Source: Streptomyces sp. NBC_00083 (lineage in GTDB: Bacteria > Actinomycetota > Actinomycetes > Streptomycetales > Streptomycetaceae). Taken from it: a DNA stretch of 64,000 nucleotides. The DNA lies in assembly GCF_026343295.1 (NCBI RefSeq), contig NZ_JAPELY010000005.1, forward strand, positions 186,001 to 250,000, in the 5' to 3' direction. A model generated the notes under the pieces. It saw only the letters and a program-made list of their open reading frames with translations, was not told the origin of the DNA and made no database searches. The first letter of the stretch is position 1, and the number at the start of each line of letters is the position of its first letter. Below, one piece after another: positions 1-64,000 of this stretch. Both the position numbers and the translations under genes were made by a program.

Positions 1-1110
1 GTCACCCCCGCCGTCGTCGCCGCGCCCGCGCTCGCCGTCGCCCTGGCCGGGCTCGCCTTCATGCTGCTCGGCGACGCCTTCGCCAAGGCCGCCGCCGGTG
101 CCGCCGAACCGGCCGGCGCTCCCGTCGCCCCGGTCGTCGCGCCCGCCGCCGACGCCCCCGACCCGGACGCCGTGCTCGACGTGCGCGACCTCACCGTGGC
201 CTTCCCCGGCGGGATCACCCCGGTGCGCGCGGTGTCGCTGACCGTACGGTCCGGCGAGATCGTCGGCCTGGTCGGGGAGTCGGGCAGCGGCAAGAGCATG
301 ACGGCCGCCGCCATCGGCCAGATCGTGCCCTACCCCGGCATCGTCGCCGCCGCCCGCACCGCGCTGTGCGGCACCGAACTCGACGGCCTCGCCCCCGCCG
401 AGCGCCGCGCGCTGCTCGGCGCCTCGCTCGCCATGGTCTTCCAGGACCCGACGGCCTCCCTCAACCCGGCGCTGCGCGTCGGCGGGCAGCTCACCGAGGT
501 GGCCACCCTGCACGACGGCGCCACCCCGGCCGAGGCGCGGGCGCGCGCGGTGGAACGCCTGGGGAGCGTCCACATCAAGGAACCGGCCGCCGTGGTCCGC
601 CAGTACCCGCACGAGCTGTCCGGCGGCATGCGCCAGCGCGCCGTCATCGCCATGGGGCTCATGGGCACACCCCGTCTGATCATCGCCGACGAGCCGACCA
701 CCGCCCTCGACGTGACCGTGCAACGCGAGGTGCTGCGCGTGCTGCGCGAGGTCGTCGACTCCACCGGCGCGGGCGCCCTGTTCATCTCGCACGACATCGC
801 CGTCGTCAGCGACGTGTGCGACCGCGTCGCCGTCATGTACGCGGGGCGCGTCGTCGAGGAGCTGCCGGCCGACGCGCTGCGCCGCGCCCGCCACCCCTAC
901 ACCCGGGCGCTCATCGGCTCGCTGCCCGACATGGACACCGACCGGGCGCTGCCGCTCGCCACCATCCCCGGCCGCCAGCCCTCGCCCGCCGACGTCGGCG
1001 ACGGCTGCGCGTTCGCCGACCGCTGCGCCCTCGCGGGCGCCCGCTGCTCGGCGCCGCCGCCGCTCACCGCCCGCGCCGCCGGGCACCACGTCGCGTGCTG
1101 GGAGGCATGA
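1..1110 (+). CDS. Fused peptide ABC transporter permease/ATP-binding protein (3' part)
   Basis: The reading frame is open from base 1, so the gene starts upstream of the window. The first 25 codons are Ala/Val/Leu-rich and end in AFMLLGDAF, which is how DppC-type permeases of peptide importers normally finish. An Ala/Pro linker follows, then a complete OppD/DppD-type ATPase: Walker A GESGSGKS near base 275, signature ELSGGMRQR near 615, Walker B LIIADEPTTALD near 676. The Cys-containing tail (CAFADRCAL, near 1010) is the usual OppD C-terminal region. I infer a permease-ATPase fusion that energises di/oligopeptide uptake. ATG at 61 would give an ATPase alone but has no clear ribosome binding site. 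The stop overlaps the next start. Confidence 0.8.
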   Translation, partial: VTPAVVAAPALAVALAGLAFMLLGDAFAKAAAGAAEPAGAPVAPVVAPAADAPDPDAVLDVRDLTVAFPGGITPVRAVSLTVRSGEIVGLVGESGSGKSMTAAAIGQIVPYPGIVAAARTALCGTELDGLAPAERRALLGASLAMVFQDPTASLNPALRVGGQLTEVATLHDGATPAEARARAVERLGSVHIKEPAAVVRQYPHELSGGMRQRAVIAMGLMGTPRLIIADEPTTALDVTVQREVLRVLREVVDSTGAGALFISHDIAVVSDVCDRVAVMYAGRVVEELPADALRRARHPYTRALIGSLPDMDTDRALPLATIPGRQPSPADVGDGCAFADRCALAGARCSAPPPLTARAAGHHVACWEA

Positions 1111-1802
1111 TGCGGATCAGCGAACTCACCGTACGGTTCGGCGCGTTCACCGCCGTGGGCGGCGTCAGCCTCGATGTCGCGCCGGGCACGGTCACCGGCC
1201 TGGTGGGCGAGTCCGGCTCGGGCAAGTCGACGCTGGCCCGCGCGGTGGCCGGCCTCACCCCGTACCGCGGCACGGTGACGGGGGTGGAGCGCGGCCGCGT
1301 CCAGATGGTCTTCCAGGACCCGTACTCCTCCCTCAACCCCCGGATGCGGATCGGCGACGCCATCGCCGAGGGCTCCCGCGTGCCCCGGGCCCGGCGCGAC
1401 GCGGAGGTGGCCCGGCTGCTCGACCTCGTATCGCTGCCCGCCGCGCACGCCCGCCGCTACCCGCGCGAACTCTCCGGCGGTCAGCGCCAGCGCGTCGCCA
1501 TCGCCCGCGCCCTCGCCGCCGGCCCGGACGTCCTGATCGCCGACGAGATCACCTCCGCGCTCGACGTCTCGGTGCAGGGCGCCGTCCTCAACCTCATCCG
1601 CGACCTGCGCGCCGAGCTGGGCCTGACGATGCTGTTCATCTCGCACAACCTGGCCGTCGTGCGGTACGTGTGCGACGCGGTCGCCGTGATGCGCCACGGC
1701 CACCTGGTGGAGGCGGGGCCCGTCGGGGACGTCATCGGCGCGCCGAGCCACCCGTACACCCGCACGCTGCTCGAAGCGGTCCCGTCACTGGCGCGGACCT
1801 GA
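1107..1802 (+). CDS. Peptide ABC transporter ATP-binding protein, OppF/DppF type
   Basis: Second ATPase of the peptide importer, 231 aa. It shows Walker A GESGSGKST, the Q-loop region VFQDPYSSLNPRMR, signature ELSGGQRQR, Walker B VLIADEITSALD and the switch His in FISHNLA. It ends at HPYTRTLLEAVPS, so the C-terminal extension carried by many OppF proteins is absent. The ATG at 1107 overlaps the stop of the preceding gene (ATGA), implying translational coupling. A second in-frame ATG follows at 1110. It should pair with the upstream fused subunit to form the heterodimeric nucleotide-binding domains. Substrate cannot be told from sequence; the enzymes downstream suggest peptides, perhaps with D-amino acids. 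Confidence 0.9.
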   Translation: MMRISELTVRFGAFTAVGGVSLDVAPGTVTGLVGESGSGKSTLARAVAGLTPYRGTVTGVERGRVQMVFQDPYSSLNPRMRIGDAIAEGSRVPRARRDAEVARLLDLVSLPAAHARRYPRELSGGQRQRVAIARALAAGPDVLIADEITSALDVSVQGAVLNLIRDLRAELGLTMLFISHNLAVVRYVCDAVAVMRHGHLVEAGPVGDVIGAPSHPYTRTLLEAVPSLART

Positions 1803-1845
1803 CCCTCAACTCACCTGCACCGCACCCCTGTTGAAGGACACCCCC

Positions 1846-2892
1846 ATGACCCCCGACCTCCACACCCGGGCCGTCGTCGCCGACGCCCACAACGACCTCC
1901 TCATGGCGGTCGCCGCCCGGCCGCACCGGCGCTGGGCCGGCTTCTTCCGCGAGCGCTGGCTGCCGCAGCTGCGCGCCGGCGGCATCGACATCCAGGTGCT
2001 GCCCGTCTTCATCGACGACCAGCACCGCCCCGAGGGCGCCCTCCGGCAGACCCTTCGCATGATCGAGTGCGCCCATGTCCTGGCCGAGGGCAACGCCGGC
2101 CAGGTCGCCCTGTGCCGGGACGGCGACGAGATCGACGCGGCGCTCGCCCAGGGCCGGATCGCCCTCGTCCTCGCCCTGGAGAGCGCCCCCGGCGTGGACG
2201 CGAACGTCGAGCTGTTCTCGACGCTGTTCCGGCTCGGCGTCCGGATCGCCTCGATCGCGCACTGGGGCCGCACCCCGCTCGCCGACGGCAGCCGCGAGGA
2301 CGCCACCGGCAGCCGCCTGACCGTGCCCGGGGTGGCGGCGCTCGCCGAGATGGAACGCCTCGGCATGCTCTTCGACCTCTCCCACCTGGGCGCGAGCGGC
2401 GTCGATCACGTCCTGGAGATCGCCCGGCGCCCGGTGCTCGCCACCCACTCCTGCGCCCGCGCGCTGCGCGACCACCACCGCAACCTGCCCGACGAGCACC
2501 TGCGGGGCGTGGCCGCGACGGGCGGCGTGGTCTGCGTCAACTTCGTACCGGACTTCCTCACCGACACCCAGGACTCGGTGGGCGTCGAGCGGATCGCCGA
2601 CCACATCGAGCACATCGCCTCCGTCACCGGCATCGACCACGTCGGGCTCGGCTCCGACTTCGTCCAGGAGGTCATGACCGACCTCACCCCGCCGTGCTGC
2701 GAGAACCTCGACGACGAGGACCCCCTGTTCACCTTCCCCGGCCTCGAAGGCCCGGCGGGCATGCCGCTGGTCACCGGCGCTCTGGTGGAGCGCGGTTTCG
2801 GCGAGGACGATGTCCTCAAGGTCCTCGGCGGCAACCTGCGGCGAGTGATGGACCGTCACATGGGCCGTCCCCTCGGCAGCCACCGGGGCTGA
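1846..2892 (+). CDS. Membrane dipeptidase family protein (peptidase M19)
   Basis: A 348-aa zinc dipeptidase of the renal dipeptidase (M19) family. Visible metal-site motifs are DAHNDLL near the N-terminus, the bridging-Glu region VLALESAPG, THSCAR and GLGSDFV. Enzymes of this family hydrolyse dipeptides and accept D-residues at the C-terminal position. ATG 1846 is preferred over an in-frame TTG at 1831 because GAAGGA lies just upstream of it. It sits 43 bp after the ABC ATPases and before the deacylase/racemase genes, so it probably cleaves imported dipeptides to free amino acids. No signal peptide is evident, so action is likely cytoplasmic. Confidence 0.88.
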   Translation: MTPDLHTRAVVADAHNDLLMAVAARPHRRWAGFFRERWLPQLRAGGIDIQVLPVFIDDQHRPEGALRQTLRMIECAHVLAEGNAGQVALCRDGDEIDAALAQGRIALVLALESAPGVDANVELFSTLFRLGVRIASIAHWGRTPLADGSREDATGSRLTVPGVAALAEMERLGMLFDLSHLGASGVDHVLEIARRPVLATHSCARALRDHHRNLPDEHLRGVAATGGVVCVNFVPDFLTDTQDSVGVERIADHIEHIASVTGIDHVGLGSDFVQEVMTDLTPPCCENLDDEDPLFTFPGLEGPAGMPLVTGALVERGFGEDDVLKVLGGNLRRVMDRHMGRPLGSHRG

Positions 2893-3008
2893 TCCGGACT
2901 TCTTCGTTCCGCGGTACGAATCCGCTCCCGATGTTGTGCCCCACGCACCAACTCCGCTCGCGGCGGCCTGTTTAGCGTGGCGCCATCCCACCTCTGGAGG
3001 ATCCCCCC

Positions 3009-4139
3009 GTGCAGGCCGACCCCGCATCCCGCCCCGCGCCGCCGTCCCTCGACGCCATGCTCGCCGACCTCGAAACCCTCGTGACGTGCGAGTCCTACTC
3101 CGCCGACCTCGCGGCCGTGGCCCGCAGCGCCCAGGTCGTGGCCGACCTCGGCGGCCGGCTGCTCGGCGCCCGGCCGGAGACCCTGGTGCGGGACGGCGTG
3201 ACCCATCTGCGGTGGAGCTTCGGCACCCCGCGCGTCCTGCTCCTCGGCCACCACGACACGGTCTGGCCGACGGGCACCCTCACCACGCACCCGTTCTCGG
3301 TGGAGCGGGGCGTGGCCCGCGGGCCCGGCGTCTTCGACATGAAGGCCGGTCTGGTCCAGATGTTCCACGCACTGGCCCTGCTGCCGTCCCTCGACGGCGT
3401 CTGCGTCCTGGTCACCGGCGACGAGGAGGTCGGCTCGGACACCTCGCGCGAACTCATCGAGGAGGCGGCCCGCGGGTGCGGCGCCGCGCTCGTCCTGGAG
3501 GCGTCGGCCACCGGGGGCGCCCTCAAGACCGTCCGCAAGGGCGTCTCCCACTACGAGCTCACCGTCCATGGGCGCGCCGCACACTCCGGGCTCGAACCCG
3601 AGAAGGGCGTCAACGCCGCCACCGAACTCGCCCATCAGCTCCTGGCGTTGGGGGAGATGAGCGCGACCGTCGCCGACCGCACGGGGCCGGGCACCACGAT
3701 CACCCCGACCGTCATGTCGGCCGGCACCACCACCAACACCGTGCCGGCCCGCGCGGAGCTGAGCGTCGACGTACGGGTCCCCACACCGGCGGCGCAGCGG
3801 ACGGTCGACGAGCTGATGCGCGCCCTCACGCCCCGCCATCCGGAGGCCCGGATCGAGGTCGACGGCGGGCCCAACCGGCCGCCCCTGGACGCCGGGAGCT
3901 CCAAGGACCTGTTCGCGCTCGCCTGCGAGGTGGCCGTCCGCTCCGGGCTCGGCCCGCTCCAGGAGGCCTCCGTCGGGGGCGCGTCCGACGGCAACTACAC
4001 CGCGGGCGTGGGATGCCCCACCCTCGACGGGCTCGGCGCCGTCGGCGACGGCGCCCACGCCGACCACGAACATGTGGTGACCGCGCACATGGTGCCCCGC
4101 ACCCGGTTCCTGGCCGATCTGGTCGGAGCGCTCCTGTGA
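3009..4139 (+). CDS. M20 family metallopeptidase / N-acyl-amino acid deacylase
   Basis: A 376-aa M20 metallopeptidase resembling glutamate carboxypeptidase (CPG2) and N-acyl-amino acid amidohydrolases. Metal and catalytic motifs are GHHDTVWP, FDMKAG, TGDEEVGS and LEAS, followed by the dimerisation domain and a C-terminal GASDGNY. GTG 3009 is preceded by a CTGGAGG ribosome binding site about 8 nt upstream. The stop overlaps the GTG of the GNAT gene. In characterised NSAR pathways an M20 enzyme removes the succinyl group from N-succinyl-L-amino acids; with a GNAT and an NSAR/OSBS-like gene next door, the same role is inferred here. A plain carboxypeptidase is the alternative. Confidence 0.85.
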   Translation: MQADPASRPAPPSLDAMLADLETLVTCESYSADLAAVARSAQVVADLGGRLLGARPETLVRDGVTHLRWSFGTPRVLLLGHHDTVWPTGTLTTHPFSVERGVARGPGVFDMKAGLVQMFHALALLPSLDGVCVLVTGDEEVGSDTSRELIEEAARGCGAALVLEASATGGALKTVRKGVSHYELTVHGRAAHSGLEPEKGVNAATELAHQLLALGEMSATVADRTGPGTTITPTVMSAGTTTNTVPARAELSVDVRVPTPAAQRTVDELMRALTPRHPEARIEVDGGPNRPPLDAGSSKDLFALACEVAVRSGLGPLQEASVGGASDGNYTAGVGCPTLDGLGAVGDGAHADHEHVVTAHMVPRTRFLADLVGALL

Positions 4140-4963
4140 ACGCGCCCGAGGTGCGCGAACTGCACAGCACCGAGGAGTTCGAGGCCGTCAGCCGGCTGTA
4201 CGCCGACATCTGGGGCACCCCGGCGGACCAGGGGCCGATGTCCGCGGAGGTCATGCGCGCGCTGTCCCACGCCGGGAACTATGTGGCGGGCGCCTATGCC
4301 GACGGGCGGCTCGTGGGGGCGTCCGTCGCGTTCTTCGGCGAGCCCCTCGGCACCACCCTGCACTCCCACATCACGGGCGCGCTGCCCGGCCACGGCGCGG
4401 GCCTCGCCCTCAAGCTCCACCAGCGGCAGTGGGCCCTGATCCGCGGCCTGAAGCGCATCACCTGGACCTACGACCCGCTCATCCGCCGCAACGCCCACTT
4501 CAACCTCACCAAGCTCGGCGCCCGCCCCGAGGAGTACCTGCGCTCCTTCTACGGCGCGATGGACGACGCCATCAACGGCGGCGACGAGTCCGACCGGGTC
4601 CTCGCGGCCTGGGACCTGTCCGCGCCACCGCCCGCCCCCGGCGACCGGGGCATCCCCCGCCCCGCCGGTGCCGCCCACGCGGTCCGCGGCGGCGCGGGAC
4701 GGCCCGAACTCGCCGCCACCGACGCCGAGTTCGTCCTCATCGACCTGCCCGACGACATCGAGGCGCTGCGCCGCACCGACCCCGCCGCCGCCCAGGCCTG
4801 GCGGCACGCCGTGCGCGCGGGCCTCGGCGACCTGCTCGCCGAGGGCGGCCGGGTCGTCGGCCTGCACGACCGGCGCAGCTATGTGATCCGCCGCCGCCCC
4901 CGCACCACACCCGCACCCACCCCCGCGCCGACCACCCCCGCGCCCACCAGGAGCACCCCGTGA
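4136..4963 (+). CDS. GNAT-family N-acyltransferase, putative amino acid N-succinyltransferase
   Basis: A 275-aa GNAT protein starting at GTG 4136, overlapping the upstream stop (GTGA). The N-terminal ~160 residues resemble the COG3375-type acyltransferases found beside N-succinylamino acid racemase genes: a substrate loop, then HSHITGALPGHGAG as the acyl-CoA pyrophosphate loop, and the conserved TYDPLIRRNAHFNLTKLGA stretch. The C-terminus is an Ala/Pro/Thr-rich tail of low complexity ending at the racemase start. The inferred role is succinylation of D-amino acids to feed the racemase. The assignment rests on fold motifs and neighbours; the acyl donor is unproven. Confidence 0.8.
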   Translation: MNAPEVRELHSTEEFEAVSRLYADIWGTPADQGPMSAEVMRALSHAGNYVAGAYADGRLVGASVAFFGEPLGTTLHSHITGALPGHGAGLALKLHQRQWALIRGLKRITWTYDPLIRRNAHFNLTKLGARPEEYLRSFYGAMDDAINGGDESDRVLAAWDLSAPPPAPGDRGIPRPAGAAHAVRGGAGRPELAATDAEFVLIDLPDDIEALRRTDPAAAQAWRHAVRAGLGDLLAEGGRVVGLHDRRSYVIRRRPRTTPAPTPAPTTPAPTRSTP

Positions 4964-6072
4964 CCACGTTGAAGATCTCCGGTGTCGAACTGCGCCGGAT
5001 CGCGATGCCGCTCGTCGCCCCGTTCCGTACCTCCTTCGGCGTGGAGACCAGCCGCGACGTCCTGCTCGTCCGCGTCGTCACCGAGGACGGCGAGGGGTGG
5101 GCCGAGTGCGCCGCCATGTCCGAGCCGCGCTACTGCTCCGAGTACGTCGACGGCGCCCAGGACGTGCTGCGCAAGTTCCTCGTCCCGGCGCTGCCCAAGA
5201 ACGGGGTGGACGCCGCCTCCGTGGGCCGCGCGCTCGAACCCTTCACCGGGCACCACATGGCCAAGTCCGCCCTGGAGAGCGCCGTCCTCGATGCCCAGCT
5301 CCGCGCCACGGGCGACTCGTTCGGCTCCTACCTGGGCGCGGCGCGCGACCGGGTGCCGTGCGGGGTGTCCGTCGGCATCATGGACTCCATCCCCGAGCTC
5401 CTCGACGCCGTTGAGGGCTATGTCGCCGAGGGCTACGTCCGCATCAAGCTGAAGATCGAGCCCGGCTGGGACGTCGAGCCCGTCCGCGCGGTACGCGAGC
5501 GCTTCGGCGACGACCTGCTGCTCCAGGTCGACGCCAACGCCGCCTACACCCTGGTGGACGCCCAGCACCTCGCCAAGCTCGACGACTTCGGCCTCCTGCT
5601 CATCGAACAGCCCCTGGCCAACGACGACTTCGTGCAGCACGCCCAGCTCGCGCGGCTGCTGCGGACGCCGATCTGCCTGGACGAGTCCATCGAGTCGGCG
5701 GCGCACGCCGCGGCGGCCATCTCCCTCGGCTCGTGCTCGGTCATCAACATCAAGCCGGCCCGTGTCGGCGGGTACCTGGAGGCCCGCCGCATCCACGACC
5801 TCGCCCGCGCCCACGGCATCCCCGTCTGGTGCGGCGGCATGCTGGAGACCGGCATCGGGCGCGCCGCCAACGTCGCGCTCGCCGCGCTGCCCGGGTTCAC
5901 GCTGCCCGGCGACACCTCGGGCTCGCGCCGCTACTTCGCCACCGACATCACCGAGCCGTTCGTCCTGGTCGACGGCCACCTCACCGTCCCGACGGGGCCG
6001 GGCCTCGGTGTCGAGCCGCTCCCCGACCTCCTCAAGGAGGTCACCACGTCGACGGAGTGGCTCGCCCTGTGA
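4960..6072 (+). CDS. o-Succinylbenzoate synthase / N-succinylamino acid racemase family protein
   Basis: A 370-aa enolase-superfamily member of the MLE subgroup. The catalytic Lys motif KLK lies in RIKLKIEPGWD, metal ligands are in QVDANAAY, LIEQPL and CLDESIES, and the opposite-face Lys is in NIKPARVGG. This set marks OSBS and NSAR enzymes. The gene begins with a GTG overlapping the GNAT stop. No other menaquinone gene is adjacent, whereas acyltransferase, deacylase, dipeptidase and peptide importer are. N-succinyl-D to L amino acid racemisation is therefore the favoured role, with OSBS activity possible as promiscuity. It ends the operon; 170 bp without a gene follow. Confidence 0.87.
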   Translation: MTTLKISGVELRRIAMPLVAPFRTSFGVETSRDVLLVRVVTEDGEGWAECAAMSEPRYCSEYVDGAQDVLRKFLVPALPKNGVDAASVGRALEPFTGHHMAKSALESAVLDAQLRATGDSFGSYLGAARDRVPCGVSVGIMDSIPELLDAVEGYVAEGYVRIKLKIEPGWDVEPVRAVRERFGDDLLLQVDANAAYTLVDAQHLAKLDDFGLLLIEQPLANDDFVQHAQLARLLRTPICLDESIESAAHAAAAISLGSCSVINIKPARVGGYLEARRIHDLARAHGIPVWCGGMLETGIGRAANVALAALPGFTLPGDTSGSRRYFATDITEPFVLVDGHLTVPTGPGLGVEPLPDLLKEVTTSTEWLAL

Positions 6073-6245
6073 CACCTGCCGCGGGGGCGGGCGCCGCCGT
6101 CCGCCCCGTGGCTGCGAGCCGCATCGCCGCATGAGGATGGCGTATGCGACGCCTTGCCGAGCGGGCGCGCCCAGGACCGCTAGCGTGGACCGTGTTGCAG
6201 GCCAAAGCCTGACAAACCGGAACCATCTACGTGAGGCGTTTTCCC

Positions 6246-6662
6246 ATGAGCCTGAGCATCCGCAACCAGATCGCCGGCACCGTCACCTCCGTCACCGCGG
6301 GCGAGGTCATGGCGACCGTCAAGGTGCGCCTCGACGGCGGCCAGGACATCACCGCCGCGATCACCCTTGAGGCCGTCAAGGAGCTGGGTCTCGCCGAGGG
6401 CTCCGCGGTCAGGACGCTCATCAAGTCGACCGAGGTGTCCCTGGCCACCGGGCCGGTCGAGGGCCTGTCCATCCGCAACCAGATCCCCGGCACCGTCGCC
6501 GACGTCGCCACCGGCGGCGCGATGGCTTCGGTCAAGGTCGATGTCGAGGGCGGGGAGCTGACGGCCGCGATCACCAAGGACGCGGTGGCCGACCTCTCCC
6601 TGACGGCCGGCACGTCCGTCGTCGCGCTGATCAAGTCCACGGAAATCTCCCTCGCGATCTGA
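6246..6662 (+). CDS. Tandem Mop (molybdate-binding) domain protein
   Basis: A 138-aa protein built from two copies of a ~68-residue Mop/TOBE unit. Each begins SIRNQI.GTV and ends in a VxxLIKSTE.SLA strand. Such di-Mop proteins (molbindins) bind molybdate or tungstate oxyanions in the cytoplasm for storage or homeostasis. ATG 6246 is chosen because TGAGG lies about 9 nt upstream; a GTG at 6231 is in frame. No molybdate ABC transporter or cofactor gene is visible beside it, so it appears to be a stand-alone gene. The upstream 173 bp contain a possible -10 (TAGCGT, 6181-6186) without a well-spaced -35. Confidence 0.85.
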   Translation: MSLSIRNQIAGTVTSVTAGEVMATVKVRLDGGQDITAAITLEAVKELGLAEGSAVRTLIKSTEVSLATGPVEGLSIRNQIPGTVADVATGGAMASVKVDVEGGELTAAITKDAVADLSLTAGTSVVALIKSTEISLAI

Positions 6663-6792
6663 GGACGGTGCTTCCGGGTGAACGTCCACGGCGGTGTGGT
6701 GTGCCGAGGACGTGGCGAGGGGAGCCGCTGGGTGACGATGCGGGCCGTATGTGTCGCTCCGGCGACGCGGATGACGACGCAGAGGGGTGCCA

Positions 6793-7230
6793 TTGTCCAC
6801 CGAGGAGAACAAGAGGCTGATTCGCCGGTTCTACCGGGAGATCGACGAGGGCGACGTGGAGGCGATGGCCGATCTCGTGGCCGAGAGCTACCAGGATCAC
6901 TCACCGCCGGCCTTTCCGGGGCTCGCACCCGGCCGCGAGGGACTCAAGCAGGTGTTCCACCTGTTCTCGGAAGCCGCGCCCGGCGGGACCCATACGATCG
7001 AGGACCAGGTCGCGGAGGGCGACAAAGTCGTGACGCGGCTGACGGCCCGTGGTGTGCACGAGGGGGACCTCCCGGGCATCCCCGCCACTGGCAGGCCGGT
7101 CACGATGACGGCGACGGTGATTCACCGCATCGAGAACGGCAAGCTCGCCGAAAAGTGGTCGGACAGGGACCTCTTCGGCTTCCTTCAGCAGCTGGGCGCC
7201 ATCCCGACACCCGGTGGGACGTCGGGATAG
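6793..7230 (+). CDS. SnoaL-like / ester cyclase family protein
   Basis: A 145-aa NTF2-fold protein. The N-terminal helix NKRLIRRFYREIDEGD, then LVAESYQDH, the substrate-pocket His/Asp positions, the LTARGVHEGD strand and the IHRIENGKLAEKW ending all fit the SnoaL-like polyketide-cyclase/ester-cyclase group. TTG 6793 is preferred to GTG 6787 because GAGGGG (6782-6787) gives normal spacing only to the TTG. The substrate is unknown. It stands alone between the Mop gene and the exporter, and a hairpin repeat follows as a likely terminator. Confidence 0.75.
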   Translation: MSTEENKRLIRRFYREIDEGDVEAMADLVAESYQDHSPPAFPGLAPGREGLKQVFHLFSEAAPGGTHTIEDQVAEGDKVVTRLTARGVHEGDLPGIPATGRPVTMTATVIHRIENGKLAEKWSDRDLFGFLQQLGAIPTPGGTSG

Positions 7231-7257
7231 TCCTGGGCGACGCCGCGCCGGCGCGTC

Positions 7258-7375
7258 ACATCACGACAGGGTCCCTGGGGCTCCGCCCCAGGCCCTGTTC
7301 GCGCCCGAAAGGCGGTCGTCCGCACAGGCCGGACGGGCGGAGGCGGCCCCCGTGGGCCGGGGCCGAACGGGCGGA
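7258..7375. repeat. Composite intergenic repeat, copy A (with hairpin)
   Basis: This is a partial copy of the dispersed repeat family, in reverse orientation relative to the copies at 14 kb. It has a perfect hairpin at 7274-7292 (CCTGGGG, CTCCG loop, CCCCAGG). It follows the SnoaL-like gene and could act as its terminator. The remaining 7376-7418 stretch shows no gene. Confidence 0.7.
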
Positions 7376-7418
7376 CAGGCTGAAGATGCCACTGCCGGCC
7401 GCCCTGCCGAGGGCCGGG

Positions 7419-7462
7419 TGAAACCGGGCTGAAACCGGGCTGAATTCGCTTGGCCGCACGCT
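7419..7462 (+). promoter_or_regulatory. 11-bp direct repeats upstream of the DrrAB-type exporter
   Basis: TGAAACCGGGC occurs twice back to back (7419-7429, 7430-7440), followed by a degenerate third unit beginning TGAATTC (7441). An 11-bp period matches the spacing of SARP-binding repeats and of PHO boxes (read on the minus strand the units look like GTTTCA repeats). A weak -10-like CACGCT (7457-7462) lies 7 nt before the ATG at 7470, suggesting a leaderless transcript. An AfsR-type SARP is encoded at 9222-12380. That this is its target is inference. Confidence 0.45.
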
Positions 7463-7469
7463 CTGCGGC

Positions 7470-8453
7470 ATGACGACAACGACCTCGGAACTCGCGATCT
7501 CAGCCACCGGGCTGCGCAAGGCCTACGGCGACAAGACCGTCCTCGACGGGATCGACCTGCACGTACCGGCCGGCACCGTCTTCTCGCTCCTCGGACCCAA
7601 CGGCGCGGGCAAGACCACCGCCGTGCAGATCCTCTCCACCCTGATCGGCGCCGACGCCGGTGACCTCAGGGTCGCCGGGCACGACCTGGCCACCGACGGC
7701 CAGGCGGTCCGCGCCGCGATCGGCGTCACCGGGCAGTTCTCGGCCGTCGACAACCTGATCACCGGCGAGGAGAACATGCTCCTCATGGCGGACCTGCACC
7801 ACCTGCCCCGGCGCGAGGGCCGCCGGATCGCCGCCGAACTCCTCGAACGCTTCGACCTGACGGAGGCCGCGAAGAAGCCCGCCTCCACCTACTCCGGCGG
7901 CATGCGCCGACGCCTCGACATCGCGATGACCCTGGTCGGCAGCCCCCGGATCATCTTCCTCGACGAGCCCACCACCGGCCTCGACCCGCGCAGCCGGCAC
8001 ACCATGTGGAACATCATCCGCGGCCTCGTCGCGGGCGGCGTCACCGTCTTCCTCACCACCCAGTACCTCGACGAGGCCGATGAACTCGCCGACCGCATCG
8101 CCGTGTTGAACGGCGGCAAGCTCGTGGCCCAGGGCACCGCGAGCGAACTGAAGCGGCTCGTGCCCGGCGGCCACGTCCGGCTCCGCTTCACCGACCCGGC
8201 GACGTACGAGAACGCGGCGTCCGGGCTGCGCGAGGCGACCCGCGACGACGAGTCGCTCTCCCTGCAGATCCCGAGCGGCGGCAGCCAGCGCGAGCTGCGC
8301 GCCATCCTCGACTGGCTGGACGCCGCCGGTATCGAGGCCGACGAGCTGACCGTGCACACCCCCGACCTCGACGACGTCTTCTTCGCCCTCACCGCCCACC
8401 CCCTCACCACCGCCGCCCCGGCCGACGCCACCCAGAAGGAGACCGTCCGATGA
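7470..8453 (+). CDS. ABC transporter ATP-binding protein, DrrA-type drug exporter
   Basis: A 327-aa ATPase with Walker A GPNGAGKTT (residues ~42-50), signature YSGGMRRRLD, Walker B IIFLDEPTTGLD and the DrrA-type C-terminal domain (after QYLDEADELADRIAVL) ending in DLDDVFFALT. This is the daunorubicin-resistance (DrrA) family that drives DrrB-type permeases to export drugs or lipids. No Shine-Dalgarno precedes ATG 7470, consistent with leaderless translation. The stop overlaps the permease ATG (ATGA). The substrate cannot be deduced. Confidence 0.9.
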   Translation: MTTTTSELAISATGLRKAYGDKTVLDGIDLHVPAGTVFSLLGPNGAGKTTAVQILSTLIGADAGDLRVAGHDLATDGQAVRAAIGVTGQFSAVDNLITGEENMLLMADLHHLPRREGRRIAAELLERFDLTEAAKKPASTYSGGMRRRLDIAMTLVGSPRIIFLDEPTTGLDPRSRHTMWNIIRGLVAGGVTVFLTTQYLDEADELADRIAVLNGGKLVAQGTASELKRLVPGGHVRLRFTDPATYENAASGLREATRDDESLSLQIPSGGSQRELRAILDWLDAAGIEADELTVHTPDLDDVFFALTAHPLTTAAPADATQKETVR

Positions 8454-9244
8454 GTTCCCTCTCCCTCGCCCTGCGCGACTCCTCGACCATGCTGCGCCGC
8501 AACCTGCTGCACGCCCGGCGCTACCCCTCGCTCACCCTGAACCTGCTGCTCACGCCGATCATGCTGCTGCTGCTCTTCGTCTACATCTTCGGCTCCACCA
8601 TGAGCATGGGCATCGGCGCGGGCGGCCCCGACCGGGCCAAGTACATCGCCTACATCGTGCCCGGCCTGCTCCTGATGACCATCGGCTCCACCGTGGTCGG
8701 CACCGCGATCTCCGTCTCCAACGACATGACCGAGGGCATCATCGCCCGGTTCCGCACCATGGCGATCCACCGCGGCTCAGTGATCATCGGGCATGTCATC
8801 GGCAGCGTCCTCCAGTCGATCCTGAGCGTGGTCCTCGTCGGCGCCGTCGGCGTGGCCATCGGCTTCCGCTCCACCGACGCCACCGTCGTCGAATGGTTCG
8901 CGGCGTTCGGACTGCTCGTGCTCTTCGCCCTCTCCCTCACCTGGATCGCCGTCGGCATGGGCCTGATCAGCCCGAACGCCGAGGCCGCCAGCAACAACGC
9001 GATGCCGCTGATCCTGCTGCCGCTGCTGTCCAGCGCGTTCGTGCCGCTGCACTCCATGCCGGGCTGGTTCCAGCCGATCGCCCAGTACCAGCCGTTCACC
9101 CCGGCCATCGAGACCCTGCGCGGGCTGCTGCTCGGCACGGAGATCGGCGACAACGGCTGGCTCGCCATCGGCTGGGCCGTCGGCCTCACCCTCCTCGGCT
9201 ACTTCTGGTCGAAGGCCAAGTTCAACCGCGACCCGCAGCGCTGA
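8450..9244 (+). CDS. ABC transporter permease, DrrB-type
   Basis: A 264-aa integral membrane protein of the ABC-2 family with about six hydrophobic segments. The sequence between segments four and six (NAEAASNNAMPLILLPLL, then a stretch containing SSAFVP and MPGWFQPIAQYQPFTP) is the typical DrrB signature. It is coupled to the ATPase by an ATGA overlap, so the two form one exporter. Its last 23 bp overlap the 3' end of the convergent SARP gene. Confidence 0.9.
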   Translation: MSSLSLALRDSSTMLRRNLLHARRYPSLTLNLLLTPIMLLLLFVYIFGSTMSMGIGAGGPDRAKYIAYIVPGLLLMTIGSTVVGTAISVSNDMTEGIIARFRTMAIHRGSVIIGHVIGSVLQSILSVVLVGAVGVAIGFRSTDATVVEWFAAFGLLVLFALSLTWIAVGMGLISPNAEAASNNAMPLILLPLLSSAFVPLHSMPGWFQPIAQYQPFTPAIETLRGLLLGTEIGDNGWLAIGWAVGLTLLGYFWSKAKFNRDPQR

Positions 9245-12200
9245 TGCCGCGCAGCACCAGCGCCGCGGCCCCCTCCAGCTCGTCGCGCCCCAGGGCGGCG
9301 TACTCCGACACCGCGTCGGCGTACGCCGCCCCGTCGGCGTCCTCGGCGCACTGCCGGGCCCCGGCCGCGGACATCGTCGGGAAGTCCCGGTGCACCCGCA
9401 TCCGCTCCGCGAGCGCGAGCAGCCGTACGCCCGCACGCCCGCCCCGCGCCAGCTCGGCGAGACCGAGGGCGAGCAGCATGGTGCCGGAGACCGGAAGCTC
9501 CGCGGGGCTGCCCTCGCCGGGCGAACGGACCAGCAACTCCTGTGCGCTGCAGAGGAGTTCGGCGGACAGCTCCGCCACCAGCTCCAGGCGCCCGTGGCGG
9601 GCGTGCGCGGCCACGGCCGTCGCCTGGATCTGCATCGACCAGGTGCCCACGAACGGATCGTCGGGGTAGAGCGCGTCGGCGTCCCGCAGCTGCGCCACCG
9701 CCTTGCGCCACAGCCCGAGCCCCACCTCGGTCAGCCCCCGCAGCAACGCGATCTCCGCGCGCGAGCCGAGCTCCGCGCTGAACACCTGGGCCGGCTCCGG
9801 TGCCTGTTCGAGCGCGGCCAGCTCCAGCCAGCGCTCCGCCTCGTCGATCTCGCCGCGTTGCAGACAGGCCAGGACCAGCGCCCACCGCAGCCCCGCCGAG
9901 TCGTACCAGCCCGCCGCGTCCGACCAGTCGCCGCTCCGCTCCAGGACGTTCAGCGCAGCCATCAGATGGCGGTACGCCTCCTCGCCCCGCTCGGTCTGCA
10001 GGCACAGCTCGCTGATCCGGCCGTGGCCGAGCATCGCGGTGGCCGGATTGCCCAGCCCGGTCAGGGCGTCCAGGCCCCGGCGGGCCGATTCCAGGGCGCG
10101 GTCCACGTCACGCTCGTACTCCCACACATAGCTCGCGAAGCACTCCGCGACCCCCGCGAGCAGCGGCGTCGGCGACGCGCACAGCTCGTGCAGCCGCGCG
10201 TAGTGCGGCGGATGCACCTCGGGCAGGGCGCGCAGCACCGCGTCGAGGGCCCGCATCAGGGTGTCCGGCTCGGCGGGCGGAAGCCGGCGCAGGGTCACCA
10301 ACTGCCGTACGGCGTGCGGCCCGTAGCCCATGAAGAGGCTGAGCGTGCACACCACGGCGGCACTGCGGGCGGGCTCGACGTCGTCGGGGCCCGGCCGGAA
10401 GTGCGAGAGCGGTCCCGCGGTGTCGGCGGCGAGGCCGGTCAGCCGGCTGTAGTTGGAGTCGGTGGCCCACAGCGAGGCGAGGACCGCGGTCAGGCCGGCG
10501 AGGGTGGGGCCGTCGTCGCGGGTGAGGGCGTGGCGCAGCGCGAGGGAGAGGTTGTCCTGCTCCGCGCGGGTCAGTTCCCAGGACCGCAGCGAGTCGGGGC
10601 TGAACAGGGTGTCGTGGTGGGCCCGGCCGAAGTCCCGCGCCCAGGCGAGGAAGGCGTCGACGACGGCCTCCTCCTGCCCGGCCTCCGCGCGGCGGGCCGC
10701 GCTGAACTCGCGGACCGTCTCCAGCATGTGGAAACGCACCCCGGTCGTCGTGTCGGCCGCCTTGATCAGCGACTGGTCGGCGAGCTGTTCGAGGAGGAAC
10801 AGCGCGTCGTCGCCGAGTACGCGCTCGGCGGCCTGCTCCCGGAAGCCGCCGGGGAACACCGACAGGACGCGCAGCGCCGCCTGCGCCTCGGGTTCGAGCA
10901 GGTTCCAGCTCCACTCGACGACCGCGCGCAGGGTGCGGTGGCGCTCCGGCACATCGCGGCCGCCGCCGCGCAGCAGCGCGAACCGGTCGCCCAGGCGCCG
11001 GGCGATCTCCGGCACGGACAGCACCCGTACGCGCGCCGCGGCCAGCTCCACCGCGAGCGGAAGACCGTCGAGCTGACGGCACAGCTCCTGCACGGCCCGC
11101 TCGTCGAGCTCGGCGTCGGGACGCGCGGCCCTGGCGCGCTGGCGGAACAGTTCGGTGGTCGAGGCGAGGCCGAGCTCCGGCAGCGCGTACACCGACTCCG
11201 AGGTGAGACCCAGCGGCGCCCGGCTGGTGGCGAGCACCCGCAGCTCCCTGGAGCGCGACACCAGGGCCCGTACGAGTTCGGCGGCGCCGCGGATGACGTG
11301 CTCGCAGTTGTCGAGGACGAGCAGCGCGGGACCCGTGCCGAGCGCGCCGACGATGCCCGCGACGATCCCGGCGTGCCCCGGCAGCCCGCGGGCGGGACCC
11401 GCGCCGAGCACCGAGGCCACCTCCGCGGCCACGTCGTCGTCGGCGGTGACACCGGCCAGCGGGACGAAGTGCACCACCCGCTGCTCCGCCTCGCGGCCCA
11501 CGGCGTGGGCGAGCCGCGTCTTGCCGAGCCCGCCGGGCCCGACGACCGTGGCGACCCGCGCGGTCCGCAACAGCCGGGTCAGGGCGGCGACATCGGCGTC
11601 CCGGCCGAGCAGCGGATTGGGCTCGTGCAGCACACCGTGCCGCACCAGCGGCGCCTCCCCGCGCAGCAACTCCTGGTGTACGGAGGTGAGTTCGCCGCCG
11701 GGGTCGGCGCCGAGATCGTCGCGCAGGGCACGCCGGTAGGTGTCGAACCGGGTGAGCGCGGCGGCGGGGCCGGTGGTGGCCGCCTCGCAGCGCAGCAGCT
11801 CCGCGAGCACCTCCTCGTCCCGGGGCAGCTCGCGGGCGAGGCGGACCAGGGGGCGCAGCGCGTCGGCGCGTCGCCCGAGCCGGGCCAGCGCGAGCGCCCT
11901 CGACCGGTCGAGGGCGGCGTGCGCCGCGGTGCGCGCCAGGCGCAGCGCCGCGACCGGATCGTGCAGGTCCTCGCCGGCGGCGGCGTCCACGGCCCCGTCC
12001 CACAGCGCGAGCCCGGCCTCCGCCTCGGCGAGCGCCTCCTCGTGCTCACCGGCCACGGCCCGCGCCTCGCTCGCCGCCGCGTGCAACAGCAGTGCGGAGC
12101 TGTCGACTTCGTGGTCGGCGAGGGCGAGGCGGTAGCCGGCCGGGGTGCTGGCGATGACGTCGGGGCCGAGCTGCGCCCGCACCCGCGACACCAGCACCTG

Positions 12201-12380
12201 CACCGCCTTGCCGGGCCGCTCCGGCAACTCCCCGGTCCACAGCCCCTCCACGAGCCGGCCGGTACTGCATCCGGCCCGCAGGTCTTCGGCGAGCAGCGCG
12301 AGGAGGCCGCGCAGGCGCGGCGCGGTCACTTCCTGGCCCCGGTAGGCGACGCGCGTCAGCAAGGTCAACTCGGTGGTCAC
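9222..12380 (-). CDS. AfsR/SARP-family transcriptional regulator with NB-ARC domain
   Basis: A 1052-aa regulator. The N-terminal ~85 residues form an OmpR-like winged helix (GRLVEGLWTGELP, VQVLVSRVRAQLG), followed by a bacterial transcriptional activator domain to ~residue 240. Next is an NB-ARC/STAND ATPase with P-loop GPGGLGKT near residue 280 and Walker B LLVLDNCEH. A long Ala/Leu/Glu-rich region of TPR-like helices completes it. This is the AfsR architecture, used as signal-dependent activator of secondary metabolism or export genes. GTG 12380 has no ribosome binding site, but TACGCT 7 nt upstream (12387-12392) suggests a leaderless start. The 3' end overlaps drrB by 23 bp. Confidence 0.9.
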   Translation of the reverse strand: MTTELTLLTRVAYRGQEVTAPRLRGLLALLAEDLRAGCSTGRLVEGLWTGELPERPGKAVQVLVSRVRAQLGPDVIASTPAGYRLALADHEVDSSALLLHAAASEARAVAGEHEEALAEAEAGLALWDGAVDAAAGEDLHDPVAALRLARTAAHAALDRSRALALARLGRRADALRPLVRLARELPRDEEVLAELLRCEAATTGPAAALTRFDTYRRALRDDLGADPGGELTSVHQELLRGEAPLVRHGVLHEPNPLLGRDADVAALTRLLRTARVATVVGPGGLGKTRLAHAVGREAEQRVVHFVPLAGVTADDDVAAEVASVLGAGPARGLPGHAGIVAGIVGALGTGPALLVLDNCEHVIRGAAELVRALVSRSRELRVLATSRAPLGLTSESVYALPELGLASTTELFRQRARAARPDAELDERAVQELCRQLDGLPLAVELAAARVRVLSVPEIARRLGDRFALLRGGGRDVPERHRTLRAVVEWSWNLLEPEAQAALRVLSVFPGGFREQAAERVLGDDALFLLEQLADQSLIKAADTTTGVRFHMLETVREFSAARRAEAGQEEAVVDAFLAWARDFGRAHHDTLFSPDSLRSWELTRAEQDNLSLALRHALTRDDGPTLAGLTAVLASLWATDSNYSRLTGLAADTAGPLSHFRPGPDDVEPARSAAVVCTLSLFMGYGPHAVRQLVTLRRLPPAEPDTLMRALDAVLRALPEVHPPHYARLHELCASPTPLLAGVAECFASYVWEYERDVDRALESARRGLDALTGLGNPATAMLGHGRISELCLQTERGEEAYRHLMAALNVLERSGDWSDAAGWYDSAGLRWALVLACLQRGEIDEAERWLELAALEQAPEPAQVFSAELGSRAEIALLRGLTEVGLGLWRKAVAQLRDADALYPDDPFVGTWSMQIQATAVAAHARHGRLELVAELSAELLCSAQELLVRSPGEGSPAELPVSGTMLLALGLAELARGGRAGVRLLALAERMRVHRDFPTMSAAGARQCAEDADGAAYADAVSEYAALGRDELEGAAALVLRGISAAGRG

Positions 12381-12506
12381 CCGTGCAGCGTAGTCAGCGC
12401 GGCGCCCCGCGGACCCGGGTGGTCAAAAATATCTGTCTCCGCCGTGAGAGAAATCGAAGCGACGCCCTGGAAGGATTTCTTGTGCGACCGGCGGAAAGGA
12501 ATTATT

Positions 12507-12538
12507 TACCGTGCGCTCACGGTACGTCGTGCTAGGGT
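12507..12538 (+). promoter_or_regulatory. 18-bp palindrome and -10-like element upstream of cold-shock gene
   Basis: The stretch 12381-12710 has no gene and is AT-richer than its surroundings. It contains TACCGTG CGCT CACGGTA (12507-12524), a perfect inverted repeat with 7-bp arms, followed 8 nt later by TAGGGT (12533-12538), a plausible -10 box. The palindrome would lie over the -35 region, as an operator does. No good -35 hexamer is seen. The transcript would have a 5' leader of about 165 nt before the cold-shock gene, as is usual for csp mRNAs. Confidence 0.4.
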
Positions 12539-12710
12539 CGATATCAGTTGCAGTTGTGGTTCCCAAAACTTCGGGCGACCGTGTCGGCCTCCGTGCCGCC
12601 GGATGCTCTTTTGTATGTCCCGAGCATTTGTTCTCCGGGCGGGGTAATCATCGCAGTGACGCGGAGCCCGCACGGTGTGGGTTCCGGGAAATGCCCCGAA
12701 GGAGATTGAC

Positions 12711-12914
12711 ATGGCTGCCGGTACCGTGAAGTGGTTCAACGCAGAAAAGGGCTTCGGCTTCATCGAGCAGGAGGGTGGCGGCCCGGACGTGTTCGCCCAC
12801 TACTCGAACATTGCCGCCCAGGGCTTCCGCGAGCTTCTGGAAGGCCAGAAGGTGAACTTCGACATCGCGCAGGGCCAGAAGGGCCCGACGGCCGAGAACA
12901 TCGTTCCCGCCTGA
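12711..12914 (+). CDS. Cold-shock protein (CspA family)
   Basis: A 67-aa single cold-shock domain protein. [15 protein letters not shown] carries RNP1 and DVFAHYSNI carries RNP2, the paired aromatic RNA-binding motifs. ATG 12711 is preceded by GAAGGAGA at ideal spacing. The longer frame from 12675 adds residues not found in the family. These proteins bind single-stranded RNA/DNA and prevent mRNA structure. A strong hairpin terminator follows 15 bp downstream. Confidence 0.97.
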
Positions 12915-12929
12915 CGCGACGCGCACTTC

Positions 12930-12969
12930 CGAGCCGGGGCCCGCACCTTGGGGTGCGAGCCCCGGCTCG
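12930..12969 (+). terminator. Rho-independent-type hairpin after cold-shock gene
   Basis: An 18-bp stem (12930-12947 with 12952-12969) with one mismatch and a TTGG loop lies 15 bp after the csp stop. No T-tract follows, which is normal for Streptomyces terminators. The 218 bp from here to the next gene hold no other recognised feature. Confidence 0.8.
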
Positions 12970-13187
12970 TCGCATTTCCGGCGCCGCGCGCCGCAAGCAT
13001 TACGCTCCGGAATACGCCACCGGGAAGCCCGATGCGCCCACCGCTTGCCCTTCGCCGCGTACCGCATATCTCGATATCGGATACGTCCCGTCGCGGTACA
13101 TCCATCGGCTCACCCGCATTCGAGGCTTTCTCCGCCCCGCGCCCCTTTCCCCGGGAATTCCATTCCTTTCGCTCCCTGTGAGGCATC

Positions 13188-13496
13188 ATGCGCTGCGTCA
13201 TCGCCCGCTTCCCGTTCGATCTCACCAAGAGCGGGGTGGTGGCCTCCATGAAGGGCATCAAGCCCGAGCCCATCGTGGGTGAGTCCGTCCTCATCGGCCG
13301 CCGTCACTACCCGGTGAAGCAGGTGGGCGAGGTCGTGACCCGCCAGGACCGCCGCGACTTCAGCGCGCAGGAGGTGACCCGGGCGATGACCCGCCTCGGC
13401 TTCACCTGCCAGGCGCTGCCCGAGGCGGAGCCGGCGCGCGCGATGACCCCGCTGGAGACGGCGTCCGCGCTGCTCGGCGTGTCCGCGCTGGCCTAG
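13188..13496 (+). CDS. Small conserved actinobacterial protein (SCO5918-like)
   Basis: A 102-aa protein with no classical domain that I can name. It begins RCVIARFPFDLTKSGV and has the basic central stretch GRRHYPVKQVGEVVTRQDRRDFSA. I recall this as the small Streptomyces family labelled SCO5918, which occurs near cold-shock genes; that label is from memory and unverified. ATG 13188 follows TGTGAGG. The protein is compact, mixed alpha/beta, without signal or membrane segment. It is isolated between two terminators, so probably monocistronic. Confidence 0.65.
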   Translation: MRCVIARFPFDLTKSGVVASMKGIKPEPIVGESVLIGRRHYPVKQVGEVVTRQDRRDFSAQEVTRAMTRLGFTCQALPEAEPARAMTPLETASALLGVSALA

Positions 13497-13527
13497 CGCC
13501 CGGCCACACCGCACCGCACCGCGCCCA

Positions 13528-13555
13528 GGGCCCCGCCGACACACCGGCGGGGCCC
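13528..13555 (+). terminator. Hairpin terminator
   Basis: A perfect 11-bp GC stem (13528-13538 with 13545-13555) with loop ACACAC lies 31 bp after the preceding stop. It separates this gene from the MerR-like gene. Confidence 0.8.
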
Positions 13556-13668
13556 TTCGCCATGTGCCGCCCCGCCGTGCCCGCGCGATGGTGTTGAATT
13601 CCCCGGGGTCTCGGTGCGCGGTGCCGTGCGGTGTCCGGGCCTCTCGACGCGTTGCACAAAGAGGTGAC

Positions 13669-13995
13669 ATGACAGCGGACAGCCCCCTGAGCGGCCGACT
13701 GGACGACGACGACTACCCCGCCTACACGATGGGCCGGGCCGCCGAACTGATCGGCGCGAGCCCGGCGTTCCTGCGGGCGCTGGGTGAGGCGCGGCTGATC
13801 GCGCCGCTGCGGTCGGAGGGGGGCCACCGGCGGTACTCGCGCTACCAGTTGCGGATCGCGGCGCGGGCCCGGGAGCTCGTCGACCAGGGCACGCCGGTCG
13901 AGGCGGCGTGCCGCATCGTGATCCTGGAGGACCAGCTGGAGGAGGCGCAGCGGCTCAACGCCCAGTACCGCGCGGAATCCCCCCACCCGGAGTAG
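13669..13995 (+). CDS. MerR-like small transcriptional regulator
   Basis: A 108-aa protein with a MerR-type winged HTH. YTMGRAAELIGASPAFLRALGEARLIAPLRSEGGHRRYS contains the helix-turn-helix and the R-Y wing; a short helix follows. There is no effector-binding or metal-binding C-terminal domain, so it resembles the short BldC/MerR-like actinobacterial proteins. ATG 13669 follows AAAGAGGTGAC. The neighbours give no target. The downstream region is a repeat array that ends its transcript. Confidence 0.8.
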   Translation: MTADSPLSGRLDDDDYPAYTMGRAAELIGASPAFLRALGEARLIAPLRSEGGHRRYSRYQLRIAARARELVDQGTPVEAACRIVILEDQLEEAQRLNAQYRAESPHPE

Positions 13996-14660
13996 GCCCC
14001 CTTGGCAGGGCGCCCGGCATCAGCATCCCCAGCCACCCCGCCTTCGGCTACGGACCGTGCCCGCGTCCCGCGCAGTTCCCCGCGCCCCCAGGTGGGTCGG
14101 CCTTTGGCAGCATGCCCACCCCAGGACACCCCGCCTTCGTCTGCGGACCGTGCTCGCGTCCCGCGCAGTTCCCCGCGCCCCTGGGTGGGCCGGCCTGGGC
14201 GGCATGCCCAGCAGAGGCCACCTCAGCCCGTCCGGCGATTGAGGACGAGCGCCGTTCAGGCGCGAACCGGGGTCTGGGGCGGAGCCCCAGGCAACCCCGC
14301 CCTCGGGTGCGGACCGTGCCCGCTTCTCGCGCAGTTCCCCGCGCCCCCAGGTGGGGCGACCTGGGCGGCATGCCCAGCAGAGGCCACCTCAGCCCGTCCG
14401 GCGATTGAGGACGAGCGCCCTTAAGGCGCGAACGGGGTCTGGGGCGGAGCCCCAGGCAACCCCGCTTTCGGGTGCGGACCGTGCCCGCGTCTCGCGCAGT
14501 TCCCCGCGCCCCTGGGTGGGCCGGCCTTGGCGGCATGCCCAGTGCAGGCCACCCCAGCCCGTCCGGCGATTGAGGACGAGCGCCCTTAAGGCGCGACACG
14601 GGGTCTGGGGCAGAGCCCCAGGCAACCCCGCCTTCGGCTGCGGCACATCCTCAGCCCGTC
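13996..14660. repeat. Composite intergenic repeat, locus B: tandem array of ~165 bp units
   Basis: Three near-identical units lie between convergent genes. Each contains GCCCGTCCGGCGATTGAGGA, then GGCGCGAAC, a hairpin CTGGGGCGGAGCCCCAG (14274-14290, 14439-14455, 14605-14621 with one change), and a GCGCAGTTCCCCGCGCCCC module. The hairpin spacing is 165 and 166 bp. The many short open frames here are repeat translations, not genes. No gene is seen in this 670-bp stretch. Confidence 0.85.
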
Positions 14661-14665
14661 CGGTG

Positions 14666-15352
14666 TCAGCGGAGGTGGGGGGATGCGGCCTCGCTTCGGG
14701 CCCAGAGGGAGCGGACGTGGCCGAGATGCCGCGTCATGCACTTCTCGGCCGCCCTGGCCTCCCCCGCGAGCATGAGGTCGAGCAGCTCGATGTGCTCCTC
14801 CGCGGAGGGGATCAGCTCGTCGCGCTGGTCGAGCGCGGTCAGACCGTACAGGCGCGAGCGCTTGCGCAGGTCACCCACGGTCTCCACCAGACGCTCGTTC
14901 CCGGACAGCGCGAGCAGCGAGAGGTGGAAGCGGCGGTCGGCCTCCAGGTAGCCGATGAGGTCGTGGTCGCGGGCGGCGCGCACGATCTCCTCGGCGACCG
15001 GCCGCAGCGCCTCCAGGTCGGCGCGGTCCGCGCTGCGGGTGATCCGGCCGATCATGGGGACCTCGATCAGCGCCCGGATCTCGGTGTACTGGTCGAGGTC
15101 GCGCTCGTTGACCTCGGTGACCCGGAACCCCTTGTTGCGTACGGGCTCCACCAGGCCCTCCCGCGCGAGGTCGAGCATCGCCTCGCGCACGGGGGTCGCG
15201 GAGATGCCGAAGTCCTCGGCGAGGCCGGGCGCCGAGTAGACCTGGCCGGGGCGCAGTTCACCGGAGATCAACGCCGCGCGCAGGGCATGGGCCACCTGGT
15301 CGCGCAGCCGCTCGGTGGTGGTGATGACCTTGCTCTGCTTCAGGTGCCCCAT
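14666..15352 (-). CDS. GntR/FadR-family regulator with FCD domain
   Basis: A 228-aa repressor-type protein. The N-terminal winged helix includes LRDQVAHALRAALISGELRPGQVYSAPGLAEDFGISATPVREAM split over two helices and a turn. The FCD effector domain supplies the usual metal/ligand residues in DRRFHLSLL, EEHIELLDL and TRHLGHV. ATG 15352 is chosen over 15379 because GGAGGA precedes it. It is the last gene of the minus-strand set with the three dehydrogenase subunits and probably represses them in response to an amino-acid-derived acid. Confidence 0.88.
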   Translation of the reverse strand: MGHLKQSKVITTTERLRDQVAHALRAALISGELRPGQVYSAPGLAEDFGISATPVREAMLDLAREGLVEPVRNKGFRVTEVNERDLDQYTEIRALIEVPMIGRITRSADRADLEALRPVAEEIVRAARDHDLIGYLEADRRFHLSLLALSGNERLVETVGDLRKRSRLYGLTALDQRDELIPSAEEHIELLDLMLAGEARAAEKCMTRHLGHVRSLWARSEAASPHLR

Positions 15353-15427
15353 GGTGTTCCTCCGTACCGAGCGGAGCACCAGAGTACAATGTCACGTTGC
15401 TTTTCCGACCGGCCGCGATGCGCACGG

Positions 15428-16939
15428 TTACGCGCTCCCACCGGCGCTCCCACCGGCGCCGTCACCCCCCGCCGCGCCTCCCCGGGCCGCCCCGTCCGCC
15501 GGTGCGAGGGCGGCCAGCGCCCCGAGCGGTACCGGCGCCCCCAACGGCCGTCGCTCGGCCGGAGGTTTGGCCCCGCCCGCGAGGCAGGACACGGCCGTGC
15601 CGCACGTCCGCCCCTGGCACCATCCCATGCCGGCCCGGGTGAGCAGCTTCACCGTACGGGCGTCACGGGCGCCGTACTCCTCGACGGCCTCGCGGATCCC
15701 GCCCGCGCTCACCTCCTCGCAGCGGCACACCTCGGTGTCGTCGCGCAGCCAGTCCGGCCAGCCGGGTCCGGGCGCGTGCGCGGCCGCCATGGCCTCGCCG
15801 AACCGGCGAAGACGGCCCCGGCGGTTCCGCAACTGCCGTACGCGGCCTCCCGGCCCGGGATGCCGCCCGAGCCGCGCCGCGATGGCCATGGCCGCCAACT
15901 CGCCTTCCACACACGCCAGTTGTGCCCCACCGACCCCGCCGGGCTCGCCCGCAGCCCACACGCCCCGTACGGACGTCTCCTGACGGCGGTCGAGGGCCAG
16001 CGCGAGCGTGCCGTCGGGCGTGCGGCGGGTCGCACAGCCGAGGGTGGTGCCCAGGTCGATCGCCGGGACCAGGCCGTGGCCGACGGCCAGCGCGTCGCAG
16101 GCGATCTCGCGTTCCGTGCCCGGCACCGGGCGCCAGCGCGGGTCGAGCCGGGCCACGGTGACCGCCTCGACGCGCTCGGCGCCGTGCACCGCGGTCACCG
16201 CGCTGCGCGTGCGCAGCGCCACCCGGTGGCGCAGGAGCGCCGCGCCGTGCACCGCGGCCTCGGCGAGCTTGTGCGGGTTGGCGACGAGCGCGCCGGGCCG
16301 GCGGGCGTAGCCGAGGTAGCCGGCCGCCTCGATCACGGCCGGGACGTCCGCGCCGGCCGTGACGAGCGAGGAGGCGACGGCCAGGAGCAGCGGCCCGCTG
16401 CCCGCGACGACGACCCGCTTGCCGGGCAGCACGAGCCCCGCCTTGAGCATGGCCTGCGCGCCACCGGCCCCGACGACCCCCGGCAACGTCCAGCCGGGGA
16501 AGGGGAGTTGGCGTTCGTACGCGCCGGTCGCCAGCAGCACGGCGCGCGCCCGCACCCGTACCGGCCGCTCCTCGTCGCCATCGGCACCGGTGACGGCGTG
16601 CACGGTCCACGCGGTGGCGTCGTGGCGCTCGACGGCCCATACGTGGTGGCGCGCGAGGTGGGTGACACCGCCGGCCGCCAGCCGCTCGCGCAGCACGGCG
16701 AAGGCGTCCCAGTCGTGGTGCAGCGCCTCGGGCCGGCCGGCGCGGAGGGCGGCGGCGGGCTGCCGGTAGAACTGCCCGCCGACCCGTTCGGCAAGGTCCA
16801 ACAGGGCGACTCGCAGACCGAGTTCGGACGCGGTGACTGCTCCCGCGAGGCCGGCGGGACCGCCCCCGATCACGACGAGGTCGTACGCCTCCGGCTCGGC
16901 GGAGCCTGCCGCCCCCGTCTCAGACGCCATGTCCCGCAC
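15428..16939 (-). CDS. FAD/NAD(P)-dependent oxidoreductase, HcnB/OoxA-type alpha subunit
   Basis: A 503-aa flavoprotein. It has an N-terminal dinucleotide fold GGGPAGLAGAV, an ATG-motif region LLATGAYERQLPFPGW, a second fold VVAGSGPLLLA, and a C-terminal bacterioferredoxin-like cluster motif VCRCEEVS plus CQGRTCG. This matches the alpha subunit of opine oxidase, hydrogen cyanide synthase (HcnB) and D-hydroxyproline dehydrogenase-like complexes. GTG 16939 has GGAGGGGG 6 nt upstream; ATG 16930 is an in-frame alternative with poor spacing. The start overlaps the small 2Fe-2S subunit by 20 bp. The last ~50 residues are Ala/Gly-rich. Confidence 0.87.
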   Translation of the reverse strand: MRDMASETGAAGSAEPEAYDLVVIGGGPAGLAGAVTASELGLRVALLDLAERVGGQFYRQPAAALRAGRPEALHHDWDAFAVLRERLAAGGVTHLARHHVWAVERHDATAWTVHAVTGADGDEERPVRVRARAVLLATGAYERQLPFPGWTLPGVVGAGGAQAMLKAGLVLPGKRVVVAGSGPLLLAVASSLVTAGADVPAVIEAAGYLGYARRPGALVANPHKLAEAAVHGAALLRHRVALRTRSAVTAVHGAERVEAVTVARLDPRWRPVPGTEREIACDALAVGHGLVPAIDLGTTLGCATRRTPDGTLALALDRRQETSVRGVWAAGEPGGVGGAQLACVEGELAAMAIAARLGRHPGPGGRVRQLRNRRGRLRRFGEAMAAAHAPGPGWPDWLRDDTEVCRCEEVSAGGIREAVEEYGARDARTVKLLTRAGMGWCQGRTCGTAVSCLAGGAKPPAERRPLGAPVPLGALAALAPADGAARGGAAGGDGAGGSAGGSA

Positions 16940-17234
16940 GCCCGTCCCCCTCCTGTGTGGTGATCTCGTCGCCGGCCGCCACGGGCACCAGGCAGGCCCG
17001 GCGGTTGGGCGTGCCGTTGACTGTCGCGAGGCAGTCGTAGCACTGGCCGATCCCGCAGAAGGCTCCCCGGGGGCGGCCCCCGACGCGCGTGGTGCGCCAG
17101 GAGAGGATCCCCGCCGCCCACAGCGCCGCGGCGACGGACTGGCCGGGCAGCGCGGGCACGGCACGGCCGTCGACCGTGATCTCCAGCGCCGGCCCCGGCC
17201 GGGCCCCGGCCAGCTCCCTAGGACTTCGCCGCAC
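16920..17234 (-). CDS. (2Fe-2S)-binding small subunit, HcnA-type
   Basis: A 104-aa protein whose C-terminal half has the plant-type ferredoxin cluster motif CGIGQCYDC followed ~11 residues later by another Cys (NRRAC). The preceding ITVDGRAVPALPGQSVAAALWAAG is the usual N-terminal beta-grasp start. It corresponds to the gamma/HcnA subunit that links the two flavin subunits electronically. GTG 17234 is preceded by GAAGGAGAGG. It overlaps the alpha subunit gene. Upstream, an unusual 313-bp repeat-containing gap separates it from the beta subunit gene. Confidence 0.88.
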   Translation of the reverse strand: MRRSPRELAGARPGPALEITVDGRAVPALPGQSVAAALWAAGILSWRTTRVGGRPRGAFCGIGQCYDCLATVNGTPNRRACLVPVAAGDEITTQEGDGRAGHGV

Positions 17235-17267
17235 AGACCTCTCCTTCCCTCGACCCCCACCGACCCA

Positions 17268-17515
17268 TCGACCCCCGGGGGCTCCGCCCCAGACCCCGGG
17301 AGGCCCCACCCCGCCCCTTCCCGAAACCCTCCGGGGGTGGGAGACGGGCTGAGGTAGAGACCCCTGGGGCTCCGCCCCAGACCCCGTTCGCGCCTGAAGG
17401 GCGTTCGTCCTCGATCTCCCCCAAGGCCTTGAGGGCCACGGGGGACCCCCATGACGGGCTGAAGATGCCGCCCGGCATCGAGGAGTCAGGGGCGCGGGGA
17501 AGTGCGCGGGTGGGC
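17268..17515. repeat. Composite intergenic repeat, locus C, inside a putative operon
   Basis: This copy of the dispersed repeat is oriented opposite to locus B. It contains GGGGGCTCCGCCCCAGACCC, a CCCTCCGGGGGTGGG module, CCTGGGGCTCCGCCCCAG at ~17370, and a terminal GGGGCGCGGGGAA module near 17490. It fills most of the 313 bp between the flavin subunit gene ending at 17548 and the 2Fe-2S gene starting at 17234. No gene is visible in it. Confidence 0.75.
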
Positions 17516-17547
17516 CTGCGCTGTGCTCGAAGGCCGGGCGGGCTGCG

Positions 17548-18690
17548 TCAGCGCCGCGCATCGAAGCGTCCCGGGTCGAACGCCCCCGCGTATGCGGGCA
17601 GTTGCGCGCCGAACAGGCTCTCCGCGACGAGCCACCCCGTCGCCGGGGCCAGCCCGATCCCCGCCCCCTCGTGGCCGCACGCGTGCGACAGGCCCGGCAC
17701 CCGCGGATCGGCGCCGATCGCCGGAAGGTGGTCCGGCAGATAGGGGCGGAACCCCGCATACGTACGCAGCACCCGTACCCCGGCCAGGACCGGGAAGAGC
17801 GCGCTCGCGCCCGCCGCGAGGCGGCTCACCGCGTCGACGGACAGGGTGCGGTCGAAGCCGACCCGCTCGCGGCTCGCCCCGATGAGGACGGGCCCGGCCG
17901 GGGTGCCCTCGACCACGGGGGAGGTCTGGAGCGCGGCGGAGTCGCTGGCCACGTCGGCCACGTAGTCCGCCGCGTACACCTTGTGCCGCACCACGCGCGG
18001 CAGCGGCTCGGTGACGAGCACGAAGCCGCGCCGGGGCAGCACCGGCAGGAACGCGCCCGCCAGCCGGGCCAGTTCGCCGCCCCAGGTGCCGGCCGCGTTG
18101 ACCACGTTCGGCGCGTACAGCACCTCGGTGGAGGTCCGCACCCCGCGCACCGCGCCGTCGGCGCCGGTGAGCAGGGCGGTGACCTCGTGGCCGAGCCGGA
18201 CCTCGGCGCCCGAGGCGCGCAGCAGATGGGCGGCGGCGAGCGCGGGCATGACCTGGGCGTCCTGCGGATAGTGGAAGCCCCCCGCGAGACCCGGCGCCAG
18301 ATGCGGCTCCAGGTCGTGCAGCCGGTCGCCCGCGACCTCGTGCGTGGTGACGCCCGCCTTGGTCTGGCCCGCCGCGAACTCCCGCAGCGCGGCCATCCCC
18401 GCCCCGTCACGGGCGACGACGAGACCGCCCTTGGGCTCGTACTCGATCCGCGACGGGAGCAGCCCAACAAGCTCCTGCCACAACTGGGTGGAGAGCAGGG
18501 CGAGTTCGAGCTCGGGGCCGGGCTCCTTGTCGGAGACCAGGAGGTTCCCCTCCCCCGACCCCGTGGTTCCGCCGGCCACCGGGCCCCGGTCGAGCACGGT
18601 GACCCGCAGACCGGCGCGGGTCGCGTAGTAGGCGCAGGCGGCCCCCACGACCCCCGCGCCCACCACGATGACATCCGCGGTGTTTCTCAT
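17548..18690 (-). CDS. FAD-dependent oxidoreductase (DAO family), HcnC/OoxB-type beta subunit
   Basis: A 380-aa D-amino acid oxidase-family flavoprotein. The N-terminal VIVVGAGVVGAACAYY is the FAD-binding fold, with TTGSGEGN, VVNAAGTW and the C-terminal ACGHEGAGIGLAPATGW motif. In known complexes this subunit oxidises the amine substrate. ATG 18690 was taken; ATGs at 18699 and 18705 are also in frame and none has a clear ribosome binding site. With the 2Fe-2S and alpha genes downstream it forms an HcnABC / D-hydroxyproline (or proline, opine) dehydrogenase set. The specific substrate is not deducible. Confidence 0.87.
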   Translation of the reverse strand: MRNTADVIVVGAGVVGAACAYYATRAGLRVTVLDRGPVAGGTTGSGEGNLLVSDKEPGPELELALLSTQLWQELVGLLPSRIEYEPKGGLVVARDGAGMAALREFAAGQTKAGVTTHEVAGDRLHDLEPHLAPGLAGGFHYPQDAQVMPALAAAHLLRASGAEVRLGHEVTALLTGADGAVRGVRTSTEVLYAPNVVNAAGTWGGELARLAGAFLPVLPRRGFVLVTEPLPRVVRHKVYAADYVADVASDSAALQTSPVVEGTPAGPVLIGASRERVGFDRTLSVDAVSRLAAGASALFPVLAGVRVLRTYAGFRPYLPDHLPAIGADPRVPGLSHACGHEGAGIGLAPATGWLVAESLFGAQLPAYAGAFDPGRFDARR

Positions 18691-18743
18691 GGATCTCATG
18701 GGCACGTCAGTAATATTTCACATGGCACCGTCGCTGCCAAGGG

Positions 18744-18804
18744 GCGTACCCGGCCGGGTACGCGCTCCCCGGGTACGTCCCCGGGTACGCACCCACCGGG
18801 TACG
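18744..18804. promoter_or_regulatory. 20-bp perfect palindrome plus GGGTACG direct repeats
   Basis: GCGTACCCGGCCGGGTACGC (18744-18763) is a loop-free perfect palindrome. GGGTACG recurs at 18756, 18771, 18783 and 18798, with start spacings of 15, 12 and 15 bp. The cluster lies about 55 bp upstream of the DAO-family gene and just past the DyP gene stop. The absence of a loop favours an operator over a terminator. The regulator is unknown; the GntR protein at 14666 is a candidate. Confidence 0.5.
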
Positions 18805-18807
18805 CGC

Positions 18808-19980
18808 TCAGAGGACCGTGCTGCCGAGCGGGCGCCCCTCCGTCGCCCCCGGCAGCACGTAGAAGAGCGCCGAACCGTACTGCTCCGCATAGGCGTTGAG
18901 CGCGTCCCCGGCGGCGAGCCGCTGCCGCACCCGCACGAAGAGCGCCGGATCCCTCAGGTACGCCAGGAGGAACAGCCCCCGGTCGGCGGCGCTGTTCTCG
19001 TAGGAGTAGGCGCGCCGCAGCATCCGCGCACCCCCGTCGAGCCGGTGATCCGCGAGACGTACGTGAGCGTCGGCGGGCAGCACGTAACCGCCGTCCGGGG
19101 TACGGACGTTCACGTCGGCCGGGTCGTGCTCGCGGCCTCCGCCGAGCGGCTCGCCGCCCCGTTTGCGGCGCCCGATGATCTGCTCCTGCCGGGCCACGGG
19201 CAGCCGCCCGAACTCCGCCACGCGCAGCCGCACCCGTCGCACGACCAGGAACGTCCCGTCGGCGTAGGGCCCCGGGCCCGCCAGCCAGACCCAGCGTTCG
19301 CTCTCCGCCGCCGTGGGATTCGCCGAGCCGTGCCGGAAGCCGAGGAGGTCGCGCGGGGTCTCCCCGTCCCGCGGGGGCGCGAACGCGCCGCCGCCGGAAC
19401 CGCCGCCGGAACCGGCACCCGGGCCGGCCCCCTCCGGCGGCAGGAACGCGCCCTGGCGCCAGCGGGGCCGCAGCACACCGGCCCCCGCGGCCGCGAGCAG
19501 ACCGGCCAGCCGCTCACAGCCCTGGGGATCGCGCGCACAGATCTGTACGCCGATCTCGCCGCCGCCCAGGCCCGCGTCCAGGTGCTCCCCCGCGAGCGCG
19601 GGCAGGTCGAGGAGGGCCTCGGGCGCTCCGATGCCGATGCGCCCCGGCAGGGCGGGTCCGATGCCGACGGTCGCGGTGGGCCCCGGAGCCGCCCCCGCGA
19701 GCAGCTCGCTCCACCGCGCGAGCAGCCGGCGCACCGCGTCCCGGCCCGGCGCCCCCCGGGTGCCCGGGGTGAGGTCGTAGGAGACGAAGAGCAGATGCCG
19801 CTGCGGAGGCTCGACCACCCCGGCCTGCCGCACCGGTCCCGGCGGGGGCCCCTGGACGGGCCGCTCCGCGCGCGGGCGGCGCGGCACGGCGGCGTCGCAG
19901 CCGCTCACCGCGAAGGCCACGGGGAGGGTGGCGAGAAGGGTGCGGCGCCGGAACCCGGAGTCACTCAAGTGGTCGTACAA
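18808..19980 (-). CDS. DyP-type peroxidase, predicted Tat-exported lipoprotein
   Basis: About 390 aa. The N-terminus has GFRRRTLLATLPVAFAVSGCD: a twin-arginine motif, a hydrophobic stretch and a lipobox, so it is predicted to be exported folded and lipid-anchored. The remainder is EfeB/DyP-like (QEQIIGRRKRGGEPLGG, DAHVRLAD with the proximal heme His, RRAYSYE). The family GxxDG motif reads GFRHG (near residue 213), so the distal Asp is replaced by His. Start is uncertain: TTG 19980 or 19968, neither with a ribosome binding site; upstream codons are low-complexity. No efeU/efeO genes are adjacent. Confidence 0.8.
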   Translation of the reverse strand: MYDHLSDSGFRRRTLLATLPVAFAVSGCDAAVPRRPRAERPVQGPPPGPVRQAGVVEPPQRHLLFVSYDLTPGTRGAPGRDAVRRLLARWSELLAGAAPGPTATVGIGPALPGRIGIGAPEALLDLPALAGEHLDAGLGGGEIGVQICARDPQGCERLAGLLAAAGAGVLRPRWRQGAFLPPEGAGPGAGSGGGSGGGAFAPPRDGETPRDLLGFRHGSANPTAAESERWVWLAGPGPYADGTFLVVRRVRLRVAEFGRLPVARQEQIIGRRKRGGEPLGGGREHDPADVNVRTPDGGYVLPADAHVRLADHRLDGGARMLRRAYSYENSAADRGLFLLAYLRDPALFVRVRQRLAAGDALNAYAEQYGSALFYVLPGATEGRPLGSTVL

Positions 19981-20085
19981 AACAGTACATTTCAGGAGAG
20001 AGGTGCTCGGCACGATACACCCGCGGGGCCTCGCGCCCCCGTCTCCGCGGCTGCGCGCCGCCCGATCCGGAGGCGCCCGGCACCC

Positions 20086-20160
20086 CCGCCCCGCCCACCC
20101 CGCCCCGCCCACCCCGTCCGGCCCATCCCGTCCGGCCCATCCGTCCCATCGGGATATGGG
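20086..20160. repeat. Short GC-rich tandem repeats in divergent intergenic region
   Basis: The 345 bp between the DyP gene and the sigma-CAP gene contain two copies of CCCCGCCCACC and two of CCGTCCGGCCCAT in tandem, then CCCAT CGGGAT ATGGG, a small inverted repeat. Nothing else was recognised here. No convincing promoter hexamers were found for either gene. Confidence 0.5.
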
Positions 20161-20325
20161 CTTCGTCACCGTGCCACGTGTTACCTCCCCTCCGGCTGGC
20201 ACCATGCAGCATCTGACGGAGGGCGGCCGATATCTGTCATCCGTTTTCTGTTATCCGACCACTTGTCGAGTGTCTCCACTGTGTCGGGTCAGTTAGGTTC
20301 GGTGCTCCGGGAGAGTGGACGAGGC

Positions 20326-22017
20326 GTGATCAGTGAACAGGAAGCCGCGGTGGTCGTCGCGGCCAGAAGCGGGGACCAGCGGGCACGGGACGAGCTGGTC
20401 GCCGGGTATCTGCCGCTCGTCTACAACATCGTCGGCAGGGCGCTGAACGGGCACGCCGACGTGGACGACGTGGTGCAGGAGAGCCTGCTGCGGATGCTCG
20501 ACGGGCTCGGCTCGTTGCGCGACCCCGCGGCGTTCCGCTCGTGGCTGGTCGCCGTCACCATGAACGAGGTGCGCCGCTACTGGCAGGGCCACCGCCGCGC
20601 CCCCGTCGACGGGGGGCTCCAGGACGCCTACGACATCGCCGACCCCGGCGCGGACTTCGTCGACCTCACCATCGTGCGGCTCGGTCTCTCCGGACAGCGC
20701 AAGGAGGTCACCGAGGCCACCCGCTGGCTGGAGACCGACGACCGGGCGCTGCTGTCGCTGTGGTGGCTGGAGGCGGCCGGTGTACTCACCCGGGGCGAGG
20801 TCGCCTCCGCGCTCGACCTGTCGGCCGAGCACGCCGCCGTGCGCGTCCAGCGCATGAAGGGCCAGCTGGAGACCGCCCGGGTCGTGGTGCGTGCCCTCGC
20901 CACCAGCCAGCACTGCGGCGAGCTGTCCGGTCTCACGTTCGCCTGGGACGGTGTGCCGTCCGCCCTGTGGCGCAAGCGCATAGCCCGGCACGCCCGGACG
21001 TGCGCGGTCTGCTCCGGGCACTGGAGCGGGCTCATACCCGCCGAGGGCCTGCTCGTCGGGCTCGCCCTCGTCCCGGTCGCCGCGACCACCGCGGGACTGC
21101 TCGCCGCGCTCCACGGGCACCTCCCGGGACTTCGCACCCCGGACCTCCAGACGGCCGCGCACGCCACCACGCAGCCCCTCGCGCAGGCCGGCACGCAGCC
21201 CGCGCCGGAGGCGTCCCGCGCCTCGCACGGCGCCCACGCCGCCGGCAGGCGGCGGGCCCCCGCGTCCCGGCGGGACCTGCGGGACCGGCGGGCACGGCGG
21301 CGGCGCAGGGCCGGCGCCGTCATCGCCGCCCTCGCGGTCGTGACCGCGCTCGGCGGCGCGTACCACTTCCTGACGGACTCCGGTGACGACGCGTCCCGTT
21401 CCGTCGCGGACGCCCCCGCCACCACCACCGACGCGGCGGCCGACGGCATCAGCACCAAGCCGCTTCCGCCGTCTCCTTCTGCTGCCAAGTCGCCTGCGCA
21501 GCACAGCAGTTCACCGACGCCGAGTCCCTCGAAGCACTCCGCGCCGCCCGCCAAGCCGTCGCCGCGCCCGGCACCGCCGAAGCCGGCGCCGAGCACGAGG
21601 CGCGCGGCGCCGAGCAGCACGGACACGAGCATGCCGGCGGCGGTGCAGCAGGTGCTCGACCTGGTCAACTCCGAGCGGAGCAAGGCGGGTTGCTCGGCAC
21701 TGACCAGCAATTCCAAGCTCTACGACGCGGCGCTGAAGCACTCCGAGAACATGGCCGCGCAGAACTTCTTCGACCACACCGACCCGAGCGGCGCGGGCCC
21801 CGGCGAGCGCATCACGGCCGCCGGGTACCAGTGGAGCGCGTACGGCGAGAACATCGCGCGGGGCCAGGCCGACGCGGCTTCCGTCATGGACTCCTGGATG
21901 AACAGCCCCGGTCACCGCGCCAACATCCTGAACTGCGGGTTCAAGGAGATCGGCATAGGCGTGCACTACGGGTCGGGCGGCCCGTGGTGGACGCAGGACT
22001 TCGGTACGCGGAGCTAG
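20326..22017 (+). CDS. ECF sigma factor fused to zinc anti-sigma-like motif, membrane segment and CAP/SCP domain
   Basis: A 563-aa multidomain protein. Residues ~10-85 are sigma region 2 (VVQESLLRMLDGLGSLRDP); ~115-185 resemble region 4. H222-x3-C226-x2-C229 (HARTCAVC) is the ZAS-type anti-sigma zinc motif. A hydrophobic stretch lies at ~240-262, then a very basic linker, a clear transmembrane helix at ~330-350, a ~75-residue Pro/Ser/Lys stalk, and a CAP/SCP domain from ~438 (FFDHTDP, GENIARG, SPGHRANILNC). The positive-inside rule puts the CAP domain outside the cell. GTG 20326 has GGGAG 10 nt upstream; the longer open frame upstream is not coding. Likely a membrane-tethered sigma factor sensing the envelope. 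Confidence 0.85.
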   Translation: MISEQEAAVVVAARSGDQRARDELVAGYLPLVYNIVGRALNGHADVDDVVQESLLRMLDGLGSLRDPAAFRSWLVAVTMNEVRRYWQGHRRAPVDGGLQDAYDIADPGADFVDLTIVRLGLSGQRKEVTEATRWLETDDRALLSLWWLEAAGVLTRGEVASALDLSAEHAAVRVQRMKGQLETARVVVRALATSQHCGELSGLTFAWDGVPSALWRKRIARHARTCAVCSGHWSGLIPAEGLLVGLALVPVAATTAGLLAALHGHLPGLRTPDLQTAAHATTQPLAQAGTQPAPEASRASHGAHAAGRRRAPASRRDLRDRRARRRRRAGAVIAALAVVTALGGAYHFLTDSGDDASRSVADAPATTTDAAADGISTKPLPPSPSAAKSPAQHSSSPTPSPSKHSAPPAKPSPRPAPPKPAPSTRRAAPSSTDTSMPAAVQQVLDLVNSERSKAGCSALTSNSKLYDAALKHSENMAAQNFFDHTDPSGAGPGERITAAGYQWSAYGENIARGQADAASVMDSWMNSPGHRANILNCGFKEIGIGVHYGSGGPWWTQDFGTRS

Positions 22018-22043
22018 CCGGCGCCGTGCGCGCGCGGGACGGG

Positions 22044-22075
22044 GGCGGGCCCGGGTCGTGGGACCCGGGCCCGCC
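22044..22075. terminator. Bidirectional hairpin terminator
   Basis: A perfect 14-bp GC stem (22044-22057 with 22062-22075) with loop GTGG lies between the convergent sigma-CAP and cobN genes. It would serve both directions. Confidence 0.85.
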
Positions 22076-22093
22076 GTCGCGTGCGGCCGGGGC

Positions 22094-25738
<3,645 letters not shown>

Positions 25739-25791
25739 GCGGCGTCAGGCCTTCCTCGGGGTGTCCGCGCCCCGGGTGGTGTCGGATGGTT

Positions 25792-25950
25792 CTCCCCCTG
25801 CGGGGGAGCGGGAGTTCCTGACTCGCCCGGCGGCCGAGGTGCCTCGGTCCGGGCTCACAGTGGCGGGACCGCGCCGGAATCGCACCGGGCTTCCTCCCCT
25901 GTCGCCGTGGCCGGCGACGCCGGCGGGGTCGGTTGGCCCCGCCGCCTGCA
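25792..25950 (-). promoter_or_regulatory. Cobalamin riboswitch in cobN leader
   Basis: Read on the minus strand, the B12-box core GCGGTCCCGCCACTGT lies at 25872-25857. It is preceded by GGAGGAAGCCCGGTG (25897-25883) and followed by CAGGAACTCCCGC (25820-25808), the conserved 3' element. A hairpin CTCCCCC GCA GGGGGAG (25808-25792) immediately follows and may be the expression platform. TACTAT (25955-25950) is a possible -10 near the 5' end, without a good -35. It should repress cobN translation or transcription when adenosylcobalamin binds. Confidence 0.9.
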
Positions 25951-26059
25951 TAGTAGCGACCCGCCCGGTCGCCTTGGGGTCCCGTCCCCTGGGCCCGCCC
26001 CGGGGAGCCCGCCCACCGACCGCGGGGGGCGCTCGCGGGGTTTGCATCCCTCAGCAGGG

Positions 26060-26690
26060 TGCCTGGTCTCGGCATCCTTGGGGCTGCGCCCCGGGTGGCT
26101 TTGGCAGGGTGCCTGGTGGAGGCCACCTCAGCCTGTCCGGCTCTTCGACCCCGGCCCATCGAGGCCGCCTCAGCCCGTCCGGCGTTTGAGGACGAGCGCC
26201 CTCAGGGCGCGAACGGGGCCTGGGGCGGAGCCCCAGCAACCCCGCTTTCGTCTGCGGACCGTGCCCGCGTCTCGCGCAGTTCCCCGCGCCCCCAGGTGGG
26301 CTGACCTTGGCGGCATGCCCAGCATCGGCCACCTCAGCCCGTCCGGCTCTCCGACCCCGGCCCGTCGAGGCCACCTCAGCCCGTCCGGCGATTGAGGACG
26401 AGCTCCCTTCAGGCGCGAACGGGGTCTGGGGCGGAGCCCCAGCAACCCCGCCTGCATCTGCGGACCGTGCCCGCGTCTCGCGCAGTTCACCGCGCCCCTG
26501 GTAGGGCACCCGGCACCGAGCCCGCAGCTCGCGCCCACCGCGGCGGAGCCGCGCACGGTCACAGCCCCGCGCCCCCAAGTGGGCTGAACTCGGCGGCATG
26601 CCCAGCATCGGCAACCTCAGCCCGTCCGGCGATTGAGGACGAGCGCCCTCAAGGCGCGAACCGGGGTCTGGGGCGGAGCCCCAGGGGGCC
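26060..26690. repeat. Composite intergenic repeat, locus D, in a divergent gene gap
   Basis: Three hairpins CTGGGGCGGAGCCCCAG (26220-26236, 26426-26442, 26668-26684) are embedded in repeat units like those at 14 kb, with GCCCGTCCGGCGATTGAGGA and GCGCAGTTC modules. Unit spacing is irregular (206 and 242 bp). Unlike the other loci this one lies between divergent genes (cobN and cobG). No gene is seen between 25960 and 26740. Confidence 0.8.
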
Positions 26691-26726
26691 CGCCTGCAAG
26701 GGGCGGGGTGGGGAGGGGCCCCCTGG
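26681..26726 (+). promoter_or_regulatory. Long hairpin directly upstream of cobG
   Basis: CCAGGGGGCCC (26681-26691) and GGGCCCCCTGG (26716-26726) form an 11-bp perfect stem around a 24-nt G-rich loop, 14-26 nt before the two candidate cobG starts. Its left arm overlaps the last repeat hairpin, so the two structures are mutually exclusive. TATGCT (26740-26745) could be a -10 box for a leaderless start at 26753. Confidence 0.4.
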
Positions 26727-26752
26727 GTGGGGGGCTGGGTATGCTCGCCGCC

Positions 26753-28102
26753 ATGCCGCCCCCCTCCGTAACACCCCCCAACCAGGGCGAACCCCTCATA
26801 GGGTGCAGTCCGGGAGCAGTGCCGCGCGGCCCCGTCGTACGGGACCGCGGCGACGCCTGCCCCGGGGCCCTGCGGCTGCACACCGCCGACGACGGCAACC
26901 TCGCCCGACTCCGGCTTCCCGGCGGCCTCTTGACGGATCGTCAGGTGCACGCGCTGGCCACCGCCACCGAGCGGTACGCGGACGGCCACCTCACCCTCAC
27001 GTCCCGCGGCAACACGGAGCTGCGCGGCATCGCGGCCACCCACGCCACCGCACTGGCCGAACTCCTGCGCCACACCGGCCTGATGCCCTCCGAGAGCCAT
27101 GAGCGCGTGCGCAACATCGTCGCGTCGCCGCTGGCCGGTCTGGACGGCCGGGGCCACGGCGGCGCCCGCACCACCGCCCGCCTCCGCGCCCTCGACGCCC
27201 TGCTGTGTGCCGAGGAGTGGACGACCGCGCTCTCCGGCCGCTTCCTGTTCGCCGTCGACGACGGCCGCGGCGACGTCGCGAGCCTCGGCGCCGATGTGAC
27301 GTTGCTCGCACAGGAGCGGGACACCGTGGTCGTACGGGTCGGGGCGAGCGCCCTGCGCGTGGATGGGCCCGACGCCCCCCGCGCGGCCCTGGAGGCCGCC
27401 CGCGCGTTCCTGGAGAGCGCCGCCGGCACCGGTGCCTGGCGGGTGCGCGACCTCCCCCCGGGCCACGACGTCGGCCTCGCCCCGGCCCTGGCCCGCGCGG
27501 GCATCCCGGCCACCACGGCCCCGGACCCGGACCCGCGGCAGTCCGCCCCCGCCCCGCCGCCCCCGGGCATCGTCGCGAGCCCCGACGGCTCGTACGCCCT
27601 CGTCGTCGCGCCCGCGCTCGGCCGGGTGACCGCCGGGCAGCTGCGGGCGCTGCCCGGCCCCGGCGGCGAGGTCAGGATCACCCCGTGGCGCGGCTTCGTC
27701 GTCCCCGGCTTCGACGGGCCCGGCGCCCGCGCACGGCTGCGCGCACTCGACGACGCCGGGTTCACCACCCGCCCCGACGCCCCGTGGGCCGGGGTGGGAG
27801 CGTGCACCGGACGGCCGGGCTGCGCCAAGGCGCTGGCCGATGTGCGCCGGGACGCCCTGCCGGGCGCGGGCGGCCTGCCGGTCCACTGGTCGGGGTGCGA
27901 GCGGCGCTGCGGGCATCCGCACGGCGACTGGGTGGACGTGACGGCCACCGCCGAGGGCCGGTACACGGTGACGGTGCGGGGCGATGCGCCGGAGGAACAG
28001 CAAGTGCCGCTGGACGAGGGCGAGTTGGCGGCGACGGTGGCCCGTGCGCGGGGCGGCCGGCCGGGAGCGTACGGGACAGGGACAGGGACAACCACGAGAT
28101 GA
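26753..28102 (+). CDS. cobG: Precorrin-3B synthase CobG
   Basis: About 449 aa, of the nitrite/sulfite reductase-like fold. The N-terminal half has [15 protein letters not shown] and [11 protein letters not shown]; the C-terminal half has the four cluster cysteines in CTGRPGC and SGCERRCGH that bind the 4Fe-4S (and siroheme in relatives). CobG hydroxylates precorrin-3A using O2, the step that marks the aerobic cobalamin route. ATG 26753 fits a leaderless start after TATGCT; ATG 26741 is in frame and preceded by a G-rich stretch. It overlaps cobH by ATGA. Confidence 0.92.
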
Positions 28103-28740
28103 GCGAGAGCACAGTGTTCGACTACGAGAAGGACGGCGCGGAGATATACCGCCAGTCCTTTGCCACGATCCGCGCCGAGGCGGACCTCGCCGGGCTGCCC
28201 GCCGACGTGAGCCAGGTCGCGGTCCGCATGATCCACGCCTGTGGCATGACGGACCTGACCCGCGACCTCGGTTTCACGCCGGGCGTCGTGGCCCGCGCCC
28301 GCGAGGCGCTGCGCGCCGGCGCGCCGATCCTGTGCGACGCGCGGATGGTCGCGAGCGGGGTCACCCGCAAGCGGCTGCCCGCCGACAACGAGGTCATCTG
28401 CACCCTGAACGACCCGTCCGTGCCCGATCTCGCCGCGAAGCTCGGCACCACGCGCAGCGCCGCCGCTCTCGAACTGTGGCGCGACCGGCTCGACGGCGCG
28501 GTGGTGGCCGTCGGCAACGCGCCCACCGCCCTGTTCCGGCTGCTCGAAATGGTCGAGGAGGGCACCCCGCGCCCGGCGGCCGTCATCGGCGTACCCGTCG
28601 GGTTCATCGGCGCCGCCGAGTCGAAGGACGCGCTCGCCGCGCACCCCTCGGGCCTGGAGCACCTGGTGGTACGGGGCCGGCGCGGCGGCAGCGCGATCGC
28701 CGCCGCCGCACTCAACGCGATCGCGAGCGAGGCGGAATGA
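28099..28740 (+). CDS. cobH: Precorrin-8X methylmutase CobH
   Basis: A 213-aa CobH/CbiC protein. [10 protein letters not shown] contains the catalytic His of the family; [23 protein letters not shown] and the glycine-rich C-terminus [14 protein letters not shown] are also typical. It moves a methyl group from C-11 to C-12, giving hydrogenobyrinic acid. Both ends overlap neighbours as ATGA, so cobG-cobH-cobIJ form a coupled operon. Confidence 0.96.
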
Positions 28741-30242
28741 ACGAGAACAGCAGCACCACCGGCCGCCTCTACGGGGTCGGGCTCGGCCCCGGCGACCCGT
28801 CCCTGATGACGGTGCGCGCGGTGGAGGCGATCGCCGGGGCGGACGTCGTGGCGTACCACTCGGCGCGGCACGGCCGTTCCATAGCGCGCTCGATCGCGGC
28901 GCAGCACATCCGCGCCGACCACATCGAGGAGAAGCTGGTCTATCCGCTGACCGTGGAGACCACCGACCACCCCGGCGGTTACCGGGGCGCGCTCAACGAC
29001 TTCTACGAGGAGGCGTCGGCCCGGCTCGCCGCGCACCTCGACGCGGGCCGCACGGTCGCCGTGCTCGCCGAGGGCGACCCGCTGTTCTACGGCTCGTACC
29101 AGCACATGCACAAGCGGCTCGCGCACCGCTACCCCACCGAGGTGATCCCCGGGGTGACGTCGGTGAGCGCGGCGGCCGCCCGGCTCGGTGAGCCGCTCGT
29201 GGAGGCCGAGGAGGTGCTCACCATCCTGCCCGGCACGCTGCCGGAGGAGGAGCTGACCGCGCGTCTGGCCGCCACCGACTCGGCGGTCGTGATGAAGCTG
29301 GGGCGCACGTTCACCAAGGTGCGCCGGGCGCTGGAGCGTTCGGGGCGGCTCGACGAGGCGCGCTATGTGGAGCGGGCCACGATGGCGGGCGAGCGCACCG
29401 GCCGGCTCGCCGACATCGAGGCCGATTCGGTGCCGTACTTCTCCGTCGCGGTGCTGCCCAGCCGGATCGACGCCGCCGCGCCGGAGCGTGCGCGCGGCGA
29501 GGTCGTGGTCGTCGGCACCGGACCGGCGGGGCCGCTGTGGCTGACCCCCGAGTCGCGGGGCGCGCTCGCCGCCGCCGACGACATCGTCGGCTACACCACG
29601 TACGTGGACCGGGTGCCCGAGCGCCCCGGGCAGCTGCGGCACGGTTCGGACAACAAGGTGGAGTCGGAGCGCGCCGAGTTCGCCCTCCAACTGGCCCTGC
29701 GGGGCAGGCGGGTCGCCGTGGTGTCGGGCGGCGACCCGGGCATCTTCGCGATGGCGACCGCCGTCCTCGAAGTGGCGTCGCAGCCCGCATACGCGGACGT
29801 GCCCGTGCGGGTCCTGCCGGGGGTGACCGCCGCCAACGCGGCCGCCGCACGCGCGGGCGCCCCGCTCGGCCACGACTACGCGACGATCTCGCTCTCCGAC
29901 CGGCTCAAGCCGTGGGAGGTCATCGCCGAGCGGCTGCACGCCGCGGCCTCGGCCGATCTCGTCCTCGCGCTCTACAACCCCGGTTCCGCGAGCCGGACCT
30001 GGCAGGTGGCGAAGGCGCGCGAGCTGCTCCTGGAACACCGGGCGCCGGACACCCCGGTCGTGGTCGCCCGGGACGTGGGCGGTCCCGCCGAGCGCGTCCG
30101 CATCGTGCGCCTGACCGACCTGGACCCGGCCGAGGTCGACATGCGCACGATCCTGCTGATCGGTTCCTCGCAGACCCGTACGGTACGGCGCGGTGACGGC
30201 GAGGAGATCGTCTGGACGCCGCGCCGCTACCCGGAGAGCTGA
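28737..30242 (+). CDS. cobIJ: Fused precorrin-2 C20- and precorrin-3B C17-methyltransferase CobIJ
   Basis: A 501-aa two-domain SAM-dependent methyltransferase. The CobI half (residues ~10-240) starts with [14 protein letters not shown] and includes [18 protein letters not shown]. The CobJ half (~255-501) starts with [14 protein letters not shown] and includes [13 protein letters not shown] and [10 protein letters not shown]. Such fusions are common in actinobacteria. The 3' end overlaps convergent cobK by 16 bp. Confidence 0.96.
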
Positions 30243-30973
30243 CGCACCCGGGCGGCCGCCTCCTCGGGGGTGGCCGCCACGGCCACCCCGTGCGGCACGG
30301 GCGGGCGCCGCACCACGACGACGGGGATGCCGGCCTCGCGGGCGGCGGCCAGCTTGGGCGCGGTCGCCGCGCCTCCGCTGTCCTTGGTGACGAGCACGTC
30401 GACGCGGTGCGTGCGCAGCACCTCGCGCTCCCCGTCCAGCGTGAACGGCCCGCGGTCCAGGAGCACCTCCATGCGGGCGGGGCACGGCGGCTCGGGCGCG
30501 TCCACGGAGCGCATGAGGAACCACAGGTCGTCGAGGTGGGCGAAGGCGGCGAGGCCCATGCGTCCGGTGGTGAGGAAGACGCGGCGGCCGAGCCCCGGCA
30601 GCAGCGCCGCTGCCTCGTCGAGGGAGCCGGCCGGGTGCCAGCGGTCGCCGTCGCCGGGGACCCAGCCGGGCCGGCGCAGCGCGAGCAGGGGAACATGGGC
30701 CTCGGCGGCGGCCGCCGCCGCGTTGAAACTGATCGTCCCGGCGAAGGGGTGCGTGGCGTCGATGAGCACGTCCACCGCGTGCGTACGCAGCCACGCGGCG
30801 AGCCCGTCCGCGCCGCCGAACCCGCCGATCCGGACCTCGCCGGGCGGCAGCCGGGGCGCGGCGACCCGCCCCGCGAGCGAACTGGTCACGCGCACCCCGG
30901 CGGGGCCGTCGTCGTGGAGCAGCCCCGCCAGCCGACGGGCCTCGCCCGTACCCCCCAGAATCAAGATGTGCAC
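30227..30973 (-). CDS. cobK: Precorrin-6A reductase CobK
   Basis: A 248-aa NADPH-dependent reductase. HILILGGTGEARRLA is the N-terminal nucleotide motif; VLIDATHPFAGTIS, VFLTTGRMGL and VTKDSGGA are family landmarks. It starts at GTG 30973 with only a weak GGATCC-like ribosome site. Orientation is opposite to its pathway neighbours: it converges on cobIJ with a 16-bp overlap and is divergent from cbiD across about 36 bp. Confidence 0.93.
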   Translation of the reverse strand: MHILILGGTGEARRLAGLLHDDGPAGVRVTSSLAGRVAAPRLPPGEVRIGGFGGADGLAAWLRTHAVDVLIDATHPFAGTISFNAAAAAAEAHVPLLALRRPGWVPGDGDRWHPAGSLDEAAALLPGLGRRVFLTTGRMGLAAFAHLDDLWFLMRSVDAPEPPCPARMEVLLDRGPFTLDGEREVLRTHRVDVLVTKDSGGAATAPKLAAAREAGIPVVVVRRPPVPHGVAVAATPEEAAARVRQLSG

Positions 30974-31009
30974 AGGATCCGGTTCCGTTCGTGAGTGAGG
31001 CCGAAGACC

Positions 31010-32167
31010 ATGAGTGAGGCGCGCGGCGGGCGTGAGGAGGCGACGGGCGGGCGCGAGCCCGAGGGCGGGCGCGGCGCTCAACTCAAGCACACCGGTCTGC
31101 GCCCCGGCTGGACGACCGGTGCCTGTGCGACGGCGGCCACGACGGCCGCGTACACCGCGCTCCTGACCGGCGACTTCCCCGACCCGGTGACGATCACGCT
31201 GCCGCGCGGCCAGACGCCCGCGTTCGCGCTCGCCGCCGAGGAACTGGCCCCCGGGCACGCGACGGCGGCGGTGGTGAAGGACGCGGGCGACGACCCCGAC
31301 GTGACGCACGGCGCGCTGATCCGCTCGACGGTACGGCTGCTCCCGGCAGGATCGGGCGTGGTGTTCCGGGCGGGCGACGGCGTGGGCACGATCACCCGGC
31401 CCGGCCTTCCGCTGCCGGTGGGCGAACCGGCGATCAACCCGGTGCCGCGCCGGATGATGACGGATCACGTGACGCTGGTGGCGGGGCGGCACGGCGCCAC
31501 GGCCGACGTGGAGATCACCATCTCCGTGGACCACGGCGCGGAGATCGCCCGCTCCACGTGGAACCCGCGCCTCGGCATCCTGGGCGGCCTGTCCATCCTG
31601 GGCACTACGGGCATCGTGGTGCCGTACTCGTGCTCGGCGTGGATCGACTCCATCCGGCGCGGGGTGGACGTGGCGCGGGCGGCGGGCCGTACGCACGTGG
31701 CGGGCTGCACGGGCTCGACGTCGGAGCGGACGGTCGTCGCGGAGCACGGGCTGCCGGAGGACGCGCTGCTCGACATGGGGGACTTCGCGGGCGCGGTCCT
31801 CAAGTACGTACGCCGTCATCCCGTGGACCGCCTCACGATCTGCGGGGGCTTCGCCAAACTGTCCAAGCTGGCCGCGGGCCACCTCGACCTCCACTCGGCC
31901 CGCTCCCAGGTGGACAAGGCCTTCCTCGCGGACCTGGCCCGCGAGGGCGGCGCGAGCGCCGCGCTGGCGGCGGAGGTGGCGGCGGCCAACACGGGTCTCG
32001 CCGCGCTCCAGTTGTGCGAGGCGGCGGCCGTCCCGCTCGGCGACCTGGTCGCGTCCCGCGCCCGCGACGAGGCGCTCGCGGTGCTGCGGGGGGCGCCGGT
32101 GCGGGTCGACGTCCTGTGCATCGACCGAGCGGGCCGCGTAGTGGGCCGCAGCGCCCCCGCCCCCTGA
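31010..32167 (+). CDS. cbiD: Cobalt-precorrin-5B (C1)-methyltransferase CbiD-like
   Basis: A 385-aa CbiD protein: GWTTGACATAA near residue 30, NPVPRRMM, GTTGIVVPYS and AGCTGSTSE are characteristic. CbiD is the C-1 methylating/deacylating enzyme of the anaerobic route; here it sits with aerobic CobG and CobN and no CobF is visible, implying it performs the equivalent step. ATG 31010 (MSEARGG) is preferred to GTG 30995. The divergent spacing to cobK leaves about 36 bp for promoters. Confidence 0.92.
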   Translation: MSEARGGREEATGGREPEGGRGAQLKHTGLRPGWTTGACATAATTAAYTALLTGDFPDPVTITLPRGQTPAFALAAEELAPGHATAAVVKDAGDDPDVTHGALIRSTVRLLPAGSGVVFRAGDGVGTITRPGLPLPVGEPAINPVPRRMMTDHVTLVAGRHGATADVEITISVDHGAEIARSTWNPRLGILGGLSILGTTGIVVPYSCSAWIDSIRRGVDVARAAGRTHVAGCTGSTSERTVVAEHGLPEDALLDMGDFAGAVLKYVRRHPVDRLTICGGFAKLSKLAAGHLDLHSARSQVDKAFLADLAREGGASAALAAEVAAANTGLAALQLCEAAAVPLGDLVASRARDEALAVLRGAPVRVDVLCIDRAGRVVGRSAPAP

Positions 32168-32189
32168 TCCCCACGGGGCCCTGCCCCTC

Positions 32190-32700
32190 CGAGAGCGCTC
32201 GGCACCCAGTAGCCCGGGGGGGCGCGGGGCTGCGTCTTTGGCGCGACTCCGGGTGCCCTACAGGGGCGCGGGGCTGCGTCTTTGGCGCGGCTCCGCTGCG
32301 GTGCGCGCGACCTGTCGACTCCGGGTCACCTACAGGGGCGCGGGGAACTGCGCGGGTGACCCAGCACGGTCCGCACCCGAGGTCCGGGGGCCGGGAGGAT
32401 GCCCCACCCCGCCCCTTCCCTAAACCCTCCGGGGGCGGGAAAGGGGGGCTGGGGTTCAGGAACTGGGGCTCCGCCCCAGACCCCGTTCGCGCCCGAAAGG
32501 CGCTCGTCCTCAAACGCCGGACAGGCTGAGGAGGTCCGGATGGGCACCCTGCCAAGGGCAGCCCACCCAGAGGAGCCGAGACTTGGCGCCCTGCCAAGGG
32601 AGAGGGATGCCAGCGCCAAGCACCCCGCCAAGGGCAGCCCACCCAGGGGCGCGGGGAACTGCGCAGCCACGCAGGGTCGGGGGGCACCCGGGGGCGGCTC
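32190..32700. repeat. Composite intergenic repeat, locus E
   Basis: Between convergent cbiD and cobM. Two copies of GGGGCTGCGTCTTTGGCGCG (near 32226 and 32269) come first, then a CCCTCCGGGGGCGGG module. A hairpin CTGGGGCTCCGCCCCAG (32463-32479) follows, then CTCGTCCTCAAACGCCGGAC and several TGCCAAGGG/CACCCAGGGGCGCGGGGAA modules. No gene is visible. Confidence 0.8.
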
Positions 32701-32716
32701 GTACCCCCCGGGGTCG

Positions 32717-33460
32717 TCAGTCGCGGCAGCGGGTCGTCGAGTACAGGTGGCTGTCGCGGAACCCGGACGCCCCCAGCACCCGCCCCACCAGAATCACCGC
32801 CGTCCGCACCACACCCGCCGCCTTCACCTGCTCCGCGATGTCCGCGAGCGTCCCGCGCAGCACCAGCTCCTCCGGCCGGGACGCGAAGGCCACCACCGCC
32901 GCGGGGCACTCCGCGCCGTAGTGCGGCACCAGCTCCGCCACGACCCGGTCGACGTAGCCCGCCGCCAGGTGCAGGACCAGGAGCGCCCCGCTGCGCCCCA
33001 GCGTCGCGAGGTCCTCGCCCTCCGGCATCGCCGTGGCGCGCTGCGCGACGCGGGTCAGGATGACGGTCTGGCCGACCGTGGGCACCGTCAGCTCCCGCTT
33101 GAGCGCGGCTGCCGCCGCCGCGAACGCCGGCACCCCCGGCACCATCTCGTACGGCACCCCCGCCGCGTCGAGCCGCCGCATCTGCTCGGCGACGGCGCTG
33201 AACACCGACGGGTCGCCGGAGTGCAGCCGGGCCACGTCGAGCCCTGCCTCGTGCGCCCGCACCAACTCCCCGGTGATCTCATCCAGGTTGAGCCGCGCGG
33301 TGTCCACGAGGCGGGCGCCCTCGGGGCACTCCGCGAGGAGTTCGCGCGGCACGAGGCTGCCCGCGTACAGACACACCTGGCAGGAGGCGAGCGTACGGGC
33401 ACCGCGCACCGTGATCAGGTCGGCGGCGCCGGGCCCCGCGCCGATGAAGTACACGGTCAT
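32717..33460 (-). CDS. cobM: Precorrin-4 C11-methyltransferase CobM
   Basis: A 247-aa SAM-dependent tetrapyrrole methylase. VYFIGAGPGAADLITVRG, CLYAGSLVP, RLHSGDPSVFSAV and VPGVPAFAAAAA are diagnostic of CobM/CbiF. ATG 33460 overlaps the cobL stop (ATGA) and has AGGAG about 9 nt upstream inside cobL. It is the last gene of the cobL-cobM operon. Confidence 0.96.
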   Translation of the reverse strand: MTVYFIGAGPGAADLITVRGARTLASCQVCLYAGSLVPRELLAECPEGARLVDTARLNLDEITGELVRAHEAGLDVARLHSGDPSVFSAVAEQMRRLDAAGVPYEMVPGVPAFAAAAAALKRELTVPTVGQTVILTRVAQRATAMPEGEDLATLGRSGALLVLHLAAGYVDRVVAELVPHYGAECPAAVVAFASRPEELVLRGTLADIAEQVKAAGVVRTAVILVGRVLGASGFRDSHLYSTTRCRD

Positions 33461-34812
33461 GTGGCTGCTCCTGAAGGGGTGTTGACGGTTGCGGACGACG
33501 ACGAGGACGAGGATGAGGGTGACGATGAGGACGACGGCGGGGGCGTTGCCGATGGGGACGCGGACGGGTCCTGCCTGACGACGGCCCACTGGGTGACCGG
33601 CATGGCCTGACGCCAGCCCGTGAAGCCGCCGACCGGCACGGCCTGCGCGACGGCGAGCCGCACGAGGTCGCCGCCGTGCCGCCGGTACCACTCGGCGAGC
33701 AGCGCCTCGGATTCGAGCGTGACGGTGTTGGCGACGAGGCGTCCGCCGGGCGGGAGCGCCGCCCAGCACGCGTCGAGCAGCCCCGGCACGGTGAGCCCGC
33801 CACCGATGAACACGGCGTCGGGGGAGGGTAGTTGGCCGAGCGCGGCCGGGGCGGCGCCGGTGACGACGGTCAGCCCCGGTACGCCGAGCCGCGCCGCGTT
33901 GCGGCCGATCCGCGCGGCCCGTACCGGGTCCCGCTCGACGCTGAAGGCCCGGCAGGACGGGTGCGTACGCATCCACTCCACCGCGATCGAGCCGGAGCCG
34001 CCGCCGACGTCCCAGAGCGTCTCGCCGGGCGCGGGCGCGAGCGCGCCGAGCGTGGCGGCGCGTACGTGCCGCTTGGTGAGCTGGCCGTCGTGCTCGTACG
34101 CGGCGTCGGGCAGCCCCGGCACCGCGCCGAGCCGGAGGGCGCCGGGGGCGCGGCGGCACTCGACGGCGACGACGTTGAGCGCGTCACCGGGAGCCGCGTC
34201 CCACCCCTCGGCGCTCCCCTCGACAACGGTCTCGCGCTCAGAGCCGAGCTGTTCGAGCACCCGCATCCGGCTGGGCCCGAACCCGCGGTCGCACAGCAGG
34301 GCCGCGATCTCGCCCGGGGTGCGGGCGTCGGCGCTCAGCACCAGGATCCGGCGCCCGTCGTGCAGCACGGACGCGAGCCGGGCGGCCGGCCGGCCGACGA
34401 GCGTGACGACCTCGGTCTCCTCGACGGGCCAGCCGAGCCGGGCGCAGGCGTACGAGAGCGAGGAGGGGTGCGGCAGGACGCGGGGCGGGGCGCCCAGCAC
34501 CTCGGTGAGGGTGCGCCCGATCCCGTAGAACATGGGGTCGCCGCTGGCCAGCACGGCGATGCGGCGGCCGCGGTGGGCGTCGATGAGCCCCGGCACCGCG
34601 GGACGCAGCGGGGTCGGCCAGGCGACCCGCTCGCCGCCGCACTCCGCGGGCAGCAACGCGAGCTGCCGGGCCCCGCCGACGATCACCTCGGCCCCGGCGA
34701 GCACCCCGCGCGCCCCGTCCACGAGCCCGCCCCAGCCGTCGGCCCCGATACCGACGACGGTGACGTCGGGGCGGGGCGGCGACGGTGGCGGCGTCGTGGC
34801 TGCGGGGTTCAC
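33457..34812 (-). CDS. cobL: Precorrin-6Y C5,15-methyltransferase (decarboxylating) CobL
   Basis: A 451-aa CbiE-CbiT fusion. The CbiE half has VVGIGADGWGGL and LASGDPMFYGIG; the CbiT half has LWDVGGGSGSIAVEW and DAVFIGGGLTVPGL. It methylates C-5 and C-15 and decarboxylates the acetate side chain. The start is GTG 34812, with GAGG about 12 nt upstream. The last ~35 residues are almost only Ser/Pro/Thr/Ala, encoded by degenerate GAC/GAG triplets on the plus strand; this tail is unlike the rest of the family. Confidence 0.95.
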   Translation of the reverse strand: MNPAATTPPPSPPRPDVTVVGIGADGWGGLVDGARGVLAGAEVIVGGARQLALLPAECGGERVAWPTPLRPAVPGLIDAHRGRRIAVLASGDPMFYGIGRTLTEVLGAPPRVLPHPSSLSYACARLGWPVEETEVVTLVGRPAARLASVLHDGRRILVLSADARTPGEIAALLCDRGFGPSRMRVLEQLGSERETVVEGSAEGWDAAPGDALNVVAVECRRAPGALRLGAVPGLPDAAYEHDGQLTKRHVRAATLGALAPAPGETLWDVGGGSGSIAVEWMRTHPSCRAFSVERDPVRAARIGRNAARLGVPGLTVVTGAAPAALGQLPSPDAVFIGGGLTVPGLLDACWAALPPGGRLVANTVTLESEALLAEWYRRHGGDLVRLAVAQAVPVGGFTGWRQAMPVTQWAVVRQDPSASPSATPPPSSSSSPSSSSSSSSATVNTPSGAAT

Positions 34813-34902
34813 GGTGGGACACCTCGGGTGGGCGCGGGGCCGGGACGCGGCCCGGAGGACGGGCCGGGAGGGGACGGCCGCACTCTACTGTCCGCCCTGG
34901 TG

Positions 34903-34985
34903 GGCGGGGTGTGGCGGGTGTGGGGGACGGGGTGCCGCGGGGCGGGGTGTGGCGGGTGTGGGGGCGGGGGTACGCGGGCGGGGTG
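34903..34985. repeat. G-rich direct repeat between cobL and the LPMO gene
   Basis: GGCGGGGTGTGGCGGGTGTG occurs at 34903 and again at 34941 (38-bp period), each followed by further G-runs. At least four G3-G5 runs with short loops exist per copy on the plus strand, so G-quadruplex formation is possible. It occupies the 440-bp gap between divergent genes. TAGAGT read on the minus strand (34880-34885 region) is a possible cobL -10. Confidence 0.55.
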
Positions 34986-35117
34986 GGACCTCGCCGGACG
35001 GTCGGGGCGCGCGGGACGGGACCTCCCCGAGAGGTCGGGCCGGGCGGAGCGGGGCATCGGCCGCACGGAGGGGGACGTAGGCCGGGACCGGCCGGACAGG
35101 TTGGTGGCGCCGACCTC

Positions 35118-35147
35118 TTGCCTCCTGGTCCAGACCAATGCCAGTCT
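35118..35147 (+). promoter_or_regulatory. DasR-like operator inside a candidate LPMO promoter
   Basis: CCTGGTCCAGACCAAT (35124-35139) matches the known DasR responsive element (dre; core TGGTCTAGACCA) with one central change. It also matches the TGGTCCAGACC repeats described for Streptomyces chitinase promoters. TTGCCT (35118-35123) and CAGTCT (35142-35147) with an 18-bp spacer could be the -35 and -10, placing the operator within the spacer. The start codon is about 106 bp downstream. Confidence 0.7.
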
Positions 35148-35252
35148 CTCAAGTGCCGTCACCGGAGGGCGAGTTGGCGCGTCCGCTATGCGTGCTCGGG
35201 ATCCGACCGCCCCCACCTGCTCACCACCACCCCACGATCAAGGAGCACTCGC

Positions 35253-36122
35253 ATGTCCGCTCGGCGTACCGCAGCCTCCCTGGGGGTCCTCGGGGCGACC
35301 TCCCTGACGTTCCTCGCCCTGGCCCCCGCCCCCGCTTCCGCGCACGGAACCATGTTCAACCCGGTCAGCCGCGTCGCCGCCTGCTACGCCGAGGGGCCGG
35401 AGCACCCGGTATCGCAGGTGTGCAAGGACCTCGTGGCCGACTCCGGCACCCAGCCGCTGTACGACTGGAACGAGGTGAACATCGCCAACGCCAACGGCCA
35501 GTCCCGCCAGCTCATCCCCGACGGCAAGCTGTGCTCGGCCAACCGGGACAAGTACCGGGCGCTGGACTGGGCCCGTACCGACTGGCCGTCCACGAGCGTC
35601 TCGGCGGGCCAGTTCCCGTTCAAGTTCCGGGTGACGGCGGCCCATTCGGGCACGATGACGGTGTACATCACGAAGGAGGGCTTCGACCCGACGAAGCCGC
35701 TGAAGTGGTCCGACCTGGACGCGACGCCCGTCGCGACGTACCAGACGCCGAGGACGGCGACGGACGGCTACTACAACTTCACCGGCACCCTGCCGGCCCG
35801 CACCGGGCGCCACATCATCTACAAGGTCTGGCAGCGCAACGACAGCCCGGAGGCGTTCTACAGCTGCTCGGACGTGGTGTACGGAGCCGCGGGCGCGGCG
35901 GCGAAGTCGGCCGCGGCGCCGACGGAGCAGAAGATCCTGGCGGGTGCGGCGCGGTCGACGGTGAGCCACCACGGCCACGGCGGCGACCCGGCGACCCCGC
36001 CCGCGGTCCCGGCCGCCACCGCGGCCCCGTCCGACTCGAAGGCGCCCCAGGCGCTGGCGGCGGTCTCCACGGCGAGCGTGCTGGGCGGCGGCTTCCTCCT
36101 GCTGCGCCGGCGCCGCGGCTGA
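35253..36122 (+). CDS. AA10 lytic polysaccharide monooxygenase with C-terminal membrane anchor
   Basis: A 289-aa protein. The signal peptide (residues 1-30, ending APASA) is followed by His31, which becomes the N-terminal Cu ligand of the histidine brace; HGTMFNPVSR is the AA10 start. The second Cu His is in VTAAHSGTMTVYIT (near residue 131). A Thr/Ala/Pro stalk leads to a C-terminal hydrophobic helix and RRRRG, predicting surface anchoring. No LPxTG or LAxTG motif is seen. It probably oxidatively cleaves chitin. ATG 35253 follows AAGGAG. A DasR-like site upstream supports chitin/GlcNAc control. Confidence 0.93.
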   Translation: MSARRTAASLGVLGATSLTFLALAPAPASAHGTMFNPVSRVAACYAEGPEHPVSQVCKDLVADSGTQPLYDWNEVNIANANGQSRQLIPDGKLCSANRDKYRALDWARTDWPSTSVSAGQFPFKFRVTAAHSGTMTVYITKEGFDPTKPLKWSDLDATPVATYQTPRTATDGYYNFTGTLPARTGRHIIYKVWQRNDSPEAFYSCSDVVYGAAGAAAKSAAAPTEQKILAGAARSTVSHHGHGGDPATPPAVPAATAAPSDSKAPQALAAVSTASVLGGGFLLLRRRRG

Positions 36123-36600
36123 CCCTGCGGGGCGTGGCCCTGCGGGGCGTGGCCCTGCGGGGCGGGCGGGCTTCGGCTACGCGGTGCCGGGCGGCACGCA
36201 AGTCCCCGGCCTCTCGGGTCGGGGCGCCGCCCGCCCCACTGTCGCGTGCGGACAGAGCGTGGCCGGTCGCGCAGTTCCCCGCGCCCCTGGGTGGGTTGCC
36301 CTTGGCAGGGTGCTTGGCGCTGGCATCCCTCCCCCTTGGCAGGGTGCCTGACATCGGCATCTTCAGCCCGTCCGGCGTTTGAGGACGAGCGCCCTTCAGG
36401 CGCGAACGGGGTCTGGGGCGGAGCCCCAGGATCCTGAACCTCAGCCGTCCACAACCCCCGGAGGGTTTCGGGAAGGGGTGGGGTGGGGCATCCCCCGGGG
36501 CCTGGGGCGGAGCCCCAGCAACCCGCCCTTCGTCTGCAGACCGTGCTGGGGCACCCGCGCAGTTCCCCGCGCCCCTAAAGACGTAGGGCACCCGGCACCG
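36123..36600. repeat. Composite intergenic repeat, locus F, with 15-bp tandem repeat
   Basis: Immediately after the LPMO stop CCCTGCGGGGCGTGG occurs at 36123, 36138 and (partly) 36153. Composite repeat modules follow, with hairpins CTGGGGCGGAGCCCCAG at 36413-36429 and 36502-36518, CCGTCCGGCGTTTGAGGACG, CCCGGAGGG and GCGCAGTTCCCCGCGCCCCT. It lies between convergent genes. No gene is seen. Confidence 0.8.
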
Positions 36601-36651
36601 AGCCATCCCCGCAGCGCACCCGGGCCCGGAGCGGAGCTCCACGGGGTGGGG

Positions 36652-37113
36652 TCAGCCCGGGTTGACCGTGAGGGTCAGGCGGCACTGGACGCCCCGGTAG
36701 TTGCTCGGCGCGCCAGACGCCAGCGGCACCGACGCCTGCACGAAGTACGTACCCGGAGCCGACGGCACCGAGATCGGAGTGCCCAGGGCCTCGCTGGTCG
36801 TCGACGTGGCGCTCAACCCCCCACTCACCGTCACCGAGGCCTTCTTCTCGAAGTACCCCACCTCGTTGGTCGCGGCGCTCAACGTCACCTGGTACGCCGT
36901 GGTGACGCCCGTCACCGTCGGCTGCGCGGAGATGGCACACGAGGCGTCACTGTCGCCGACGGTCGGCCCGCCGCTGCCACACGCGGCGGCGAGCCCGCCC
37001 GCGAGCAGCACCACGACCGTCCGCCCCGCGACCCGCGATGCCCCGCGTCCCGCGCGCGGCCGATGAGATCTCCGCACGTCACGTACGGCTGTGAACCCCC
37101 CGGAAAGCAGCAT
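36652..37113 (-). CDS. Putative secreted lipoprotein of unknown function
   Basis: About 153 aa. After a basic N-terminus comes a hydrophobic stretch TVVVLLAGGLAAAC, a lipobox whose Cys would be lipidated. The mature part is Ser/Thr/Val/Ala-rich with regularly spaced beta-strand-like segments (YQVTLSAATNE, KKASVTVSGG, TYFVQASVPL) and two further cysteines, suggesting one Ig-like or beta-sandwich domain on the cell surface. ATG 37113 is tentative; a GTG ~45 nt further in is possible. I do not recognise the family. It stands alone. Confidence 0.6.
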   Translation of the reverse strand: MLLSGGFTAVRDVRRSHRPRAGRGASRVAGRTVVVLLAGGLAAACGSGGPTVGDSDASCAISAQPTVTGVTTAYQVTLSAATNEVGYFEKKASVTVSGGLSATSTTSEALGTPISVPSAPGTYFVQASVPLASGAPSNYRGVQCRLTLTVNPG

Positions 37114-37301
37114 CGCCCGAACGTACCGGCGGCCACCCCCCGCGTCCAGATCCAGCATGGATCACGTGCGCGCTTCACGCCTCAACACGCCTAACATCAC
37201 TGGCGGTTCCGGCTCGTCCCTCATGCCACGACCGGCGGCGCGACAGGGGCATGGCCGACCCGAACCGTTCGGGCCCGCAGGCCCCGCATAGGATCCGGCT
37301 C

Positions 37302-37547
37302 ATGGCCCTACCCGCCCCCCTCCCCCCGGTGTACCCGCAGTCATGTCCCCTGTGCAGCGGAGAACTTGAGTCCATGACTCTCCACGTCGCAGGTACGGGC
37401 CTGAACGGCGGCTACGTCTCAGCCAAGTTCTACCGGCCGGGCAAGGCGTTCGCCAGTAAGAGTGCGCTGGCATCCGTGGCTTGTGTCAACTGCGGCCACG
37501 TCCTCACCTTCCTGACGGACCGGGGCATCCTGCGCCGCGGCAAGTAG
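37302..37547 (+). CDS. Small zinc-ribbon-like protein
   Basis: An 81-aa protein with two CxxC knuckles, CPLC near residue 14 and CVNC near residue 62, giving a zinc-ribbon. The central part is GGYVSAKFYRPGKAF. ATG 37302 is preferred over 37251 because an AGGATCCGG stretch precedes it and the extra N-terminus is low complexity. The function is unknown. The next 240 bp contain only gene remnants. Confidence 0.65.
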   Translation: MALPAPLPPVYPQSCPLCSGELESMTLHVAGTGLNGGYVSAKFYRPGKAFASKSALASVACVNCGHVLTFLTDRGILRRGK

Positions 37548-37559
37548 CCCTGGGATCAG

Positions 37560-37693
37560 GCGGCCATGGCCTACGCGGCCTGGGCGTGCTTCGGGGGTGC
37601 GCAGGGATCGGCCACTGATCCGCCCCACACCATCGCCATACCAATGACGCCATCACATCAACTGACCCGGCGCCCCTGGCGCCAGACCCGCGG
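37560..37693 (-). pseudogene. Decayed fragment of a copy of the 39022-39516 membrane protein gene
   Basis: The plus-strand text GGCCTGGGCGTGCTTCGGGG... through CGCCAGACCCGCG aligns over ~130 bp to 39040-39175 (TGCCTGGGCGTGCTTGAGGG... CGCCAGACCCGCC), with many substitutions and several small indels that break the frame. It corresponds to the C-terminal ~45 codons of the intact gene, on the same strand. No other part of that gene is present here. I read it as a relic of a duplication. Confidence 0.7.
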
Positions 37694-37790
37694 ACGTGCT
37701 CCGTTCTGTCGACCCGTGGGTCATCGGCCCTCGGCTGAGGCCCTAGCGCCGCGGCCATACATTCGCGAAGACCTTGGGGAAGGATGTCCA

Positions 37791-38111
37791 GTGGGCAGTG
37801 ACGGGGAGATCCTCGATATCAAAACCGCTGACTTGAAAGCGACCGCACCGACGTTCCATGAGCAAAGCGTGGCGGTGGAACTCGCGCTGAGCGCGCTGGC
37901 GACTTCATTGGCAACGGCGGGAGCGGCGTGGGGAGACGACAATCCGGGCAAGGCGTTTCATGACCTGTATGGGCCGCTCATAGCTCGGATCGACAAGTCG
38001 GCCAGAGTCATCAAGGACGGGCTCTCCAGTATCAATCTAGCCATGGTCGACATGGCGGACGGGCACATCGAAAACGACGCTCTTGTTGGTTCGCGTCGCA
38101 GACACAGGTGA
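37791..38111 (+). CDS. WXG100-like protein (possible type VII secretion substrate)
   Basis: A 106-aa protein: an all-helical hairpin with AAWGDDNPGKAFHDLYGP in the middle, the form the WXG turn takes in many actinobacterial ESX-type proteins, followed by the second helix (IARIDKSARVIKDGLSSINLAMVDMAD). GTG 37791 follows AAGGATG. No EccC or other ESX gene is in the window, so it is an orphan. Base composition is less GC-rich than its neighbours. The last residues, GSRRRHR, look like a frameshifted tail. Confidence 0.65.
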   Translation: MGSDGEILDIKTADLKATAPTFHEQSVAVELALSALATSLATAGAAWGDDNPGKAFHDLYGPLIARIDKSARVIKDGLSSINLAMVDMADGHIENDALVGSRRRHR

Positions 38112-38232
38112 CACTCTGATTCTCTCTCCTGCCGCCCAGCACGATCTAGCGGTCATGGCGCTTCCGGTGAGATGCACGGTGCTCCGCGCCGACGGAGAGG
38201 ATGCAACCGACCCGCTGGCTTGGCTCGACTGA
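38083..38232 (+). pseudogene. Short ORF remnant after the WXG100-like gene
   Basis: A frame overlapping the WXG-like gene reads LLVRVADTGDTLILSPAAQH... to a stop at 38230, about 49 codons of protein-like composition. Only TTG codons (38083, 38086) could start it and none has a ribosome site. The frame is closed upstream by TAG at ~38037. It is either the truncated remains of a following gene or the original C-terminus of the preceding one after a frameshift. Confidence 0.35.
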
Positions 38233-38262
38233 TGCGCTGCGCCCATCACTTGGCCCCTACGC

Positions 38263-38676
38263 TCAGCCGGGGCCGTACCACTGGACGGGCTGGCCGGTGA
38301 CCGCGGCGATGCAGGCGAAGTCCCGGTCGCGGTGGAGCAGGGTGAGTCCCTGGAGCTCGGCCGTCGCGGCCACGACCAGGTCGACGGCTCCCGCGCTGCG
38401 GTGCTGTCCCCGTTGGGTGAGGATCTCCTGGACCTGCCAGGCGCGCGTGTAGGCGCGGTCGTCGACGGGGACCCAGCTGAAGATCGTCCGCAGGTTCTCC
38501 ACGCCGCGCGCCCGGTCGTCGGCGGAACGGGCGCTGTAGAAGAACTCCAGCTCGGTGATCGGGCACGTGGCGATCAGTCCGGCGGCAGCGGCCTGGTCCC
38601 ACCCGTACTGCTCGGCTTCAGCGTGCAGGAACCGGGCGAGGGCGCTGGTGTCGATCAGGAATTGGGCCCCGTTCAC
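38263..38676 (-). CDS. vapC: PIN-domain toxin, VapC family
   Basis: A 137-aa PIN-domain ribonuclease. The acidic active-site residues are visible in LIDTSALARF (Asp), TELEFF (Glu), AGAVDLVVAATA (Asp) and HRDRDFACIA (Asp). GTG 38676 overlaps the antitoxin stop (GTGA). In VapBC pairs the toxin cleaves tRNA or rRNA and is held inactive by VapB. Confidence 0.92.
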   Translation of the reverse strand: MNGAQFLIDTSALARFLHAEAEQYGWDQAAAAGLIATCPITELEFFYSARSADDRARGVENLRTIFSWVPVDDRAYTRAWQVQEILTQRGQHRSAGAVDLVVAATAELQGLTLLHRDRDFACIAAVTGQPVQWYGPG

Positions 38677-38888
38677 CGGCGGTATTTCGCCTTGTCCTCG
38701 AAGATCTCCAGGTCGAACGCGCCCTCGCCGGCCGCGGCACGCAGGCGCGTGAGCGCGAGTGCGCGGCGTCGGTTCTCCAGAACCTCGCGCAGGGCGGTGT
38801 TGACGGTGTCCTTCTTGGTGCTGGTGCCAAGCGCCTTGGTCACCTCGGCCAAGAGCTCGTCGTCGAGATCGATCACGGTGCGGCTCAT
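38673..38888 (-). CDS. vapB: Antitoxin, VapB type
   Basis: A 71-aa protein with an N-terminal ribbon-helix-helix (RTVIDLDDELLAEVTKALGT, KKDTVNTALREVL) and a C-terminal toxin-binding tail (FDLEIFEDKAKYRR). ATG 38888 has GGGGAGG 9 nt upstream; the longer start at 38912 lies in the operator. It should bind the GATATC-rich operator just upstream to repress the operon. Confidence 0.92.
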   Translation of the reverse strand: MSRTVIDLDDELLAEVTKALGTSTKKDTVNTALREVLENRRRALALTRLRAAAGEGAFDLEIFEDKAKYRR

Positions 38889-38903
38889 CAGCGGTACCTC
38901 CCC

Positions 38904-38932
38904 AGATATCAAGAGTGATATCGATGATATCT
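38904..38932 (-). promoter_or_regulatory. GATATC-rich operator upstream of vapBC
   Basis: GATATC occurs at 38905, 38917 and 38926. AGATATC (38904-38910) and GATATCT (38926-38932) form an outer inverted repeat, and the last two copies are separated by GAT. The cluster begins 16 bp upstream of vapB. It is the expected place for VapB/VapBC binding. Confidence 0.6.
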
Positions 38933-39021
38933 CGCTCGGTGCACTGTGGCGAGGGCTCCGGGGAGGACCCTTCTCGCAGAGGTCGGAGGCAGGGGGCGGC
39001 GAGCGCCCGCCGGCGCCGTGG

Positions 39022-39516
39022 TCAGGCTGCGGCAGCGGGCTGCGCTGCCTGGGCGTGCTTGAGGGTGCGCAGGATCAGCCACTGGTCGCCCCACGCCATC
39101 GCCGTGCCGATGACCGCCATCACGATGCCCAGCGTCAGCTGACCCGCCACCGCACCCAACGCCAGACCCGCCACACCCAGACCCCACCGGATCACGAACC
39201 GCACCACCAGCAGACCCAACGCCAGAAACCGCGTCCGCTTGTTCTTCCACAGCGACTTCATGTACCGGATCCGCGCCCTCAACACCGTGAACGCCAACAC
39301 GATCTGCACCACCGCCACCACCGGAACCAACGCATACAACACCGGATACGCCCGAGCGATATCGAAGATCCCCGCAAACAGACCCACCAACGGGAAGTAC
39401 CAGTTCGGCAGACCCTTCAGCGTCACGGCCTCCGCCACATCCCCGGCCACCTTCCCCGCCACGTCCGCCCGAGCTTCCACCTGAACCGGCATCCCCATCG
39501 CGACCGTGGCACTCAT
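39022..39516 (-). CDS. Integral membrane protein of unknown function
   Basis: A 164-aa protein with a short cytoplasmic N-terminus and about four predicted membrane helices (WYFPLVGLFAGIFDIA, LYALVPVVAVVQIVLAFTVL, FLALGLLVVRFVIRWGLGVAGLALG, LTLGIVMAVIGTAMAWG). A basic loop (RARIRYMKSLWKNKR) lies in the middle, and the tail is Ala-rich. ATG 39516 is preceded by GAGGGGAA. I do not recognise a family. A degraded copy of its 3' end lies at 37560-37693. Confidence 0.7.
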   Translation of the reverse strand: MSATVAMGMPVQVEARADVAGKVAGDVAEAVTLKGLPNWYFPLVGLFAGIFDIARAYPVLYALVPVVAVVQIVLAFTVLRARIRYMKSLWKNKRTRFLALGLLVVRFVIRWGLGVAGLALGAVAGQLTLGIVMAVIGTAMAWGDQWLILRTLKHAQAAQPAAAA

Positions 39517-39760
39517 GGCGTTCCCCTCACGTTGTCCCAGCGTCCGCCGGCCCTCGCCGACACCACCGATACTCCCGCCCCACCCCACCCCCACGACAGA
39601 ACGAACCGTCCCCACTCCCCCAGGACAAATGTCATCGGCCCCGCGCACGACGGATGCTGGCGTGAATGTGTCGGCGCGGGGTCCGTGCGCCCTTATGTTC
39701 GGTTCTTCGGGCGGGGGCCGCACACCGCTCCCCACCCCCTCGAACACAAGGAGTTGGCCT

Positions 39761-40309
39761 GTGCCCGCGTCGTCCTCGTCCTCCCCCGCCGCGAACCCCG
39801 GGGACGGGTGCATGGTCGGCCTCTTCTGGGTCACCGGGGGAAGGGTGTACGTGGGCACGCCGCCCGGCGACACCGCCCCGGGCGTACTGCTCTCCCCGGT
39901 AGGGGTGCGTGTCGTCGGCGACGAGCCGCGCGGGTGGCGGTGGGCCGAGTTGCTCGACGTCCAGGTGGACGACGTGCCGGTCCGCTCCACGTCCGTGCGG
40001 TGGGCCACCCACGCGTTGACCGTGGCCGCCGCCGCCTTCGACATGTGGGCTCCGGACGGGCCTGGGCAGATGACCGTCGCGCTCACCACCAAGGAGGGGG
40101 AGCGGGCCACCGCCCCCGTGCTCTCCGGCGCCGCGGTCGCCTACTCCCAGCGCGAGGTCGACCTCTCGCTCGGGCTGCTCGCCCGCTTCGTACGGGGCGA
40201 GTTGTCGCCCTCGGTCCTCTCCCAGTGGTGGGACGAGATCCGGCCAGGTCAGGTGCTGCGCTCACGCGAGCGCGAGGCCGTGCTGGAAGGCTGGTTCCGC
40301 GGGGAGTGA
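39761..40309 (+). CDS. Hypothetical protein
   Basis: A 182-aa protein starting at GTG 39761 after AAGGAG. After a Ser/Pro-rich start it reads VGLFWVTGGRVYVGTPPGDTA, a beta-rich N-terminal half resembling Streptomyces proteins of unknown function that begin MVGLFWI. The C-terminal half includes LLARFVRGELSPSVLSQWW and ends in WFRGE. There is no signal peptide or membrane helix. No function is assigned. It converges on the exporter gene at 40396 across a tandem repeat. Confidence 0.65.
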   Translation: MPASSSSSPAANPGDGCMVGLFWVTGGRVYVGTPPGDTAPGVLLSPVGVRVVGDEPRGWRWAELLDVQVDDVPVRSTSVRWATHALTVAAAAFDMWAPDGPGQMTVALTTKEGERATAPVLSGAAVAYSQREVDLSLGLLARFVRGELSPSVLSQWWDEIRPGQVLRSREREAVLEGWFRGE

Positions 40310-40332
40310 GGGTCCCGCACCCGGCGCCACCC

Positions 40333-40408
40333 CACCTATGGACCCGCCTCACATATGGCCCCGGCTCACATATGGCCGCCTCACATACGGCCGCCTCACA
40401 TATGGACC
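40333..40408. repeat. CTCACATATGG tandem repeat at gene ends
   Basis: Four imperfect units of about 15-17 bp (CTCACATATGGCCCCGG, CTCACATATGGCCGC, CTCACATACGGCCGC, CTCACATATGGACCGG), preceded by a degenerate CCACCTATGGACCCG, lie between the stop at 40309 and the stop of the exporter. The last unit encodes the exporter C-terminus VHM and its stop. Confidence 0.75.
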
Positions 40409-42114
40409 GGTCCCTCCGACGGCCCCACCGCCGGCCGCGGCGGGCCCTTGCGGTACAGGACGACCGATACCAGCAGGCCCAGCGCGAAGAAGGCCGCCGA
40501 CCACCAGTACGCCGTCGAGTAGCTGTGCAGCTGGGCCTGGACCTGGGTCGCGGGGGTGGGGCGGCGGCCCACCAGATAGCTGGTGGCCGCGCTCGTGGCG
40601 AGGGTGTTCAACAGGGCCGTGCCGATCGAACCGCCCACCTGCTGGCTGGTGTTGACCATCGCCGACGCGACACCCGCGTCGTGCGCGGCGACCCCCGCCG
40701 TGGCCATGCTCATCGCCGGGGCGAAGATCAGGCCCATGCCGACGCCCAGCACGAGCAGCGGCGGCAGCACGTGGCCCGCGTATCCGCTGGTCGCGTCCAG
40801 GGCCGTCATCCAGGCGAGGCCGGCCGCGCCGAGCCCCATGCCCAGCGGCACGATCGGCTTCGCGCCGAGCCTCGGCACCAGCTTGTTCTGCGCGACGACC
40901 GAGCTGACGATCATCGCGAAGACCATCGGCAGGAACGCGAGCCCGGTGCTGACCGGGGAGTACCGCAGGATCTGCTGGAGGTAGTACGTCAGGAAGAGGA
41001 ACACGCCGAACATGCCCGCGCCGGAGACGAACATGGCGAGGTAGGACGCGCCCCGGTCGCGGTCCAGGACGACGCGCAGCGGCAGCAGCGGATGCTTCGC
41101 CCGTGTCTGCCACCCGGCGAACGCCAGCAGGAGGATGCCGCCGACGGCGAGGAAGCCCCACGTCTGCACCGAACTCCAGGCGTGCGTCTCGGCGTTGGAG
41201 AACCCGTACACGATGCAGAACAGGCCCGCCGAGACCAGGACCGTGCCGGGGATGTCGAGCTTGGGCCGGTCGGTCGGCGCGCCCGGGTGCAGCAGCCGCA
41301 GGGCCCCGAAGAAGGCGAGCGCGGCGAACAGGAGGTTGACGTACAGGCACCACCGCCAGTCGAGGTACTCGGTGAGGACGCCGCCGAGCAGCAGTCCGAC
41401 CGCGCCGCCGGTACCGGCGACCGCACCGTAGATGCCGAACGCCTTCGCGCGTTCCTTCGGGTCGGTGAAGGTCGTGGTCAGCAGCGAGAGGGCCGCCGGT
41501 GCGAGCAGTGCGCCGAACACGCCCTGGAGGGCGCGGGCGGTGACCAGGACCTCGAAGTTGGGCGCGGCGCCGCCGATCGCGGAGGCGAGGGCGAAGCCGA
41601 CGAGGCCGGTCAGGAAGACGACCTTGCGTCCTACGAGGTCGGCGATGCGGCCGCCGAGCAGCAGCAGCGAGCCGAAGGCGAGGGCGTACGCCGTCACGAT
41701 CCACTGGCGGTTTCCGTCGGTGAAGCCGAGATCGCGCTGCGCGGAGGGCAGCGCGATGTTCACGATGGTCGCGTCGAGCACGACCATGAGCTGGGCCAGC
41801 GCGATGACGCCGAGCACCAGCCAGCGGTGTTCGTGCCGGGCCCCGGTGTGCGGCGCCCGCGGCGGTGCCGCGCCGTCACCGGCGTACGCGGCCGACGGGG
41901 GCGGGGCGAACCGCCCGGACGACGGCGGCCCGGACGAGGGCCCGGACGACGATTCCTCGATCGACTCCCCGGCCGGCCGCTGCCCGGCCGCGGAATCGAG
42001 CGTGGCACCCGTCGGCGCGCGGGGTGGCGCTCCGGCTGCGGAAAGGTGTTCGGTCGCGGCCGCGATGCGCGCGGCGCGGCCCTCCTCGGCGGCGTCCTTG
42101 GTGTGACGGCCCAT
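40396..42114 (-). CDS. MFS drug exporter, DHA2 (EmrB/QacA) family
   Basis: A 572-aa transporter with about 14 membrane helices after a ~95-residue Pro/Ser/Ala-rich N-terminal extension. QLMVVLDATIVNIALPSAQRDLG is helix 1 and the DHA2 signature; GGRIADLVGRK is motif A; LLLGGVLTEYLDWRW is motif C. ATG 42114 has GAGGGAG about 9 nt upstream; the longer frame to 42171 lacks one. Proton-driven drug or metabolite efflux is expected. The gene stands alone, and the C-terminal codons lie in a tandem repeat. Confidence 0.92.
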   Translation of the reverse strand: MGRHTKDAAEEGRAARIAAATEHLSAAGAPPRAPTGATLDSAAGQRPAGESIEESSSGPSSGPPSSGRFAPPPSAAYAGDGAAPPRAPHTGARHEHRWLVLGVIALAQLMVVLDATIVNIALPSAQRDLGFTDGNRQWIVTAYALAFGSLLLLGGRIADLVGRKVVFLTGLVGFALASAIGGAAPNFEVLVTARALQGVFGALLAPAALSLLTTTFTDPKERAKAFGIYGAVAGTGGAVGLLLGGVLTEYLDWRWCLYVNLLFAALAFFGALRLLHPGAPTDRPKLDIPGTVLVSAGLFCIVYGFSNAETHAWSSVQTWGFLAVGGILLLAFAGWQTRAKHPLLPLRVVLDRDRGASYLAMFVSGAGMFGVFLFLTYYLQQILRYSPVSTGLAFLPMVFAMIVSSVVAQNKLVPRLGAKPIVPLGMGLGAAGLAWMTALDATSGYAGHVLPPLLVLGVGMGLIFAPAMSMATAGVAAHDAGVASAMVNTSQQVGGSIGTALLNTLATSAATSYLVGRRPTPATQVQAQLHSYSTAYWWSAAFFALGLLVSVVLYRKGPPRPAVGPSEGPVHM

Positions 42115-42414
42115 GTGCGCGTCTCCCTCGGTCCCTCGGTGATCTCCCGTTCGCGAGCGCCCCTCCCTCACGCTAAGTGAGGCCCAGGGGTTCCGCCACG
42201 CGAGTGAACGCCCGCGGGGACGGGTTGCGGGGCGGTCGCCGGGGTGCCCGTGCGGGAACGGGGCGAGCGGATATCCCTTGGCGGGCGGGGCTTCCCGGCC
42301 CCCGTCCCCGTTCGTCCCAGGAACGCCTGGGACGCATGTCCGCGTCGCCCTCCGGACACCTTTGCTGACACAGGGTCACTTACTCGGGGACCCCGCACCT
42401 TGGAGAACACAGAC

Positions 42415-42795
42415 ATGAACCGAAGCACCGTGCGCAACAGCGTCGTCGCCGTCGCCGCCCTGCTCGCCCTGTTCCCGACCACCGCGATGGCCGCCGCTCC
42501 GGCCTCCGCACCGGCGAAGGCCGCCGTCGCCACCGCCCGGCACCACAAGCTCCTGCCGCACGGCACGGTGGTCACCGGCAACGGCCGCCGGCTGCACGTA
42601 CGGAGCGGCGCCGGCGTCACCTACCGGGCCACCGGCACCCTGCGCTCGGGGCGCCAGGTGCTGCTGGTCTGCAAGAAGGACGGGAGCGCGGTACAGGGCA
42701 ACCGGGTCTGGTACCGCCTGGCCGGGCACCACGCGCGCTATGTGTCCGCGCACTATGTGCGGGTCGCGGCCGGGTCGGCCGTGCCGTGGTGCTGA
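42415..42795 (+). CDS. Secreted SH3-like domain protein
   Basis: A 126-aa protein. A signal peptide (NRSTVRNSVVAVAALLALFP to AMA) is followed by one bacterial SH3 domain: GRRLHVRSGAGVTYRATGTLRSGRQVLLVCKK ... VWYRLAGHHARYVSAHYVR. Such domains bind cell-wall peptides. ATG 42415 is preceded by TTGGAGAA. It is monocistronic, followed by a strong terminator. The Cys pair (VCKK, VPWC) may form a disulfide. Confidence 0.88.
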   Translation: MNRSTVRNSVVAVAALLALFPTTAMAAAPASAPAKAAVATARHHKLLPHGTVVTGNGRRLHVRSGAGVTYRATGTLRSGRQVLLVCKKDGSAVQGNRVWYRLAGHHARYVSAHYVRVAAGSAVPWC

Positions 42796-42842
42796 CGCAC
42801 TGAAGGGGGGCGCCCCGCGCGCACCTTCGCCCGTTCACCCCG

Positions 42843-42867
42843 GGGGCCGGAGCTTGGCTCCGGCCCC
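42843..42867 (+). terminator. Hairpin terminator after the SH3 gene
   Basis: A perfect 11-bp stem (42843-42853 with 42857-42867) with loop TTG lies 48 bp after the stop codon and 57 bp before the next gene. Confidence 0.85.
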
Positions 42868-42923
42868 TGAGGGGTACGGATGCCCCTCGAACGGGACGTT
42901 ACGGACCTTTTGGGAGGGACCGC

Positions 42924-43673
42924 GTGGCCCAGTGGCAACCGCTGCCCGAGTCGACCCGACCTGAACTCCGGCTCCTGGTAGCGGAGTTGAGGCATCTCAA
43001 ACACAGCTCGGGGCTGAGCCTGGCCGGCCTCGCGGCCCGCACCACCTACAGCAAATCGGCGTGGCACCGCTATCTCAACGGGGGCAACCTGCCGCCGCGC
43101 GACGCGGTCGACGCCTTCGGCGCCCTGGGCGGCGCCGAGCACCACGCCCGACTCCTCGACCTGTGGGACCGCGCGGCACGCCCCCCGCAGCCCCGCACCG
43201 AACCCCCGGCCACCCCGGTCACCCCGGTCGCGTACCCCGTCCCATCCGAGCCCGCGCCGCCCGAGCCCGCGCCGCCCGCCCGGCGTTCGCGCCGTCGTAC
43301 GCTCACCATCGCCGCCGCGCTCGCCCTGCTGGGAAGCGCCGCCTGGGCCGCCGTGCCGCACGTCTCGCACGCGACACCGGCCGCGCCCGCGCCGTCCGCC
43401 TGCCGGGGCGACGGCTGCCAGGGCAGGGACCCGGCCCGCTCCGCCTGCCGCACCGACGCCCGTACGCAGAGCGCCCTGACGACCGCCTCGTACGCGGTGC
43501 GGCTGCGGTTCAGCCCGTCCTGCGACACGATCTGGTCGGAGGTGCGCTCCAGCTCGACCGGCGCCGACACCGAGAGCCCCATGCTGATGGCGCCCGACCC
43601 CAGGCAGGCCGAGGCCTGCGCCGAGGTCGGGCGCACGATGATGTGCACGGGCCACACCCAGGACGGCCCCTGA
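42924..43673 (+). CDS. XRE-family HTH protein with membrane helix and DUF2690-type domain
   Basis: A 249-aa protein. The N-terminal XRE helix-turn-helix (GLSLAGLAARTTYSKSAWHRYLNGGNLPP) occupies residues ~30-75. A Pro-rich linker, one membrane helix (LTIAAALALLGSAAWAAVP) and an extracytoplasmic domain with several Cys (CRGDGCQGRDP ... CDTIWSEV) follow; the last is the DUF2690 type. GTG 42924 has GGGAGG upstream. A membrane-tethered regulator is predicted, with its signal and targets unknown. It converges on the aldo-keto reductase gene with a 6-bp gap. Confidence 0.85.
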   Translation: MAQWQPLPESTRPELRLLVAELRHLKHSSGLSLAGLAARTTYSKSAWHRYLNGGNLPPRDAVDAFGALGGAEHHARLLDLWDRAARPPQPRTEPPATPVTPVAYPVPSEPAPPEPAPPARRSRRRTLTIAAALALLGSAAWAAVPHVSHATPAAPAPSACRGDGCQGRDPARSACRTDARTQSALTTASYAVRLRFSPSCDTIWSEVRSSSTGADTESPMLMAPDPRQAEACAEVGRTMMCTGHTQDGP

Positions 43674-43679
43674 GAGGGG

Positions 43680-44648
43680 TCAGCGCCTGGCGCCCTCGAT
43701 GCGGGCGGCCACCTCGCCGAGGCGGGCCAGGTCCTCGGAGGTGAGGACGAGGTCGGCCGCGGCGGTGTTCTGCTCCAGGTAGCCGACGCGCTTGGTGCCG
43801 GGGATCGGCACGATGTCGTCGCCCTGCGCGTGGACCCAGGCGAGCGCCACCTGGCCGGGCAGCACGTCATGGGCTCCGGCGATCGACCGGACGAGATCGA
43901 GGGCCTGCTGGTTGGCGTCCAGGTTGTCCTGGCTGAAGCGGGGCATGCCGCGGCGCATGTCGTTGGCGTCGAACGCGTCGCGCGAGGTGACCGCGCCGGT
44001 CAGGAAGCCGCGGCCCAGGGGCGAGAACGGGACGACGCCGATGCCGAGGCGGCGGGCGGTGGGGAGGACGGACTCCTCGATGTTCCTGGTCCACAGCGAG
44101 TATTCGCTCTGGACCGCCGTGACGGGATGGACGGCGTGGGCGCGCTCCAGCTGCTCGGCGGGAAGTTCGGAGACGCCGATGTGGCCGATCTTGCCGGCCT
44201 TCACCAGCTCGGCCATCGCGCCGATGGAGTCCTCGATGGGGGTCTTCGGATCGACCCGGTGCAGGTAGTAGAGGTCGATGTGGTCGACGCCGAGCCGCGT
44301 CAGGGACTCCTCGCAGCTCCGCCTGACGTACTCCGGGTCGGCGCGCAGGACCATGCCGGTGCCGGGCCGCACGTCGTCGATGCCGCACTTGGTGGCGAGG
44401 ACGACTTCGTCGCGGCGCTCCCTCAGCGCGTACCCGACGAGCTTCTCGTTGGCGCCGACGCCGTACAGGCCGGTCGCGCCGTACACATTGGCGGTGTCGA
44501 TCAGGGTGACGCCGAGGTCGAGGGCGCGGTGGATGGTGTTGATCGACTCGATGTCGTTGCCGACGCCGTACGACTGGCTCATGCCCATGCAGCCGAGGCC
44601 CTGTGCGGAGACCCGCAGTCCTTGGCTGCCCAGAGCGACCTGGCGCAT
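43680..44648 (-). CDS. Aldo/keto reductase
   Basis: A 322-aa NADP-dependent oxidoreductase of the (beta/alpha)8 AKR family. Catalytic residues are Asp and Tyr in LIDTANVYGA, Lys in LATKCG and His in YYLHRVD; GIGVVPFSPLGRGFLTG is the nucleotide-binding region. ATG 44648 uses GAAGGGACG lying inside the end of the preceding MFS gene. It is the last gene of the minus-strand operon starting at 49677 and would reduce aldehydes, ketones or quinones. Confidence 0.93.
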   Translation of the reverse strand: MRQVALGSQGLRVSAQGLGCMGMSQSYGVGNDIESINTIHRALDLGVTLIDTANVYGATGLYGVGANEKLVGYALRERRDEVVLATKCGIDDVRPGTGMVLRADPEYVRRSCEESLTRLGVDHIDLYYLHRVDPKTPIEDSIGAMAELVKAGKIGHIGVSELPAEQLERAHAVHPVTAVQSEYSLWTRNIEESVLPTARRLGIGVVPFSPLGRGFLTGAVTSRDAFDANDMRRGMPRFSQDNLDANQQALDLVRSIAGAHDVLPGQVALAWVHAQGDDIVPIPGTKRVGYLEQNTAAADLVLTSEDLARLGEVAARIEGARR

Positions 44649-44651
44649 GTG

Positions 44652-46333
44652 TTACGTCCCTTCGTTGTGGAGCGCGTCCCCAGGGGGACGGGCCTCGTGG
44701 GGATGGTCCCCGTGGTGGTGGAACCAGTGGGTCAGACGGCCCACCGCATGACCACCCGTCAGCAGGTAGAGGGCGTGCGCGAGACCGGTGCGGCGGCCGT
44801 GCCGCAGCCACAGGAAGTGGTGGTGGGGCCGGCTGTCGTGCGGGGTGGGCAGCAGGAAGACCAGGAGCAGCGAGACCAGGGTGAGGGCCGCCATCAGGAA
44901 CAGGGCCGCCTGGAAGGCGACGCGGTAGCGGTCGGTGTCGGCGCCGGGCCCGGAGTGGGCGCCCAGCATGGAGAAGACCGTGCCGATGCCGGCGACGCCG
45001 AGGGCCTGGCCGACCTGGAAGGCGGTGGTCAGGGCGCCGGAGGCGGAGCCCTTGTCCTCGGGGCGGATGCCGGTCAGGACGATCCCGATGAGCGGGGACA
45101 TCGTCAGGCCCTGCGCGGTGCCGACGAGCAGCAGCGGAAGCGCCAGGCTCCACGCGGACAGCCCCGTCCCGCGAGGTGCGCGGTGAACCAGGCCGAGAGC
45201 AGCCCGCCGAGGAGCAGGACGTGTCCGATGGTCAGCACCGCGCGGCCGAGCCGGGGCACCAGGCGCGGCACGACCAGCGAGGAGAGGAAGAAGGCCACGC
45301 CGACGGGCGCGAAGGCGAGCCCGGACTGGAGCGGGTCGAGGCCGAGGCCGACCTGGAAGGTCAGTGAGGTGTAGACGGCGAGGCCGACGATGGTGATGAA
45401 GTACAGCACCCCGATGACGGTGCCGACGGCGAACGCGCGCTGGCGGAAGAGGGAGGGCCGCAGCAGCGGGGTGCGGCCCCGGCGCACCAGGGAGCCCTCG
45501 TACCGCACGAAGAGCGCGAACATCGGGATCGCCACCATGAACATCGCCCACGTCCACCAGGCCCAGCCCGCGCCCGGTCCGATCAGGAGCGGAAGGACGA
45601 GGAGCAGCAGCGAGGTGCCGAGCAGGCCGGTGCCGGCGAGGTCGATGTGGTCGTGGCCGGCCGGCCGGTCGGGGGCCATCACACGGGCGCCGGTGACGAG
45701 GGCCGCGGCCCCGATCGGTACGAGGACGAGGAAGGCGGGGCGCCAGGCGAGGCCGCCCAGGTCGAGCTGGATCAGGGCGCCGCCGATGAGCTGTCCCGCA
45801 ACGATGGCCACGCCGATGGTCGCGCCGAACAGGCCGAGCGCGAAGTTGCGTTCCTTGCCCTCGAAGGTGTCCTGGATGATCGAGAGGATCTGCGGGTAGA
45901 TCAGGGCCGCGCCGAAGCCCTGCACGAGGCGGGCCCCGATGAGGACCGGCGCGTTCGGCGCGAGGCCGCTGACCAGGACGGCCGCGGTGAACAGGACGAG
46001 GCCGCCGAGCAGCACGCGGCGGCGGCCCGACACGTCGCCGAGCCGGCCGCCGGTGATGAGGAACACCGCGTACACCAGGCCGTATCCGGCGACCACGAAC
46101 TGCGCGGTGCCGAAGCCGACATGGAGGGTCTGCTGCAGCGAGGGCATCGCGAGGTTGGCGATGGAGGCGCCGCCCACGACGAGGAACGTGCAGATCAGGC
46201 CCACCCCGAGGACGAACCAGCGGGTGCGGTCGGCGGGGGCCGCGAGGACCGGGGGCGCGCTCGTGCCTGCCGCCGCCGGGGGCGCGACGGCGCCGGCCGC
46301 CGCTCGCGCGGGCCCCGGGGCGGAGAGCGTCAC
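44652..46333 (-). pseudogene. MFS transporter gene interrupted by a frameshift
   Basis: Two frames together encode one DHA2-like MFS protein of ~560 aa. The first (46333 to ~45175) covers the first ~10 helices, from CTFLVVGGASIANLAMPSL to LLGGLLSAWFTAHLAG. The second (~45175 to 44652) continues with GTGLSAWSLALPLLLVGTAQ and the remaining helices, ending in a His-rich tail. A single missing base near 45160-45180, within a G/C run, separates them. It may be a sequencing error or true inactivation. GTG 46333 overlaps the DJ-1 gene stop, so it belongs to the operon. Confidence 0.8.
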
Positions 46334-47016
46334 GTGCCGGCCAGGACGAGCACGGTCGCCAGGGCGGTGTCGGTGGCCGACGCCGGGTTCTGGCCGGTGA
46401 CCAGGCGCCCGTCGGTCACCGCGTGCGCGGCGAACTCGGTGTCGGCGGCCTCGTGCTTGGCGCCCAGCTCCTCCAGGGCGGTCTGGAGTGCGAACGGCAC
46501 CACGTCGGTGAGGCCGACCGCGGCCTCCTCGGCGTTGCTGAACGCGGTCAGCCGCTTGCCCTCCACCAGGGGGCGGCCGTCCGAGAGCCGTACGTCCACG
46601 AGGGCCGCCGGGCCGTGGCAGAGCGCGGCGACGACGCCGCCCGCCTCGTAGATGTCACGGGCGTGCGCGGCGAGCGCCGGGTTGCCGCGGAAGTCCCACA
46701 TGGTGCCGTGGCCGCCCGCGAAGAAGATCGCGTCGTAGGCGTCCGGGTCGATGTCCTCGGGGCGCAGCGTGTCCGCGAGCTTGACGCTCATCCCGGGGTC
46801 CGCGAGGAACGCCTTCTGGACCTCGTCGGACAGGTCGACGCCGGAGGCAGGCGGGGTGCCGCCCCGCACCGACGCGAGGTCGACGCGGTATCCGGCGTCG
46901 GTGAACACCCGCCAGGGGTGGGCGACTTCGGGCAGGTAGTAGCCGGTGGCGCGGCCCGTGTCGCCCAGCTCCGCGTGGCTGGTGAGGACGACGAGGACCG
47001 TCTTGGTGCGGGGCAT
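46330..47016 (-). CDS. DJ-1/PfpI family protein (Hsp31-like)
   Basis: A 228-aa protein of the class I glutamine amidotransferase-like fold. The nucleophile elbow is AALCHGPAAL (Cys); GGHGTMWDFRGN and the upstream Glu region are also present, matching the Hsp31/glyoxalase-III-like branch of DJ-1 proteins. ATG 47016 follows AGGAG. It is 20 bp after the ferritin-like gene and overlaps the MFS gene. A role in aldehyde or glyoxal detoxification is possible but not shown. Confidence 0.88.
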   Translation of the reverse strand: MPRTKTVLVVLTSHAELGDTGRATGYYLPEVAHPWRVFTDAGYRVDLASVRGGTPPASGVDLSDEVQKAFLADPGMSVKLADTLRPEDIDPDAYDAIFFAGGHGTMWDFRGNPALAAHARDIYEAGGVVAALCHGPAALVDVRLSDGRPLVEGKRLTAFSNAEEAAVGLTDVVPFALQTALEELGAKHEAADTEFAAHAVTDGRLVTGQNPASATDTALATVLVLAGT

Positions 47017-47036
47017 GGGGATCTCCTGCTGCGGGC

Positions 47037-48200
47037 TCAGGCCTGGGCGGCGGCGAGATTGCGGAAGCGCGGGCCGTAGAAGACCGGCTTGTTCAGGTCG
47101 CTGTAGGTGGTGAGGAAGCCGAACTCGGCCGGGTACAGGCGCGGCAGGTCGTCGATGACGGACTGCGGGATCTGGCGGCGCATGAAGGTGAAGCAGGAGA
47201 ACACGCGGAACTTCACCATGTGGTGGACGGCGTCGCCGAAGGTGGGCCACTGGGTGGCGGCGGAACCGTTCCACAGCTCGTCGAGGTGGACCATCATGCC
47301 GGTGTACGTCTGGTCGAACTGGGCGAGCTCCGCCTCGACTTCGGCGCCGTCCGGGTCGGCGGCGAGGATCTTGGCGTAGCCGTCGGCGGGCACGGCGAGG
47401 GTGTTGACGACCGCGGGCCAGTCGATGCGGCTGCCCTGGAAGTGAACGGCCTCGGTGTCCGAGGTCAGCTCCAGGGGCGGCTCGGGCGTGCGGTACTCGC
47501 GGCCGTACCAGAGTTCGGCGAACTTGCCGTAGTGCGACTCCTCGTGCTGGAAGGAGGCGCCGGCCTGGATGGTGCCGCCGGTCGCGCCCTCGCCCTGTTC
47601 GAGGATCTCGTCGATGCCTTCGAGGAGCTGGTCGACGGGGTCGACGCCGGGGGTCGGCACGATGGTCTTGAAGCCGATGTTGTCGCCGACCTGGTTGGCG
47701 ATGCCGCCGCCCTTGACCGCGGCGCGCAGCTCGTCGGCGTTGTCGACGATCGCTTCCTTGATCTGCGAGTAGAGCTTGCCGATGGTCGGGAAGTCCTCGT
47801 GGCTGTACTCGTCGGGCAGCAGGAACAGCGGCGACTCCAGGCGCATGAAGTTGCGCAGCTGCGGCTTGGAGAGCGAGGCGAGCCCGATGTAGAGGTCGGG
47901 CTCCACGCCGCCGGGCAGGCCGCGGCGGGGGAACGCCGGGTCGAGGTCCTTGATGCGGGGACGGCCGCCGATGGCCGCGAGCATGTTGCCCGCGATGGCC
48001 ATGTGGACCATCTCCTCCATCAGCACGCTGCGCACGGTGTTGTAGCTGGTGTAGTTCTGCACTTCGAGCGAGAGCATGGCCGAGGTGTAGATCGGCAGCG
48101 TGGAGTGCTCCAGCTCTATCGCGGTCTGGAGCGCGGCGCGGATCCAGGCGACGTTGCGCTTGGCCGGGGCCTTGACGGTCTCGTCCTGGGCGGTGGTCAT
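47037..48200 (-). CDS. Ferritin-like domain protein (VioB / iminophenyl-pyruvate dimer synthase type)
   Basis: A 387-aa protein. The N-terminal ~230 residues are a ferritin-like four-helix bundle with carboxylate/His metal ligands in ALQTAIELEHSTLPIYTSA, LMEEMVHMAIAGN and FQHEESHYGKF, the pattern of the family that includes the ferritin-like part of VioB. The C-terminal third (HHMVKFRVFSCFTFMRRQIP) is family-specific. ATG 48200 is preceded by GAAAGGAA. It probably binds a di-metal centre and acts oxidatively. It lies second in the operon, between two exporters. Confidence 0.8.
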   Translation of the reverse strand: MTTAQDETVKAPAKRNVAWIRAALQTAIELEHSTLPIYTSAMLSLEVQNYTSYNTVRSVLMEEMVHMAIAGNMLAAIGGRPRIKDLDPAFPRRGLPGGVEPDLYIGLASLSKPQLRNFMRLESPLFLLPDEYSHEDFPTIGKLYSQIKEAIVDNADELRAAVKGGGIANQVGDNIGFKTIVPTPGVDPVDQLLEGIDEILEQGEGATGGTIQAGASFQHEESHYGKFAELWYGREYRTPEPPLELTSDTEAVHFQGSRIDWPAVVNTLAVPADGYAKILAADPDGAEVEAELAQFDQTYTGMMVHLDELWNGSAATQWPTFGDAVHHMVKFRVFSCFTFMRRQIPQSVIDDLPRLYPAEFGFLTTYSDLNKPVFYGPRFRNLAAAQA

Positions 48201-48279
48201 CGCGGTGTTCCTTTCGTTGGCTTACGGTCGGGCATCGGCAGGGTCCGCCCCGGCGCGATCAACAGCCTGACGACACGGA

Positions 48280-49677
48280 TCAGTTGGCGGCTTCCTGGCG
48301 GCGGGCCCGGGTCAGCAGGGCGAGGACCGCGAGGAGCGCGACGGCCGCGAACAGGGCGACGCCCAGGCCGATCCGGTGCATGGAGACCAGCGTGCCGAGG
48401 ACGGCGACGCCGAGGGCCGAGCCGGCCTGCCGGGAGGCGTTGAGGGCGCCCTGTGCGGTCGCGGCGTACTCGGCGGGCGCCGTCATCGCCATGTCGGCGG
48501 TGGAGGCGGGGATCGCGGTGGTGGAGCCGAGCGCCAGCATCAGCTGGGCGGCGATCAGGAGCACGAACGGGGTCTGGGTCCCGGAGAACGCCAGAATCAC
48601 GCCGGACAGCACACCGCAGGTCAGCCCGAACAGGATGAGGGGGCGGGTGCCGATGCGGGCCACCAGGCGTCCGGTGAACAGCGGGAGCACGGCGAGCGGC
48701 AGGGTCATGGGCAGGAAGGCGAGACCGGTCTGGAAGGGCGTGAGGGAGCGTTCGTTGACCATCCACTGGGTCATCGCGTAGAGCAGCCCGTAGAAGACGA
48801 ACGAGGCGGCGCTTCCGGCGATCATGTCGGCCTGCACCCTGGCCCGCACGAGGAGGGCGGGCGGCAGTGCGGGGAAGGGGGCCTTGCGCTCGACGAGGGC
48901 GAGGGCGAAGAAGGCCACCGCGGCGGCGACCACGGCGATGATGGGGGCCGGCCGGCCCCAGCCGGACGTGCCGCCCTCGACGAGCCCGAAGGTGAGCGCG
49001 CCGAGTCCGACGATGGAGAGCACCAGGCCCGCGGCGTCGATCTGCCGGTGCGGGCGCTTGCCGTCGGCGGCGAAGCCGCGCGCGGCGAGCCAGGTCACCA
49101 GGGCGATGGGCGGGTTGACCAGGAAGACCAGCTGCCAGCCGCCGAGCGCGACCAGGCCACCGCCGAGCACCGGCCCGGAGACCAGGCCGAGCGAGCTGAC
49201 CGCGGCCCACGCGCCGACCGCGCGCGCCTTCTTGGCCGGGTCGGGGTAGAGCCCGCCGAGCAGCGCGAGGGAGGCGGGGACCAGTCCCGCGGCGGCGACG
49301 CCGAGCAGCGCACGGCCCCCGATGAGCAGCCCGGCCGAGTTGGCGAGGGCGCACAGCAGCGACACGACGCCGAACGCGATCAGCGACGTACGGTAGATGC
49401 GCCGCGGGCCCCAGCGGTCCGCGAAGGAGCCGGACGCCAGCATCAGGCCGGCGAAGACGACCGTGTAGGCGTCGACCGTCCAGGCCAGGGCGCCCGTCGA
49501 GGCGTGCAGGCTGTGCTGGAGGTCGGGCAGGGCGACGTTCAGGATGGACGCGTCCATCAGGACGAGGAAGTTGCCGACCGCGATACCGAGGAAGCGGCCG
49601 GCGGTGCGCGGCTTCCCGGCAGGGTTCGCCTTCTCGGCAGACGCCGGAGGTGTGACGTCGATGCTCTCGGTTGTCAT
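48280..49677 (-). CDS. MFS transporter, DHA2-like
   Basis: A 465-aa transporter with 12-14 helices: [19 protein letters not shown] (helix 1), [13 protein letters not shown] (motif A), [15 protein letters not shown] (motif C). ATG 49677 has no strong ribosome site. It is the first gene of the minus-strand operon and is divergent from the DJ-1-led plus operon, so it is likely controlled through the shared 233-bp promoter region carrying the 13-bp inverted repeat. An efflux role for the pathway product or a toxic compound is inferred. Confidence 0.92.
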
Positions 49678-49724
49678 GAACGGCAGGGTCCCGCACGGGC
49701 GGTAGGGCGGCCAACGAATCCGGG

Positions 49725-49780
49725 CGGACTTCCTGACCTCAGGCCGAGGTCTTGAAGTGTGAGCGATGTCAGGAAGTCCG
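49725..49780. promoter_or_regulatory. 13-bp perfect inverted repeat with nested palindrome in divergent promoter
   Basis: CGGACTTCCTGAC (49725-49737) and GTCAGGAAGTCCG (49768-49780) are exact reverse complements 30 bp apart. Between and overlapping them, GACCTC AGGCC GAGGTC (49735-49751) is a second inverted repeat. The element lies 48 bp from the minus-strand gene start and 131 bp from the plus-strand start. The rest of 49678-49910 shows no gene; TTGGCA (49797) and TAGCTT (49815) are too close to be one promoter. Confidence 0.65.
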
Positions 49781-49910
49781 TTCGAGTGATGGGCGGTTGG
49801 CAATCCGGCCCTGCTAGCTTCCCGGTACTCGCCGATAAATGCGCCCCTTCGAGGCGCAATCGGAATCCCAACATCTGAATCCCGTGAGGGATTTCCAGGA
49901 GGCTTCAGAA

Positions 49911-50651
49911 ATGGCCGAGATCAAAACCGTGGCCGTTCTCGGTTACGAGAGCTGCAGCGAGCAGGACACCATCACCCCGCTCGAGATCTTCAAGGGCGCC
50001 GCCATGGTGCTCGCCCAGCAGATCGCGCCGTGGCCCATGGAGGCCGAGCCGCGCGAGCTCGACGTCAAGCTCGTGGCGCTCGACGCGGGCAACGTCGTCA
50101 TGCAGATGGGCACGCAGGTCGTGCCGGACGCGGTCCTGGAGGACGGGCAGCTCTTCGACATCCTGTACGTCCCCGGCGGCGTCGGCTCCGGAAAGATGAC
50201 GCAGGACGGGCGCATCCTCGACGCCATCCGCCACCACCACGTGAACGGCAGGATCATCGCCGCGAACTGCTCCGGCGTCGGCATCCTGTCCCGTTCCGGG
50301 ATCCTCGGCGACACCCCCGTCACCTGCGTCGCCGCGGTCGCCCGCGGCCTGCGCGCGGAGGGCACCACCGTGCCGTCGCCGCGCCGGATGTGGCTGCACG
50401 ACGCCGCGAAGAAGATCTGGACGACGACCGGTTCGTACGGCGTGAACGGCTCCACCGTCGCGCTGGTCAGCGAGTACTTCGGCAAGGAGGTCGGCACCAT
50501 CGTCTCGATGATGTTCGACACCTACGGGGGCCTCGGCGAGCAGGTCTACGAGGCGTCGGGCCCGGAGTTCTACGTCCACCCCGAGCTGGAGGAGAAGTTC
50601 ACCGACTTCTTCGAGCCCATGCTGCTTCCGGGCCGGGGCGCGCAGGCATGA
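49911..50651 (+). CDS. DJ-1/PfpI family protein
   Basis: A 246-aa protein. The nucleophile Cys is in [11 protein letters not shown] and the acidic residue near [18 protein letters not shown] is the family oxyanion-loop segment. This branch resembles isonitrile-hydratase and ThiJ-type proteins, but activity cannot be assigned. ATG 49911 has AGGAGG upstream. It heads the 15-gene co-directional run and overlaps the next gene by ATGA. Confidence 0.87.
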
Positions 50652-51427
50652 TCACCGTCACCGCGCGGCAGGTCGTCAAGGCCGGCAAGGAGGCGGAGCT
50701 CGAGGTCCTCATGACCGGGCTCGCCGCCAAGATCCGTGCCAACGAGCCCGGTTGTGTCGGCTTCGACTATGTGAAGCCGGAAGAGGGCGGCAACACGCGT
50801 CTGGTCGTGGAGCGTTACCGCGACGACGAGGCCATGGAATTCCACAAGTCGACGGAATACCTGCGCGACTTCATTCCGAAGCTTCTGGAATGCCTGGAGG
50901 AATTCCCGGAGGTGAGCGTCTACCGCGACGTCACTCCGGGACCGGAGCTGCCCGACTCGTTCTTCCACGTCGGCATCGTGGTCCCGGACCTCCCGGCGGC
51001 GATCGCCCGCTACTCCGAGGTGTTCGGCATCGAATTCACCGAGCCGGCCACCTTCAAGGTGCCGCGCCTGGAGGACCCGGAGCCGCACCCCTTCGAACTG
51101 GTCTGCGCCTTCTCCAAGACCGGGGCGCCCTACTACGAGCTCATCCAGGCCGACGGTGACGGCATCGTCTCGGCGGAGAACGCCGGGAAGATCCTTTACT
51201 ACGGGGTCTGGGAGGACGACATGGCCGGCCGGCTCGACATCCTGAAGAAGCAGGGCGTCGGCGTCGACGCGCTGTTCCGCAAGGACGCCGACTCCACGCC
51301 GTTCGCCGTCATCACGGCACCCGACCTCATGGGCGCGCGCATCGAGTACGTGGACACCGGCGACCGCGGCCCCATCGACGAATGGGTGCGCACCGGGGTC
51401 TATCCCGGCGGCCTCGAGTCCGAGTAG
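50648..51427 (+). CDS. ABM monooxygenase-like domain fused to glyoxalase/VOC domain
   Basis: A 259-aa fusion. Residues 1-100 are an antibiotic-biosynthesis monooxygenase fold ([45 protein letters not shown]). Residues ~108-259 are a VOC/glyoxalase module (FFHVGIVVPDLPAAIARYSEVFG, IEYVD) with a likely metal His at the start. ABM domains oxidise phenolic or quinonoid substrates without cofactors; VOC domains do metal-dependent isomerisation or cleavage. A two-step enzyme on one aromatic substrate is inferred. It overlaps the previous gene, and a 67-bp gap follows. Confidence 0.82.
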   Translation: MITVTARQVVKAGKEAELEVLMTGLAAKIRANEPGCVGFDYVKPEEGGNTRLVVERYRDDEAMEFHKSTEYLRDFIPKLLECLEEFPEVSVYRDVTPGPELPDSFFHVGIVVPDLPAAIARYSEVFGIEFTEPATFKVPRLEDPEPHPFELVCAFSKTGAPYYELIQADGDGIVSAENAGKILYYGVWEDDMAGRLDILKKQGVGVDALFRKDADSTPFAVITAPDLMGARIEYVDTGDRGPIDEWVRTGVYPGGLESE

Positions 51428-51494
51428 CGGGCCGCGAAGTCCCGGGACCCACCCCGGGCGCAACTCATCAGTGAACCCGGAAGGGAACTCTTCC

Positions 51495-53003
51495 ATGCGT
51501 TATGACCACATAGTCGTCGGTGCCGGCTCCTCCGGCGCCGTCCTGGCCAGCAGGCTCACGGAGAACTCCGGCGTCAACGTCCTGCTCCTGGAGGCCGGAC
51601 CCGACTGGGCCGACAACGCCGACATCCCGGGCGACATCACCAACGCCCGCACCGTGTCCGTGGAGGACCACGACTGGGGCTACTCGGCCGAGGCCGTCCC
51701 CGGCCGGTCCCTGACGTACGCCCGCGGCAAGGTGGCCGGCGGCTGCTCCGCCGTCAACGGGGCGATCGCGCTGCGCGGCATCCCGGCGGACTACGACGAG
51801 TGGGCCCAGCTGGGCAACGACCAGTGGTCGTGGAGCTCGATGCTGCCGTACTTCCGCGCGATCGAGGACGACCAGGACTTCGACGGACCGCTGCACGGCA
51901 AGGGCGGCCCCACCCCGATCGTGCGCCACACCCGCGACGAGCTGGTCCCCTTCCAGGCCGCCTACCTGGACGCCTGCATCGACCAGGGCTTCGACTACGT
52001 CGCGGACCACAACGACCCGGAGTCCACCGGCGTCGGCCCGATCCCGATGAACCGCCGCGGCGACGTGCGGATCTCCACCGCGATCTCGTACCTCACCGAG
52101 GCCCGCAAGCGGCAGAACCTCACCATCCGCTCGGGCGCCACCGTGCACCGGGTGCTCTTCGAGGGCACCAGGGCCGTCGGCGTCGAGGTGGAGACCGCGG
52201 GCCGGCTGGAGAAGGTCTACGGCGACCAGATCACCCTGTCCGCCGGCGCCCTCAACTCGCCCGCGATCCTGCTGCGTTCGGGCATCGGTCCGCAGGAGCA
52301 GCTGCGCGAGCTCGGCATCGAGGTCGTCCTCGACCAGCCGAACGTGGGCGAGAACCTGATCGAGCACCAGCAGATCACCGTGGGCCTGCTGCCCAAGGAC
52401 GGCGTCACCGACCCCGACGACCCGGACGTGCAGGTCCTGGTGCGGTACACCAACCCGGGCTCGCAGCAGTTCAACGACATGCAGCTGTACTTCGTCAGCC
52501 GCTACGTCCCGGTCACCCACCGCCCGATCAGCGTCATGAGCGTGCTCCAGAAGCCGCAGTGCCGCGGCCGGGTGTCGCTGCGCAGCGCCGACCCGACCGT
52601 CGACCCGGCGATCGCCCTCAACTCCTACGGCACCGAGGCCGACCGCAAGATCGCCCTCGACGGCGTGCGGCTCTCCTGGGAGATCGCCAACTCCAAGCAG
52701 ATCCAGGACCTTTCGTCCGGCCTCTCGGACAAGCTGACGCAGCGCCAGGTCGACAGTGACGCCCTGCTGCTCGACTACATCCGGGAGAACTCCGCCACCC
52801 TGTGGCACCCGGTCGGCACCGCCAAGATGGGCTCCGCCGAGGACTCCACCGCCGTCGTCGACCAGCGTCTGCGGGTGCACGGCGTGGAGAACCTGAACGT
52901 CGTCGACGCCTCCGTGATGCCGACGCACGTCAGCGCCAACCCCAACCTCACCTGCTACGTCATCGGTGAGCGCGCCGCGGAGTGGTTCCTCCAGAACGCC
53001 TGA
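51495..53003 (+). CDS. GMC family FAD-dependent oxidoreductase
   Basis: A 502-aa glucose-methanol-choline oxidoreductase. The FAD-binding N-terminus is IVVGAGSSGAVLASRL; the second GMC signature is near GALNSPAILLRSGIG. The C-terminal active site has HPVGTAKMG and DASVMPTHVSANPN, the His-Asn type pair. It oxidises an alcohol to an aldehyde or ketone; the substrate is unknown. ATG 51495 follows GAAGGGAA. It lies between the ABM-VOC protein and two SnoaL-like proteins and is followed by a strong hairpin. Confidence 0.93.
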   Translation: MRYDHIVVGAGSSGAVLASRLTENSGVNVLLLEAGPDWADNADIPGDITNARTVSVEDHDWGYSAEAVPGRSLTYARGKVAGGCSAVNGAIALRGIPADYDEWAQLGNDQWSWSSMLPYFRAIEDDQDFDGPLHGKGGPTPIVRHTRDELVPFQAAYLDACIDQGFDYVADHNDPESTGVGPIPMNRRGDVRISTAISYLTEARKRQNLTIRSGATVHRVLFEGTRAVGVEVETAGRLEKVYGDQITLSAGALNSPAILLRSGIGPQEQLRELGIEVVLDQPNVGENLIEHQQITVGLLPKDGVTDPDDPDVQVLVRYTNPGSQQFNDMQLYFVSRYVPVTHRPISVMSVLQKPQCRGRVSLRSADPTVDPAIALNSYGTEADRKIALDGVRLSWEIANSKQIQDLSSGLSDKLTQRQVDSDALLLDYIRENSATLWHPVGTAKMGSAEDSTAVVDQRLRVHGVENLNVVDASVMPTHVSANPNLTCYVIGERAAEWFLQNA

Positions 53004-53017
53004 GCCCGCCCGGCACT

Positions 53018-53057
53018 CCGGCTCGGGCCGCACCCCCCCTTCCGCGGCCCGAGCCGG
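53018..53057 (+). terminator. Hairpin between the GMC and SnoaL genes
   Basis: A perfect 14-bp stem (53018-53031 with 53044-53057) with a C-rich 12-nt loop starts 15 bp after the GMC stop. It may end or attenuate transcription of the first three genes, so the genes from 53101 may partly use another promoter. No such promoter is visible in the 43 bp that remain. Confidence 0.75.
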
Positions 53058-53100
53058 GCACATGGCCTCCAACCGACCGCATTTCACGAGGAGTTCACTC

Positions 53101-53526
53101 ATGGCCGACGTCACCGACGAGGGGTCAAAGCTCGTCCGGCTCTACTACGAGCAGTTCCTGACCGCCCCCGGCGACCTCCAGCTCGCCGACCGGATCATGG
53201 CGCCCGACGTGGTGTTCAACAACCCCATCTCACCGGACGGCATCCACGGCCTGCCGGCGTACAAGGAGTTCGCGCTGCGCTGGTACGGCGGGTTCCCGGA
53301 CCGCGTCTTCACCATCGACGACCTCCTGGAGCAGGGCGACAAGGTCGCCGCGTCGTTCACCATCACCGGCACCCACCGCGGTGTGTTCATGGGCGCCGCC
53401 CCCACCGGCGAGCGCATCACCGTGCGCGGGATGAACATCTTCCGCATCGAGGGCGGCCTCATCAAGGAGGTCACCGCCTTCTTCGACCCGCACCAGCTGC
53501 TCGCACCGCTGGGCCTGGACGGATGA
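53101..53526 (+). CDS. SnoaL-like polyketide cyclase family protein
   Basis: A 141-aa NTF2-fold protein: SKLVRLYYEQFLTAPGD, IMAPDVVFNNP, GLPAYKEFALRWYGGFPDRVFTIDD, FTITGTHRGVFMG, RGMNIFRIEGGLI. This is the SnoaL/ester-cyclase layout. ATG 53101 has GAGGAG upstream. The stop overlaps the next DJ-1 gene (ATGA). It may isomerise or cyclise the product of the GMC/ABM-VOC enzymes. It is a second copy of the fold seen at 6793, but only distantly similar. Confidence 0.82.
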   Translation: MADVTDEGSKLVRLYYEQFLTAPGDLQLADRIMAPDVVFNNPISPDGIHGLPAYKEFALRWYGGFPDRVFTIDDLLEQGDKVAASFTITGTHRGVFMGAAPTGERITVRGMNIFRIEGGLIKEVTAFFDPHQLLAPLGLDG

Positions 53527-54146
53527 GCCCCGCGCCGGCGGCGAAGGGGAAGATCGCGGTCCTGATCGAGGAGCACTTCGACCAGAGCGAGTACCGCGCG
53601 TTCAACGAGTACTTCCCGCGGCGCGGCTACGAGGTCACCTACGTCTCGCACCTGTGGGGCCAGCCGTCGCTGACCTTCGGCAGCAACCCCGACAACGGCT
53701 ACGTCGAGGAGCACATCACCGTCACCACCGAGGTCGCGGCGATCGACCCGGCCGACTACGACGGCCTGATCCTGATCGGCGCGTACGCGATGGACCGGCT
53801 GCGCTACCAGGCCGAGGTGGCAGGTCCCCACAGCCGCAACAAGGCGCCGGCGGTGGAGTTCCTGCGCGCGGCGATGGCCGTCGACGGACTGAAGGTCGGC
53901 ACGATCTGCCACTCGCTGTGGCTGCTCTGCGCCGACCGCCAGCTCCTCGAAGGCCGCCGGGTGACCTGCGCCCACAACATCGTCTGCGACGTCGAGAACG
54001 CGGGCGCCGAGGTCGTCTACGAGGGCGACGGCACCGCGGAGCTGGTGGTCGACGGCGACCTCATCACGGCCAAGCACCCCCAGATGACCGACCGGTTCAT
54101 GGACACCTTCGTCCGCGAGATCGAAGCGGTCGACCGACACCGCTAG
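53523..54146 (+). CDS. DJ-1/PfpI family protein (intracellular protease/amidase-like)
   Basis: A 207-aa protein. IAVLIEEHFDQSEYRAFNEYFPRRGYEV is the N-terminal strand-helix with the conserved acidic residue; the nucleophile elbow is GTICHSLWLLC, with Cys-His as in PfpI. RRVTCAHNI and VDGDLITAKHP also match. It is the third DJ-1-like protein within 8 kb, each from a different branch. ATGA coupling to the SnoaL gene; 8 bp to the next gene. Confidence 0.87.
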   Translation: MSPAPAAKGKIAVLIEEHFDQSEYRAFNEYFPRRGYEVTYVSHLWGQPSLTFGSNPDNGYVEEHITVTTEVAAIDPADYDGLILIGAYAMDRLRYQAEVAGPHSRNKAPAVEFLRAAMAVDGLKVGTICHSLWLLCADRQLLEGRRVTCAHNIVCDVENAGAEVVYEGDGTAELVVDGDLITAKHPQMTDRFMDTFVREIEAVDRHR

Positions 54147-54154
54147 GAGAGGCC

Positions 54155-54541
54155 ATGCCAGACCAGCAGCAGATACGCGCCGCCGTCGACGGCTACGCGG
54201 AGAGCTTCAGCAAGCGCGACCGGGACGGCTTCGCCGCCCTGCTCGCCGAGGACGTCGTGCAGTACGAACCGGTCGGTTCGCCCGCCAACGCCGGCAAGGC
54301 CGCCGTCGTGGGCTTCTTCGACGGGGTCTTCGAGGTGATCGACCGCGTCGAGTTCCGCGTCACCGACGTGGTGGTGACCGGCGACGAGGCCGCGTTCACC
54401 TTCCACATCACCGCCCACAAGAAGGACGGCGGGACCGTCGAGGACCGCGGCATCGACACCTTCCGGGTCGGCGACGACGGCCTGATCACCGAGATCAAGG
54501 GCTACCACGACGAGGCCCACACCCAGGTCGCCGGGGGCTGA
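54155..54541 (+). CDS. SnoaL/ketosteroid isomerase-like protein
   Basis: A 128-aa NTF2-fold protein (VDGYAESFSKRDRDGFAALLAEDVVQYEPVG split across helix and strand, then DGVFEVIDRVEFRVTDVVV, IDTFRVGDDGLITEIKGYHD), the nuclear transport factor 2/KSI type. ATG 54155 is preceded by AGGAGAGG. It lies tightly between a DJ-1 gene and LtrA. An acid-base isomerase or hydratase role is possible. No partner residues pin the reaction. Confidence 0.8.
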   Translation: MPDQQQIRAAVDGYAESFSKRDRDGFAALLAEDVVQYEPVGSPANAGKAAVVGFFDGVFEVIDRVEFRVTDVVVTGDEAAFTFHITAHKKDGGTVEDRGIDTFRVGDDGLITEIKGYHDEAHTQVAGG

Positions 54542-54546
54542 TCGGC

Positions 54547-55773
54547 ATGCGGGGGGTCCTGGACGCGCCCGAGGCGGGCGTCGCGCGTGGTACCTACACC
54601 GGCAAGGTGCGGCTGCGCCGCGGCCGGGTGCGGCTGAGGGTGTCCGAAGAGGGCCACCACCGGGCCGCGTCCCCGCTGGAGCTCTTCTTCGACCTGGTCT
54701 TCGTGGTGGCGGTCGCCGAGCTCACCGAGGTGCTGCTGCACGCCCCGACCTGGGCGGGGGTGCTGCGGTTCACGGCGCTGTTCGTGCCGGTGTGGTGGAG
54801 CTGGGTCTGCTACACCTTCTACGCCGACCGCTTCGACAACGACGACCGCGTCTACCGGCTGATCATGATCGCCGCGATGATGGCGGTGCTGACGCTGTCG
54901 GTGGCGGTACCGACCGCCTTCGCCGGCGGATCCGGGGCGAAACGGTTCACGCTCGCCTACTTCGTGGTGCGTCTGATCCTGCTCGGCCTGTATCTGCGCG
55001 CCCACTACCACGTGCCCCGGGCACGGCCCCTGACCACCCGCTTCCTCCAGGGATACGGGCTCGGCGCGGTGATCTGGGGCATCGCCGCCCTGGTGCCGAC
55101 GCCGTACTGCTACGCGCTGTGGGCGACCGGGGTGACGGTGGAGCTGCTCACCCCGATCGTGTCCACCTCGGCGATCGCCAAGGTCCCCTTCAACGTGTCG
55201 CACGTACCGGAACGGTTCGGCCTGTTCACCATCATCGTGCTCGGCGAGGTCGTGGCGCTCAACGCGATCGGGATCGCGGCCAGCGGGCTGCGCGGCGGGA
55301 CCCTGGCCGTGGTGGCGGGGTCCTTCCTGATCGCCGCGGGCCAGTGGTGGCTGGTCTTCGACCACGTCGACGCGAGCCCGCTGCGCAAGTGGCGGCTGAC
55401 CGGCCAGGCGTACGTCTACGGCCACCTCTTCGTGCACGGCGGCATCACGGTGACCGGCGTCGGCGGGCTGCTCGCGGCGCAGGCCGCCAACGGCGGCGGC
55501 CGCATGCCCCTGGACGGCGGGCCGGTGCTCTGCTTCGGCATGGCGGCCTTCCTCTTCGGGGTCGGCGCCATCCATCTGCTCAACGTGGGACGGCGGGGCG
55601 ACCTGCGCTCATGGTCCCGGCTCGGCCTCGGCGCGGCCTTCGTGCTGTTCGGCGTCGCCGGCGGCGGACTGCCCACGGTGCTCCTCGAAGCGGTCCTGGT
55701 GGGCGGGATCGCCTGCCAGATCCTCGTGGAGAGCCGGGCCCCCGCGGTGAGCCATGCCGCAAGCAACCACTGA
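54547..55773 (+). CDS. LtrA family (low temperature requirement A) membrane protein
   Basis: A 408-aa polytopic membrane protein. The family signature ASPLELFFDLVFVVAVAELTE follows a ~40-residue basic N-terminus; about 10 helices are visible, with ERFGLFTIIVLGEVV in the middle. LtrA was named from a Listeria low-temperature mutant; its biochemical role is unknown. The start lies 5 bp after the previous stop, so it is in the same operon. It may transport or reduce a membrane-soluble compound; this is speculative. Confidence 0.9.
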   Translation: MRGVLDAPEAGVARGTYTGKVRLRRGRVRLRVSEEGHHRAASPLELFFDLVFVVAVAELTEVLLHAPTWAGVLRFTALFVPVWWSWVCYTFYADRFDNDDRVYRLIMIAAMMAVLTLSVAVPTAFAGGSGAKRFTLAYFVVRLILLGLYLRAHYHVPRARPLTTRFLQGYGLGAVIWGIAALVPTPYCYALWATGVTVELLTPIVSTSAIAKVPFNVSHVPERFGLFTIIVLGEVVALNAIGIAASGLRGGTLAVVAGSFLIAAGQWWLVFDHVDASPLRKWRLTGQAYVYGHLFVHGGITVTGVGGLLAAQAANGGGRMPLDGGPVLCFGMAAFLFGVGAIHLLNVGRRGDLRSWSRLGLGAAFVLFGVAGGGLPTVLLEAVLVGGIACQILVESRAPAVSHAASNH

Positions 55774-55786
55774 CTGGGAGACATCC

Positions 55787-57625
55787 ATGTCCAACGCTGT
55801 GAATTTCACGTTCTCCGACACGGTCGCCGGGCGGGTGACCGCCTTCGACCAGGACAAGCGCCGCTTCACGCTGAGCACCGCGGACGGCCGGGAGTTCGAG
55901 GTGGACCTCGACGGGGGTCCCAGCGCCGAGCTGCTGCACAACCTGGGCGAGCCCTACCAGGACGCCTCCGGGCACATCGACGCGCTGATCGAGCAGGGCC
56001 GGTTCGTCTTCGCGTACGGCGTCTTCTACCCCGGCGGGGAGGGCGCCCGCTTCGAGGCCAAGCGGCTGATCTTCGTGGGCCGCGGCGCCGACGACTTCCG
56101 CTTCGAGGAGGAGGGCTGGTGGGTCCGGCAGATCGAGGAGATCGCCGCGTTCTACCGCAAGGCCCAGTTCGGTGACGGGCCCGTCGACTTCTCCCGCTAC
56201 CGCACCGAGATCCGGCTCGGCGGAGAGAAGACCGCGAGCCACATCCAGGAGACCGACACCATCTCGCGGCTCGTGTACGGAATGGCCTCGGCGTTCCTGC
56301 TGACCGGCGACGACGAGTACCTGGAGGTCGCCGAGCGCGGCACCGAGTACCTGCGCGAGCACATGCGCTTCGTCGACACCGACGAGAACGTCGTGTACTG
56401 GTACCACGGCCTCAAGGTCGACGGGGAGACCGAGACCAAGCTGTTCACCTCGGAGTTCTCCGACGACTACGACGCGCTGCCGGCGTACGAGCAGATCTAC
56501 GCGCTCGCGGGCCCCGTGCAGACGTACCGGATCACCGGCGACCCCCGCATCAAGTCCGACGCGGACGCCACCATCCGGCTCTTCGACCGCTTCTACCTCG
56601 ACCCCGAGCACGGCGGCTACTTCTCGCACATCGACCCGATCCTGCTCAGCCCCGAGCACGACTCGCTCGGCCCCAACAAGGCCCGCAAGAACTGGAACTC
56701 GGTCGGCGACCACGCCCCGGCCTACCTGATCAACCTGTATCTGGCGACCGGTGAGCAGAGCTACGCCGACATGCTGGAGTACACCTTCGACACCATCGTG
56801 GAGCGCTTCCCCGACCTCAAGCACAGCCCGTTCGTGCAGGAGCGCTTCCACAAGGACTGGTCGCACGACACCACGCACGGCTGGCAGCAGAACCGGGCCG
56901 TGGTCGGCCACAACCTGAAGATCGCCTGGAACCTGGCGCGGATGAACTCCCTCCGGCCCAAGGACAGTTACCTCCAGACGGCGGCCTCCATAGCCGAGTC
57001 GATGCCCGAGGTCGGCGCGGACCGCCAGCGCGGCGGCTGGTACGACGTCGTCGAGCGGCTCAGGGCGGACGGCGAGGACGGGTTCCGCTTCACCTGGCAC
57101 GACCGCAAGGCGTGGTGGCAGCAGGAGCAGGCGATCCTCGCCTACCTCATCCTGCACGGCGTGACCGGACGCACCGCGTTCGCCACCGAGGCCCGTGACG
57201 CGCAGGCCTTCTACAACGCCTTCTTCCTCGACCACGACGAGGGCGCCGTCTACTTCAACACCCTCGCCAACGGGCTGCCGTACCTGCTGGGCGTGGAGCG
57301 GCTCAAGGGCAGCCACTCGATGTCGATGTACCACTCGGCCGAGCTGTGCTACCTGGCCGCGGTCTACAACAACCTGCTGGTCAACGGCAAGGCGATGGAC
57401 TTCTGGTTCAAGCCCGACCCGGCCCTGGTCGAGGACGGTCTGCTGCGGGTCGCGCCCGACCTGCTGCCGCCGGGTTCGGTGCGGATCGACTCCGTCGACA
57501 TCGACGGCGAGCCGCACACCGACTTCGACAGCTCGACCCTGACCGTGCGGCTGCCCGAGACCTCCGGACGGATCAAGGTCCGGGTCCGGCTCGCCGCGAA
57601 CACGCCGGCGGAGGTGGCCCGATGA
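55787..57625 (+). CDS. AGE-family (N-acylglucosamine 2-epimerase-like) epimerase/isomerase
   Basis: A 612-aa protein. The central ~400 residues form the (alpha/alpha)6 barrel of AGE and cellobiose 2-epimerases (GMASAFLLTGDDEYL, HGWQQNRAVVGHNLKIAWNLAR, FTWHDRKAWWQQEQAILAYL, LKGSHSMSMYHSAEL), with candidate catalytic His residues in VVGHNLK and SMYHSAE. A ~110-residue beta-rich N-terminal extension and a ~75-residue C-terminal beta domain make it longer than typical AGE enzymes. ATG 55787 follows GGGAG. It overlaps the STAS gene by ATGA. Mannose/glucose-type or disaccharide isomerisation is inferred. Confidence 0.85.
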   Translation: MSNAVNFTFSDTVAGRVTAFDQDKRRFTLSTADGREFEVDLDGGPSAELLHNLGEPYQDASGHIDALIEQGRFVFAYGVFYPGGEGARFEAKRLIFVGRGADDFRFEEEGWWVRQIEEIAAFYRKAQFGDGPVDFSRYRTEIRLGGEKTASHIQETDTISRLVYGMASAFLLTGDDEYLEVAERGTEYLREHMRFVDTDENVVYWYHGLKVDGETETKLFTSEFSDDYDALPAYEQIYALAGPVQTYRITGDPRIKSDADATIRLFDRFYLDPEHGGYFSHIDPILLSPEHDSLGPNKARKNWNSVGDHAPAYLINLYLATGEQSYADMLEYTFDTIVERFPDLKHSPFVQERFHKDWSHDTTHGWQQNRAVVGHNLKIAWNLARMNSLRPKDSYLQTAASIAESMPEVGADRQRGGWYDVVERLRADGEDGFRFTWHDRKAWWQQEQAILAYLILHGVTGRTAFATEARDAQAFYNAFFLDHDEGAVYFNTLANGLPYLLGVERLKGSHSMSMYHSAELCYLAAVYNNLLVNGKAMDFWFKPDPALVEDGLLRVAPDLLPPGSVRIDSVDIDGEPHTDFDSSTLTVRLPETSGRIKVRVRLAANTPAEVAR

Positions 57626-57963
57626 CCGTGCACGTCACCACCCGCACCGTGGGCAAGGCCACGGTGATCGCGCTCGAAGGGGAGATCAACTCCACCACCT
57701 CCGGGGGCCTCCAGGCCCAACTGCTGCCTTTTATCGTGGAGTTCGCCGAGGTACTGATCGATCTGACCGGGGTCACCTACATTTCGAGCGCGGGTCTGCG
57801 CACCCTGCTCATCGTGCACCGGCGGGCCCAGCAGGTCGCGGCCGAGATCGTGCTCATCGGGCTCTCGGACGAGGTCCGGTTCGTCATGAACGCCACCGGC
57901 TTCCTCGACTTCTTCAAGATCGCCGACGATCTCGACGTCGAGCTGGAACGCGCGGCACGATGA
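57622..57963 (+). CDS. Anti-sigma factor antagonist (STAS domain)
   Basis: A 113-aa STAS protein of the RsbV/SpoIIAA type. ALEGEINSTTSGGLQAQLL and LIDLTGVTYISSAGLRTLL are present; the SSAGL Ser is the likely phosphorylation site. It is coupled by overlaps to both the epimerase gene and glgX, which is unusual. Dephosphorylated antagonist would bind the anti-sigma kinase at 60449. Confidence 0.92.
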   Translation: MTVHVTTRTVGKATVIALEGEINSTTSGGLQAQLLPFIVEFAEVLIDLTGVTYISSAGLRTLLIVHRRAQQVAAEIVLIGLSDEVRFVMNATGFLDFFKIADDLDVELERAAR

Positions 57964-60110
57964 CCACCCCCGAGACACGCGACCGCGTCGATTCCTTCCC
58001 CACCCGCCGGATCGGCGCCCACCGGGTACGGGCCGGACGGCTCTTCCCGTACGGCGCCGTCCCGGTGCCGGGCGGAATCAACTTCTCCGTCTACTCCGAC
58101 CGCGCCACCGCGATGAGCCTGGTCCTGTTCGACAAGGGCTCGCCCGAGCCGTTCGCGGAGCTCGCGTTCCCGCCCGAGTTCCGCATCGGCAGCGTGTACG
58201 CGATGACGGTGTTCGGACTCGACGCGGAGAGCCTGGAGTACGGCTTCCGTGCCGACGGGCCCTTCGACCCGGCGGCCGGCGACCGCTTCGACCGGCGGCG
58301 CGTCCTGAGCGACCCCTACGCCCGGCGCCTGTCGGGGCGCGAGGTGTGGGGCGCCGAACCGGACTGGGACGACATCTACCAGTACCGCGCCCAGGTCGCC
58401 GACGACGACTTCGACTGGGGCGAGGACATGCCGCTCGGCATCCCCGGCGAGGACCTCGTCATCTACGAGACCCACGTACGCGGCTTCACCCGCCACCCCT
58501 CCTCCGGGGTGGACGCGCCCGGCACCTACGCGGGCCTGCGCGAGAAGATCCCGTACCTGCGGGACCTGGGCGTCAACTGCGTGGAGCTGCTGCCCGTCTT
58601 CGAGTTCGACGAGCTGGACAACCCGCGCACCAACCCGGTGAGCGGCGAGCGGCTGCACAACTACTGGGGCTACAACACCGTCTCCTTCTTCGCGCCCAAG
58701 GCCGGCTACGCGGCCACCGGACGCTTCGGGATGCAGGCGGACGAGTTCAAGTCCCTCGTCAAGGAGTTCCACAAGGCCGGCATCGAGGTCATGCTCGACG
58801 TGGTGTTCAACCACACCGCCGAGGGCAACGAGCAGGGCCCGACCATCTCGTTCCGGGGCCTCGACAACGCCACGTACTACATGCTCACGCCGCACGGCGA
58901 GTACTTCAACTTCAGCGGCACCGGCAACACCGTCAACTGCAACCACCCCGTGGTGCGCGACTTCGTGCTCTCGTGCCTGCGGTACTGGGTCTCCGAGTAC
59001 CACATCGACGGCTTCCGCTTCGACCTGGCGGCCATCCTCGACCGTGCGCAGGACGGCACCCCGCTGCCCAACCCGCCGCTCCTGGAGCAACTCGCGTACG
59101 ACCCGGTGCTGCGCCACACCAAGCTGATCGCCGAGGCGTGGGACGCCGCCGGGCTCTACCAGGTGGGGCACTTCCCCAACTACGGGCGCTGGTCGGAGTG
59201 GAACGGCAAGTACCGCGACGTGGTGCGGCGCTTCGTCAAGGGCGAGCCCGGTCTGGTCGGGGAGCTCGCCACCCGCATGGCCGGCTCCCCCGACCTCTAC
59301 CAGGGCCGCACCGCGACCGCGTCGGTCAACTTCGTCACCGCCCACGACGGGTTCACCCTCGCCGACCTCGTCTCGTACAACGACAAGCACAACGAGGCCA
59401 ACGGCGAGGGCAACGGCGACGGCGGCAACGACAACCACAGCTGGAACTGCGGCGAGGAGGGCCCGAGCGCCTCCGCGCACGTGCGCGACCTGCGGCTGCG
59501 GCAGATGAAGAACATGATGGCGCTGCTGCTCACCAGCCAGGGCGTGCCGATGCTGCTGGCCGGCGACGAGGTGGGGCGCACCCAGCTCGGCAACAACAAC
59601 ACCTACTGCCAGGACAACGAACTGTCCTGGTTCGACTGGGGCCTGGTCGAAGCCAACGCCGAACTGCTCGCCTTCGTACGGTCGTTGACGGCGTTCCGGC
59701 ACGCCCATCCGGTGCTGCGCGGCGCCGAGCACCCGCACGGCACCGACCGGGTCGGCAGCGGCCTGCCGGAGGTCAGCTGGCACGGGGTGCACGCCTGGCA
59801 GCCCGACTGGTCGGCGCACAGCCGCATCCTCGGCATGCTGCGCTGCGGCCGGCACGCCAAGGGCGGCACCGTCGCCGACGACCACGTCTACGTCGGGATC
59901 AACGCGCACTGGGAGGCCCACGACCTGGAGCTGCCCCAGCTGCCCGGCGGCCAGGCCTGGCACCTGTTCGCGGACACCTCCGCCGCGGCGGCCCATCCGC
60001 TCGGCGCGGAGCCGCCGCTGCACCACCCCGGCCGGTACCACCTGGGCCCGCACTCCGTGGTGATCCTCGTCGGCCGTGACCACGCCTCTCCCACCCACCA
60101 ACCCTCCTGA
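57960..60110 (+). CDS. glgX: Glycogen debranching enzyme GlgX / isoamylase
   Basis: A 716-aa GH13 protein. An N-terminal CBM48-like domain (GGINFSVYSDRATAMSLVLFD) is followed by the catalytic barrel: LDVVFNHTAEG, DGFRFDLAAIL (nucleophile Asp), LIAEAWDAAG (acid/base Glu), FVTAHDGFTLADLVSYNDKHNEANGE and SWNCGEEGP are GlgX hallmarks. It cleaves alpha-1,6 branches of glycogen. ATG 57960 overlaps the STAS stop (ATGA). The pairing with GlgE downstream points to alpha-glucan turnover. Confidence 0.95.
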   Translation: MTTPETRDRVDSFPTRRIGAHRVRAGRLFPYGAVPVPGGINFSVYSDRATAMSLVLFDKGSPEPFAELAFPPEFRIGSVYAMTVFGLDAESLEYGFRADGPFDPAAGDRFDRRRVLSDPYARRLSGREVWGAEPDWDDIYQYRAQVADDDFDWGEDMPLGIPGEDLVIYETHVRGFTRHPSSGVDAPGTYAGLREKIPYLRDLGVNCVELLPVFEFDELDNPRTNPVSGERLHNYWGYNTVSFFAPKAGYAATGRFGMQADEFKSLVKEFHKAGIEVMLDVVFNHTAEGNEQGPTISFRGLDNATYYMLTPHGEYFNFSGTGNTVNCNHPVVRDFVLSCLRYWVSEYHIDGFRFDLAAILDRAQDGTPLPNPPLLEQLAYDPVLRHTKLIAEAWDAAGLYQVGHFPNYGRWSEWNGKYRDVVRRFVKGEPGLVGELATRMAGSPDLYQGRTATASVNFVTAHDGFTLADLVSYNDKHNEANGEGNGDGGNDNHSWNCGEEGPSASAHVRDLRLRQMKNMMALLLTSQGVPMLLAGDEVGRTQLGNNNTYCQDNELSWFDWGLVEANAELLAFVRSLTAFRHAHPVLRGAEHPHGTDRVGSGLPEVSWHGVHAWQPDWSAHSRILGMLRCGRHAKGGTVADDHVYVGINAHWEAHDLELPQLPGGQAWHLFADTSAAAAHPLGAEPPLHHPGRYHLGPHSVVILVGRDHASPTHQPS

Positions 60111-60119
60111 GGAGCCACC

Positions 60120-60431
60120 GTGACGTTCGACGCCAGGCTGCGGATCAACGACCGCGTCGCCACCATCGAGCTCAAGGGCGAACTCGACGCCAAGACCGCC
60201 CCCCAGTTCCACGAGACCATCACCAGCGCCGCGCAGGCCGGCTCCATCGAGCTGGTGATCCGCGCCGAACACCTCACCTACCTGTCGAGCGCGGGCCTGC
60301 GCTCCCTGGTCTTCGCCCGCCAGCACATGGGCGACGGCACCCGCATCGCCGTGGTCGGCGCCGCCGACTCCGTGGCCCGCACGATTCGCCTCGCGGGCTT
60401 CGACTACAGCATCGACCTCGTCGACGCCTGA
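60120..60431 (+). CDS. Anti-sigma factor antagonist (STAS domain), second copy
   Basis: A 103-aa STAS protein: TIELKGELDAKTAPQFHETI and EHLTYLSSAGLRSLVFARQ, again with an SSAGL Ser. GTG 60120 follows GAGGAGCC, 9 bp after glgX. It differs clearly from the copy at 57622, so the two may answer different phosphatases or bind different kinases. Confidence 0.92.
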   Translation: MTFDARLRINDRVATIELKGELDAKTAPQFHETITSAAQAGSIELVIRAEHLTYLSSAGLRSLVFARQHMGDGTRIAVVGAADSVARTIRLAGFDYSIDLVDA

Positions 60432-60448
60432 AGGGGAGGCGGTCCCAG

Positions 60449-60919
60449 ATGGCGCTGGACTTCGGTGCCGTGATGCCCGAGATGGCGGAACCCGCCCTGC
60501 CCCAAGCCACCCTGCACGTGCCCGCCGAGCTCGAACAGCTCGACCGGATCGCGGAGTTCGTGCTCGCGCTGTGCGCCGAGTCCCGGCTGCCAGCGGACTC
60601 GGTGTACCGGCTGCGGCTCGCCGCGGACGAGCTGGCCACCAACATCGTGATGCACGGCTATCACGGGGCGCCCGGCGAGATCGTGGTGGCCGGGGGCATC
60701 ACCCCGGCCCGGGTGTGGGTCCGCTTCGAGGACGACGCGCCGGCCTTCGACCCCCGGCAGGGCATGCAGCCGCCCGCCCTCGACGTGCCGCTCGCCGAGC
60801 GTCAGGTCGGCGGGCTCGGTGTCTACCTCGCGTTCACGGCGGTGGACTCCTTCAGCTACCGGCTGGTGTCCGGGCACAACGTGAGCACCCTCGCGGTGAA
60901 CAGGCCGCCGAGCGGATAG
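60449..60919 (+). CDS. Anti-sigma regulatory factor, serine kinase (RsbW/SpoIIAB-like)
   Basis: A 156-aa GHKL ATPase-fold protein. The N-box is in RLAADELATNIVMHGYHG and the G1-like region is FEDDAPAFDP; the glycine-rich stretch RQVGGLGVYLAF closes the ATP lid. It should phosphorylate STAS antagonists and sequester a sigma factor. No sigma gene is adjacent; the fused ECF protein at 20326 is not of the SigB type it would normally bind. ATG 60449 follows GGGGAGG. Confidence 0.9.
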   Translation: MALDFGAVMPEMAEPALPQATLHVPAELEQLDRIAEFVLALCAESRLPADSVYRLRLAADELATNIVMHGYHGAPGEIVVAGGITPARVWVRFEDDAPAFDPRQGMQPPALDVPLAERQVGGLGVYLAFTAVDSFSYRLVSGHNVSTLAVNRPPSG

Positions 60920-60929
60920 ATGGGACGAG

Positions 60930-62183
60930 ATGTCACAGACAAACGTGCTGGTACTGGACGAAGGCCGCAACGCGCCCGCCGAGCTCCTCAAGGCGCTCCA
61001 CACCGTGGGTGCCCGGGTACGCGTGCGCACCCCCGGGGACGTGCTCGGCGCCCAGCACGGGCAGGTCCCCGGGACGGAGGTGCTGCTCGTGCACGCCGAC
61101 GTCTCCCCCCACACCGTGCGGGCGGTGACCCGGCGCCTGGACGACGAGGGCAACAGCCCCACCGTCGTCGCCTTCGCCGAACACGACCTGCATCTGCTCG
61201 GCAGCCATGTGCACGCCGGCTCCGACTACCTGGTGCCGCCCTTCTACCCCGACCTGATACGGGCCCGGCTGCGCAACTGCCACGAGCACGCGACGCTCAG
61301 CCGCACCGTGCAGGACGTCGCGGCGCACGCCGAACTGCTCGGCTACGAGCGGGAGTTGGAGATCGGCCGGGAGATCCAGATGGGTTTCCTGCCGGACTCG
61401 CTGCCCAGCCCCGACGGATGGGAGATCAACGTCAGGTTCCGGCCGGCGCGGACGGTGGCCGGTGACTTCTACGACGTCTTCGAACTCGTCAACAAGCGGC
61501 GCCTCGCGCTGGTCGTCGCCGACGTCTGCGACAAGGGCGTCGGCGCCGCCCTGTTCATGGCGCTCATCCGCAGCCTGCTGCGGCACACCGCCGAGCAGAG
61601 CGGGCTGCAGAACCTGATCGCCGCGGACCTGCTCGGCGAGGACGCGGCCTGGCAGGAGCAGAGCCGCGCCATCCCCGTGGTCGGCGCGACCCCGCTGCTC
61701 AACGCCGTCGTCGGCACCAACAACTACCTCACGCGCAACCACATCCGGCAGGGCTACTTCGCCACCATGTTCTTCGGCGTCCTCGACCCGGTCACCGGCA
61801 ACCTCGTCTACATCAACGGCGGCCACAACCCGCCGGTCCTGGTCAGCGGCGACGGCGCCGAACCGGTGCTGCTCAACCCCACGGGCCCCGCCGTCGGCGT
61901 CATCCCCGACGTCACCTTCTCGCTCGGATACACCCAGTTCCGCCCCGGGGACACCCTGTTCATCTACACGGACGGGGTCACCGAGGCGCGTTCGGCGACG
62001 GGAGAGTTCTTCGGCGAGGACCGCATGCTGCGGCACCTCACCGAGGCGGCGCTCAGCGGCGACGAGCTGCTCGACCACATGGACGGGGCGCTCGGCGAGT
62101 TCGTCGGCCCCGCCGAACAGTCCGACGACATCACGATGATGGCCGTCCACTGGCGGCGGCCCGAGGGTGCGGGCGCGGTCTGA
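60930..62183 (+). CDS. Receiver-like domain protein with PP2C (SpoIIE/RsbU) phosphatase domain
   Basis: A 417-aa protein. Residues 1-120 resemble a degenerate response-regulator receiver (NVLVLDEGRNAPAELLKALH, LLVHADVSP). Residues ~145-415 form a PP2C-like Ser phosphatase: RTVAGDFYDVFEL, VVADVCDKGVGAALFMALIRSLLR, YINGGHNPPVLV, IYTDGVTEAR and SDDITMMAV carry the metal-binding Asp residues. It should dephosphorylate the STAS antagonists and release the sigma factor. ATG 60930 has a closely spaced GGACGAG. A ~40-residue insertion within the phosphatase domain is unusual. Confidence 0.9.
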   Translation: MSQTNVLVLDEGRNAPAELLKALHTVGARVRVRTPGDVLGAQHGQVPGTEVLLVHADVSPHTVRAVTRRLDDEGNSPTVVAFAEHDLHLLGSHVHAGSDYLVPPFYPDLIRARLRNCHEHATLSRTVQDVAAHAELLGYERELEIGREIQMGFLPDSLPSPDGWEINVRFRPARTVAGDFYDVFELVNKRRLALVVADVCDKGVGAALFMALIRSLLRHTAEQSGLQNLIAADLLGEDAAWQEQSRAIPVVGATPLLNAVVGTNNYLTRNHIRQGYFATMFFGVLDPVTGNLVYINGGHNPPVLVSGDGAEPVLLNPTGPAVGVIPDVTFSLGYTQFRPGDTLFIYTDGVTEARSATGEFFGEDRMLRHLTEAALSGDELLDHMDGALGEFVGPAEQSDDITMMAVHWRRPEGAGAV

Positions 62184-62234
62184 CCCAGCACCGGACCTGC
62201 CTGCCGCGACTCACCGAACTACCGGGTGGAAACC

Positions 62235-63002
62235 ATGTCACAGATCATCACCGTGCACTCCTACCGAGGGGGGACGGGAAAGTCGAGCACGGCCGCGAAC
62301 CTGGCGCTCCTCCTGGCCTCCGCGGGCCGCCGGGTCGCCCTGGTGGACACGGACATCCAGACGCCGTCCCTCGACGTGATGTTCAGCGACGCGATGGCAC
62401 CGGTACGCCGCTCGCTCACCGACTATCTGGTGGGGCGCTGTGAGATCGAGGACGCCGCCTACCCCGCGGACACCGACGCGGGCCACGGCGGCCTCTTCCT
62501 CGTGCCGGCCAGGAACCGGGCCGCGGGCGTCAACGAGATCATGGGCCGCGGCTACGACGTGGGCCTGCTGCGCGAGGGCTTCGACCGGCTCATCGACTCG
62601 CTCGCCCTGGACGTCCTGCTCCTCGACACGCACGCCGGGTTCAACAACGAGACGGTGACGGCGATGGCCAGCGCCGACGTCCTGGTCATCATGACCCGGG
62701 CGGACCGCCTGGACCTGGCGGGCGCCGGCGAGACGATGGCGCTCGCCGGGCGGCTCGGCTGTGTCCGGATGAGCGTCGCCGTCAACCTCGCCCCGGACGG
62801 CGGCGTGGGCGAGCGGATGCGCGCCGAGGTGGAGAGCGCGTACGCCACCAAGGTGACCGCCGTCCTTCCCTACGCACCGGAGATGGCGTCCCTCGCCGGT
62901 GAGCGCCTGTTCAGCACGGCCTACCCGCACCATCCGCTGGTCGCCGGGTACCGCCGGATCATCACCGAGGTCAGCAACGGCACCAGCGCCATCCGCCGGT
63001 GA
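62235..63002 (+). CDS. ParA/MinD-like ATPase
   Basis: A 255-aa deviant Walker ATPase. IITVHSYRGGTGKSSTAANLALLLA holds the P-loop, with Arg preceding GGTGKSS instead of the usual Lys; VALVDTDIQTPSLD is switch I and VLLLDTHAGF is Walker B. The rest fits MinD/ParA/CpaE-like proteins. No parB, parS or pilus gene is adjacent, so a plasmid or chromosome role is unlikely. ATG 62235 is preferred over GTG 62226 (GGTGGA upstream). It may localise the phosphatase or glucan enzymes; this is inference. Confidence 0.87.
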   Translation: MSQIITVHSYRGGTGKSSTAANLALLLASAGRRVALVDTDIQTPSLDVMFSDAMAPVRRSLTDYLVGRCEIEDAAYPADTDAGHGGLFLVPARNRAAGVNEIMGRGYDVGLLREGFDRLIDSLALDVLLLDTHAGFNNETVTAMASADVLVIMTRADRLDLAGAGETMALAGRLGCVRMSVAVNLAPDGGVGERMRAEVESAYATKVTAVLPYAPEMASLAGERLFSTAYPHHPLVAGYRRIITEVSNGTSAIRR

Positions 63003-63078
63003 CCCCCCGCCCCCGACCGCACGCCGTCGACCGCACCACTTCCATGACCGCACCCCCGGTGCGAGGAGGCACACCACG

Positions 63079-64000
63079 ATGAAAGGCACCACCATGCCGA
63101 AGAACGGCAGGGCGCCCGTACGGACCACGGCGGCCGTCGCCCCGGCCGCCCGCACCGAGCGGCCCGCCCCGGTGGCGAAGCCGGCCGGGACGCGGACGTT
63201 CGCGCCGACCGTCGGCCGGATCCCGGTGGTCGACGTGCGCCCCCGCGTCGACGACGGACGGCGGCCCGCCCGCGCCGTGCCCGGCGAGGTCTTCGAGGTC
63301 TCGGCGACCGTCTTCCGCGAGGGCCACGACGCCGTCGCCGCCAACGTCGTGCTCACCGACCCCGAGGGCAACACCGGCGAGTGGACCCCGATGCGGCTGC
63401 TCGCCCCCGGCACCGACCGCTACGCGGCCCGGGTCTGCGCCGACCGCGAGGGCGACTGGACCTACCGCGTCGAGGCGTGGAGCGACCCGGTGGCGACCTG
63501 GCGGCACGCCGCCGAGATCAAGATCCCGGCCGGCCAGGACATCGAACTGGTCCTGGAAGAAGGGGCGTTGCTCCTCGAACGCGCCGCCGACGCCTTCGAC
63601 ACCCGCGAGGCCACCCCGCTGGTCGCGGCCGCCCGCACCCTGCGGGACACCGCGCTGCCCGCGCAGGACCGGCTCGGCGCGGCGCTGCGGCCCATCGTGA
63701 CGGCGCTGCTCACCGCGCGCCCGGTGCGCGAACTGCTGACGGTGTCCGCCGAACACCCGCTGCGCGTGGACCGCGAGCGCGCCCTGTACGGCGCCTGGTA
63801 CGAGATGTTCCCGCGCTCCGAGGGCGCCGTGATCTCCACGGAGGCCGACGCCGACGGCCTGCTGCCCGCGCCGGTCGGCGGCACCCTGCGCACCGCGGCC
63901 GAGCGCCTCCACGCCATCGCCGGCATGGGCTTCGACGTGGTGTACCTGCCGCCGATCCACCCCATCGGCACCACCCACCGCAAGGGCCCCAACAACACGC
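63079..64000 (+). CDS. glgE: Alpha-1,4-glucan:maltose-1-phosphate maltosyltransferase GlgE (5' part)
   Basis: The frame runs off the window; 307 residues are visible. After a basic ~40-residue leader comes the GlgE N-terminal beta domain (GRIPVVDVRPRVDDGRRPARAVPGE) and helical insertion, then the start of the GH13 barrel: LYGAWYEMFPRSEG and GMGFDVVYLPPIHPIGTTHRKG are GlgE landmarks. It extends glycogen-like glucan from maltose-1-phosphate. ATG 63079 has GAGGAGG 9 nt upstream. A 76-bp gap separates it from the ParA-like gene. Confidence 0.93.
   Translation, partial: MKGTTMPKNGRAPVRTTAAVAPAARTERPAPVAKPAGTRTFAPTVGRIPVVDVRPRVDDGRRPARAVPGEVFEVSATVFREGHDAVAANVVLTDPEGNTGEWTPMRLLAPGTDRYAARVCADREGDWTYRVEAWSDPVATWRHAAEIKIPAGQDIELVLEEGALLLERAADAFDTREATPLVAAARTLRDTALPAQDRLGAALRPIVTALLTARPVRELLTVSAEHPLRVDRERALYGAWYEMFPRSEGAVISTEADADGLLPAPVGGTLRTAAERLHAIAGMGFDVVYLPPIHPIGTTHRKGPNNT

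Follow-up and report, generated by a model that had tools for sequence, protein, structure and literature searches.

Can an ECF sigma factor, an anti-sigma zinc motif, a membrane anchor and a CAP/SCP domain belong to a single bacterial protein, and if so, what would such a protein control? The question is raised by an open frame of 563 codons (20326-22017, forward strand; GTG start, TAG stop) in a stretch of 64,000 nucleotides from Streptomyces sp. NBC_00083, hereafter the window. Its 563-residue product comprises, in order, an ECF sigma factor (region 2 plus region 4, the latter diverged), a ZAS motif, a basic stretch, a transmembrane (TM) helix, a Pro/Ser stalk and a CAP domain (Table 1). 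A preliminary description, made from the sequence, had placed sigma and CAP parts in one uninterrupted frame. The domain search that it proposed returned Pfam Sigma70_r2 and CAP in that frame, with no match to Pfam Sigma70_r4, and the proposed count of relatives with the same order came to more than 60 Streptomyces sequences. The two parts also share one frame in the nearest relatives (L003-L007) and in more than 60 others. Because the same order and frame recur so widely, the fusion is no artefact, and a frameshift or chance joining is ruled out. The 7.8-Mb genome carries one copy of the gene and, apart from it, one further CAP protein whose similarity is confined to the head. The gene neighbourhood is common only to the nearest species and was dropped as a functional clue; in the window the neighbours, judged by eye, resemble a Dyp-type peroxidase gene (18808-20205, reverse strand) and cobN of a cobalamin cluster (22094-25738, reverse strand), and these two are kept in the nearest species only.

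Table 1. Features of the gene and its upstream region in the window (all on the forward strand)
Feature	Positions	Strand	Basis
Predicted self-recognised ECF promoter	20249..20277	+	Conservation in relatives; exact match in window
Probable ribosome-binding site GGAG	20310..20313	+	Read from sequence; inference
Whole gene, sigma-ZAS-TM-stalk-CAP	20326..22017	+	Open frame, Pfam, NCBIfam, family alignment
Sigma region 2 (residues 24-91)	20395..20598	+	PF04542 (Sigma70_r2), E 5.7e-13
Diverged sigma region 4, helix-turn-helix (residues 137-192)	20734..20901	+	TIGR02937, PDB profile match, AlphaFold helices
ZAS anti-sigma zinc motif (C197, H222, C226, C229)	20914..21012	+	Invariance in 107 relatives
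Hydrophobic stretch following ZAS, taken as non-spanning (residues 238-262)	21037..21111	+	Kyte-Doolittle 2.14
Basic stretch (residues 307-328)	21244..21309	+	Sequence
Likely transmembrane helix, N-in (residues 329-349)	21310..21372	+	Hydropathy and positive-inside rule; inference
Pro/Ser/Ala/Lys stalk, disordered (residues 350-437)	21373..21636	+	Low pLDDT
CAP/SCP domain (residues 444-559)	21655..22002	+	PF00188 over full length, E 5.7e-24

The N-terminal part has the composition of an ECF sigma factor, with regions 2 and 4 and without regions 1 and 3. Both regions had been claimed at the outset: region 2 was recovered by Pfam as such, and region 4 proved to be present in diverged form, escaping Pfam Sigma70_r4 in the window protein. 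It is covered by NCBIfam sigma70-ECF (TIGR02937), which scored above its cut-off across residues 20-183, by the family profile, which aligns with solved ECF sigma factors in the PDB up to residue 184, and by helices that AlphaFold predicts at residues 137-150, 156-162 and 167-192. Among 67 relatives, Pfam reported an HTH_AsnC-type match in 35 and Sigma70_r4 in 1.

The HxxxCxxC motif lies at residues 222-229, as first noted, and an additional upstream ligand gives the ZAS pattern C197-x24-H222-x3-C226-x2-C229. All four residues, the putative zinc ligands, are invariant in 107/107 aligned relatives, and the region weakly matches the anti-sigma factor RslA in a profile comparison (3hug_B, E 0.23). 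An AlphaFold model of residues 1-275, built with 60 relatives (pLDDT 87.9, pTM 0.82), had as its nearest structures in Foldseek ECF sigma factors in anti-sigma complexes, with target TM-scores of 0.79-0.80 for SigW-RsiW and 0.74 for CnrH-CnrY, whereas ECF sigma factors bound to RNA polymerase reached only 0.31-0.42. The model thus supports an arrangement of sigma2 and sigma4 as in SigW bound to RsiW; the support falls short of proof, since the match is poorer for other sigma factors held by anti-sigma factors (about 0.5 for SigmaE-RseA). Taken with the invariant ligands, this predicted closed form provides good, though computational, support for self-inhibition.

How the sigma part might be released is a separate matter. 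One possibility is a release that involves no proteolysis, through a redox or metal switch in the ZAS domain or through a tethered sigma factor that becomes active after a conformational change. The invariance of three Cys and one His would suit a switch, redox ZAS proteins of the RsrA type are known, and SigW-RsiW has been solved in zinc and oxidised forms. A cytoplasmic switch, however, would need neither a conserved anchor nor exchangeable outside heads, and the fused relative that has been studied, IutY, acts through proteolysis (PMC8999054); we consider release without proteolysis rather improbable. Regulated intramembrane proteolysis would be the most likely route, given that it was shown for IutY and proposed for ECF52 (PMC8999054; PMC5826349).

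A TM helix behind a very basic stretch had been proposed as the anchor. Residues 329-349 are indeed the likely anchor, with the CAP domain outside, because the 20 residues ahead of this segment carry a family median net charge of +7 and extracellular-type domains lie beyond it. They are not the most hydrophobic segment, as the Kyte-Doolittle maximum falls on residues 242-260, within a segment after the ZAS domain that contains Pro250 and is variable past PAEGLL. Since residues 242-260 are as hydrophobic as the anchor, we weighed a topology with two TM helices and an internal CAP domain and rejected it, though without proof; a single anchor is favoured by the basic run, the invariant CAP cysteine pair and the glycosyl-hydrolase and AbfB heads of relatives. 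The claimed Pro/Ser stalk follows the anchor and is disordered in the model.

The full CAP/SCP domain was confirmed by Pfam, and it is well folded in the full-length AlphaFold model (pLDDT mostly 91-98). Membership of the CAP superfamily, defined by the fold and conserved His/Glu cavity residues, follows from PF00188 together with H484, E508 and H530, none of which is replaced in any of the 65 CAP-class rows of the alignment. C456 and C537 are invariant across all CAP-type heads and likely form a disulfide, as expected outside the cytoplasm. The domain resembles YkwD-type CAP/SCP proteins (TIGR02909) in its conserved His/Glu/His, GENIA and SPGHRANIL motifs, but misses the TIGR02909 cut-off (108.4 vs 171 bits) and, unlike that type, sits on a sigma factor.

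Far from being unique, the protein is a member of a family that is common in Streptomycetaceae and whose outside domains are of many kinds. A search with residues 1-260 (E<=1e-8) found relatives in 97/121 Streptomyces genomes, often 2-4 per genome, a few of these genomes having only a remote ECF protein. Family members were present in 46/61 genomes of Streptomycetaceae and, phylum-wide, in 10/198, of which eight are again Streptomyces and two are remote. A scan of 67 members for heads gave 43 CAP, 7 AbfB, about 5 right-handed beta-helix and 2 glycosyl-hydrolase-core domains, as well as about 10 copies of an unnamed "RYGL" domain. The RYGL head matched nothing in Pfam or the PDB; its branch comprises L087-L095, L121 and L233-L245, with the outside domain conserved. 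Head types cluster on a sigma-ZAS tree of 130 members (14 changes vs a shuffled-label mean of 59), whose long branches leave the deep order unsure.

Upstream of the gene, a -35 box TGTTATC (20249-20255) and a -10 box GTCTCC (20272-20277) are separated by a 16-nt spacer, and the start codon lies 48 nt beyond the -10 box. The core GTTAT-N18-TCTC occurs in 63/112 upstream regions of the family, compared with at most 7 in base-shuffled sequences. Counting close box variants, TGTTATC-N16/17-RTCTCC precedes 63 of the 66 CAP-headed genes, and it is also found ahead of RYGL-, glycosyl-hydrolase- and some beta-helix-headed genes. The distance to the start codon in relatives is mostly 65-100 nt. Across 69 promoters with the N16 spacer, hardly any variation is seen in the boxes, whereas the spacer is nearly free. 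Scanning 121 genomes with YGTTATC-N16/17-RTCTCC yielded 140 sites, against 1 for the control pattern read backwards, and the 24 genomes lacking the family contained none (Fisher 4.6e-15). Since many of the sites are promoters of the family genes themselves, this co-occurrence test is in part circular, and non-self sites therefore carry more weight. Autoregulation through a strict self-promoter has good support of a computational kind, and the freed sigma factor would recognise TGTTATC-N16/17-RTCTCC. Two homologous ECF branches in one genome may share this promoter, so that either sigma factor may serve a given site.

The motif might instead be owned by another sigma factor, the fused protein being merely one of its targets. 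ECF regulons can overlap, which would allow this, but the zero count in the 24 genomes without the family and the lack of the motif in those clades whose sigma part has diverged (AbfB, some beta-helix), where other upstream blocks are conserved, argue against it, as does the usual self-regulation of ECF sigma factors; we regard such ownership as very unlikely. The AbfB branch (L096-L101, L103, L105) and the beta-helix members L102, L104 and L106 are those that lack TGTTATC, and their conserved blocks are possibly promoters that changed along with the sigma factor.

For candidate targets, 60 non-self motif sites were fetched, 48 of which precede three families of surface proteins: secreted alginate-lyase-like proteins (24; for example L149, PF05426 E 5e-8, with a weak TAT signal), a secreted repeat protein of about 700 aa (19), and membrane-anchored CAP proteins, which are few (5; L148, L150, L158, L191, L196). 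For about 10-12 of the 60 sites no matching gene follows, and chance probably accounts for these. The 43 lyase-like and repeat-protein sites lie nearly all in genomes with a differently headed sigma factor: such sites are present in 23/23 RYGL genomes vs 2/98 others (Fisher 9e-23), the RYGL genomes being recognised by an exact sequence pattern in 20/23, by a one-letter variant in G033 and G067, and by sequence in G099, where the gene is cut by the contig end. Among the CAP targets, the CAP domains of L150 and L158 are 70-74% identical to the best heads, and these proteins look like the lone outside half of a fused sigma factor. CAP genes adjoin CAP-type-headed sigma genes at L011, L051, L066, L067 and L079-L081. 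On the Kitasatospora plasmid NZ_CP108290 the CAP gene and the sigma gene that follows it both have the exact motif, and on the S. anulatus plasmid NZ_CP086103 a motif variant belongs to the CAP gene that lies ahead of the sigma gene. Another target may be L206 (G101:C2:105511), where the motif and its T-rich element lie 110 nt ahead of a gene whose secreted product looks, on inspection by eye, like a papain-type protease.

In the genome that contains the window, the sole convincing site is the gene's own promoter, which counts against a wider output there. Relaxing the pattern and allowing as many as three mismatches gave nothing convincing. A second exact match to the relaxed motif in this genome (C3:6822-6851, L126) lies 117 nt before a Wbl-like gene; it has no T-rich element ahead of the -35 box and was set aside as a probable chance occurrence. 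The other CAP protein of the genome was likewise dropped, with no motif seen upstream.

These results bear on what the CAP domain does. It could be the working part, a surface effector that sets its own amount through the sigma half, which would drive expression of the gene, with cleavage both freeing the sigma factor and shedding CAP. Such a role would account for the single promoter in this genome and for the CAP proteins, anchored in the membrane, that are among the targets of some relatives, and the retention of H484, E508 and H530 is in line with it. Against this, heads vary freely on one chassis and some are degenerate in the CAP motifs, and in one class the targets differ from the head, as expected for sensors. 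We hold an effector role to be a minor possibility.

The reading that we prefer, and hold to be probably correct, is that of a one-component transmembrane regulator: an ECF sigma factor that is membrane-tethered, self-inhibited and autoregulated, and whose targets tend to correspond to its outside domain. On the cytoplasmic side, the ZAS domain would hold sigma2 and sigma4 closed, while one TM helix and the disordered stalk would display the CAP domain, of the disulfide type, outside. An event at the CAP domain, be it a ligand, a partner or the state of the cell wall, would then set the sigma part free, regulated intramembrane proteolysis being the most likely means. The freed sigma factor would act first on its own gene, in a positive feedback loop. 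The promoter is found in relatives ahead of genes for surface proteins that tend to correspond to the outside domain: CAP proteins anchored in the membrane where the genome has CAP-type heads, and alginate-lyase-like and repeat proteins where it also has the RYGL-headed form. In the window's genome the gene itself is the only clear target.

The preliminary description had proposed a one-component transmembrane regulator, and its architecture and concept hold, in agreement with a concept published for ECF48, ECF52 and ECF53. The proposal is supported in part, a ligand read by the CAP domain and release through proteolysis being conjectural. This architecture class is already known: these are actinobacterial ECF sigma factors with a fused ZAS anti-sigma domain, one or two TM helices and an extension of up to about 400 residues (PMC8999054), a description that the window protein matches. 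ECF53 is closest, with a C-terminal ZAS domain, one or two TM helices, a long outside extension and, in some members, glycosyl-hydrolase or carbohydrate-binding heads comparable to the AbfB and glycosyl-hydrolase-core relatives here (PMC8999054, PMC10766802); the fit is by description only, and the accessible text makes no mention of a CAP head. SCO4117 of Streptomyces coelicolor (ECF52; PMC5826349) also unites sigma, zinc finger, TM segment, proline-rich stalk and outside domain, and self-regulation and proteolytic release were suggested for it. Its outside domain is a carbohydrate-binding module and its reported motif is CSGYN-17-SRHA, both unlike the window protein, which has CAP at the C-terminus and TGTTATC-N16/17-RTCTCC upstream. 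IutY of Pseudomonas putida (ECF243) likewise has a sigma factor fused to a membrane anti-sigma part, with release by proteolysis shown (PMC8999054), but serves iron-siderophore surface signalling in a Gram-negative and lacks the ZAS-CAP arrangement. SigI/RsgI of Clostridium thermocellum (PMC12203970, PMC6056542) offers exchangeable outside sensor heads, self-regulation, a proteolytic cascade and a regulon of surface or secreted enzymes matching the head; there, sigma and anti-sigma are two separate proteins, the sigma is of another type and the heads bind plant polysaccharides, whereas here all is one ECF-type polypeptide. A search of literature that covered few subscription journals found no paper on CAP-headed sigma factors, an absence that does not prove novelty.

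Although the classification of fused, membrane-anchored ECF sigma factors goes back years, in the literature searched only one of them, an ECF52 member, was studied, with its promoter unconfirmed. The present analysis adds the spread of a family with swapped heads, the SigW-RsiW-like prediction, the strict promoter and the surface-protein targets. The promoter provides an immediate, testable read-out for the family in most Streptomyces, and the correspondence of heads with target genes gives a hint as to what the individual members sense. The findings also place bacterial CAP proteins, whose function is poorly understood, in a regulatory context. More tentatively, and with somewhat less than even confidence, we suggest that Streptomycetaceae possess a general plug-in form of sensing, in which one autoregulated, self-inhibited sigma chassis carries an exchangeable head and shares a promoter with head-matching surface proteins, sensor and targets being the same domain in the CAP branch. 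If so, a cell of that branch would monitor its own surface CAP proteins, through their state or their ligand, and tune how much of them it makes.

Two further observations concern individual relatives. Frame breaks past the sigma-ZAS part were seen in L034, L069, L086, L100, L107 and L142, representing pseudogenes or assembly errors in GC-rich repeats. Two beta-helix-headed proteins, L109 (931 aa) and L176 (963 aa), have at their end a signal of the sortase type, made up of LAQTG or LAHTG, a hydrophobic stretch and an Arg tail, in addition to an internal membrane helix; apparently these sigma factors are tied to membrane and cell wall alike.
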